Of a DNA stretch of 38,677 nucleotides, positions 1 to 38,677 are shown in pieces. Below the pieces are notes generated by a model that searched no databases, was not told the DNA's origin, and worked only from the letters and a program-made list of their open reading frames with translations. Each line of letters begins with the position of its first letter. The stretch's first letter is position 1. Source of the DNA: Clostridia bacterium (GTDB lineage: Bacteria > Bacillota > Thermoanaerobacteria > Thermoanaerobacterales > Thermoanaerobacteraceae). The DNA lies in NCBI GenBank assembly GCA_012840485.1, contig DULG01000049.1, positions 1 to 38,677 of the forward strand. Direction: 5' to 3'. The translations under genes and the position numbers were made by a program.

Positions 1-29
1 ACCTTGGAATATGTATAAAATAGGTGAGT

Positions 30-67
30 AAAAGAGAAGCATTAAAGAAAGCTTTCTCTTTTTTTAT
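30..67. terminator. Intrinsic terminator at the left edge
   Basis: An AAAAGAGAA-GC arm (30-40) pairs with GC-TTT-CTCTTTT (51-62) with one bulged T. A T-run continues to 67. It would stop a plus-strand transcript entering from the left. The reverse strand also ends in a short T-run, so it may serve the minus-strand transporter gene as well. Confidence 0.6.
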
Positions 68-987
68 TTATTTACCAATGACTCTATAATGGCAAAAATT
101 TGTTTAAGTAGAGGAATTATTAAAAGGGCTGAAAAGACGTTAAATAGAGTATGAGCATTTGCAACTTGTCTAAAGGTATTGTAAGGAGAGAGAATCTTTA
201 AAAATTCCGAAAAGAAATTGGTAAAAGGCAGGAAAATTATAGTACCAACTATATTAAGAAAAATATTAAATAAAGCTATTTTCTTCCCTTCTTTATTAGA
301 GGCAAAGCTTAAGATGATAGCTTCTGAGCAAGTTCCAATATTCAAACCATATATTATTGGTAATGCTTGTGATAAAGTTAGTAGTTGGGAAGAGACCAAA
401 ACTTGAAGTGTTGCTATCCCTATATTGCTGGATTGAAGGACTAATGCTGTAATAATCCCAGTTAAAATTCCTATAAAAGGATTTGAGAGATTAGAATTAG
501 TAAGGTCAAATTTGAAAGTTTTAAGAGGCGTTGCAGCCAATTCCATTATCTTAAGCCCATAAAATACTAATCCAAAGCCTAATAATATGTTTCCTATAAA
601 TTTTAATTTAACATTATGATTTTGAAAATGTAATACAGAACCTATAAAAACTAAATAAGGAGCTATTTTAAAGAGATTAAAAGCATAAAGCTGCACGGCA
701 ATAGTTGTTCCAATATTAGAACCTATAATTATACCTGCTGCACTTTTAAGGGTTAGAAGTTGTACTCCTGCCATTGTTACTGCGATTACAGTTACCATAC
801 TACTGCTTTGAAGGATTAAGGTTATAAAAAAACCTATTATTATTGATTTCAATAAATTATTTGCAAAATTATTAATAATTTGCGAAATTTTTTGTTGTGA
901 GAAGACCTGCAAACCTCTTGTTAAAGTAAAAATTCCCCAAATAAATACTACTATTCCTGTCGCAAAATATATTAAAGAGATTATCAT
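64..987 (-). CDS. Na/Pi cotransporter family (PF02690-type) membrane protein
   Basis: A 307-residue, very hydrophobic protein. It has the two inverted repeats of the Na+/Pi cotransporter family: a QSSS motif (60-63) with a GSNIGTT loop (89-95), and a second LQSSN motif (184-188) with a GLNIGTC loop (214-220). The duplicated QSS signatures form the substrate and sodium site in this family, so sodium-coupled phosphate or other anion uptake is likely. It ends after the transmembrane core and lacks the C-terminal PhoU-like domain of longer members. The start is fixed by a GGAGGAG ribosome site 5 nt upstream of the ATG. It diverges from the nucleotidyltransferase gene. The family assignment is firm; the true substrate is not known from sequence. 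Confidence 0.85.
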   Translation of the reverse strand: MIISLIYFATGIVVFIWGIFTLTRGLQVFSQQKISQIINNFANNLLKSIIIGFFITLILQSSSMVTVIAVTMAGVQLLTLKSAAGIIIGSNIGTTIAVQLYAFNLFKIAPYLVFIGSVLHFQNHNVKLKFIGNILLGFGLVFYGLKIMELAATPLKTFKFDLTNSNLSNPFIGILTGIITALVLQSSNIGIATLQVLVSSQLLTLSQALPIIYGLNIGTCSEAIILSFASNKEGKKIALFNIFLNIVGTIIFLPFTNFFSEFLKILSPYNTFRQVANAHTLFNVFSALLIIPLLKQIFAIIESLVNK

Positions 988-1114
988 TTTTACTCCTCCG
1001 CAAAGTCCCTTTCTTATTTCAATTTTATGTTGTTAATGCCTTAAAATGAATAATTTTTCCTTAAATAAAAACACTAAGAAATAGAGGTTAATAATAATTT
1101 TTAGGGGTGGTTGA

Positions 1115-3445
1115 ATGAAAGGGATAATCATGGCGGGTGGAGAAGGAAGCAGATTAAGACCTTTAACAGCAGATATACCTAAACCTTTAGTACCTGTTGC
1201 TAACAAACCGGCTATAAAACACATAGTAGAACATTTATACAAATATGGCATAGGAAATTTAGCTGTTACACTTTTTTATTTGCCACATAAAATAAAAAAT
1301 TATTTAGAAGAAGAATACGGGAATGAAATAAAATTTTATATAGAAGAGAAACCATTAGGTACTGCTGGAAGTGTCAAAAATGCTAGAGATTTTCTAAATG
1401 ATACTTTTATTGTTATGAGCGGTGATGTAATTACTGATGTCAATATAAAAGAAGCTTTTGAGTTTCACAGAAAGAAAGGGGCAAAAGTTACTCTCATATT
1501 GACAAGAGTAGATGTGCCATTGGAATATGGTGTTGTGATTGTGGATAAGGAAGGCAAAATAAAAAAATTTTTAGAGAAACCCTCTTGGGGAGAAGTGTTT
1601 AGCGATACAGTAAATACGGGTATATATATAATAGAACCAGAAATATTGGAGTTTATACCTCAAGATAAACCTTTTGATTTTAGTAAAGATTTATTTCCTA
1701 TGTTGTTGAAAAATGATATTCCAATGTACGGTTATATTACAGGAGGATATTGGTGTGATATAGGAAATACCAATCAATACATCACTAGTCATTTTGATAT
1801 TTTAGAAGGAAGAGTAGATTTAGGATATAAAGATAAGTTATTGAAAGAGAGGAAGATAATAGGCAAAAATGTTACAATTTCTCCTGAAGCTAAAATAATT
1901 CCTCCTGTTATTATAGGAAATAATGTGACAATTGAAGCTAACACTTTGATAGGTCCCAATGTGATAATTGGAGAAAGGAGTTTCATTAAGGAAGGAAGTA
2001 GTTTAAAAAATACAATTGTATGGGAAGAGGTTTATGTACATAAAAATTGCGAATTAAGAGGCTGTGTTATTTGTAATAGAGTGAGAATAGAGAATAATGT
2101 TCGAATTTTTGAAAATAGTGTTATAGGAGAAGGTACAAGAATTAGGCCTTTTGCTGAAATAAAGCCAGATGTGAGAATATGGCCTTACAAGACAGTAGAA
2201 CAAGAATCTATTGTATCAAAAGATATTGTATGGGGAAATGGGAAAAAAATCTTGTCATTTGGATATAGGGGAATAAAAGGAAATTTTAATGAAGATATAA
2301 CCCCTCAGGCTGCAATTGAGATTGGAGAAGCTTTTGGGAATGTCGTCAATGGCAAGGTATTAATAGCCTATGATGGCAATTTTATTTCTCAGTTTGTGAG
2401 TGATATAATCGCTCATGGATTGGCCTTTTCCGGCTGTGAGGTTTTAAAGGCCAATGGCACTTTTTTGCCTGCTGTAAGATATGGAATCAAAAAGAATGAC
2501 TGCGAAGGTGGGATATATGTACAAGGAGAAGGAGAGAATATACAGATTTTGTTTTTAGACAGAGAAGGTGCCGACATTGATAGGAGCTTAGAAAAAAAGA
2601 TAGAAAATAAACTGAGGGTTTATGATATGAAGAAGGTAGATGGAAGAAATTTAAAACCTATAAGAGAAATTAACTTAAAAGAGGATTATGTAAAGTTTCT
2701 TTTTGAAAATAAAAATGCTTATAAGAAATTTAAGATAAAAGCCTATGATGAAACTACCAAGACTTTGTTAGAGGAAATTGGAAATGGAAGTTTTTTGATA
2801 AGTGGTGATGAGTACCATGTAGGGGTGAGTTTGAACAAAGATGGAGAAAAGATAAAGATTTACGATGAAAGGGGTAGAGAATTTGATGAAGATGAGCTAA
2901 ATTATTTAAGAATGTTAATTGCAAAACAACAGGGGATTAAAAGATTTGTGCTTCCTTTTGACAGTTCAAAGTATTTGACAGAGTTTGCACAAGAAATTGC
3001 TATTAAAACCGTGCATAGCAAAATCTCTCACAAAGATAGAATGAAGACCATATTAGAATCTGATAAAATAGAAAGAGAAAAACAGTTTAACTTAAATTTT
3101 GATGGTATAAACTTTTTACTAGAGCTTTTAGAATATTTACAATACAATTCTAAAGAGCTTTCTGCTATAAAAGATGGTTTTCCTTTAGGATATAAAATGG
3201 TCAAAAGTATAAAATGTGATTTAAAAGATAAAGGGAAGATAATGAGACAGCTTTTCGAACAAGCAGATGAAAAAGCAGAGTTTTTAGATGGTTTAAAATT
3301 TAAAGAAACAGATGCATGGGTACTAGTGGTGCCAGACAATGAATTGCCTGCTTGCAATATCTATATAGAGGCCCCGACAAAAGAGAAAGCTGAAGAATTG
3401 TTTTTCATATATGAAAGGAAAATAAAAAGCATCATAGAAAAATAA
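1115..3445 (+). CDS. Sugar-phosphate nucleotidyltransferase fused to a degenerate phosphomannomutase domain
   Basis: 776 residues. Residues 1-235 are a nucleotidyltransferase with the signature GGEGSRLRPLT (8-18), KPLVP (23-27) and a GD metal motif (103-104), as in mannose-1-phosphate guanylyltransferases and glucose-1-phosphate transferases. Residues about 250-375 are left-handed beta-helix hexapeptide repeats. Residues about 385-776 resemble phosphomannomutase/phosphoglucomutase, but all three catalytic motifs are altered. The serine loop (TASHNP in active enzymes) reads VQGEGEN at 469-475. The metal loop (DGDADR) reads SGDEYHV at 563-569. The C-terminal phosphate loop (RPSGTEP) reads VPDNELP near 730. 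The mutase half is therefore probably not a mutase and may be regulatory or structural. The sugar and nucleotide cannot be fixed from sequence. An AGGGGTGG ribosome site precedes the ATG. Confidence 0.88.
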   Translation: MKGIIMAGGEGSRLRPLTADIPKPLVPVANKPAIKHIVEHLYKYGIGNLAVTLFYLPHKIKNYLEEEYGNEIKFYIEEKPLGTAGSVKNARDFLNDTFIVMSGDVITDVNIKEAFEFHRKKGAKVTLILTRVDVPLEYGVVIVDKEGKIKKFLEKPSWGEVFSDTVNTGIYIIEPEILEFIPQDKPFDFSKDLFPMLLKNDIPMYGYITGGYWCDIGNTNQYITSHFDILEGRVDLGYKDKLLKERKIIGKNVTISPEAKIIPPVIIGNNVTIEANTLIGPNVIIGERSFIKEGSSLKNTIVWEEVYVHKNCELRGCVICNRVRIENNVRIFENSVIGEGTRIRPFAEIKPDVRIWPYKTVEQESIVSKDIVWGNGKKILSFGYRGIKGNFNEDITPQAAIEIGEAFGNVVNGKVLIAYDGNFISQFVSDIIAHGLAFSGCEVLKANGTFLPAVRYGIKKNDCEGGIYVQGEGENIQILFLDREGADIDRSLEKKIENKLRVYDMKKVDGRNLKPIREINLKEDYVKFLFENKNAYKKFKIKAYDETTKTLLEEIGNGSFLISGDEYHVGVSLNKDGEKIKIYDERGREFDEDELNYLRMLIAKQQGIKRFVLPFDSSKYLTEFAQEIAIKTVHSKISHKDRMKTILESDKIEREKQFNLNFDGINFLLELLEYLQYNSKELSAIKDGFPLGYKMVKSIKCDLKDKGKIMRQLFEQADEKAEFLDGLKFKETDAWVLVVPDNELPACNIYIEAPTKEKAEELFFIYERKIKSIIEK

Positions 3446-3476
3446 AAATTTGTTTGTATGAAAATAATTGGAAAGT

Positions 3477-3537
3477 GATGCAAAGCGATAGATTGCAAAG
3501 CATATAATAGTTGTAACGCTTTACATCCTATTTTTTT
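3477..3537 (+). terminator. Probable terminator after the nucleotidyltransferase gene
   Basis: Arm GATGCAAAGCG (3477-3487) pairs with CGCTTTACATC (3517-3527) at 10 of 11 positions. An inner TTGCAA/TTGTAA stem lies between them, and a T7 run follows at 3531-3537. The loop region is long for a terminator, so confidence is moderate. It separates the upstream gene from the kdp promoter. Confidence 0.5.
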
Positions 3538-3586
3538 ATTCTAAAAAAGCTATAAAAGAGAAAAAGCCTTTTTGCTGTTTCTTGAT

Positions 3587-3614
3587 TTGAATAATATAAT
3601 ATATATGGTACAAT
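3587..3614 (+). promoter_or_regulatory. Candidate sigma-A promoter of the kdp operon
   Basis: TTGAAT (3587-3592), a 16-bp spacer, then TACAAT (3609-3614). It is the best housekeeping-type promoter between the upstream terminator and the first kdp-associated ORF and would give an untranslated leader of roughly 100 nt. I see no recognisable cyclic-di-AMP riboswitch in that leader. Confidence 0.45.
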
Positions 3615-3728
3615 AAATAATAAATAAGCCAAAAAATAAAGTAAAAGGTGGTAATATTGTAAAAATAGTGTCACTTAATTTGGTTAATTACCTAAAATTG
3701 ATAATAATAATTAGAGGTGAAGAAGAAT

Positions 3729-3842
3729 ATGGATTTTATAATTCTATTAGGATTTGTAACATTGTACTATGTTGTAAAAGGAATAGTTAAATGGTGTTGT
3801 TATTTGGTAGAAGCTAATTCTTATGAAGTAGGGGTGTATTAA
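3729..3842 (+). CDS. Small predicted membrane protein upstream of kdpF
   Basis: A 37-codon ORF with a clear AGAGGTG ribosome site about 9 nt before its ATG. The first 22 residues are hydrophobic and can form one transmembrane helix; the rest is short and polar with two adjacent cysteines (23-24). Its stop codon lies two bases before the GTG of kdpF, so the two are probably translated together and it belongs to the operon. It does not resemble a Kdp subunit I can name. It may be an accessory small protein of the pump or a translated leader. Reality as a gene is likely but unproven. Confidence 0.5.
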   Translation: MDFIILLGFVTLYYVVKGIVKWCCYLVEANSYEVGVY

Positions 3843-3844
3843 AG

Positions 3845-3922
3845 GTGGCCTTGTTGTATGTAGTTTTTTTTCTTTTACTCCTTTATTTGTTTTATGCTTT
3901 AATACATCCGGAAGAATTTTAA
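3845..3922 (+). CDS. kdpF: Potassium-transporting ATPase small subunit KdpF
   Basis: A 25-residue hydrophobic peptide opening at GTG and ending in the KdpF-like tail ALIHPEEF (compare the family pattern of one helix, then YALxxPExF). KdpF is a single-helix peptide that stabilises the KdpABC complex in the membrane. TTG codons at 3851 and 3854 are alternative starts, the latter better spaced from the AAAGGTGG ribosome site at 3841-3848. It lies directly before kdpA, where kdpF normally sits, 13 nt ahead of the kdpA ATG. Confidence 0.82.
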   Translation: MALLYVVFFLLLLYLFYALIHPEEF

Positions 3923-3935
3923 GGGAGGAAAGTAC

Positions 3936-5621
3936 ATGTATTCGAATATAGAACTTTTTGTTATGCTATTGGTAATAGCTCTTTTAACTAAACCTATTGG
4001 TACTTATATGTATAAAATATTTGAGTATAAGCCGATGAAATTGGATAAAGTTTTTTTACCTGTAGAAAATTTTATATATAAACTTTCAGGGATCAATGCA
4101 GAAGAAGAAATGAGTTGGAAAAAATATGCATTGTCCTTTTTGCTTGTTAATACTGTGATGATGATAATTGGGTATATTATATTGCGAATACAAGGATTTT
4201 TGCCTTTAAATCCTACTGGAGTTAAAAACATGGAGTCTTCTCTTGCTTTTAACACGGCAATAAGCTTTACGACAAATACAAACCTTCAACACTATGCTGG
4301 GGAAAATGGCGTAACTTTTTTAAGCCAAATGATCATAATAGTATTTTTGATGTTTACTTCTGCGGCTTCAGGGTTAGTAACTGCAGCAGCTATAATGAGA
4401 GGACTTAGTAAAAAGACAAAATTGCTAGGGAATTTTTATGCGGATTTTGTAAGAGTGACTGTGAGGCTTTTGCTTCCTATTTCCATGGTTGTCACTCTTA
4501 TATTAGTATGGCAAGGAGTTCCTCAAACTTTTGCAGGAAAAATAGTTGTAGATACATTAGAAGGTGGCAGACAAACTATTATAACAGGTCCCGTAGCTGT
4601 ATTAGAGTCAATTAAACACTTAGGCACAAATGGTGGTGGATTTTTTGGGGCAAATTCTTCTCACCCCTTAGAAAATCCTACTTGGCTTACCAATATGATT
4701 GAGATGCTTCTTATGATGCTTTTACCTGCATCTTTAATTTACACTTATGGATTGATGATAAACAATAAAAGACACGCTTTGGTTTTATACATTTCCTTGT
4801 TTGTAATTTTTATTCTTTTGGTTGTTGGAGCAATTTATGCGGAAAGTCATCCAGGAGTGGCATATTCGAAATTACATATTGATGGTACACCTTATGGAAA
4901 TTATGAAGGAAAAGAAGTGCGCTTTGGAGTCTCACAATCTCCACTATTTGCAACTGTGACTACTGCTTTTACCACAGGTTCTGTTGACAGTATGCACGAT
5001 TCTTATACACCTTTAGGAGGAGCAGTACCACTTATCCTCATGATGTTAAATACCATTTTTGGAGGAGATGGAGCAGGACTTCAGAATATAATAATGTATA
5101 CAATATTGACGGTATTTTTGACGGGGCTTATGGTAGGAAGAACTCCAGAATATTTAGGGAGAAAAATTGAAACTAAAGAGATAAAACTTATTGCCATAGC
5201 AATATTAGTTCATCCATTTTTGATACTTTTTTCTTCTGCTTTGACAGTGATGCTAAAAGTGGGAGTATCTTCTGTAACGAATCCGCTGTATCATGGACTT
5301 ACACAAGTTTTGTATGAGTTTTCTTCTGCGGCGGCAAATAATGGTTCTGAATTTGCAGGATTTATAGGAAACACTGTGTTTATGAATATAATGACAGGTT
5401 TAGTTATGTTCTTTGGAAGATATATAACCATTATTCTTATGTTAGCTGTTGCAGGTTCTATGGCGGAGAAAATTCCTGCACCGCCATCACCAGGTACTTT
5501 TAGAACAGACAATGCTTTGTTTGGAGCAATTTTTATAGCGATTGTTGTAATTGTAGGAGCTCTTACTTTCTTCCCAGCGATAATATTAGGACCTATTTCT
5601 GAGTTTTTGAGCATGACGTAA
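3936..5621 (+). CDS. kdpA: Potassium-transporting ATPase subunit KdpA
   Basis: 561 residues, the usual KdpA length. It is the potassium-channel-like subunit of the high-affinity K+ pump. It shows four pore-loop regions, including TNTNLQHY (113-120), GTNGGGFFGAN (230-240), the FTTGSVD stretch and AANNGSEFAG, which line the selectivity filter. About ten transmembrane helices alternate with these loops. A GGGAGG ribosome site precedes the ATG. It works with KdpB, C and F encoded in the same transcript to import K+ when external K+ is scarce. Confidence 0.97.
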   Translation: MYSNIELFVMLLVIALLTKPIGTYMYKIFEYKPMKLDKVFLPVENFIYKLSGINAEEEMSWKKYALSFLLVNTVMMIIGYIILRIQGFLPLNPTGVKNMESSLAFNTAISFTTNTNLQHYAGENGVTFLSQMIIIVFLMFTSAASGLVTAAAIMRGLSKKTKLLGNFYADFVRVTVRLLLPISMVVTLILVWQGVPQTFAGKIVVDTLEGGRQTIITGPVAVLESIKHLGTNGGGFFGANSSHPLENPTWLTNMIEMLLMMLLPASLIYTYGLMINNKRHALVLYISLFVIFILLVVGAIYAESHPGVAYSKLHIDGTPYGNYEGKEVRFGVSQSPLFATVTTAFTTGSVDSMHDSYTPLGGAVPLILMMLNTIFGGDGAGLQNIIMYTILTVFLTGLMVGRTPEYLGRKIETKEIKLIAIAILVHPFLILFSSALTVMLKVGVSSVTNPLYHGLTQVLYEFSSAAANNGSEFAGFIGNTVFMNIMTGLVMFFGRYITIILMLAVAGSMAEKIPAPPSPGTFRTDNALFGAIFIAIVVIVGALTFFPAIILGPISEFLSMT

Positions 5622-5636
5622 TGGAGGTAACGCCTT

Positions 5637-7676
5637 ATGAAGAGAAAAAGAGAAATAAAAACGATGAGTAAAGAGATTGTAGTAGGCGCAATCAAAAACT
5701 CTTTTGTGAAACTTAATCCTCTTAAAATGTATAAAAACCCTGTGATGTTTGTGGTAGAAGTAGGTATGTTTATTACATTGTTGGCTACAATATTTCCTAC
5801 TTATTTTGGAAGTACTTACGACGAAGTGGGATATAACGCTTTAATCACTTTTATATTGTTTGTAACAGTGCTTTTTGCTAATTTTGCAGAAGCACTGGCA
5901 GAAGGAAGAGGGAAAGCTCAAGCAGATACCCTTAAAAAGACAAAAAAAGAGACTATGGCAAAACTCATTAAAAGTGATGGAAGCATAAAAATGGTTAAGT
6001 CCTCTGAGCTTAAAAAAGGGGATATAGTGCTTTGTGAGGCAGGAGATATAATTCCGGCTGATGGAGAAATAATAGAAGGACTTGCTGCAATTGATGAGTC
6101 TGCAATAACAGGTGAATCTGCACCAGTTATAAAAGAAGCTGGTGGTGATTTTAGCTCAGTTACTGGTGGGACAAAGGTAATAAGCGATAGCATTAAAGTC
6201 CAAGTTACTGTTGACGAAGGGGAATCTTTTTTAGACAGAATGATAAAAATGGTAGAAGGAGCCAAAAGGCAGAAATCTCCTAATGAAATTGCTTTGACTA
6301 CTGTTTTAGTGAGTTTGACAATAATTTTTATAATTGTTGTTATGACCCTATACCCAATGGCTAAATTTGTCCATGTAAGAATAAGTGCTACTACATTGAT
6401 TGCTTTGTTAGTTTGCTTAATACCAACTACAATTGGAGGCCTTCTTTCTGCGATAGGCATTGCAGGTATGGATAGAGTTACACGCTTTAATGTAATTGCT
6501 ATGTCTGGAAAAGCAGTAGAAGCTGCAGGAGATATCGACACAATGCTTTTAGATAAAACAGGCACAATCACTTTTGGAAATAGATTAGCAGCTGATTTTA
6601 TACCAGTTGGCGGCCATAAAAAAGAAGAAGTTACATATTATGCCCTTGTATCCTCTTTAAAAGATTTAACTCCCGAAGGAAGGTCAATAGTAGACTTAGC
6701 TAAGAAAATGGGCGTAAAGGTACCGGAAGATATTTTAGATGGAGCGGTAGTTATAGAATTTACTGCAGAAACAAGGATGAGCGGACTAAATTTAAAAGAT
6801 GGGACTATTGTGCGAAAAGGGTCTTATGATAAGGTGAAAGAATATATAAAAGAACAAGGAGGAGAAATTCCGGAAGATTTAGATAAAGAAGTTGAGAAGA
6901 TATCTTTATTAGGTGGGACTCCTCTTGTAGTAGTGAAAGACAAAGAAGTATTAGGAGTAATATATTTAAAGGATACTATAAAACCTGGTATGAAAGAGCG
7001 TTTTAAACAGCTTAGAGCGATGGGAATTAAAACTATCATGGTAACGGGGGATAATCCTTTAACTGCAAAAACAATAGCAGAAGAGGCTGGTGTTGACGAA
7101 TTCATTGCAGAAAGTAAACCAGAGGATAAGATAAATGTGATTAAAAGAGAACAGGCGGCAGGAAGGCTTGTTGCCATGACAGGAGATGGAACAAATGATG
7201 CACCAGCACTTGCCCAAGCAGATGTAGGACTTGCAATGAATAGCGGTACAATGGCTGCTAAAGAAGCTGCAAACATGGTGGACCTTGATTCTGACCCTAC
7301 AAAGATTATTGAAGTAGTAGCAATTGGTAAGCAGCTTCTCATGACGAGAGGAGCGTTGACTACTTTTAGTATTGCCAATGACGTTGCTAAATACTTTGCG
7401 ATACTTCCTGCCATTATGTCTGATACTTTGCCATCAATAAAGGTACTGGATATAATGAAACTCTCCTCACCGACTAATGCAATATTATCAGCTTTAATAT
7501 TTAACGCCATTATAATACCTATTTTGATTCCTATTGCTATGAGAGGAGTAAAATATAGGCCAATGAGTGCTAATGCGTTATTGGCGAGGAATTTACTGAT
7601 TTACGGACTGGGAGGATTGATTGCTCCTTTTGTGGGGATAAAACTTATTGACTTAATAATATCTTCTATCTTTTAA
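5637..7676 (+). CDS. kdpB: Potassium-transporting ATPase ATP-binding subunit KdpB
   Basis: 679 residues, a complete P-type ATPase catalytic subunit of the Kdp pump. Visible motifs are the actuator TGES (158-161), the intramembrane CLIPTT (260-265), the phosphorylated aspartate D306 in DKTGTIT, and the hinge GDGTND (516-521). The serine of TGES (S161) is the residue that is inhibitory when phosphorylated in the E. coli enzyme. A GGAGG site lies 8-10 nt before the ATG at 5637. A start at the inner ATG (MSKEIV) is possible but lacks a better ribosome site. It lies 15 nt after kdpA. Confidence 0.97.
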
Positions 7677-7691
7677 TTTGGAGGATTTGCT

Positions 7692-8270
7692 ATGAGTGAA
7701 GTTAAGAAAGCAATTAAATTTACACTTGTCTTGATGATATTGCTAGGGCTTATATATCCATTTATTATGACAGCAATTGCAAATTTAATATTTCCTTATC
7801 AGGCAAAAGGTAGTATAATTAAAGTAGATGGTAAGGCAGTAGGATCCGAGCTCATTGGACAAAAATTCACTGATTCTAAGTGGTTTATGGGAAGACCTTC
7901 CGCAGTGGATTACAATGCAGAGTCTTCAGGTGGTACTAATTACGCTTTATCTAATCCTAAATTTAAAGAAGAAGTGGAAAGAAATATTGAGGAGTTTTTA
8001 AAGAAAAACCCTGGAGTAAAAAGAAGTGACATACCTGCAGATATAGTTACTTCTTCTGCATCAGGATTAGATCCTCATATTTCTCCGCAAGCCGCATATT
8101 TACAAGTTGAAAGAGTAGCTAAAGCAAACAATTTGCCAAAAAAAGTTGTAAAAAAACTTGTGGATGAAAATATTGAAGGCAGATTTTTAGGCCTTTTTGG
8201 AGAACCACGGGTAAATGTGCTTAAATTAAATTTAAGCTTATTAGAAGAAATTAAGAAAAATAAAAAGTGA
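7692..8270 (+). CDS. kdpC: Potassium-transporting ATPase subunit KdpC
   Basis: 192 residues with one N-terminal membrane helix (about 8-34) and an extracytoplasmic domain. It contains the family signatures GSELIGQ, FxGRPSA, SSGGTN and the C-terminal GLDPHISPQAA stretch. KdpC stabilises the complex and raises its apparent ATP affinity. Start chosen from TTGGAGGA 10 nt upstream. It follows kdpB by 15 nt and precedes kdpD by 6 nt. Confidence 0.96.
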   Translation: MSEVKKAIKFTLVLMILLGLIYPFIMTAIANLIFPYQAKGSIIKVDGKAVGSELIGQKFTDSKWFMGRPSAVDYNAESSGGTNYALSNPKFKEEVERNIEEFLKKNPGVKRSDIPADIVTSSASGLDPHISPQAAYLQVERVAKANNLPKKVVKKLVDENIEGRFLGLFGEPRVNVLKLNLSLLEEIKKNKK

Positions 8271-8276
8271 GGCTTT

Positions 8277-9404
8277 ATGATGGCGAAGAAGTCCCCTGAT
8301 TATTTTTTGAGAGAAATAGAAAGAGCTAATAAGGGAAGGTTGAAGATTTATCTTGGTGCTGCTCCTGGTGTCGGCAAGACCTATCACATGTTGCAAGATG
8401 CCAATGAAATGAAGGCAAGAGGTATAGATGTGGTAATAGGCTTTGTAGAAACCTATGGGAGAAAAGACACTGAGGAGCAGATAGGGGACCTTGAAATTAT
8501 TCCGCTAAAGGAAATAAATTACAAAGGTGCAATTCTTAAGGAAATGGATTTGGAGGCTATTTTAAAGAGAAAACCCCAGGTTGTGGTGGTAGACGAATTA
8601 GCCCATACAAATGCTCCTGGTTCAAAAAATGAAAAGAGATATCAAGATGTTTTGGAGCTTATAGATAACGGCATAAGTGTGATGACTGCTGTCAACATAC
8701 AACATTTTGAAAGTCTTAATGATTATATAAACCGCATGACTAATGTAAAGGTGAGGGAAACTATTCCTGATAAACTTTTAGAAATATGTGATGAAGTAGA
8801 AGTAGTTGATGTTTCGCCGGAGACTTTGATAGAGAGGCTTAAAAATGGAAAGATTTATAGTCCCGATAAGATTGAAACTGCTCTTAACAATTTTTTTAGA
8901 ATTGGCAATCTTTCCGCGTTAAGGGAACTTACATTGAGGGAAGTAGCAAATGAGGTTGACGATAGGCTTTTGGAATATAAAAATAGAAAAAACGTTATAG
9001 GATTAAAAGGAGCACAAGAAAAGATATTGGTTTGTGTAAATTTGAGATTTAATGCAGAGTATCTGATACGAAGAGGTTATAGGTTAGCTAAAATGCTTAA
9101 AGCAGACCTCTTTGTTTTGCATGTTTACAATGATGATGACTTAAGAGACCATAAAAAACTCAAAAAATTAGATGAAATCACAATGCTGTGCAACAAATTA
9201 GAAGCAAAGTTTTACATGGTCAAATCAAATGACCCTGCTAAGGCTATAATAAAATTTGCTGAAGAAAATGCAATTACTCAAATTGTAGTAGGACAGTCTG
9301 TGAGAAGAAGAATTGATGAAATAATAAGGGGTTCTATTGTTAGAAGAATAATGAAAGGTACTAAATTTATAGATGTTCTTGTTGTAGCCGATCCACGGGG
9401 GTAA
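8277..9404 (+). CDS. kdpD: KdpD-like sensor protein lacking the histidine kinase
   Basis: 375 residues, less than half of a full KdpD (about 900). Residues 20-230 are the KdpD N-terminal domain, with Walker A GAAPGVGKT (27-35) and VVVVDELAH (102-110). Residues about 245-375 are a universal-stress-protein (USP) domain. The four membrane helices, GAF domain and histidine kinase are absent, and no kdpE follows. In Staphylococcus the USP domain of KdpD binds cyclic-di-AMP, so this protein could be a ligand sensor acting directly on the pump or on another kinase; that is inference. A clean terminator after the stop argues against recent truncation. An alternative start is the second ATG at 8280. 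Confidence 0.93.
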   Translation: MMAKKSPDYFLREIERANKGRLKIYLGAAPGVGKTYHMLQDANEMKARGIDVVIGFVETYGRKDTEEQIGDLEIIPLKEINYKGAILKEMDLEAILKRKPQVVVVDELAHTNAPGSKNEKRYQDVLELIDNGISVMTAVNIQHFESLNDYINRMTNVKVRETIPDKLLEICDEVEVVDVSPETLIERLKNGKIYSPDKIETALNNFFRIGNLSALRELTLREVANEVDDRLLEYKNRKNVIGLKGAQEKILVCVNLRFNAEYLIRRGYRLAKMLKADLFVLHVYNDDDLRDHKKLKKLDEITMLCNKLEAKFYMVKSNDPAKAIIKFAEENAITQIVVGQSVRRRIDEIIRGSIVRRIMKGTKFIDVLVVADPRG

Positions 9405-9428
9405 AAATGGGTTTTACCCCGTTTTTTT
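9398..9428 (+). terminator. Intrinsic terminator of the kdp operon
   Basis: Perfect 9-bp stem GGGGTAAAA (9398-9406) with TTTTACCCC (9412-9420), a 5-nt loop and a T7 run (9422-9428). The 5' arm overlaps the stop codon of the truncated kdpD. Confidence 0.92.
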
Positions 9429-9440
9429 ATATGGTATAAT
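9413..9440 (+). promoter_or_regulatory. Candidate promoter for the Cas4-like gene pair
   Basis: TTTACC (9413-9418), a 16-bp spacer and a consensus TATAAT (9435-9440). The -35 hexamer lies inside the kdp terminator's 3' arm, so the two elements share bases. Transcription would begin near 9447, about 30 nt before the first ATG. Confidence 0.5.
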
Positions 9441-9477
9441 AAGTCTGTAAAAATATTGTTTTTAAAGGTGTTATATT

Positions 9478-9756
9478 ATGAAAAAAGAGGATAAGTATAT
9501 ATCTGCCACAGAGATAAATCAATTTCTTTATTGCCCCTATCAGTGGTATTATATAAAAAAATATGGAATAGAGTATATCAATAGTTTGAGAGAGCCAAAA
9601 GAGCAAGATTTGCAATTTAGTAACTTTAAGAAAGGGATAGAATATCATGAAAAATATTACAAGGATATTGTAAAATTGCGATATAAAAAATATGCGATTA
9701 TTTTTGGAATTATAGCTATTTTATTAATAATTGCGATTATGAGGGTTTTAAAATGA
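9478..9756 (+). CDS. N-terminal part of a membrane-anchored Cas4-like (PD-(D/E)XK) nuclease
   Basis: 92 residues. Residues 8-24 (ATEINQFLYCPYQWYY) match the N-terminal iron-sulphur motif of Cas4/RecB-like nucleases, where a single cysteine (C19) sits before an aromatic run. GIEYHEKYY (about 53-61) is the conserved Gly-x3-His motif. Residues 67-90 are one transmembrane helix. The catalytic core and the other three cluster cysteines are not here but in the next gene, in the -1 frame. The stop overlaps the next ATG as ATGA. The last codons before the stop form T TTA AAA (9747-9753), a canonical -1 slippery heptamer, so a fused product by frameshifting is possible. A split gene or a mutation are the alternatives. 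An AAAGGTG site precedes the ATG. Confidence 0.72.
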   Translation: MKKEDKYISATEINQFLYCPYQWYYIKKYGIEYINSLREPKEQDLQFSNFKKGIEYHEKYYKDIVKLRYKKYAIIFGIIAILLIIAIMRVLK

Positions 9757-10313
9757 TTCTCAATATAATTTTTTTATTTTTTACTATATATTTGCTTATT
9801 CAATCAGTTATCGAACAGAGGCCTTTTTATAAAAAAATGAGAAGAAGCATAGGATTTCGAGGAGGTAAAATAATCTACATAGATAAATCGCAAGAGGTAA
9901 AAGAAAAGGGATTAATATATGGGAAGTTATTAAAATCTGACAAATATGGCTTATCTGGAAAGCCTGATTATATTTATCAGTTGGGAGAAGAATTAGTCCC
10001 TGTAGAATTAAAAAGTAGTGAAGCTGATGATTCACCTTATTATAAAGATGTTATGCAGTTAGTTGCATATTTTTTGATAATAGAAGATGTATACCAAAAA
10101 AGAGTAAAAAGAGGGCGAATAGTTTATAGGAATACTATGTTTGAGGTTTATAATAGGCGACACTTAAGAAAAGAACTTTTTAATATATTAAAGCAAATGG
10201 AAAAAATGCAAGAAGGAGATTACTATCCTGAAGTAAATCCTTCTTTTGCCTTGTGTAGATTCTGCCTTTGTAGAGATACTGTATGTGAAATATACAAAAA
10301 TACTTCCAAATAA
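9753..10313 (+). CDS. Catalytic part of a membrane-anchored Cas4-like (PD-(D/E)XK) nuclease
   Basis: 186 residues. Residues 2-20 are a transmembrane helix followed by positive charges (KKMRR), which suggests the rest is cytoplasmic. The nuclease core shows GKPDYI (Asp), VPVELKSS (Glu-x-Lys) and MQLVAY (the Gln-x3-Tyr motif of RecB/Cas4 nucleases). The C-terminus has cysteines spaced C-x2-C-x6-C, matching the C-terminal cluster ligands of Cas4, plus one extra Cys. With C19 of the upstream ORF this completes the four-cysteine set, so both polypeptides, or one fused product, are needed for a Cas4-type cluster. GAGGG lies 7 nt before this ATG, so independent or coupled initiation is feasible. No cas genes or CRISPR array are nearby; a general DNA repair or processing role is more likely than adaptation. 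Confidence 0.78.
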   Translation: MILNIIFLFFTIYLLIQSVIEQRPFYKKMRRSIGFRGGKIIYIDKSQEVKEKGLIYGKLLKSDKYGLSGKPDYIYQLGEELVPVELKSSEADDSPYYKDVMQLVAYFLIIEDVYQKRVKRGRIVYRNTMFEVYNRRHLRKELFNILKQMEKMQEGDYYPEVNPSFALCRFCLCRDTVCEIYKNTSK

Positions 10314-10385
10314 AAACAGAATATTATGTTTATATAGAGAAAAAAATAAAAACGGAATATAGAAAAATTGAAATGAGGTATGGCT

Positions 10386-11270
10386 ATGGTAAGAAAAATA
10401 TTCTATATCTTAATGGGAATTTTGTTGTGTTTTTCAATTGCTTCTTGTGGAATAGCTAAAAAAGACATTACAAGGGCAGAAGAACAAAAAATGCAAAATG
10501 AAGCTTTACAAAAGCCTTTGGAAAAACCTAAAGAAAAAATATCTAATACGGTCAACAATGCTGTTTATACCAATACAGAAAATCTGGATAACACTTTGTA
10601 TAGCTGGGGACTAAGGGTGTTGCCAAATCATCAAACTCCAGAAATTACCCCTTTGGCAATGGAGCTTATAAAAAAATATGATGCGATTTTTGTAGGAGAT
10701 ACGACAAAAAAGGTAGTTTATTTGACTTTTGACGAAGGATATGAAAATGGCTATACACCTAAAATATTAGATATACTCAAAGAAAACAATGTAAAAGCTG
10801 CTTTTTTTGTAACTGGGCCCTATGTAAAAGAACAGGCTGATTTAGTTAAAAGGATGGTGGAGGAAGGGCATATAGTTGGGAATCACACAGTGAATCATCC
10901 AAGCTTACCTACCTTATCTGATGAAAAAGTAAAAGAGGAAATAACTAAGTTAGGAGATATGTTTGAAGAGCTGACAGGGAAAAAGATGAAGTATTTTAGA
11001 CCGCCAAAAGGTGAGTATAGTGAGAGAACCTTGTATCTTACAAAATCGTTAGGTTATAGAACAGTTTTTTGGAGTTTAGCGATGGCTGATTGGCAGCCAC
11101 TTCCTGGAGGACCAGAGGAAAGCTATAATACTGTTATGAAAAGGCTTCACCCGGGAGCTGTCATACTTTTACATGCTGTTTCAAAAGACAATGCTTTAGC
11201 CCTTGATAGGATAATTAAAAGTATTAAAGCCGAGGGATATGAATTTAAAACTCTAGATGATATACCATGA
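10386..11270 (+). CDS. PdaA-like polysaccharide (peptidoglycan) deacetylase, lipoprotein
   Basis: 294 residues. The N-terminus is a lipoprotein signal with lipobox IASC (C21). The NodB-type deacetylase domain (about 105-290) has TFDEGYENGYT (the metal and base aspartate; PdaA of Bacillus has TFDNGYENGYT), the His-x3-His metal motif in GNHTVNHP, RPPKGEY, and the C-terminal LLHAVS histidine. PdaA-type enzymes remove acetyl groups from N-acetylmuramic acid, leading to muramic delta-lactam in the spore cortex. The match to this subgroup is clear, though no Bacillus-style context is present. The start at 10386 is preferred over the ATG at 10380, because GAGG (10375-10378) is only 1 nt from the latter and 7 nt from the former. 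It follows the nuclease pair by about 70 nt with no visible terminator between. Confidence 0.88.
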   Translation: MVRKIFYILMGILLCFSIASCGIAKKDITRAEEQKMQNEALQKPLEKPKEKISNTVNNAVYTNTENLDNTLYSWGLRVLPNHQTPEITPLAMELIKKYDAIFVGDTTKKVVYLTFDEGYENGYTPKILDILKENNVKAAFFVTGPYVKEQADLVKRMVEEGHIVGNHTVNHPSLPTLSDEKVKEEITKLGDMFEELTGKKMKYFRPPKGEYSERTLYLTKSLGYRTVFWSLAMADWQPLPGGPEESYNTVMKRLHPGAVILLHAVSKDNALALDRIIKSIKAEGYEFKTLDDIP

Positions 11271-11285
11271 AAAATGTAAAATAAA

Positions 11286-11321
11286 GCCTTTGCGATGTAG
11301 GTTTTTCTACATCGCAAAGGC
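11286..11321. repeat. Perfect 15-bp hairpin after the deacetylase gene
   Basis: Arms 11286-11300 and 11307-11321 are exact reverse complements (outer bases GCCTTTGCG) around a GTTTTT loop. On the plus strand it is not followed by a T-run. On the minus strand it is followed by TTTATTTT. It ends 18 nt before the TTG of the next gene. It could be a weak or factor-assisted terminator of the deacetylase gene, an mRNA-stabilising stem, or a control element of the flippase gene. Confidence 0.6.
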
Positions 11322-11339
11322 AAAATTGGGGGAATTATT

Positions 11340-12375
11340 TTGGGGACAATTCTTGAGAAGAAAAATTTATATATGATGGCTTTTGCATTACTTTTAAGCA
11401 TTGGTTCAATTTTAGTCTTGTTAAAAATTACAGGCGTTAAAGAAATTGAAATGGCTTTTCACATACCCCTTTTTTATCTTGGGGCGATTTTTGGCTTGAT
11501 AATATTGAGCTTGATAGTGGATACTTTGCGAATAAGGGATTTATTGAGAGAATTAGGAGAAAACTTGCCTTTTGATTATCTTTTTAAATTTAACCTTGCG
11601 ACTTTTTTTATAAGCTACATAACACCTTTTGGCTCAGGAGCTTTACCTCTCATTGTATATTTACTTAGTAAAAAAGGAGTTTCACCAAATAAAAGCTTAA
11701 TGATTTTTACTGCCAAGCTTTTGTTCTCAGGGATTTTTTTTTGGGACTGTGCCTCCTATATTACTTATTTTTTTTAGAAATCAATTAGAATTAGGAACTG
11801 TTCTTTCTTATTTTGCAGTGTTAGTAAGTATATTTTTGATGCTTTTGTTATTTATATTAATTTATATCATATTAAAACCCCGCTTTGTCATTGAGATTGT
11901 TAATAAAATAAGCAATATCTCGTTTTTTAAAAAGCCTAAACTGGAAAAGTATTTTGAAAAAATAAAAGAAGAAATCATACTTTATCATAAAAATTTTAAT
12001 GACCTTTTTATAGGGCCTTCCAGTTATAAGCTGTTTTTTTCTCAATTATTTTATGCAGTAGCTTATTGGTTGCTTTTTTACAGCATTGCTCCAGTTTTAT
12101 TATTAGCTATGAATATACATTTTAATTTGTTAGCAGTAATTGGAAGACAACTCATATTTTATGACATTTTGGCGTATAGTTTTATTCCAAGTGGTTCTGG
12201 TGTAGTAGAAATAGGTTTTGCAACAATTTTTTCAAATATACTTCCTCCCAGTAAATTAGGAATTTTTGTGGGCATGTGGAGGTTTTTTACTTATTATGTT
12301 TACTTGGGAATTTCGGCTATAGGATTTTTTATGGCAATAAAAAATCAAGATGCAAAGAGAATGTTAATTAAATAA
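11340..12375 (+). pseudogene. Flippase-like (LPG-synthase transmembrane domain, UPF0104) protein, frameshifted at a T9 run
   Basis: Two overlapping ORFs make one gene. The first (11340-11777, 145 residues, TTG start with GGGGG 7 nt upstream) carries the N-terminal helices and ends in an unrelated tail. The second (open from before 11749 to 12375) carries the remaining helices. Removing one T from the nine-T run at 11734-11742 joins them into a single 344-residue multi-helix protein (SGIFFGTVPPILL at the junction), the usual size of PF03706/TIGR00374 proteins. Recognisable features are ITPFGSGALP in the first half and FIPSGSGVVEIGF in the second. The family includes lysylphosphatidylglycerol flippase domains and glycolipid-associated membrane proteins. 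The shift may be a true mutation, a sequencing error, a phase-variable tract or a site of transcriptional slippage. The substrate is unknown. Confidence 0.8.
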
Positions 12376-12379
12376 CATT

Positions 12380-12396
12380 TTGGTACTAATTATCAT
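12380..12396. promoter_or_regulatory. Candidate enhancer site A of the glp operon
   Basis: TTGGTA-N5-TATCAT, a 17-bp imperfect palindrome matching 11 of 12 arm positions of the motif TTGRTA-N5-TAYCAA shared with site B and with the two sites before dhaK. Its start is 33 bp upstream of site B. Proposed target of the sigma-54 activator encoded at 18773-20407. Confidence 0.55.
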
Positions 12397-12409
12397 ACAG
12401 GAATAATAA

Positions 12410-12443
12410 CCTTTGATATTTTGTATCAAAGGGGTATTTTTTT
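12410..12443 (+). terminator. Terminator hairpin after the flippase gene, overlapping enhancer site B
   Basis: Perfect 9-bp stem CCTTTGATA (12410-12418) with TATCAAAGG (12424-12432), a 5-nt loop, then GGTA and a T-run (12436-12443). It can terminate the flippase transcript. Its core (12413-12429) is also the second copy of the TTGRTA-N5-TAYCAA palindrome, so the sequence probably has two roles. Confidence 0.7.
12413..12429. promoter_or_regulatory. Candidate enhancer site B of the glp operon
   Basis: TTGATA-TTTTG-TATCAA, a perfect palindrome in its arms. It matches dha site B (20427-20443) at 14 of 17 positions. Its 3' end is 41 bp before the GG of the -24 element, a normal distance for an enhancer-bound sigma-54 activator. 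Confidence 0.65.
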
Positions 12444-12467
12444 ATATGTATTTTTCAGGTTTATTTT

Positions 12468-12485
12468 TTGGCATATTACTTGCAT
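12468..12485 (+). promoter_or_regulatory. Sigma-54 (-24/-12) promoter of the glp operon
   Basis: TTGGCAT-ATTAC-TTGCAT, with GG at 12470-12471 and GC at 12482-12483, the required 12-bp separation. It agrees with the consensus TGGCAC-N5-TTGC except for T in place of the last C of TGGCAC. The predicted start is near 12495, giving a leader of only about 14 nt that still contains the GGGGG ribosome site of glpP. Confidence 0.82.
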
Positions 12486-12508
12486 AAAGAAAAGATGGGG
12501 GTATAAAA

Positions 12509-13078
12509 ATGAGAGAAAAGATTCTGGATGCAATGAGAGACTTCCCGATAATAGCTGCAGTGCGAGAGGCAAAAGATTTAAATACGGCTCTTTCTTCAAA
12601 TGCACAGGTGATATTTTTACTTACTGGTGACATAATGAACATTTCTGAAATAGTTCAAGAGGTCAAAAGACATGATAAAATTGTTTTTGTGCATTTTGAT
12701 TTGCTTGAAGGTTTAGGAAAGGACAACAAAGCAGTAGAGTATTTGGCTGAAAAAATAAAGCCACATGGTATAATCTCTACCCGCAATAATATTTTGATAC
12801 ACGCTAAACAATTTGATCTTTTCTGCATCCAGAGACTTTTCATTTTAGATTCCCAGGCATTAAAAACAGGGTTTGCTTCAACAAAACAAATAGTTCCAGA
12901 TGCAATAGAAGTAATGCCTGGGATAATTCCCTCAGTGATAAGTGAAATATCAGTAGATGTGCATCAACCAGTCATCGCAGGAGGTTTAGTCAAGACAAAA
13001 GAAGAAGTTATAAATGCACTTAAATCTGGAGCTATTGCCGTATCAACGAGTGAAAAAAATCTGTGGTTTATTGAGTGA
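12509..13078 (+). CDS. glpP: Glycerol uptake operon antiterminator GlpP
   Basis: 189 residues, full length for the GlpP family, a TIM-barrel-like RNA-binding regulator. Conserved stretches include PIIAAV near residue 13, the VFVHFDLLEG strand, GIISTR and the C-terminal GGLVKTKEEV and GAIAVSTS phosphate-binding loops. In Bacillus, GlpP with glycerol-3-phosphate binds the glpD leader RNA and stops premature termination. A strong terminator sits just before the dehydrogenase gene in this same cluster (15565-15607), so it likely acts there. First gene after the sigma-54 promoter. Confidence 0.94.
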   Translation: MREKILDAMRDFPIIAAVREAKDLNTALSSNAQVIFLLTGDIMNISEIVQEVKRHDKIVFVHFDLLEGLGKDNKAVEYLAEKIKPHGIISTRNNILIHAKQFDLFCIQRLFILDSQALKTGFASTKQIVPDAIEVMPGIIPSVISEISVDVHQPVIAGGLVKTKEEVINALKSGAIAVSTSEKNLWFIE

Positions 13079-13155
13079 AAGGAGGGTGAGAGACATAAAA
13101 ATTGAGTTTTAAAAAATAAAACTTAATAAATTTTGGAATCATGGAGGGATATTTT

Positions 13156-13887
13156 ATGAGTGACCTTGCAAAATATGTTGCTGAATTTTTTGGTACGATG
13201 ATACTTATATGGTTAGGTGATGGCGTGGTTGCAAACGTTGTCTTAAATAAATCTAAAGGGCAAAACAGCGGTTGGATTGTAATCACCGCGGGATGGGGAT
13301 TTGCAGTAATGGTAGGAGCGTATACAGTTGGGTGGATAAGTGGTGCTCACTTAAATCCAGCTGTGACAATTGGCTTAGCAACGATAGGCAAGTTTTCATG
13401 GAGTTTGGTGCCAGGCTATATTATAGCGCAAGTTTTAGGAGCTTTTGTGGGAGCTATAATTGTTTATTTGATGTACATGGATCATTATGCAGCAACTGAA
13501 GATCCCACAGCTAAGCTTGGTACTTTTGCAACTATTCCAGCTATAAGAAAGTTGGGTAAGAATTTTATGACAGAGGCATTTGGTACTGCTATGCTTTTAA
13601 TAGGAATACTGGGTATAACAAATGGCAACAATCAATTAGTTGGAGGATTAGGACCGCTTCTAATTGGTTTACTTATTTGGGCAATAGGGTTAAGCTTAGG
13701 TGGACCTACAGGTTATGCAATTAATCCAGCAAGAGACTTTGGACCAAGGCTTGCTCATGCTATTCTTCCTATCCCAGGGAAAGGAGATTCTGATTGGGGA
13801 TATGGTTTGATAGTTCCAATATTTGGGCCAATAGTTGGAGGAATACTTGGAGCTGTAGTTTACCAGCTTATTATGAGTATACACTAA
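13156..13887 (+). CDS. glpF: Glycerol facilitator (aquaglyceroporin) GlpF
   Basis: 243 residues with six predicted helices and the two NPA boxes HLNPAVT and AINPARDFGPR. The aspartate after the second NPAR marks the glycerol-conducting rather than the water-only branch. It lets glycerol enter by diffusion for trapping by GlpK, encoded next. The start at 13156 is preferred over 13141, because GGAGGG (13143-13148) sits 7 nt before it and would lie inside the gene if the earlier ATG were used. Confidence 0.95.
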   Translation: MSDLAKYVAEFFGTMILIWLGDGVVANVVLNKSKGQNSGWIVITAGWGFAVMVGAYTVGWISGAHLNPAVTIGLATIGKFSWSLVPGYIIAQVLGAFVGAIIVYLMYMDHYAATEDPTAKLGTFATIPAIRKLGKNFMTEAFGTAMLLIGILGITNGNNQLVGGLGPLLIGLLIWAIGLSLGGPTGYAINPARDFGPRLAHAILPIPGKGDSDWGYGLIVPIFGPIVGGILGAVVYQLIMSIH

Positions 13888-13909
13888 TACAAAAGTTTAA
13901 AGAGTTTAA

Positions 13910-13936
13910 ATCGGCGAGAATTTATCTCTCGCCGAT
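13910..13936 (+). other. Stem-loop between glpF and glpK
   Basis: ATCGGCGAGA (13910-13919) pairs exactly with TCTCGCCGAT (13927-13936) around a 7-nt loop. There is no T-run after it, so it is not a standard terminator. It ends 33 nt before glpK and may set the relative stability of the glpF and glpK segments of the mRNA. Confidence 0.6.
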
Positions 13937-13957
13937 ATGATATTATAAAAATTGTAA

Positions 13958-15463
<1,506 letters not shown>

Positions 15464-15564
15464 AATAAAAAATTGATAAAAAGTAGCAGGAATTTTAAGA
15501 TGTTTGTAGAATATATTTATTAAAGAGAAGAAAAAATAAATATGAGTATGGTGGAGATTTGGAG

Positions 15565-15607
15565 AACCATATATAGCCGACAGGGGTCGGTTATATATGG
15601 TTTTTTT
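15565..15607 (+). terminator. Leader terminator before the glycerol-3-phosphate dehydrogenase gene, probable GlpP target
   Basis: A 14-bp stem (15567-15580 with 15587-15600; one G-U pair) around the loop CAGGGG is followed by T7 (15601-15607). It ends only 18 nt before the ATG of the next gene and would block dehydrogenase expression unless antiterminated. In Bacillus the glpD leader has the same arrangement and GlpP relieves it. glpP is in this operon, which makes regulated readthrough likely. Confidence 0.85.
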
Positions 15608-15625
15608 ATCTTTTAAGGAGGTTTT

Positions 15626-17134
15626 ATGACTATGAAAGAAATGTACGATGTTTTGATAATAGGTGCTGGAGTGGTTGGATGTTCAATTGCGAGAGAACTT
15701 TCAAAATACAAATTAAAAATATTAGTTGTAGAAAAAGGTGAAGATGTGGCTTCGGAAGGAGCTTCTAAAGCTAATAGTGCAATACTACATGCGGGTTATG
15801 ACCCTGTACCTGGTACTTTAAAAGCTATGCTGAATGTCAGAGGAAATGAAATGTACGATGAGTTGTGTAAAGATTTGGATGTTCCAATAAAGAGAACAGG
15901 TTCTTTAGTTGTGGCTTTTTCTGAAGAAGAGGTAAAAGAGCTCTATGAATTGTTTGATAGAGGAATAAAAAATGGTGTCAAAGGGTTGTCTCTCATTACA
16001 AAAGATATGGTCAAAGAGATAGAACCACACATAAATGACACTGTAGTTGCTGCTTTGTATGCCAAAACAGCAGGAATAATATGTCCTTATGGATATACTA
16101 TTGCAGTGGCAGAAAATGCTGCACAAAATGGAGCAGAATTTGTTTTTAATTCAGAAGTAATTGATATCAAAAAAAATGGGGACTTCTTTATAGTAAAAAC
16201 TCACAAAGAAGAATTTTACAGTAAATATGTTGTCAATGCTGCAGGACTTTATTCAGATGTCATAAATAACATGGTAGGGGCGAAGCCATTTTCTGTGCAT
16301 CCTAGAAAAGGAGAATATTTGATATTAGATAAAGACCAAGGATATCTTGCAAGGACAGTAATATTCCAGGTTCCAACTAAAATGGGTAAAGGAATACTAG
16401 TTTCTCCTACAGTTGATGGAAATCTATTGATAGGACCTACTTCAGAAGACATACAAGATAAAGAATTTAAAGCAACTACCAGAGAAGGGCTCAATAAAGC
16501 AATTACAGTTGCAAAAAGAAGTGTGGATAAATTTGATGTCAGAAAGACTATCACTCAGTTTACAGGACTTAGAGCGACTCCTGATACAGAAGACAAAGAC
16601 TTTATAATTGGAGAATCTGATGTGAAAGGATTTATAAATGCTGCTGGAATAGAATCTCCTGGTTTTACTGCAGCTCCTGCTATCGCTGAAATGATAAGGG
16701 ATATACTTAAAGATGCTGGACTTCAGTTGATTGAAAAAGTAGATTTTAACCCAAAAAGAAAACCAGTCATAAGATTTACTGAACTTTCAGACGAGGAAAG
16801 AAACAAGCTTATAAAAGAAAATCCTGCTTATGGAAGAATAATATGCAGATGTGAGACAGTGACGGAAGGAGAGATAATAGATGCGATAAGAAGACCTGTA
16901 GGTGCAAAATCTTTAGATGGTGTTAAAAGGCGTGTAAGAGCTGGAATGGGAAGATGCCAGGGAAGTTTTTGTGGGCCGAGAGTTGTTGAAATATTAGCAA
17001 GAGAACTTAATATTTCTCCTCTTGAGGTTACAAAGCATGGAAGAAATTCGAATATACTAACTGCAGAGACAAAAAAATTTTTATTAGAAAAAGCATCGGA
17101 GGTTTTAAAGAAAGAGGTGTATGAGAATGCTTAA
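15626..17134 (+). CDS. glpA: Anaerobic glycerol-3-phosphate dehydrogenase, FAD subunit with BFD-type iron-sulphur domain
   Basis: 502 residues. Residues 9-35 form the FAD-binding Rossmann motif IIGAGVVGCSIAREL. The DAO-type oxidoreductase domain extends to about 365. The C-terminal BFD-like [2Fe-2S] domain has cysteines C407, C409, C444 and C449. This is the GlpA-like layout, oxidising glycerol-3-phosphate to dihydroxyacetone phosphate. It overlaps the next oxidoreductase gene by 14 nt and is followed by a DUF1667 gene, a trio also known next to glpK in Thermotoga. An alternative start is the ATG at 15632, 10 nt from AAGGAGG. Expression is likely GlpP-dependent. Confidence 0.88.
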   Translation: MTMKEMYDVLIIGAGVVGCSIARELSKYKLKILVVEKGEDVASEGASKANSAILHAGYDPVPGTLKAMLNVRGNEMYDELCKDLDVPIKRTGSLVVAFSEEEVKELYELFDRGIKNGVKGLSLITKDMVKEIEPHINDTVVAALYAKTAGIICPYGYTIAVAENAAQNGAEFVFNSEVIDIKKNGDFFIVKTHKEEFYSKYVVNAAGLYSDVINNMVGAKPFSVHPRKGEYLILDKDQGYLARTVIFQVPTKMGKGILVSPTVDGNLLIGPTSEDIQDKEFKATTREGLNKAITVAKRSVDKFDVRKTITQFTGLRATPDTEDKDFIIGESDVKGFINAAGIESPGFTAAPAIAEMIRDILKDAGLQLIEKVDFNPKRKPVIRFTELSDEERNKLIKENPAYGRIICRCETVTEGEIIDAIRRPVGAKSLDGVKRRVRAGMGRCQGSFCGPRVVEILARELNISPLEVTKHGRNSNILTAETKKFLLEKASEVLKKEVYENA

Positions 17135-18386
17135 CTATGATATAGTCATAATAGGTGGCGGCCCTGCAGGCTTGGGTGCTGCTGTAGAAGCCTATGAAAA
17201 GGGTGTAAAAAATATAGTCATAATTGAAAGAGATAAATATCTTGGGGGTATTTTAGAGCAGTGCATACACAATGGATTTGGACTTCAGGAATTTAAAGAA
17301 GAATTGACAGGACCAGAATATGCACAAAGATTCATTGATAAAGTAGAAGAATATGACATAAATGTAATGTTGGAAACTATGGTTTTGGAAATAACTCCTG
17401 ATAGAATTGTAAAAGCTGTTAATTCTAAGGAAGGTGTGTTCACAATAAAAGCTGGAGCTATAATTTTAGCTATGGGATGCAGGGAAAGGCCGAGAGGTGC
17501 TATTATGATACCTGGCACTCGCCCAGCAGGTATTCTCACAGCAGGTACTGCTCAGAGGTATGTAAATATGGAAGGATATCTTCCAGGGAAAGAAATAGTG
17601 ATATTAGGTTCTGGTGATGTTGGGCTTATTATGGCGAGAAGGCTTACATTAGAAGGAGCAAAAGTCAAAGCAGTTGTAGAACTCATGCCTTACTCTAGTG
17701 GACTTACAAGAAACATCGTTCAGTGTTTAGAGGACTTTAATATTCCTCTTCTTTTAAGTCACACTGTCATTGAAATTCACGGCAAAGACAGGGTAGAAGG
17801 AGTTACAATTGCCAAAGTTGATGAAAATAGAGAGCCAATTATGGAGACTGCACAGTATATAAGTTGTGATACGTTAATACTTTCTGTTGGCTTGATTCCT
17901 GAAAATGAGCTCTCTCAAAAGGCCGGTATAGAGCTAGACCCTATAACAGGAGGACCTATTGTAAATGAAATGTTAGAAACAAGTGTTCCTGGAATTTTTG
18001 CTTGTGGCAATGTCCTTCAAGTTCACGACTTAGTTGACAATGTTACTGCAGAAGCGAGATTGGCAGCTAATTCAGCAATACGATTTATTCGAGAAGGTGA
18101 ATTTGGAAAAAGCAATATTGCCGTAAAAGCTGGTAATGGCATACGTTATGTTGTTCCGCAAAAGATAAATGTAGATAACATAGAAAAAAGGATAAAATTC
18201 AGAATGAGACCTGTTAACGTTTATAACAATGCTATGTTAGCAGTAAAGTCAGGAGACAAATATTTACTAAGACAAAAAAGGCAGCGCTTAACCCCTGGTG
18301 AAATGATTGATGTAAATTTAAGTAAAGACATACTAAAAAATGCAAATCTTGAAGAAGGTATTGTCTTTTTAGTTGAGGAGGGATAA
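17121..18386 (+). CDS. FAD/NAD(P)-dependent oxidoreductase, second subunit of the glycerol-3-phosphate dehydrogenase module
   Basis: 421 residues with two dinucleotide-binding motifs: IIGGGPAGLGAA at the N-terminus (FAD) and ILGSGDVGLIMARRL in the middle (NAD(P)). It also has AMGCRERPR and the FACGNVLQVHDLVD segment that closes the FAD site. There is no CxxxxC redox disulphide, so it is not a thioredoxin reductase. It overlaps the GlpA-like gene by 14 nt and almost certainly forms a complex with it, passing electrons to a soluble or pyridine-nucleotide acceptor rather than quinone; that electron route is inference. An alternative start is the ATG at 17127. Confidence 0.87.
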   Translation: MRMLNYDIVIIGGGPAGLGAAVEAYEKGVKNIVIIERDKYLGGILEQCIHNGFGLQEFKEELTGPEYAQRFIDKVEEYDINVMLETMVLEITPDRIVKAVNSKEGVFTIKAGAIILAMGCRERPRGAIMIPGTRPAGILTAGTAQRYVNMEGYLPGKEIVILGSGDVGLIMARRLTLEGAKVKAVVELMPYSSGLTRNIVQCLEDFNIPLLLSHTVIEIHGKDRVEGVTIAKVDENREPIMETAQYISCDTLILSVGLIPENELSQKAGIELDPITGGPIVNEMLETSVPGIFACGNVLQVHDLVDNVTAEARLAANSAIRFIREGEFGKSNIAVKAGNGIRYVVPQKINVDNIEKRIKFRMRPVNVYNNAMLAVKSGDKYLLRQKRQRLTPGEMIDVNLSKDILKNANLEEGIVFLVEEG

Positions 18387-18387
18387 A

Positions 18388-18753
18388 ATGGAACTAAAAG
18401 AAATTACATGCATAGTTTGCCCCTTGGGCTGCAGGATACAAGTTGAAATGGAAGGAGGGGAGATAAAAAGCGTAAAGGGATATTCTTGTTCTAGAGGATT
18501 AGAATATGCTAAAAATGAAGTTACTATGCCTAAAAGGACTATTACTACAAGTGTGAGAGCAATAGGGGGACATCTTCCACTCTTATCTGTTAGGACAAAA
18601 GAGCCTGTTCCAAAAGAAAAGATACAAGAAATAATGCTTGAATTGGCTAAGGTAGAGGTTAAAGCTCCTGTAAAAATAGGAGATGTAGTGGTGAAGAACA
18701 TTTTAGGTACGGGGGTTGACATAATTGCTACAAGAAACCTCTATGTAAAATAA
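18388..18753 (+). CDS. DUF1667 cysteine-rich protein, third subunit of the dehydrogenase module
   Basis: 121 residues. The N-terminus has C8, C11 and C15 (TCIVCPLGC) and a fourth cysteine C34 (YSCSRG), a likely metal or iron-sulphur site. The rest matches the DUF1667 pattern with RTITTSVRAIGG. These proteins regularly accompany the two upstream flavoproteins and are probably an electron-transfer or assembly subunit. The ATG at 18388 is chosen because GAGGAGGG lies 5 nt upstream; the earlier in-frame TTG at 18373 would place that site inside the gene. The stop of the previous gene is one base before this ATG. Confidence 0.85.
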   Translation: MELKEITCIVCPLGCRIQVEMEGGEIKSVKGYSCSRGLEYAKNEVTMPKRTITTSVRAIGGHLPLLSVRTKEPVPKEKIQEIMLELAKVEVKAPVKIGDVVVKNILGTGVDIIATRNLYVK

Positions 18754-18772
18754 GTTTTTGCGTGGTGATAAA

Positions 18773-20407
18773 ATGGAGGGAAGAAGGGAAATATTAAGAA
18801 CTCCTGTGAGTATCCATTCTCAGATTGCTGCCCATATTGTTCAAAAGGTTAGTCACATAAGCAGACAAAACAATGTAAGCATATTTTTAAGGAAGATAAA
18901 TGACAATAGGTTGATTCCTGCAAATAGTATGTTATCAATGGTGACTTTTTTTGCTTCTCGGGGAGAAGAAATAGAAGTAGTGGTAGAAGGAGCAAATGTG
19001 GACAATGCTATAAAAGAGTTTAAAGGCTTTTTTTACAACGAGTTAGGGAAAGAAAAGGAAGAAAAAACTACTTATGAACTTTTAAAAAATACCTCAATAG
19101 CCTATGAGAAAATATTTAATTCTATTGGCTCAGGACTTATAGTTACTGATGAAAATGGGGCAATAATGATTTTTAACAAAGCAGCTGAAAGTATTACAGG
19201 GATTAATATGGACCAGGCTATAGGGAAAAAAATACAAGAAGTGATGTCAGATATAAAAATTGCTGATGTGTTAAAAACTGGCAAAGAAGAGATGAATAAA
19301 AAACTAAAAATAGGCACAAATGTGGTGTTAACAAATATAACACCTATTTATACAGGTACAAAAATAGAAGGGGCGGTTATAGTATTTTATGACTTCCCTC
19401 AAATAGAATATTTGGAAAATGAGCTGAAAAGAGATAGAAAACTTGACAAAGCTTTTGACATAATAATAGGCAATAGCGGAAAATTAAAAGACGCTCTTAC
19501 TATTGCTTCTAAAGCTGCAGAAACTGATTCAACAGTCCTCATAAGAGGGGAAAGCGGAACGGGGAAAGAGCTGGTGGCTAATGCGATACATTACGCCAGT
19601 AAGAGAAAGGATAAACCATTTATAAGGGTAAATTGTGCGGCTATTCCTGTGACTCTATTGGAGAGTGAACTTTTTGGGCATGAAAGAGGAGCTTTTACTG
19701 GAGCTGTAACTCAAAAGATAGGAAAATTCGAATTAGCAGATGGAGGAACGATATTTCTTGATGAAATAGGAGATATTCCACCTGAGATTCAGGTAAAGCT
19801 TTTGAGAGTGATTCAAGAAAAGGAATTTGAAAGAGTAGGGGGAATAAAAACTATAAAAGTAGATGTGAGGATAATCGCTGCGACAAATAAAGATTTAGAA
19901 AAAGCAATAAAAGAGGGGACTTTTAGAGAAGATTTATACTATAGATTAAACGTTATACCTGTGATTTTGCCTCCATTAAGGGAAAGAAGAGGAGATATTC
20001 CTCTACTTGTCGAACATTTTATAGAAAAGCTGAACAAAAAACTAAACAAAAATGTAAAAAAGATTACGAAAAAAGCTATGCAAGCATTGATATATTATGA
20101 TTGGCCTGGGAATATACGAGAATTAGAAAATATAATTGAAAGGTGTATAACATTAAGTGATACTGATTACATCGATTATGAAGATTTGCCCCAATATATT
20201 CGAAATGAAACTACTACTGTATCAGATGATGATATTATTTATCTTGGAGAAAATAGTGAGCTACTTACAATGGAGGAATATGAGTATAAAATAATAAAGG
20301 CTGCGATACAAAGATATAAAAGCTTTAATAAAGCAGGAAAAGTTTTAGGACTTACCCATAAAACTATTGCTGCAAAAGCAAGGAAATTTGGACTTGTTGA
20401 TAGATAA
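18773..20407 (+). CDS. Sigma-54-dependent activator with HPr-like, PAS, AAA+ and Fis-type HTH domains
   Basis: 544 residues from the ATG at 18773 (an in-frame TTG at 18758 lacks a ribosome site). Residues 8-92 resemble the PTS protein HPr: H15 occupies the place of the HPr phosphorylation histidine and S52 that of the HPr regulatory serine, though the ARP after the histidine reads SQI. Residues 112-215 are a PAS domain. Residues 230-460 are the AAA+ domain with Walker A GESGTGKE (259-266) and the sigma-54 contact loop GAFTGA (306-311). Residues 518-541 are a helix-turn-helix. It is last in the glp operon and 140 nt before dhaK. Sigma-54 promoters with shared palindromes precede both units, so it probably controls both, sensing glycerol/DHA metabolism or PTS phosphate flow. 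Confidence 0.93.
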   Translation: MEGRREILRTPVSIHSQIAAHIVQKVSHISRQNNVSIFLRKINDNRLIPANSMLSMVTFFASRGEEIEVVVEGANVDNAIKEFKGFFYNELGKEKEEKTTYELLKNTSIAYEKIFNSIGSGLIVTDENGAIMIFNKAAESITGINMDQAIGKKIQEVMSDIKIADVLKTGKEEMNKKLKIGTNVVLTNITPIYTGTKIEGAVIVFYDFPQIEYLENELKRDRKLDKAFDIIIGNSGKLKDALTIASKAAETDSTVLIRGESGTGKELVANAIHYASKRKDKPFIRVNCAAIPVTLLESELFGHERGAFTGAVTQKIGKFELADGGTIFLDEIGDIPPEIQVKLLRVIQEKEFERVGGIKTIKVDVRIIAATNKDLEKAIKEGTFREDLYYRLNVIPVILPPLRERRGDIPLLVEHFIEKLNKKLNKNVKKITKKAMQALIYYDWPGNIRELENIIERCITLSDTDYIDYEDLPQYIRNETTTVSDDDIIYLGENSELLTMEEYEYKIIKAAIQRYKSFNKAGKVLGLTHKTIAAKARKFGLVDR

Positions 20408-20413
20408 TACCAA
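20397..20413. promoter_or_regulatory. Candidate enhancer site A of the dha operon
   Basis: TTGATA-GATAA-TACCAA, a full match to the motif TTGRTA-N5-TAYCAA. It overlaps the stop codon of the activator gene. Its start is exactly 30 bp upstream of site B, close to three helical turns. Confidence 0.65.
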
Positions 20414-20426
20414 AAGAAATAAATAG

Positions 20427-20443
20427 TTGATACTTTTTACCAA
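20427..20443. promoter_or_regulatory. Candidate enhancer site B of the dha operon
   Basis: TTGATA-CTTTT-TACCAA. Same arms as site A and 14 of 17 bases identical to glp site B. Its 3' end is 50 bp before the GG of the -24 element. A less regular inverted repeat (AAGATAGTC/GGCTATTCTT) follows at 20442-20465 and may end the activator transcript. Confidence 0.65.
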
Positions 20444-20490
20444 GATAGTCTTTCGAGGCTATTCTTTATTGTATGTTTGCTACAATTTAT

Positions 20491-20508
20491 TTGGCACGTA
20501 AATTGCAT
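20491..20508 (+). promoter_or_regulatory. Sigma-54 (-24/-12) promoter of dhaKLM
   Basis: TTGGCACGTAAATTGCAT, with GG at 20493-20494 and GC at 20505-20506, 12 bp apart. This is a near-perfect match to TGGCAC-N5-TTGCA. The predicted start is near 20518, giving a 30-nt leader with the GGAGGAGG ribosome site of dhaK. Confidence 0.93.
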
Positions 20509-20547
20509 TTAAAAACTAACAAAAGTAAATTTAGGAGGAGGTAAATT

Positions 20548-21546
20548 ATGAAAAAGTTGATTAATAATCCTAATGATGTCGTGAAAGAAATGATAGAAGG
20601 TTTGCTGGCTGCTCACCCATCTTACCTGAGAAAACTTGACAACATAGATGTAATTGTCAGAAAAGACGCACCTGTAGAAGGAAAAGTTGGACTTGTAAGT
20701 GGTGGTGGCAGTGGCCATGAGCCTGCTCATGCAGGATATGTGGGCTATGGAATGTTAGATGCGGCTTGCCCTGGTGCTGTCTTTACTTCACCTACACCTG
20801 ACCAAATTTATGAAGCGATTAAGGCAGTGGATGGAGGAAAAGGAGTATTATTGATTATTAAAAATTACACAGGTGACGTAATGAATTTTGAAATGGCTAG
20901 AGAAATGGCACAGATGGAGGGAATAGAAGTAGATGAAGTGATAGTGAACGATGATGTTGCAGTAGAAAATAGCACTTGGACGCAGGGAAGGCGTGGCATT
21001 GCTGGAACTGTTTTTGTTCACAAAATTGCTGGTGCAAAGGCACAAGAAGGGGCTAGCTTACAAGAAGTAAAAAGAGTAGCTGAGAAAGTAATTGCAAATG
21101 TAAGGTCAATGGGAATGGCACTAACACCCTGTACTGTTCCAGCAGCAGGGAAACCCAGCTTTACTCTTGCAGAAGATGAGATGGAGATTGGTATAGGAAT
21201 ACATGGAGAGCCTGGAACTCACAGAGAAAAAATAAAACCTGCAGATGAAATAGTAGAACATTTAATGGAGAAAATAATAAATGACCTGCCTTATAAAGAA
21301 AATGACGAGGTTGCTGTTATGATAAACGGGCTTGGTGCAACTCCTTTAATGGAACTTTATGTTGCGAACAGGAAAGTAGCAGAAATCTTAGAGAGTAAGA
21401 AGATCAAAGTTTACAAAACATACGTAGGAGAATTTATGACCTCTCTTGAAATGAGTGGATTTTCTATAACATTATTAAAATTAGATGAAGAACTTAAAAC
21501 ATTGTTAGATGCAAAGGCTGATACACCTGCTTTCAAACAATTATAA
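20548..21546 (+). CDS. dhaK: PTS-dependent dihydroxyacetone kinase, substrate-binding subunit DhaK
   Basis: 332 residues, full length. It shows the GGGSGHEPAHAG loop (52-63) and H219 in GIGIHGEPGTHR, the residue that binds dihydroxyacetone covalently as a hemiaminal. DhaK receives phosphate from the ADP bound in DhaL and yields dihydroxyacetone phosphate. GGAGGAGG precedes the ATG. First gene after the sigma-54 promoter. Together with the glp genes it channels glycerol and DHA into glycolysis. Confidence 0.96.
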   Translation: MKKLINNPNDVVKEMIEGLLAAHPSYLRKLDNIDVIVRKDAPVEGKVGLVSGGGSGHEPAHAGYVGYGMLDAACPGAVFTSPTPDQIYEAIKAVDGGKGVLLIIKNYTGDVMNFEMAREMAQMEGIEVDEVIVNDDVAVENSTWTQGRRGIAGTVFVHKIAGAKAQEGASLQEVKRVAEKVIANVRSMGMALTPCTVPAAGKPSFTLAEDEMEIGIGIHGEPGTHREKIKPADEIVEHLMEKIINDLPYKENDEVAVMINGLGATPLMELYVANRKVAEILESKKIKVYKTYVGEFMTSLEMSGFSITLLKLDEELKTLLDAKADTPAFKQL

Positions 21547-21564
21547 ATTTTTAGGAGGTAGAAG

Positions 21565-22203
21565 ATGGTTATCACAAAAAATGATGTCCTAAAAATTGTG
21601 GACAAAATTGTAGAGGTTATAAAAGAAAATAAAGAGTACCTTACAGAGTTGGATGCTGCTATTGGTGATGCGGACCACGGAATAAATTTAGATAGAGGAT
21701 TTGATGCCGTAAAGCAAAAATTGACCACATTGCCTGAAACTACTGATATAGGGACAATATTAAAAACTATAGGCATGACACTTGTATCTACGGTGGGAGG
21801 AGCTTCTGGTCCTTTATATGGTACAGCTTTTATGAGGGCTGGCCAAGTAGTTCAGGGTAAAAATGAACTTTCTGAAGAGGATATAGTTAAAATCTTTGAA
21901 GCTGCTTTAGATGGCATCAAACAAAGAGGAAAAGCCGAAGCAGGAGACAAGACTATGATAGATTCTATTGAACCTGCATATAAAGCTTTAAAAGATAGTT
22001 TAGAGAACAACATTGCATTACCTGAAGCATTAAATAGAGCAGCTAATGCTGCAAAAGAGGGAATGGAATACACTAAGAATATTTCTGCAAGAAAAGGAAG
22101 AGCAAGTTACTTAGGAGAAAGAAGTATTGGACACTTAGATCCAGGGGCAACATCAGCATATTTGATGATAAAGTCTTTTTCTGATGTTGTCAATTTATCA
22201 TGA
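21565..22203 (+). CDS. dhaL: PTS-dependent dihydroxyacetone kinase, ADP-binding subunit DhaL
   Basis: 212 residues. The nucleotide and magnesium site is seen in D30 and GDADHG (34-39), followed by the GGASGPLYGTAF helix segment and the C-terminal GHLDPGATS. DhaL keeps ADP as a tightly bound cofactor, rephosphorylated by DhaM. Clear AGGAGG site; 18 nt after dhaK. Its stop lies just before the dhaM ribosome site. Confidence 0.96.
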   Translation: MVITKNDVLKIVDKIVEVIKENKEYLTELDAAIGDADHGINLDRGFDAVKQKLTTLPETTDIGTILKTIGMTLVSTVGGASGPLYGTAFMRAGQVVQGKNELSEEDIVKIFEAALDGIKQRGKAEAGDKTMIDSIEPAYKALKDSLENNIALPEALNRAANAAKEGMEYTKNISARKGRASYLGERSIGHLDPGATSAYLMIKSFSDVVNLS

Positions 22204-22217
22204 TGGTGGAGGAAAAA

Positions 22218-22610
22218 ATGGTTGGAATAGTGTTAGTCTCTCACTCAAGAAAAATAGTAGAGGGGATTTATGAACTTGCAAGCCAAATGACAGGTGGAAA
22301 AGTTCCTATAGGGATAGCTGGCGGGACACAAGATGGCAGATTGGGAACAGATGCTACAGAGATAATGGAGGAAATTAAAAAAGTAGACGAGGGAGAAGGA
22401 GTAGTAGTTTTAGTTGATATTGGAAGTGCTGTAATGAGTGCGCAAATGGCGATAGAACTCCTGGGAGAGGAATATGAAGGTAAAGTAAAAATTGCTGATG
22501 CACCTTTAGTGGAGGGAGCAATTGCAGCTAGTGTAGAGGCTTCTATAGGTAGTGATTTTGATAAAGTTCTTTTAGTGGCAGAAGAAGCAAAAAAACTTAA
22601 TAAATTTTAA
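22218..22610 (+). CDS. dhaM: PTS-dependent dihydroxyacetone kinase, phosphotransfer subunit DhaM (EIIA domain only)
   Basis: 130 residues, only the mannose-type EIIA domain. H9 in LVSHSRKI is the phosphoryl-accepting histidine; GGTQDGRLGT and LVDIGSAVMSAQ are conserved. Enterobacterial DhaM carries extra HPr and EI-like domains; none are present here, so phosphate must come from general HPr. The ATG at 22218 is preferred over 22200, because GGAGG (22208-22212) is 5 nt before it and the earlier ATG has no site. Confidence 0.94.
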   Translation: MVGIVLVSHSRKIVEGIYELASQMTGGKVPIGIAGGTQDGRLGTDATEIMEEIKKVDEGEGVVVLVDIGSAVMSAQMAIELLGEEYEGKVKIADAPLVEGAIAASVEASIGSDFDKVLLVAEEAKKLNKF

Positions 22611-22618
22611 TATTTTTG

Positions 22619-22647
22619 AGTCTGGACAAAATCCAGACTTAGTTTTT
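22619..22647 (+). terminator. Intrinsic terminator of dhaKLM
   Basis: AGTCTGGA (22619-22626) pairs perfectly with TCCAGACT (22632-22639) around CAAAA, followed by TAGTTTTT. Confidence 0.9.
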
Positions 22648-22808
22648 GTGTAGAATTTTTACTCAAAAGGTATTAAAATAAAAACATAAGGAGGTGATGG
22701 AATACGTCATTTTTAAATATTTATGATGTATACGATAACAACCTAAAAGAATTTATAGAAAAGGAGGATTATATAAATGCTTATTGGTATGTTTTTCAGC
22801 AAAAAAGT

Positions 22809-24659
22809 TTGGTAAAGAAATTGGACAAAAAATTATATGAATATTTGCTGTTGTGGCAGATAATACTTGAAATTTATATAGGTATTCCTGAAGAGGCAAA
22901 AGAGCATTTTTTTGAGCTAAAAAGCGAATTAGAAATTGATGAACATAATTTAGCTTTGTTTATAAAAAGTGTGATTCTTTTAGATTTGGTAGAAGAATCT
23001 TTAAAAACAAAAAACCTTTTTGAAGCATTAATGAATTATAGTGGGGAAGACCAATGGATAAAATTTTATTTATTGTTACTTTCTTTTAAAAATAAAAGAA
23101 GGATTTTAGAAGTTTTGGAAGAATTACTTTATATGGAGAAAAAAGTAGAAGATAAATTGTTGCTGCCGAAAATATACGGGCTTATAGCTGAAATATACGA
23201 AGAAATTGGTGAGATAAAATGGCACCAATTCTTAGATAAAGCTTATAAATTAAATCCTCAAGATTTATATATATTGCGGCTAAAATTAAAATATGGCCTT
23301 ATTAGTGAAGAAGAAAAACAAAATCTTAAACTTTATCGTTTGTTTCCAGAAGATTCGAAATTAATCAATGAATATTACCATAAAACCAGAAAAAATTTTA
23401 ACTCCATCCATAACTTTAAATTTTTTTGTTGGGGAGGGGATAATATTGGTGCTAGCTCTTATTTGGTATCCTATGAGGGAATAAATATTTTACTAGATGC
23501 GGGAGCTTTGATTAAGGATAAAACCTTATATTACAATTCTATAAAAAATTTACCTATAGATATTAAAGATATTGATTTGGTAATTATTACTCATGTTCAT
23601 TTAGACCATTCTGGGGGAATTGTAGAATTATTAAGAAAAGGTTTAAACTCTCCGATTATAATGTCAAGACCTACTAAAGAAATTTTGAAGCAAATATTTT
23701 TGCGGGGACATACAAAATTGGAGGTAAAAATAGAAGAAGAAATTATAAATTTTGACAGTCAGATTATAAGTTTTGATACAGAAGAAGAAAGTAGTTTTAG
23801 AATAAAAAATAAAGAAGTAAAACTTAAGTTATTTCCTGCGGGGCATATTTTAGGGGCTGTAGCTGTGTATCTTGAGATTGACGGGATAAAAATTTTTTAT
23901 ACAGGTGATTTTACATTAAAAGATGTGGAAAGCAATAAAGGACTTAGATTTCTTCCCGATTTAAAAGTAGATATTTTAATAACTGAAGCTACTTATGGTT
24001 ACGGCAATAACTTTGGTGTCCAAAATAAGTATTTACAGGATAAATTGATACTTAAGTCGATAGAAAAACTATTAAAAGATGAAGAGAGAATACTTTTACC
24101 TGTATATGCTATTGGTAAAGGGCAAGACCTATTATTATTTTTTAGAAAAACTTTTTCATATATTCCTTTTAATGTGTATGTAGATGGAGATATAGCATAT
24201 TTTAGTAAATTATATGAAAATTTTGCTGGGCCCATATATGGAAATGGAATACTAAATGTGGCTGGAAATACTTTATACACTGATAGAAAAGATTTTATAA
24301 AAAAGGAAATAGCCCTAGGCAATTGCGTGATTCTCGCCAGTTCAAATGACTTAAAAGAGGGAAGTGCATCTTTTATATATGCTTTTGAAATAAAAAATTT
24401 TTCAAAGGGCTGTATTATGAATCTCGATACTAATAATAGAGAAATTGAAGGTTTAAAAAATTATCAAATTGGAATGTTAAATCATGCAAATATGGTAGAC
24501 CTATTAGAAACAGTTATAAAGATGGCTCCATCTGCTGTTTTTGTAATTCACAGGGGATACGAAAGTAAGAGTGAAATAAATATAGAAACAATTTTAAAAA
24601 GAATTGAAGGAATAAAAGTTTTTGCACCAAAAGAAGGAGAAATAATAGAACTTCAATAG
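22809..24659 (+). CDS. Beta-CASP-like metallo-beta-lactamase with an N-terminal helical region
   Basis: 616 residues from the TTG at 22809. Residues 1-200 are helical and TPR-like in pattern. Residues 205-400 are a metallo-beta-lactamase fold with HVHLDH (262-267), H346 (AGHILGA), D367 (YTGDF) and motif A ITEATYG near 390. The C-terminal part has the beta-CASP features, ending with VIHRGYE (motif C histidine). This pattern is that of CPSF73/RNase J-related RNA nucleases. The start is doubtful: the frame stays open with coding character back to 22698, right after a strong AAGGAGG (22688-22694), but has no AUG, GUG or UUG there. An ATG at 22697 is one base out of frame, so the true gene may start near 22697 with a frameshift. 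First gene of a six-gene operon. Confidence 0.85.
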   Translation: MVKKLDKKLYEYLLLWQIILEIYIGIPEEAKEHFFELKSELEIDEHNLALFIKSVILLDLVEESLKTKNLFEALMNYSGEDQWIKFYLLLLSFKNKRRILEVLEELLYMEKKVEDKLLLPKIYGLIAEIYEEIGEIKWHQFLDKAYKLNPQDLYILRLKLKYGLISEEEKQNLKLYRLFPEDSKLINEYYHKTRKNFNSIHNFKFFCWGGDNIGASSYLVSYEGINILLDAGALIKDKTLYYNSIKNLPIDIKDIDLVIITHVHLDHSGGIVELLRKGLNSPIIMSRPTKEILKQIFLRGHTKLEVKIEEEIINFDSQIISFDTEEESSFRIKNKEVKLKLFPAGHILGAVAVYLEIDGIKIFYTGDFTLKDVESNKGLRFLPDLKVDILITEATYGYGNNFGVQNKYLQDKLILKSIEKLLKDEERILLPVYAIGKGQDLLLFFRKTFSYIPFNVYVDGDIAYFSKLYENFAGPIYGNGILNVAGNTLYTDRKDFIKKEIALGNCVILASSNDLKEGSASFIYAFEIKNFSKGCIMNLDTNNREIEGLKNYQIGMLNHANMVDLLETVIKMAPSAVFVIHRGYESKSEINIETILKRIEGIKVFAPKEGEIIELQ

Positions 24660-24669
24660 GGGGGAGTTT

Positions 24670-26253
24670 ATGAAAAGATATGTAGGAATAGATTTAGGTA
24701 CTACGAATACGGTTGCATCAGTTTTGGAAATATCTCAAGAAGGGGAATTACTGCCTCGGGTCATAGATATTGGACAGTTTAATGAAGACTATGAATATAT
24801 TTATGATAAAATATTGCCTTCTTGTTTATATGTAGATAAAAGTGGAAATCAGTATGTGGGTAGAATAGCACAGTCTATGAAAGTTAAGGAACCGGAGAGA
24901 GTTATTTATAACAGTAAAAATTATATAGGAACGTCAGGTTATTTTTGGGAAATTGATAGAAAACTTTTTTCACCAGAAGAAGTGGCAGCTTTAATATTAA
25001 AGGAAGCTAAACAGAGCTTGGAGAGAGAAATTGGTGAAGAAGTAGTAAATGCAGTTATAACTGTGCCAGCATCTTTTAATCACGACCAAATTCGAGCAAC
25101 AAAAAAAGCTGCAAAAATGGCAGGATTTGATGAACAAAATACTTATTTTATTTCTGAGCCTACAGCAGCACTTCTTGATTTTATAAATACTGAGAAGAAA
25201 TTGCCACAAAACAAAAGACATTTAGATTTTTCGCGGCCGAGAAAAATGTTGGTGTTCGATTTAGGAGGAGGAACTTGTGATGTCTCGATATTAGAAGTAC
25301 AAATAACGGATAAGGACTTCATTGTAGAAGAAATAGCCATTTCTTCTCATACTCTAGTAGGAGGAATAAATTTTGATTTAATAATGGGCAGTATTTATCT
25401 TTTAGAAAAATGTTCGAAGGAAATGGGGGATTTATTTGATAGTGAAAATGAAAAAAGGCATGTATATAATAGATTGGTTTGCGAGATGGAAAAGGCAAGA
25501 AAATTTTTTAGTATTTCAGTGGGAGAAGAAGTAATATATGAAAATATTGTAGAAAATTTTATAAAAGGGAAACCTTATAAGTTTAAAATATCTAATAAGG
25601 AATATGAGGAGTGCATAAGACCTCTATTGGTTAAAGAAGGAAACATGGGATATAATGTCGTAGACCCTATTTTAGATACTTTGGAAAAAGCGGGGCTTAT
25701 GATTCAAGATATAGATGATGTACTTTTGACAGGAGGTATGAGCAATTATAAGCCTGTGCGAAATGTCATAGAGAAATTATTTGTGAAAAAAGCTTTAATA
25801 AGTTTACACCCTATGTTTTCGGTTGCGCGGGGAGCAGCAATTTACCACTATTTAAGCGAAAAACTGAATAAAGGAAATAACAATATCAAAATTGAGCCTG
25901 TTCTGGCTTCCAACATATACATTGATATAAAGAATGGGTTACCTTTTTTGATTGTTTCACAAGGTACAAAAGCACCTTATGAAAGAGAGTATGACAAGAT
26001 TTTAAGAGTAACTAATGCTACGGGGATGCGCTTGGATGTATTTTCAGGGAAAAATTTATGGGATCCAAAGATGAAGCGTTTAAAAAGTGTCCAATTAAAT
26101 TTTTCAAAGTTAATAAAACCCGGCACGCCTATTTCTCTAAAAATAAATTTTGATAAAAATAGGATTTTGACTTTGAGAGCATGGGTAGTAGCTTCTACAG
26201 AGCAAAGAGTCCAAGTGGCTATTGGCGAGGAGAGTGAAAAGTATGAGCATTGA
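24670..26253 (+). CDS. Hsp70-like (DnaK-family) ATPase
   Basis: 527 residues. The actin-like ATPase domain (about 1-395) has phosphate-1 GIDLGTTNT at the N-terminus, ISEPTAALLDF, phosphate-2 VFDLGGGTCDVS and the adenosine motif LLTGGMSNYKPVR. Residues about 400-527 resemble only the beta-sandwich of a substrate-binding domain; the helical lid and EEVD-like tail are absent. It is thus shorter than DnaK (about 610) and not the housekeeping chaperone. No dnaJ or grpE is nearby. GGGGGAG precedes the ATG, 10 nt after the nuclease gene. The next gene overlaps its end by 11 nt. Confidence 0.9.
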   Translation: MKRYVGIDLGTTNTVASVLEISQEGELLPRVIDIGQFNEDYEYIYDKILPSCLYVDKSGNQYVGRIAQSMKVKEPERVIYNSKNYIGTSGYFWEIDRKLFSPEEVAALILKEAKQSLEREIGEEVVNAVITVPASFNHDQIRATKKAAKMAGFDEQNTYFISEPTAALLDFINTEKKLPQNKRHLDFSRPRKMLVFDLGGGTCDVSILEVQITDKDFIVEEIAISSHTLVGGINFDLIMGSIYLLEKCSKEMGDLFDSENEKRHVYNRLVCEMEKARKFFSISVGEEVIYENIVENFIKGKPYKFKISNKEYEECIRPLLVKEGNMGYNVVDPILDTLEKAGLMIQDIDDVLLTGGMSNYKPVRNVIEKLFVKKALISLHPMFSVARGAAIYHYLSEKLNKGNNNIKIEPVLASNIYIDIKNGLPFLIVSQGTKAPYEREYDKILRVTNATGMRLDVFSGKNLWDPKMKRLKSVQLNFSKLIKPGTPISLKINFDKNRILTLRAWVVASTEQRVQVAIGEESEKYEH

Positions 26254-27820
26254 CTGGAAGGAGTTGCTTTTGGAGAATAAAGATTTTTTTATAGATGTTT
26301 CAAAAGAGGTGATGGATGAAGGAATGGAATATTTGGGAGCAAAAAGGCTGAAAGATAAAGATAAAAACTTTAAAAGAGAACTATTTAAATATTATATTAG
26401 CGAAACTAATGCAAAACTTGTTGGAGAAAAAATTCAATTGCTATCTACTCTTAACCAATCTGCCCTAACTTCTTTAGAAAAAGACATTGTTGAATTAGGG
26501 AGAAATATTTTATCAGAAGGGCAAAATCCAATTGAGATGATAGTATATAGTACAAAGGCTTTGGATTTAAGACAAGAAGAAGTTTTTAAAAGAATGGTAA
26601 GAATTCTCAAAAATATATCAAATAACAGCTTAGAGGCCCGCGATGCTCTTATCACTATTTTGCAAGAATGGGAATGGGAAGAACAAATTAAACTTGTCAT
26701 TCAAACGCTTAGAGAAATAAAAGAAATAAGGGCTTATGAGCAATTAATTACACTTTTAGAAAATGATAATTTAAAGGAAATAGCAGCAGAAACTCTTATA
26801 GAATTGGGAGAGAAAAAATGCATTCCTCATATATTGAATATGGTTAATTCTCTTAATGGATTTAATAGCAGAGAAAGAAATTTTGCTTTTAGAATTTTAA
26901 CAAAGCTTATTGTGCTAGGAGATGAGGCAGTAAAGCAGATAATAGAAAAATATTTGGACAATGAAAATAGCAGCTTGAATATTGTATATTCTAATGTTAT
27001 AGCGAATCTAAAGGAAAAGGCAGTTGAAAATATTGCAGAGCTGCTATATGAGGAGAGATATAGTCAAAAAGCTGCGATAACATTAGGGAAAATGAGGACG
27101 AGCATTGCTACAGAGTATTTACTTAAGGCTTATTATGATCCTAGCATAGAAAACAAAATGAATATAGTAATTGGGTTAGGGTATACGAAAGATGAAAGAT
27201 GTGCAAATGTAATGTTGGAAATTTTGAAAGAAGAAAATCAATCGTTAGAGTTAAAGGCTTGTGCCATTACTTCTTTAGCAAATTTGCAAATATTAGAAGC
27301 AAAACCTATGATAAAACAGTTTTTAGAAAATAATTATTTGGCTATTAATGCTTATTCGGCTTTGGTTCAGTTGGGAGAGATAAAATATCTAAGTAATTTA
27401 TTCTATTATATTGTAAAACCAGGTTTTTCTGTAGAGGAATTATTAAATGCAATAAAAGAAATTAAAAGATTGAAGGGGCTTAGGAACAGTGACATAAATA
27501 GGCAAATTGCGGAAGGGATAAAGTATATTATTAAAAATGATGATGGTTATGCTTGTATAAACGCTTTAAAAATAATAGAAACAAATCTCGACGAGGAAAT
27601 AGCACAAGAATTAATACAAAAATTAAAAAACACTGCAAAGGAAGAAATACAGTATTTGATTTATAAAATTTTAGGCAAAAATGCGAAAGGATTAAAAAAT
27701 ATAATTGATGAAAAAATATTTAGGGATGCAATGGAAAGCAATAGTGCTAGGATTAGGTATTTAGCACAAAAAATCATTGAAGAGAACTATAAAAAAACAG
27801 ACAAGCTCATTAGAATGTGA
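26243..27820 (+). CDS. HEAT-like repeat protein of unknown function
   Basis: 525 residues, almost entirely alpha-helical. From about residue 110 on there are repeated pairs of helices of HEAT/PBS-lyase type, seen in runs such as IREIRAYEQLITLLENDN, AAETLIELGEKKCIPHIL and AAITLGKMRTSIATEYLL. Such solenoids bind proteins or nucleic acids as scaffolds. The ATG at 26243 has GGAGAG 8 nt upstream; it overlaps the Hsp70-like gene by 11 nt, indicating translational coupling. No catalytic motif is seen. In this context it may be a partner or substrate adaptor of the Hsp70-like protein; that is inference. Confidence 0.75.
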   Translation: MSIDWKELLLENKDFFIDVSKEVMDEGMEYLGAKRLKDKDKNFKRELFKYYISETNAKLVGEKIQLLSTLNQSALTSLEKDIVELGRNILSEGQNPIEMIVYSTKALDLRQEEVFKRMVRILKNISNNSLEARDALITILQEWEWEEQIKLVIQTLREIKEIRAYEQLITLLENDNLKEIAAETLIELGEKKCIPHILNMVNSLNGFNSRERNFAFRILTKLIVLGDEAVKQIIEKYLDNENSSLNIVYSNVIANLKEKAVENIAELLYEERYSQKAAITLGKMRTSIATEYLLKAYYDPSIENKMNIVIGLGYTKDERCANVMLEILKEENQSLELKACAITSLANLQILEAKPMIKQFLENNYLAINAYSALVQLGEIKYLSNLFYYIVKPGFSVEELLNAIKEIKRLKGLRNSDINRQIAEGIKYIIKNDDGYACINALKIIETNLDEEIAQELIQKLKNTAKEEIQYLIYKILGKNAKGLKNIIDEKIFRDAMESNSARIRYLAQKIIEENYKKTDKLIRM

Positions 27821-27832
27821 GAAGGTGAAAAT

Positions 27833-28783
27833 ATGTTGGAATTTAAAAATGTGACAGAAAAGAAGTATATAGATATTTTTTTATCTACTCTCCCCTATGA
27901 TGTGCTTATAAAACCTTTCAAAAAAAATACTAATTTACAAAAAAAGTTGGCCGGTTTTCGATTAATAGAAAGTGCTTCTCCACCTAAAAAGATAATTCCA
28001 ATTCTCAGAGAAGAGATTTTGAAAGGGAATATAGATGAGAAAATGTTTATAAAAGAATGGGAAAAAATTTACGAAGATTTGGCGAAGCAGATACAGCTTT
28101 TGACTCTTGAAAAAATAGAGGAGAAAGTACCAGAGCTTTTGAGTTTATATAAGCCAGAAGTTATTTTTTCCGCACTTCTATTTTCCAAAGGAGAGAGTTA
28201 TAAAAAAATATTACAGGACTTATCAAATTTAATTGAAGGAGAAAAAGAAAAAATAGAAAAAAATATTGATGGGCAAGAGGGTAGTGATAAACCAGTAAAA
28301 ATCAACAAAAAACTATTGAAAGAGATTGAAAAATTACAGGAAAAATTGATTCTGCAGGAAAAAAAGAATATAATGGAGATAGAAAGGCTTACTGAAAAAA
28401 TAAAAGAGCAAGAAGGGGAAATTTTAAGCTATAAAAATAAAATTTCACAGTTAGAAAAGGAAAAAGAAACATTAGAGGAGAGAATAGAAAAAATTGGATT
28501 AGAGTTTGAAAAAAGAATGAACAAGATTATTGAAAATGCTTCATCAAAAGAAAGACAAGCCGAAAATTTAAAAATCTCCGTGAATAGATTGCTAGTAGAA
28601 ATCCAACAGCAAAAGATAGATTTTAACAATGTTTTGCTTGAAATAAAAGAAATTTTGACTAATATAGAAGAGAAAACAAATTTTTTGCTTGCCAACACTG
28701 TAGCTCAACTGGCTGTAACTAAGGAAGAACAAGAGTATTCTTTAGTAGAAGACCTGTCGCGAATGTTAAAGATAATTGACTGA
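27833..28783 (+). CDS. Coiled-coil protein of unknown function
   Basis: 316 residues. The first 130 form a compact helical region (rich in Ile, Leu and Lys). Residues about 150-280 are a long Glu/Lys-rich heptad pattern typical of a coiled coil (KLLKEIEKLQEKL, KISQLEKEKETLEERI). No signal peptide or membrane helix. An AAGGTG site lies 7 nt before the ATG; 12 nt after the HEAT-like gene. I do not recognise a family. Likely an oligomerising structural member of the operon's complex. Confidence 0.7.
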   Translation: MLEFKNVTEKKYIDIFLSTLPYDVLIKPFKKNTNLQKKLAGFRLIESASPPKKIIPILREEILKGNIDEKMFIKEWEKIYEDLAKQIQLLTLEKIEEKVPELLSLYKPEVIFSALLFSKGESYKKILQDLSNLIEGEKEKIEKNIDGQEGSDKPVKINKKLLKEIEKLQEKLILQEKKNIMEIERLTEKIKEQEGEILSYKNKISQLEKEKETLEERIEKIGLEFEKRMNKIIENASSKERQAENLKISVNRLLVEIQQQKIDFNNVLLEIKEILTNIEEKTNFLLANTVAQLAVTKEEQEYSLVEDLSRMLKIID

Positions 28784-28794
28784 GAGGTGTAACA

Positions 28795-30291
28795 ATGCAA
28801 CAAGATGAAGTAAGAGAATTGCGGGAACAACTAAATAAAATTCCGAAGACACCAAATGAGATTTCTTTGTTGTTAAAAAGAATAATAAAAAAACAAAAAG
28901 AAATAGTACAAATAATTAGCATTTTGGAGCTTTTTAATGAGACGGTGTATTTATACCATGTACTATTTAGGAAAAAAAATGTGGCAAATGCTTTGGCGTA
29001 TTTGGATAAAGAAACACAAAACATTTTGGAGGTTGTTAAGAATATAGCAAATAATACAAAATATTTCAGCCTTATGGAAGAAAAAATGAAAGAAAATGTA
29101 GAAAAGACGATTAGAAAATATAAAGAGTATTTTGAAAATGCTATAGATGTTTTGTATGGGTATTATGTAGAATCGAGATATGTTAACGAAGTGGTAAGTG
29201 ATAGAATAAGAGATTTCTTTTCTGAAGAATTGATAGATGAGGAAGAATTTTACGAAAGTGTTATTAATTTTATAAATGAGGTTGAAGAGGAAAAAGAAGA
29301 AAGGATAAAAGAAATAATATCCAGTATTCCTTTTGCTATGTCTAAAAAACGCTTTTATGAATATTTAACAAAGGGATTGGAGAAGGATTATCCAAATTAT
29401 GAAGCTTTTTTGGAAAATGTAATAGATATAGAGGAAAATTTTTATGGAAAATTAATAGAAGGCTACGGCGAATTTTTCCCTCTTATTGCTAAGAAAATTG
29501 AGTACTTACAGTCACTGGATTTTAAAGAAATGACTCGGGAAGAAGTAGACGCGTACTTTAAAAAAAGTATAGAGTTAATAAAAAGTATTCAAAGTCTAAG
29601 AGAGGTTTCTTTTTCTGTTTTAAAAATTATAAATAGATTATTGATAGTATTTTTGCCAGAAAATAAATTTGAAACTTTATTTAAAAAAGAGCCTTTTATT
29701 GTGGAGTATATGGATTTTTACAGCAAATTGAATAAAGATTCTTTAGATTACAAAGAAATAGAAAAAAACATCAAAAAATGTGATAATGTAATTTCTAATT
29801 GGTATTTTGAATTGTATAGGTATAATCTACTATTGGGAGAAATTGATTATTCTGGTTTAGATATTATGGAAATTATAAATGAGGGTATATTAGGAGACAT
29901 TGAAACGCTTTCAGAGTACGAAAACTTGTTAAATGATACGAGTGAAGTAGTACTCGAGGGTGGTCAAATAGACGAAGAACCTATAGATATGGCTCTGATA
30001 AAAGGCGAAATAAAAAATGTCATTTCTTTAATTGAAGATATTTCAAGAAACATGAAAAATGAGTATAGAAAAGCGAGAATGAAAAGACTTATGGGAATTA
30101 TTCCTGTACCTCAGAATTTTGAAAAAGAAGTCTTGCATTATATAAAAAACTCCATTGAGCTTGACAATTCACAGAGTAGAAAGTTATCTTTTATGCATAC
30201 AGTAAAGAAAAAAATAGAACTTTACAATGATTTAAAAAACCAAAAAAATTTTTATGAAGCTATAATAAAAGGTGCAAAGGATGTTATTTAA
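28795..30291 (+). CDS. Large helical protein of unknown function
   Basis: 498 residues, highly charged (Glu, Lys), mostly helical with no membrane segment and no motif I can assign. Residues 155-180 are strongly acidic (NEVEEEKEERIKEI). An AGAGGTG site precedes the ATG; the gap to the coiled-coil gene is 11 nt and its end overlaps the Lit-like gene by 11 nt. The tight spacing suggests a stoichiometric partner of the upstream products. Confidence 0.7.
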   Translation: MQQDEVRELREQLNKIPKTPNEISLLLKRIIKKQKEIVQIISILELFNETVYLYHVLFRKKNVANALAYLDKETQNILEVVKNIANNTKYFSLMEEKMKENVEKTIRKYKEYFENAIDVLYGYYVESRYVNEVVSDRIRDFFSEELIDEEEFYESVINFINEVEEEKEERIKEIISSIPFAMSKKRFYEYLTKGLEKDYPNYEAFLENVIDIEENFYGKLIEGYGEFFPLIAKKIEYLQSLDFKEMTREEVDAYFKKSIELIKSIQSLREVSFSVLKIINRLLIVFLPENKFETLFKKEPFIVEYMDFYSKLNKDSLDYKEIEKNIKKCDNVISNWYFELYRYNLLLGEIDYSGLDIMEIINEGILGDIETLSEYENLLNDTSEVVLEGGQIDEEPIDMALIKGEIKNVISLIEDISRNMKNEYRKARMKRLMGIIPVPQNFEKEVLHYIKNSIELDNSQSRKLSFMHTVKKKIELYNDLKNQKNFYEAIIKGAKDVI

Positions 30292-30982
30292 AATGGTGAG
30301 GAAAACTATTGATGCCCTCCTTATTGGCGGGATGATGATTTCACTGCTTTTGGCTGTTTTGCTTAGTAGTTTGCAATATGTGGCTTTTAACGGTAATTTT
30401 TATAAAGAGGAATACGAAAAAAATGATGTAATGTCTGTAACTGGAATGAGTACCGATGAACTTATGAAAATAACCAAGATAATGCAGAGATATTTAATGG
30501 ATAAAGAAGAGACTTTAGATGTAAGTGCAAAAATTAATGGCAGTATGCAGAGAATGTTTAATGATAGAGAATTAGCTCATATGAAAGATGTAAAAGATTT
30601 GTTTCAAATGGGTTTTTTAACAAGAAATATATCGATAATAGTTTTTATACTCATTTTTACATACTTTCTTTTTGCAAAATCCTTTTATAAAGCCTTCGAT
30701 TATCTTTTAAAAGGTACAATATTTGTAATAATTTTCCTGCTAGTTTTTGCATTAGGAGTTACTTTTGATTTTGATAATTGGTTTACTGGTTTTCACCTTG
30801 TATTTTTTGACAATGATTTATGGCAATTAAACGTTGAAACAGATAGACTTATACAAATGTTTCCTTTAGAATTTTTTCAAGATGCTGTGTTTGTAATTTT
30901 CAGAAATGCTTTTTTTACTTTTATAGTTATACTTGCTATAGTATATGGGATACTAAAAATGACAAAAAAGCCTGTTTTTTAA
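30281..30982 (+). CDS. lit: Lit-type lipoprotein intramolecular transacylase (TIGR01906/DUF1461 membrane protein)
   Basis: 233 residues with four membrane helices (about 10-35, 118-136, 147-165 and 207-230) and an outer loop between helices 1 and 2. It has the family hallmark FHLVFFDNDLWQL followed by LIQMFPLEFF. H100 (in ELAHMKD) and H172 (in GFHLVFF) match the two essential histidines of Lit. Lit moves an acyl chain from the glyceryl group to the N-terminal cysteine, making lyso-form lipoproteins. The ATG at 30281 is chosen over GTG 30272, because AGGTG lies about 6 nt before it. It is last in the operon, but its role may be unrelated to the other genes. Confidence 0.82.
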   Translation: MLFKMVRKTIDALLIGGMMISLLLAVLLSSLQYVAFNGNFYKEEYEKNDVMSVTGMSTDELMKITKIMQRYLMDKEETLDVSAKINGSMQRMFNDRELAHMKDVKDLFQMGFLTRNISIIVFILIFTYFLFAKSFYKAFDYLLKGTIFVIIFLLVFALGVTFDFDNWFTGFHLVFFDNDLWQLNVETDRLIQMFPLEFFQDAVFVIFRNAFFTFIVILAIVYGILKMTKKPVF

Positions 30983-30994
30983 ATAGGCTTTTTT
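30964..30994. terminator. Shared terminator between lit and the FtsH-like gene
   Basis: AAAAAAGCCT (30964-30973) pairs with AGGCTTTTTT (30985-30994) around an 11-nt loop. A-rich and T-rich flanks on both arms allow it to end the plus-strand operon and the convergent minus-strand gene. Confidence 0.8.
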
Positions 30995-30995
30995 A

Positions 30996-32528
30996 TCATA
31001 CACATAAAGTATTTTCTTCTTCCCATAATGCTTCTAATTCTTCTTTTGTAATTGATTCTTTTTCTAAAAGCTTTTCGGCTATTGCAATAACTTTATGTTT
31101 ATTTTCCAGCAATATTTTTTTGGCAAGTGTATAACAGCTATTTATAATTTTGTCAATTTCTTTATCGACAATTTCTGTGGATTTTAACATGTGTAAGTCA
31201 AAAACCCTGTTTCCCAATTCACTCATTCCATAATTGCAAACCATCTGATAGGCAATTTTTGTAGCTTCTTTTAAGTCATTTTCGGCTCCTGTTGAAATTT
31301 CATTGAATATTATTTCTTCAGAAGCTCTACCTCCTAAAAGCATGGTTATTTTATTTTTCAATTCTGTTTTTGTTAATAAAAAGGCATCGTCTTTAGGAAA
31401 GTTCAATACATATCCTAATGCTTCGCCTCGAGGAACGATTGAAATTTTTTCTATAGTATTTACGTTTAAAATTTTTCCAATAAGAGCGTGACCCGCTTCG
31501 TGGTACGCAGCAATAGTTTGTTCTTTTTCTAATACAGAAGGATTTTTCTTTTTAAGACCTGCGATTACGCGTTCTAACGCTTCTTCAAACTCTTCTTTTC
31601 CAATTTTACTTTTATTTTTCATCACAGCCAGTATTGCTGCTTCGTTGCACATAGTAGCCAGATGTGCGCCTGTCATACCATGAGTTTTTCGAGCTAATTC
31701 GGATAAAGATACAGTTTCGTCAAGGGGTTTATTGCGGGTATGTACCTTTAATATTTCCAACCTTGCTTTCATATTAGGTGCTCCAATGTGTATAGTTCTA
31801 TCGAATCTTCCAGGCCTCAGTAAAGCTTCGTCTAACATGTCAATTCTATTAGTTGCTCCTATGACTATAATCCCTTCGTTGCTATTAAAACCATCCATTT
31901 CTACCAACAGTTGATTTAAAGTTTGATCTTTTTCTGAATTGTTATCGGTGTTTCTCTTTGTTCCCACAGCATCTATCTCATCTATAAAAATAATACTGGG
32001 AGCGCTTTTTTTCGCTTTTGCGAAAAGAGCTCTTATGCGACTTGCACCTACTCCTACATATTTCTCTACAAATTCTGAACCGGAAGCACTTATAAAAGTA
32101 GAATTGGTTTCACCAGCTAATGCCGTAGCCAAAAGAGTTTTTCCTGTACCTGGTGGCCCGTAAAATAATATACCCTTAGGAATTTTCGCTCCCATTTTGT
32201 TGTACTTTTCTGTATTTGTCATAAAGTCGATTATAACTTTTAATTCATCGATCACTTCGTCTAAGCCTGCCACATCCTTAAAAGTGATATTGGTTTTTCG
32301 ATGACTGGCATCTTCATTTGTCTCAGTGATATTGTTATAGTTTACAGGCATGAGCTCCGAAAATTTATTTTTAAATAGTAGGTAGGTTACAACAATTACT
32401 GCTGCTGTCAAGATAAAAGAAAGGTTGAGATTTAGATCTGGTTTTACTTCTGAGATAAAAATGTAAATAAAAAGTAAATTTATAAAGATAGAAAGCACCA
32501 AAATAACAATGTGGAAATTCTTTTTCAT
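30996..32528 (-). CDS. FtsH-like ATP-dependent membrane metalloprotease lacking the extracytoplasmic domain
   Basis: 510 residues (normal FtsH is about 600-650). Two N-terminal helices (about 7-26 and 37-52) are separated by only about ten residues, instead of the usual 70-residue outer domain. The AAA+ domain has Walker A GPPGTGKT (124-131), pore motif YVGVG (157-161), Walker B FIDEID (181-186) and the second region of homology (about 226-244). The peptidase has HEAGH (343-347) and the third zinc ligand D418. All catalytic residues are intact, so it should be active. The C-terminal tail is also short. It is probably a secondary FtsH paralogue. GGGGGCGAG lies 5 nt before the ATG. It diverges from the activase gene. 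Confidence 0.93.
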
Positions 32529-32575
32529 AATTTCTCGCCCCCACTTTTATTCTGAATGTAGTTTTTGCTTATTAA

Positions 32576-32597
32576 TGCAATTTATTCGTTAATTGCA
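32576..32597. promoter_or_regulatory. Inverted repeat in the divergent ftsH-like/activase intergenic region
   Basis: TGCAATT (32576-32582) and AATTGCA (32591-32597) are exact reverse complements separated by 8 bp. Located between two divergent start codons, it is a plausible operator. No regulator is known. Confidence 0.4.
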
Positions 32598-32660
32598 AGA
32601 GTATAAAAAATGATTTTAAAGGCAAAAATGTAAAATAAATGAACAATTAGGAGGTTAGAT

Positions 32661-33644
32661 ATGAAAGGTTACATGGGGATAGACGTAGGTTCTGTTAGTA
32701 CTAATATTGCAGTAATTGATGAGAATAATAGAGTAGTAGATTCTGTTTACATAAGGACACAGGGTCAACCTATTAAAGCAGTTCAAAATGCTCTTCGCGA
32801 GATAAAAAATAAAATAGGAGATATGGTTATTAAAGGAGTAGGCACCACAGGGAGTGCAAGGCAATTGACTGGCTTAATGGTAGGGGCAGACATTGTCAAA
32901 AACGAAATTACTGCTCATGCTGTAGCAGCTTCCAATGTAATAAAGGATGTCAAAACGGTAATTGAAATAGGGGGACAAGACTCAAAGATCATAATTTTAA
33001 GAGATGGGGTAGTAGTAGATTTTGCAATGAATACAGTCTGTGCAGCAGGTACCGGTTCTTTTCTTGACCAGCAAGCATACCGGTTAAATATTCCCATCGA
33101 ACAGTTTGGAGACATAGCCTTGCAATCTAAAAGTCCTGTCAGAATTGCGGGTAGATGTAGTGTTTTTGCAGAATCTGACATGATTCATAAGCAGCAGATG
33201 GGATATGCTCTTCCAGACATAATAAGTGGCTTGTGTGATGCCCTTGTTAGAAATTATCTAAATAATGTAGGGAAGGGAAAAGAAATAAAAGAGCCAATAG
33301 TGTTTCAAGGTGGTGTTGCCGCTAATAAGGGAATAAAGGCAGCATTTGAAAAGGCATTAGGGATGAAAGTATATGTGCCTGAACATTACGGAGTAATGGG
33401 AGCCATCGGGGCAGCAATATTGGCAAAAGAAGCAGTAAAAGAAAAAGGATATACTTCCTTTAAAGGCTTTGAAGTAAGTGACTTTAAATATAGAGCGGTA
33501 GGTTTTGAGTGTACTGCTTGCCCAAATCGATGCGAAGTCGTAGAGTTCATACAAGGAGATGAGGTAATTTCAAGATGGGGAGATAAGTGCGGCAGATGGT
33601 CTAACAGCACTAGCAAGAAAGTCCATGCAAATACAGCTAGTTAA
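32661..33644 (+). CDS. 2-hydroxyacyl-CoA dehydratase activator-type ATPase (BadF/BcrA/HgdC family)
   Basis: 327 residues. The actin-like ATPase fold has GIDVGSVST, GVGTTGSAR and EIGGQDSK. C127 (MNTVCAAGTGSF) and C166 (AGRCSVFAESDM) lie at the same positions as the [4Fe-4S] ligands of HgdC, which bridges the homodimer. It normally transfers an electron with ATP hydrolysis to a 2-hydroxyacyl-CoA dehydratase or related enzyme. The last about 50 residues hold a further C-x2-C-x3-C group and a WGDKCGRW motif, found in the longer activases but not in HgdC (about 260 residues). No dehydratase is encoded beside it. AGGAGG precedes the ATG. Confidence 0.9.
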   Translation: MKGYMGIDVGSVSTNIAVIDENNRVVDSVYIRTQGQPIKAVQNALREIKNKIGDMVIKGVGTTGSARQLTGLMVGADIVKNEITAHAVAASNVIKDVKTVIEIGGQDSKIIILRDGVVVDFAMNTVCAAGTGSFLDQQAYRLNIPIEQFGDIALQSKSPVRIAGRCSVFAESDMIHKQQMGYALPDIISGLCDALVRNYLNNVGKGKEIKEPIVFQGGVAANKGIKAAFEKALGMKVYVPEHYGVMGAIGAAILAKEAVKEKGYTSFKGFEVSDFKYRAVGFECTACPNRCEVVEFIQGDEVISRWGDKCGRWSNSTSKKVHANTAS

Positions 33645-33648
33645 TTAA

Positions 33649-33676
33649 TGGGAGGCAATATAAGCCTCCCAATTTT
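33649..33676. terminator. Terminator between the activase gene and the oligopeptide-binding gene
   Basis: TGGGAGGC (33649-33656) pairs with GCCTCCCA (33664-33671); TTTT follows on the plus strand and a T-rich stretch on the minus strand. It lies between convergent genes and can serve both. Confidence 0.75.
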
Positions 33677-33681
33677 AAACC

Positions 33682-35307
33682 TTATTTTTCTATATATGTC
33701 CATTTCCAATCATTATCCACGCCAACTGCATGCCTTACAATTCCTTTTACGTAATCCTGCTGTACATAAGCAGTAGCTGAGAAAAACAGTGGAGAAATTG
33801 GCATATCTTCCATCAGAATTTCTTCAGCTTTTTTCATGTTTTCCATTCTTATTTCATTATTATTAGTACTTTTTGCTTCTGCAATTAACCTATCATATTC
33901 AGGATTTGAGTAAAAAACCCGATTTGGCTCGCCACTCGTTTCAGTGACCCACAGGTCCATAAAAGTCATTGGATCGTTGTAATCGGCTCCCCATCTTGTC
34001 AATATTACATCGAATTGTCCTTGTGAGTACATTTGCAATCTTATCTTAAATGGAACATTTTGCAGTTCTACATTTACACCTAGATTTTTTCTCCAAAACT
34101 CTTGAATTGCTTGAGATTCTCTTTTAGCTACATCTGTATCATCAGCTAACAGGACTATTTTAGGCAAAGTAGTTATGCCTAATTCTTTCATTCCTTTAGC
34201 CAGTAATTCTTTTGCCTGTGCTACATCTTCTTTGAATAAATCTCCAACTTCTTTACGGAACTCACCATTTTTCCCGGGAATGCCATAAGGTACAAATCCA
34301 TAAGCAGGTATAGAGCCATCTTTTAAAATATTTTCTGTTAATTGCTTTCTATCGAGGGATAATCCGAAGGCTTTTCTTATATTTGCATTTTTAAACACCG
34401 GATTTTTTGTATTAAATGCTAAAAAGTAAGTAAAACCATTAGGATATATTTGAAGTTTGTCCTTATATTTTTCTACATAATCACCTGTAACAGTTATTAC
34501 ATCGTATTGACCTGTATCAAAATTTTGGGCTATAGTATTCATGTCTTTAACCATATCCATATAAATTTCATCTAATTTAACATTGTTTTTGTCCCAGTAT
34601 TTATCATTTTTTACCAGGACAATATTTTGCTCATGATTCCATTCTTTTAATATGAAAGGACCACTGTATACAAGCGTATCAGGAGTTGTGGCTAATTTAT
34701 CTCCTACTTTTTCTACAAAGGATTTTTCTAAAGGCAGATATGTTATAAAAGCCGTTAAGCTTAAGAAATAAGGAGTAGGAGCTTCTAAATCTACTTGCAA
34801 TGTCTTGTCGTCTAATGCTTTTACTCCTACTTCATCAGCACTGACCTCACCAGCATTATATTTTTCTGCATTTTTTATTGGAAACATTATATAGGCATAA
34901 TCCGATGCTGTTTTAGGATCTAATGCCCTTTTCCAAGAATATTCAAAATCATAGGCTGTTATGGGATTGCCATCGCTCTAATATATATTGTCTTTTAAAT
35001 AGAAAGTGTAATGTAAACCATCTTCAGATATTTTCCAATCTTTAGCTAAACCTGAACCCTTCTGTGGTATTTCATCGGGGCCAAGCCTTACTAAACCTTC
35101 CAATACTGCATTAAGCACTTGAAAAGAAACTCCATCTGTTGAGGTTTGAGGATCTAAGCGAGGTGGCTCTTCACCGAGATTTAACCTTAGAACTTGTTTT
35201 TCTTTTGTTGAATTTGCTGTACTTTGCGCTGATTTACCACTGCATCCTGATAAAATAACAGATATAATAAAAATAAAAGTTAACAAAAAGATTACAACTT
35301 TTCGCAT
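33682..35307 (-). pseudogene. Oligopeptide ABC transporter substrate-binding lipoprotein (OppA-like), interrupted by one amber codon
   Basis: The two reading pieces 35307-34978 and 34887-33682 are in the same frame, and the region between them reads as continuous OppA-like protein apart from one TAG at 34980-34978. Without it the gene would give 541 residues, the usual size. The TAG follows DNIY and precedes SDGNPITAYDF; the family has tryptophan there (WSDG), so TGG to TAG is a single-base change. The N-terminus is a lipoprotein signal with lipobox LSGC. Later motifs include RKAFGLSLDRKQLTENIL, NDPMTFMDLW and SGEPNRVFYSNPEYD. No opp permease or ATPase genes are adjacent. It may be a recent pseudogene or a sequencing error. 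A ribosome site GGGGGAA lies about 10 nt before the ATG. Confidence 0.88.
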
Positions 35308-35339
35308 AAACCGTATTCCCCCATTCGTTTTTTGAAGAT

Positions 35340-35368
35340 ATTTTACTGCGAATAAACTTTTTGTGCAA
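35340..35368 (-). promoter_or_regulatory. Promoter of the OppA-like gene
   Basis: On the minus strand TTGCAC (35368-35363), a 17-bp spacer, then TAAAAT (35345-35340). It lies 33 nt upstream of the ATG. Good sigma-A match. Confidence 0.7.
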
Positions 35369-35469
35369 GGGAATTATTTTTAAATTTTATTACAAAATTT
35401 TTATAACACTAAAAATGTTAATCTACATTAAACTTATTAAAAGCCCTTCCGAAATAATATGTAAAATTG

Positions 35470-35475
35470 TATAAT
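35470..35475 (+). promoter_or_regulatory. Probable -10 box of the FtsA-like gene
   Basis: Consensus TATAAT 32 nt before the ATG. The sequence 17 bp upstream (TTCCGA) is a weak -35. Confidence 0.45.
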
Positions 35476-35506
35476 AAAATTATAAAGTAATAATTTCGGG
35501 GGTTAA

Positions 35507-37264
35507 ATGATGGATAACCGTGATATTATTTTTGCTCTTGACATTGGGACAAGGGTAGTTGTAGGGATAGTTGGAATTGAAAATAATGGGAAATTCCAAG
35601 TGCTTGCTGTTGAACAGATGGAACATGAAAGTAGGGCAATGTTTGATGGGCAAGTTCATGATATAGATAAAGTTGCTAATGTTGTTGAAAAAATAAAGAG
35701 AAGGCTTGAAGACTCTTTAAATATAAAATTGACAGAAGTATGTATTGCGGCGGCGGGAAGGTCTTTAAAAACTCAATCTGCGAGAGCGGAAAAAAATATT
35801 GATGAAGAGCACGAAATAACGGTAGAAGATATAGACAATCTCGAGTTGGAAGCTCTTGAGATTGCACAAAATTCCATTGTTTCTCAATCAGGGGTTACAA
35901 AATATCATACCGTCGGTTATACAGTATCCAATTATTACTTAAATAGTTTTCCTATTACCAATTTAAAAGGACATAAAGGCCGTGAAATAGCAGTAGAAAT
36001 TTTAGCTACTTTTCTTCCTTACGATGTAGTAGAAGGGCTCTATGCTGCAGTAAAAAAAGCTGGGTTGGAAGTTTCATATATCACGTTAGAGCCTATAGCA
36101 GCAATAAATGTGGCAATTCCACCTGAAATTCGGATGTTGAATATAGCTCTTGTAGATATAGGAGCAGGTACTTCTGATATTGCTATATCAAAAGAAGGAA
36201 ACATAATAGCATATTCTATGGTGCCTTATGCCGGTGATGAAATTACGGAATCAATTGCTACCCATTTCCTCACCGATTTTAATACTGCTGAGAAAATAAA
36301 AAAAAGCACAAAAAAAGAAATCAAATTTAAAGACGTGTTAAATATAGAGCACAAAATAACAAAAGAAGAAGTAATGGAAATTATAGCGCCACAAGTTAAA
36401 GTTTTGGCGCAAAAGATATGCAACGAAATTATAAAATATAATGGTAAAAGCCCTTCTGCGGTATTTTTAGTCGGTGGCAGTAGTAATCTTCCTAATTTGC
36501 CTGAAGAAATAGCATCTATATTGAATTTACCTATAAATAGAGTATCTGTACGAGATATAAAATCAGTAGAAATTTTAGATTACAAAGGGAAGACGTTAAA
36601 AGGCCCTGAAAGCATAACTCCAATAGGAATAGCTTACTCTGCAATGATAAATAAGAGAAAGGACTTTATAAAAGTTTCTATTGACAATGAAACAATAAAG
36701 ATTTTTAACATAAAAAATCCCACGGTAATGGATGCTTTAGTTGCTATAAACTATGACTCTAAAAATTTAATTGTACAAAATGGCAAAGATTTAGTTTTCA
36801 ATCTTAACGGCCAAAAAATCGTTGTTAAAGGTGAAGAAGGAACACCTCCCAAAATATATGTAAATGATTCATTAGCAAATTTAAAAACTCCTATAAAGGA
36901 TGGAGACGAAATAACAATTATAAAAGGTCAAAAAGGGCAAGATGCTACAATAACTGCTGGTGAACTACTAAAGCAGCAAAAAGGGAAAATAATTTTTGTA
37001 AATGATTCAAAAGTGGACCAAAATTATGTTATAAAAAATGGGGATGAGATAGTTATAAAAGAAGATTTAACAAGTTTTGTTGTAACAGTAAATGGGAAAG
37101 AAGTAGTGTTAAAGGGGAAAGAAGAGTATCTGTTTGTAGACGTATTTAATTTTATAGATTTGAAACTGGATAATAACAAGGTGCCAGAAATGAAACTTAA
37201 TGGAAGGCGTGCCTCCTATACAGATATATTAAAGCCAGGAGATAATATTGAAATTGAAATATAA
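35507..37264 (+). CDS. FtsA-like protein with a long C-terminal extension
   Basis: 585 residues; FtsA is usually about 420. Residues 1-385 have the actin-like fold and the SHS2 insertion of FtsA: FALDIGTRVVVGIVG (phosphate-1), a GQVHDIDKV segment, VDIGAGTSDIAI (phosphate-2) and FLVGGSSNLPNLPEEI (adenosine site). Residues about 385-585 are a beta-rich extension with at least three similar units of pattern VNG/NDS...GDEI (for example IKDGDEITIIKG, IKNGDEIVIKED and LKPGDNIEIEI), suggesting ubiquitin-like repeats. I see no C-terminal membrane-targeting helix typical of division FtsA. ftsZ is not adjacent. It is probably a paralogue of FtsA with a different role. The start may also be the ATG at 35510. 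Confidence 0.85.
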   Translation: MMDNRDIIFALDIGTRVVVGIVGIENNGKFQVLAVEQMEHESRAMFDGQVHDIDKVANVVEKIKRRLEDSLNIKLTEVCIAAAGRSLKTQSARAEKNIDEEHEITVEDIDNLELEALEIAQNSIVSQSGVTKYHTVGYTVSNYYLNSFPITNLKGHKGREIAVEILATFLPYDVVEGLYAAVKKAGLEVSYITLEPIAAINVAIPPEIRMLNIALVDIGAGTSDIAISKEGNIIAYSMVPYAGDEITESIATHFLTDFNTAEKIKKSTKKEIKFKDVLNIEHKITKEEVMEIIAPQVKVLAQKICNEIIKYNGKSPSAVFLVGGSSNLPNLPEEIASILNLPINRVSVRDIKSVEILDYKGKTLKGPESITPIGIAYSAMINKRKDFIKVSIDNETIKIFNIKNPTVMDALVAINYDSKNLIVQNGKDLVFNLNGQKIVVKGEEGTPPKIYVNDSLANLKTPIKDGDEITIIKGQKGQDATITAGELLKQQKGKIIFVNDSKVDQNYVIKNGDEIVIKEDLTSFVVTVNGKEVVLKGKEEYLFVDVFNFIDLKLDNNKVPEMKLNGRRASYTDILKPGDNIEIEI

Positions 37265-37273
37265 AAGTAGGTG

Positions 37274-37308
37274 AAGTCTCCACTTTTAAAAGGGTGGAGA
37301 CTTTATAA
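37274..37308 (+). terminator. Hairpin after the FtsA-like gene
   Basis: AAGTCTCCAC (37274-37283) pairs perfectly with GTGGAGACTT (37294-37303); the tail TTATA is short, so termination may be partial. Confidence 0.65.
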
Positions 37309-37310
37309 AG

Positions 37311-37339
37311 TTGTGGAATTTTGACATTGCTGATATAAT
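37311..37339 (+). promoter_or_regulatory. Extended -10 promoter before the DUF6106-like gene
   Basis: TTGTGG (37311-37316), a 17-bp spacer, then TATAAT (37334-37339) preceded by TG-N. A TTGACA lies at 37321-37326, but is only 7 bp from the -10 and so not its -35. Confidence 0.6.
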
Positions 37340-37360
37340 TAAGGGAGAGGTGAAAAGAGA

Positions 37361-37867
37361 ATGGATATATTTATTGAAAAATTGGTCAAAAAACAAAAAA
37401 CTTCGAAGGATACTCTATTTAGTATTGGTGTTGTGGTGGCTACATTAATTATTGTGTTTGGCGTGATACCTTTAATACCAATAGTTAAAAATTTCTTAAT
37501 TTTCTTTTTGTTTTTGTTTGGCTATTTAGCGCATTACTTAATAAGGTCGAGAAACATTGAGTTTGAGTATTCGCTTACAAACAGTGAATTGGATGTAGAT
37601 AAAATAATTGACCAAAAAAGAAGGAAACATGTTATAAGCGTTGACTGCAGAGATTTTGAAATCATGGCAAGAGTTAACAGTGACAGATTCACACAAGATA
37701 TAAAAACTATTAAAAATCGAATTGAAGCGGTAAGTTCTATGTCTTCTCCTGATGTGTATTTTGCAGTTTTTGAAGATAAAGGGATAAAAACTGTTTTGTT
37801 TTTTGAGCCAAATGAAAAGATGATAGAGACTATAGGAAGATATATACCAAGAAAACTTTTCAAATAA
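37361..37867 (+). CDS. Small membrane protein, DUF6106-like
   Basis: 168 residues. Two close membrane helices (about 20-40 and 42-62) form a hairpin. The rest is a cytoplasmic domain beginning with NIEFEYSLTNSELDVDKI and a basic stretch QKRRKHVI. This arrangement resembles the DUF6106 proteins of clostridia; I base this on memory of the pattern, not a search. Function unknown. GGGAGAGGTG precedes the ATG. Confidence 0.65.
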   Translation: MDIFIEKLVKKQKTSKDTLFSIGVVVATLIIVFGVIPLIPIVKNFLIFFLFLFGYLAHYLIRSRNIEFEYSLTNSELDVDKIIDQKRRKHVISVDCRDFEIMARVNSDRFTQDIKTIKNRIEAVSSMSSPDVYFAVFEDKGIKTVLFFEPNEKMIETIGRYIPRKLFK

Positions 37868-37949
37868 GTGAAGAGGTAGTTTAAGAATGAAACAAGAGTT
37901 AGAACTTTTGGAGATAAATAACTAACAACTTTGCAAGGGGTTGATATAA

Positions 37950-38630
37950 GTGATTAAAGCAATTATCTTTGACATGGACGGTGTAATTATTGACAGTGAG
38001 CCAATACACATTAAATTAGAAGAGGAATTATTCAAAAGTTTAGGAGTAGAGATAAGTGAAGACGAACATTTGACATTTGTAGGGACTTCTTCTTATTACA
38101 TGTGGAGGAAAATTAAAGAAAGATTTAATCTTTCTCAAAGCGTAGAAGAGCTTGTAGAAGTAGATAGAAAAAGGTATTTAGAGCATGTATTGAAAACAGG
38201 CGAAATAATTCCTATAGAAGGTATAACAGAGACGGTAAAAAAGCTTTTTGAGAAAGAGTATAAATTAGCTGTTGCTTCTTCCTCTCCTATAGATGTGATA
38301 GAATTAGTTGTGAAAAAGTTGGGAATTGATAAATGCTTTGAGGTGCTTGTATCTGGAGACTATGTAAAAAATAGCAAACCAGCACCAGATATATTTTTAT
38401 ATACAGCAGATAAATTAAAAGTAAAACCCCATGAGTGTGTTGTAATTGAGGATTCATATAATGGAGTTTATGGTGCTAAAAAAGCAGGGATGAAAGTGAT
38501 AGGTTTTAAAAATCCTAATTCCGGAAATCAGGACTTATCAGAAGCTGATTTTATTATAAGTTCTTTAGGAGAAGAATTATTAGAAATTATAGATGAATTA
38601 AACAATGGCGGAAGATGTTGTAAAAACTAA
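37950..38630 (+). CDS. HAD-superfamily hydrolase, beta-phosphoglucomutase-like
   Basis: 226 residues. The nucleophile and acid are D8 and D10 in IFDMDGVIIDSEP. Motif II is VASSSP, and the lysine and acidic motifs are KPAPDIF and VIEDSYNGVYGAKKAGM. The four-helix cap between residues 15 and 80 places it in subclass I, with phosphoglycolate phosphatases and beta-phosphoglucomutases. The substrate is not evident. The start is GTG with AAGGGG 9 nt upstream. Confidence 0.88.
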   Translation: MIKAIIFDMDGVIIDSEPIHIKLEEELFKSLGVEISEDEHLTFVGTSSYYMWRKIKERFNLSQSVEELVEVDRKRYLEHVLKTGEIIPIEGITETVKKLFEKEYKLAVASSSPIDVIELVVKKLGIDKCFEVLVSGDYVKNSKPAPDIFLYTADKLKVKPHECVVIEDSYNGVYGAKKAGMKVIGFKNPNSGNQDLSEADFIISSLGEELLEIIDELNNGGRCCKN

Positions 38631-38639
38631 TAAAATAAA

Positions 38640-38677
38640 TGGTGCGCCTGACAGGAATCGAACCTGCGACCTCTCGG
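38640..38677 (-). tRNA. 3' part of a tRNA gene, truncated by the window edge
   Basis: On the minus strand the sequence shows a T arm (GCAGG-TTCGATT-CCTGT), the acceptor 3' strand CAGGCGC, discriminator A and an encoded CCA. The anticodon lies outside the window. The GCGCCTG acceptor implied at the 5' end is compatible with an arginine tRNA, but this is not certain. Confidence 0.92.

What the first reader, a model, noticed from the sequence alone, without database searches (positions are those of the whole stretch)
12380..20508. Two sigma-54 promoters share a tandem 17-bp palindrome, TTGRTA-N5-TAYCAA, defining a glycerol/DHA regulon
The glp promoter (12468-12485) and the dha promoter (20491-20508) each have two upstream palindromes: 12380-12396 and 12413-12429; 20397-20413 and 20427-20443. 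Site starts are 33 and 30 bp apart, about three helical turns, and the proximal sites end 41 and 50 bp from the GG. glp site B and dha site B agree at 14 of 17 positions. The only sigma-54 activator seen lies between the two units, so it probably binds these sites, controls dhaKLM and autoregulates its own operon. Sigma-54 control of glp genes differs from the sigma-A plus GlpP scheme of Bacillus.
Basis: partly seen in the sequence, partly recalled or inferred. Interest (0 to 1): 0.88.

Follow-up and report, generated by a model that had tools for sequence, protein, structure and literature searches.

The report
PTS-linked activator's glycerol–dihydroxyacetone regulon
In a Thermoanaerobacter genome, the genes for using glycerol and dihydroxyacetone share matching pairs of conserved DNA sites next to sigma-54-type promoters, and one neighbouring activator protein, which carries a phosphocarrier-like (HPr) domain, is likely to bind these sites and would tie both pathways to the cell's sugar-phosphate relay.

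Summary
Both promoters match the sigma-54 consensus; three of the four palindromes match TTGRTA-N5-TAYCAA exactly and glp site A has one mismatch, shared by relatives. A composite "palindrome plus sigma-54 element" pattern, run blind on 398 phylum genomes, found 17 places: 16 lie directly upstream of glpP or dhaK, and the reversed control found none. In 37 class genomes all 37 matches lie there, in exactly the 19 genomes that hold dhaK and the activator. The window's genome has rpoN. The activator has HPr, PAS, AAA+ and HTH domains. Elsewhere its HPr-bearing relatives sit beside ptsI or ptsH, with the same palindrome at a sigma-54 element.
Two corrections. GlpP control is not replaced: glpP is the operon's first gene, and a conserved antiterminator/terminator candidate precedes glpA. 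And this is the only such activator in the window, not in the genome.
Known already: a sigma-54 activator group (DhaQ) of dhaKLM and ptsI in Clostridium, and HPr-domain activators. Apparently new: the glycerol operon in the regulon, its paired-site promoter across families, and two-layer control. DNA binding and the HPr domain's role are untested.

The parts
12380..12396 (.). glp upstream site A, TTGGTACTAATTATCAT (1 mismatch; the final T is kept in relatives that have the site)
   Evidence: not found in G018 and G022, where the DNA upstream of site B differs (one search shows this for L012, the record with the contig length of G022's)
12413..12429 (.). glp upstream site B, exact palindrome; in this genome its flanks also make a terminator-like hairpin (12410-12432)
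12468..12485 (+). sigma-54 (-24/-12) promoter element of the glp operon; start near 12495 predicted
12509..13078 (+). glpP, glycerol-3-phosphate responsive antiterminator, first gene of the operon
   Evidence: PF04309, 230 bits
13141..13887 (+). glpF, glycerol facilitator (MIP family)
   Evidence: PF00230
13970..15463 (+). glpK, glycerol kinase
   Evidence: TIGR01311 above cut-off
15547..15605 (+). candidate GlpP-responsive element: possible antiterminator helix 15547-15552 with 15566-15571, overlapping terminator hairpin 15562-15605 followed by a T-rich stretch
   Evidence: no Rfam match
15626..17134 (+). glpA-like FAD oxidoreductase (glycerol-3-phosphate dehydrogenase/oxidase family) with BFD [2Fe-2S] domain
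   Evidence: best NCBIfam models below their cut-offs
17121..18386 (+). FAD/NAD(P) oxidoreductase of the glp operon
   Evidence: PF07992
18373..18753 (+). DUF1667 protein of the glp operon
   Evidence: PF07892
18758..20407 (+). sigma-54 activator, HPr-PAS-AAA+-HTH (start probably the ATG at 18773)
   Evidence: PF00381, PF00989, PF00158, PF18024; GAFTGA present
18797..19033 (+). HPr-like domain of the activator; its conserved His is residue 20 (codon 18815-18817)
   Evidence: modelled fold matches HPr
20270..20395 (+). HTH (DNA-binding) domain of the activator
   Evidence: PF18024 residues 505-546; recognition region conserved
20397..20413 (.). dha upstream site A, exact palindrome, overlapping the activator's stop codon
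20427..20443 (.). dha upstream site B, exact palindrome
20491..20508 (+). sigma-54 promoter element of dhaKLM; start near 20518 predicted
20548..21546 (+). dhaK
   Evidence: TIGR02363 above cut-off
21565..22203 (+). dhaL
   Evidence: TIGR02365 above cut-off
22200..22610 (+). dhaM (EIIA-type phosphoryl donor; that it takes phosphate from HPr in known systems is recalled)
   Evidence: TIGR02364 above cut-off
22616..22642 (+). terminator-like hairpin after dhaM

Best explanation
The sigma-54-type promoters at 12468 and 20491 and their TTGRTA-N5-TAYCAA sites are conserved together with the HPr-PAS-AAA+-HTH activator gene that lies between the two units, and this activator is predicted to bind the sites and to switch on dhaKLM and the glpP-glpF-glpK-glpA operon that ends with its own gene. 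Shown by sequence: the sites, their fixed 17-bp layout, the sigma-54 elements, an intact rpoN, the domain order, the invariant HPr-type histidine, and co-occurrence across families. Inferred: the activator would bind the tandem sites as dimers on one face of the DNA, contact sigma-54 polymerase by looping, and so autoregulate. Inferred with less support: the HPr-like domain would report the phosphorylation state of the PTS relay (EI, HPr, DhaM), so that the regulon answers dihydroxyacetone flux or PTS sugar supply. Also inferred: GlpP with glycerol-3-phosphate would add a second gate, reading through the terminator before glpA.
Against: No binding, footprint or expression data. Pairs are not universal: with up to 1 mismatch, 13 of 18 glpP regions have two sites, 3 one and 2 (G035, G036) none; 11 of 19 dhaK regions have two and 8 one; the six dhaK regions outside the class (leaving L019 aside) have one. 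3 of 27 HPr-PAS genomes (G057, G100, G263) have a sigma-54 element but no palindrome with up to 1 mismatch, and 1 (G386) is cut off. The genome has ten other PF00158 matches. In G017, G020 and G024 the activator's frame is broken within or just behind the HPr domain, and in G018, G023 and G024 the rpoN frame is split, yet sites remain. The window's HPr domain has Gln where HPr has its active-site Arg, the Ser46 equivalent is Ala in 6 of 26 rows, and a sequence search found no PDB chain at E up to 0.01. G091 has the glp sites but an activator without HPr.
Confidence: 0.78

Rival explanations
1. The activator does bind these sites, but it is switched by a ligand in its PAS domain or by binding DhaK or DhaL, as E. 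coli DhaR is, and the HPr-like domain is only structural or a leftover.
For: PAS above cut-off; Foldseek lists E. coli DhaR(N)-DhaK and DhaR(N)-DhaL complexes among matches of the HPr-PAS model; Arg to Gln near the histidine in the window's branch; an HPr-less activator in G091 keeps glp sites.
Against: His kept in 26 of 26 rows; the relatives beside ptsI or ptsH have no dhaK in the fetched stretches, so DhaK or DhaL is unlikely to be the general signal.
Confidence: 0.33
2. Another of the genome's sigma-54 activators binds the palindromes.
For: 11 PF00158 matches in the genome.
Against: The palindrome follows this activator across families and across different neighbour genes; the 18 class genomes without a strong match to this activator lack the composite element.
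Confidence: 0.06
3. The palindromes are RNA hairpins (terminators) and not protein sites.
For: glp site B has 3 further pairing flank bases and a T-rich stretch behind it, and is listed as terminator-like.
Against: No flank base pairs at 40 of 59 sites in the class regions, among them both dha sites of the window; dha site A overlaps the activator's stop codon; the spacer is fixed. A double role at glp site B is possible.
Confidence: 0.03
4. The units are read from sigma-A promoters and the sigma-54 elements are leftovers, as broken rpoN or activator frames in some relatives would suggest.
For: Split frames in G017, G018, G020, G023, G024.
Against: In the window's genome both genes are intact; sigma-70-like sites are no more frequent than in shuffles (37 against 35.8); promoter elements are kept across families.
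Confidence: 0.05

Closest known systems
DhaQ group of sigma-54 activators, Clostridiales (Nie et al. 2019, PMC6615313; abstract, parts 1 and 2 of the main text with Table 1, and passages seen)
   Same: Sigma-54 activator whose listed targets are dhaKLM and ptsI; Clostridium loci fetched here with an HPr-bearing activator sit beside a ptsI-like gene (L017, L018, L020) or dhaKLM (L019), with the palindrome at a sigma-54 element (exact at the three ptsI loci, 1 mismatch at L019).
   Different: The paper's table gives no glp target and the words glycerol, glpK and Thermoanaerobacter do not occur in its main text. Its motif is in a figure and a supplement that I could not read, so identity of motif is not tested.
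HPr-domain sigma-54 activators of Clostridia (Francke et al. 2011, PMC3162934, passages; it cites Reizer et al. 1999, not read)
   Same: HPr signal domain on a sigma-54 activator.
   Different: The words glycerol and dhaK do not occur in its main text.
Bacillus subtilis GlpP antitermination (PMC9604022, abstract and passages)
   Same: GlpP with glycerol-3-phosphate; terminator before the controlled gene.
   Different: In B. subtilis the element lies in the 5' leader behind the promoter; here the predicted leader is about 14 nt and the candidate element lies between glpK and glpA.
E. coli DhaR (recalled, and a PMC3162934 passage)
   Same: Activator of dhaKLM with an AAA+ domain of the sigma-54 activator type.
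   Different: DhaR has become sigma-54 independent; this protein keeps GAFTGA and its promoter is of sigma-54 type.
DctD activated by dephospho-IIAGlc (PMC9040800, PMC11077940, search listing only)
   Same: A PTS protein sets the state of a sigma-54 activator.
   Different: There by a separate IIA protein; here the PTS-like domain is part of the activator.

Membership tests
sigma-54 bacterial enhancer-binding proteins | AAA+ sigma-54 interaction domain with GAFTGA | tested here: met
   PF00158 255 bits; GAFTGA in the frame
sigma-54 bacterial enhancer-binding proteins | C-terminal HTH DNA-binding domain | tested here: met
   PF18024 above cut-off
sigma-54 bacterial enhancer-binding proteins | genome encodes sigma-54, and putative targets have -24/-12 elements with upstream sites | tested here: met
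sigma-54 bacterial enhancer-binding proteins | ATP-driven open-complex formation | not testable with these tools
   needs in vitro transcription
DhaQ group (Nie 2019) | dhaKLM as target | tested here: inconclusive
   sites and sigma-54 element before dhaK; control itself not measured
DhaQ group (Nie 2019) | ptsI as target | tested here: inconclusive
   no palindrome with up to 2 mismatches in 300 bp before ptsH of the window's genome; ptsI itself not located
DhaQ group (Nie 2019) | same upstream motif | not testable with these tools
   motif only in a figure and supplement
HPr (PTS phosphocarrier) domain | HPr sequence profile | tested here: met
   PF00381 36.4 bits, cut-off 23
HPr (PTS phosphocarrier) domain | HPr fold | tested here: met
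HPr (PTS phosphocarrier) domain | active-site His15 | tested here: met
   His in 26 of 26 rows with the domain
HPr (PTS phosphocarrier) domain | active-site Arg17 | tested here: not met
   Gln in the window's protein and 13 other rows, Arg in 12; so I claim HPr-like, not a working phosphocarrier
GlpP antitermination | GlpP protein | tested here: met
   PF04309 230 bits
GlpP antitermination | conditional terminator before a target gene | tested here: inconclusive
   hairpin plus T-rich stretch before glpA and a competing helix with changes on both sides at 2 of 6 pairs; termination not measured
E. coli DhaR type | loss of sigma-54 dependence | tested here: not met
   GAFTGA and sigma-54 elements present

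The most novel reading that the evidence does not exclude
The activator is itself a station of the PTS relay: its HPr domain exchanges phosphate with EI or DhaM, so that one protein reads the phosphate drain caused by dihydroxyacetone kinase and sets, through one 17-bp operator, either glycerol plus dihydroxyacetone genes or, in other lineages, the genes of EI and HPr, while GlpP gates the second half of the glycerol operon.
Probability: 0.4. Interest if true: 0.75.

Novelty: new variant of a known kind. Interest (0 to 1): 0.57.

Why it matters
It would give a defined operator and a defined target set to a family of HPr-bearing sigma-54 activators that I found described only in genome surveys, put glycerol catabolism of several anaerobe families under sigma-54, and offer a natural case in which promoter control (sigma-54, PTS signal) and antitermination (GlpP, glycerol-3-phosphate) act in series on one operon. 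The steps can be tested with a few bench experiments.

Tried and rejected
Palindrome alone as evidence: rejected, because up to 2 mismatches it is at chance level in the window. Terminator reading of the palindromes: rejected as the general explanation. Sigma-70 promoters: not above shuffles. Rfam: no match in 12300-22800 at E up to 1. PDB sequence search with the HPr part: no match. The antiterminator regex was not found in the 18 stretches fetched around more distant glpP genes (L250-L267), nor in L236, so it is tied to this operon type and not shown to be general for GlpP; L298-L310 were not scanned for it. ptsH of the window's genome: no upstream palindrome. No HPr chain is among the 50 rows listed by Foldseek for the HPr-PAS model; HPr chains appeared in the second look at Foldseek's own matches. 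Literature: searches listed no paper whose title, abstract start or passages seen report glp genes under a sigma-54 activator of this kind; supplements could not be opened, so this is not proof of absence.

Rows set aside: the other PF00158 matches were compared by sequence only, not studied; one search lists only part of its 86 sites (all 6 exact ones are listed);'s 43 elements 30 were examined;'s 210 genomes with some match I counted the 27 whose listed match spans HPr and PAS (that list is cut, sorted by E-value, and at most 7 candidates per genome were scored); the other 71 of 80 loci (L021-L091) were not used beyond the tblastn look.
Full report
Place. The window's activator is 92-98% identical (best segment) to proteins of Thermoanaerobacter records and 86% to one of Caldanaerobacter. 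Gene order on the + strand: glpP, glpF, glpK, glpA-like, an FAD/NAD oxidoreductase, DUF1667, the activator, then dhaK, dhaL, dhaM.

Observation. Three sites are exact; glp site A ends in T instead of A, and relatives that have the site (up to 1 mismatch) keep the T. The palindrome alone is cheap in AT-rich DNA, so the test is placement. In the window's genome three of six exact palindromes sit before these two promoters and the other three lie inside reading frames; of the sigma-54 elements examined (30 of 43) only these two have palindromes within 150 bp upstream.

Conservation in the class. I took the upstream regions of dhaK in 19 genomes and of glpP in 18, the window's own included (the glpP locus of G028 lies on another contig and was not in this set). 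Every region has a sigma-54 element with at most one mismatch. At dhaK, all 19 have at least one site with at most one mismatch (11 have two); at glpP, 16 of 18 have an exact site B (13 have two sites with at most one mismatch), and G035 and G036 have only sites with two mismatches. Where two sites are present they start 30-33 bp apart, 24 of 24. Spacer 5 is the only one that occurs. A composite pattern (sigma-54 element, 35-65 or 66-96 bp, palindrome) gave 24 and 13 matches in 37 genomes, each directly upstream of glpP or dhaK, with none for the reversed control; the 19 genomes with a match are those with dhaK and with a strong match to the activator's N-terminal part. One of the 18 genomes without a match, G019, belongs to the window's own genus; it has no dhaK match at E up to 1e-80 and only a weak PAS match to the activator part. 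Of the thirteen more distant genomes G001-G013 none has more than a PAS match to that part, 12 have a glpP match, and none has the composite element.

Blind test in the phylum. The first composite pattern in 398 genomes gave 17 places in 16 genomes and none in the control. Nine places are class members already seen. Eight lie outside the class; 7 of them are upstream of glpP or dhaK in clusters with glp genes and an activator, the eighth (G399) had none of the query genes in 19.5 kb. In six of these seven clusters the other promoter, not used to find them, also carries a palindrome with up to one mismatch and a sigma-54 element with one mismatch (G302, G404, G208, G279) or two (G325, G232); in G091 no dhaK lies in the fetched stretches. 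The dhaK promoters of these six have a single site; their glp sites, and those of G091, are 32 or 41-42 bp apart where two were seen (the second with two mismatches in G302), close to three or four helical turns, and one site only was seen in G404.

Second layer. The predicted 5' leader is about 14 nt, too short for an attenuator, but before glpA lies TGG-N-GGAGA-n-GAGA-N-CC followed by a strong hairpin and T-rich stretch. It occurs once in each of 25 loci of this operon type (window, L167-L184, L237-L242). The CCA arm can pair either back (helix 15547-15552 with 15566-15571) or forward into the terminator. In ten aligned sequences the backward helix is 90% paired; cells with a change on both sides number 8 against 3.3 in shuffles (0 of 500 reach it) and the covariation score is 0.267 against 0.135. 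Against it: the number of pairs with such a change (2) is reached by 311 of 500 shuffles, the number of further pair types is below the shuffles, three of the six pairs never vary, and a slide by 2 columns still scores 0.237. The rows were picked by hand and relatives are among them. Read as a GlpP target this is inference; Rfam has no such family in the stretch.

Mechanism. Most likely the activator binds the sites, meets sigma-54 polymerase by looping and turns on dhaKLM and, through the glp promoter, the operon that holds its own gene. Sites lying about 250 bp further upstream at dhaK in G018, G024 and G025 would be tolerated under looping. Which signal the HPr domain reads is open. PTS state is my first choice because DhaM belongs to the PTS relay (recalled) and because relatives sit at ptsI or ptsH; a DhaR-like control by DhaK or DhaL, or a PAS ligand, is the main rival.

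What is known. PMC6615313 (parts 1 and 2 of 6 and passages read) lists DhaQ, targets dhaKLM and ptsI, in Acetobacterium, Clostridium and Geosporobacter, and PTS-HPr among the sensor domains of activators; glycerol, glpK and Thermoanaerobacter do not occur in its main text. PMC3162934 (passages) notes HPr-type activators in Clostridia. PMC6510779 (passages) predicts sigma-54 control of dhaKLM in C. beijerinckii and reports no growth effect on glycerol plates for its sigma-54 mutant; PMC12316311 (passage) names dihydroxyacetone kinase under sigma-54 in Clostridia. PMC9604022 (passages) describes GlpP-controlled leaders of B. subtilis. I therefore call this a new variant of a known kind.

Noticed in passing
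window 15547-15605; L167-L184, L237-L242: Conserved TGG-N-GGAGA-n-GAGA-N-CC element with terminator hairpin before glpA, a candidate GlpP binding site without Rfam match in the window.
   Followed up: partly
G017, G020, G024 (L167, L169, L173): Activator reading frame broken within or just behind the HPr domain; in G018, G023 and G024 the rpoN frame is split. The sigma-54 system may be decaying in part of the genus, or these are assembly errors.
   Followed up: no
L168, L173, L174 upstream of dhaK: The palindromes lie about 250 bp further from the sigma-54 element than in the other members of the genus, as if DNA had been inserted.
   Followed up: no
L301, L305, L307-L310: HPr-bearing activators beside an HPr gene (ptsI-like gene behind it in L301, L305, L308), with one to three palindromes, mostly TTGGTA-N5-TACCAA, upstream of a sigma-54 element.
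   Followed up: partly
L017, L018, L020 (Clostridium): HPr-bearing activator divergent from a ptsI-like gene, with TTGATA-N5-TATCAA at a sigma-54 element.
   Followed up: partly
G018 C1:2274129-2275106, G021 C70:17125-18102: A second dhaK-like gene, 54-55% identical to the window's.
   Followed up: no
L236 (G091): Same glp promoter architecture but an activator without HPr domain and no dhaK in the fetched stretches.
   Followed up: partly
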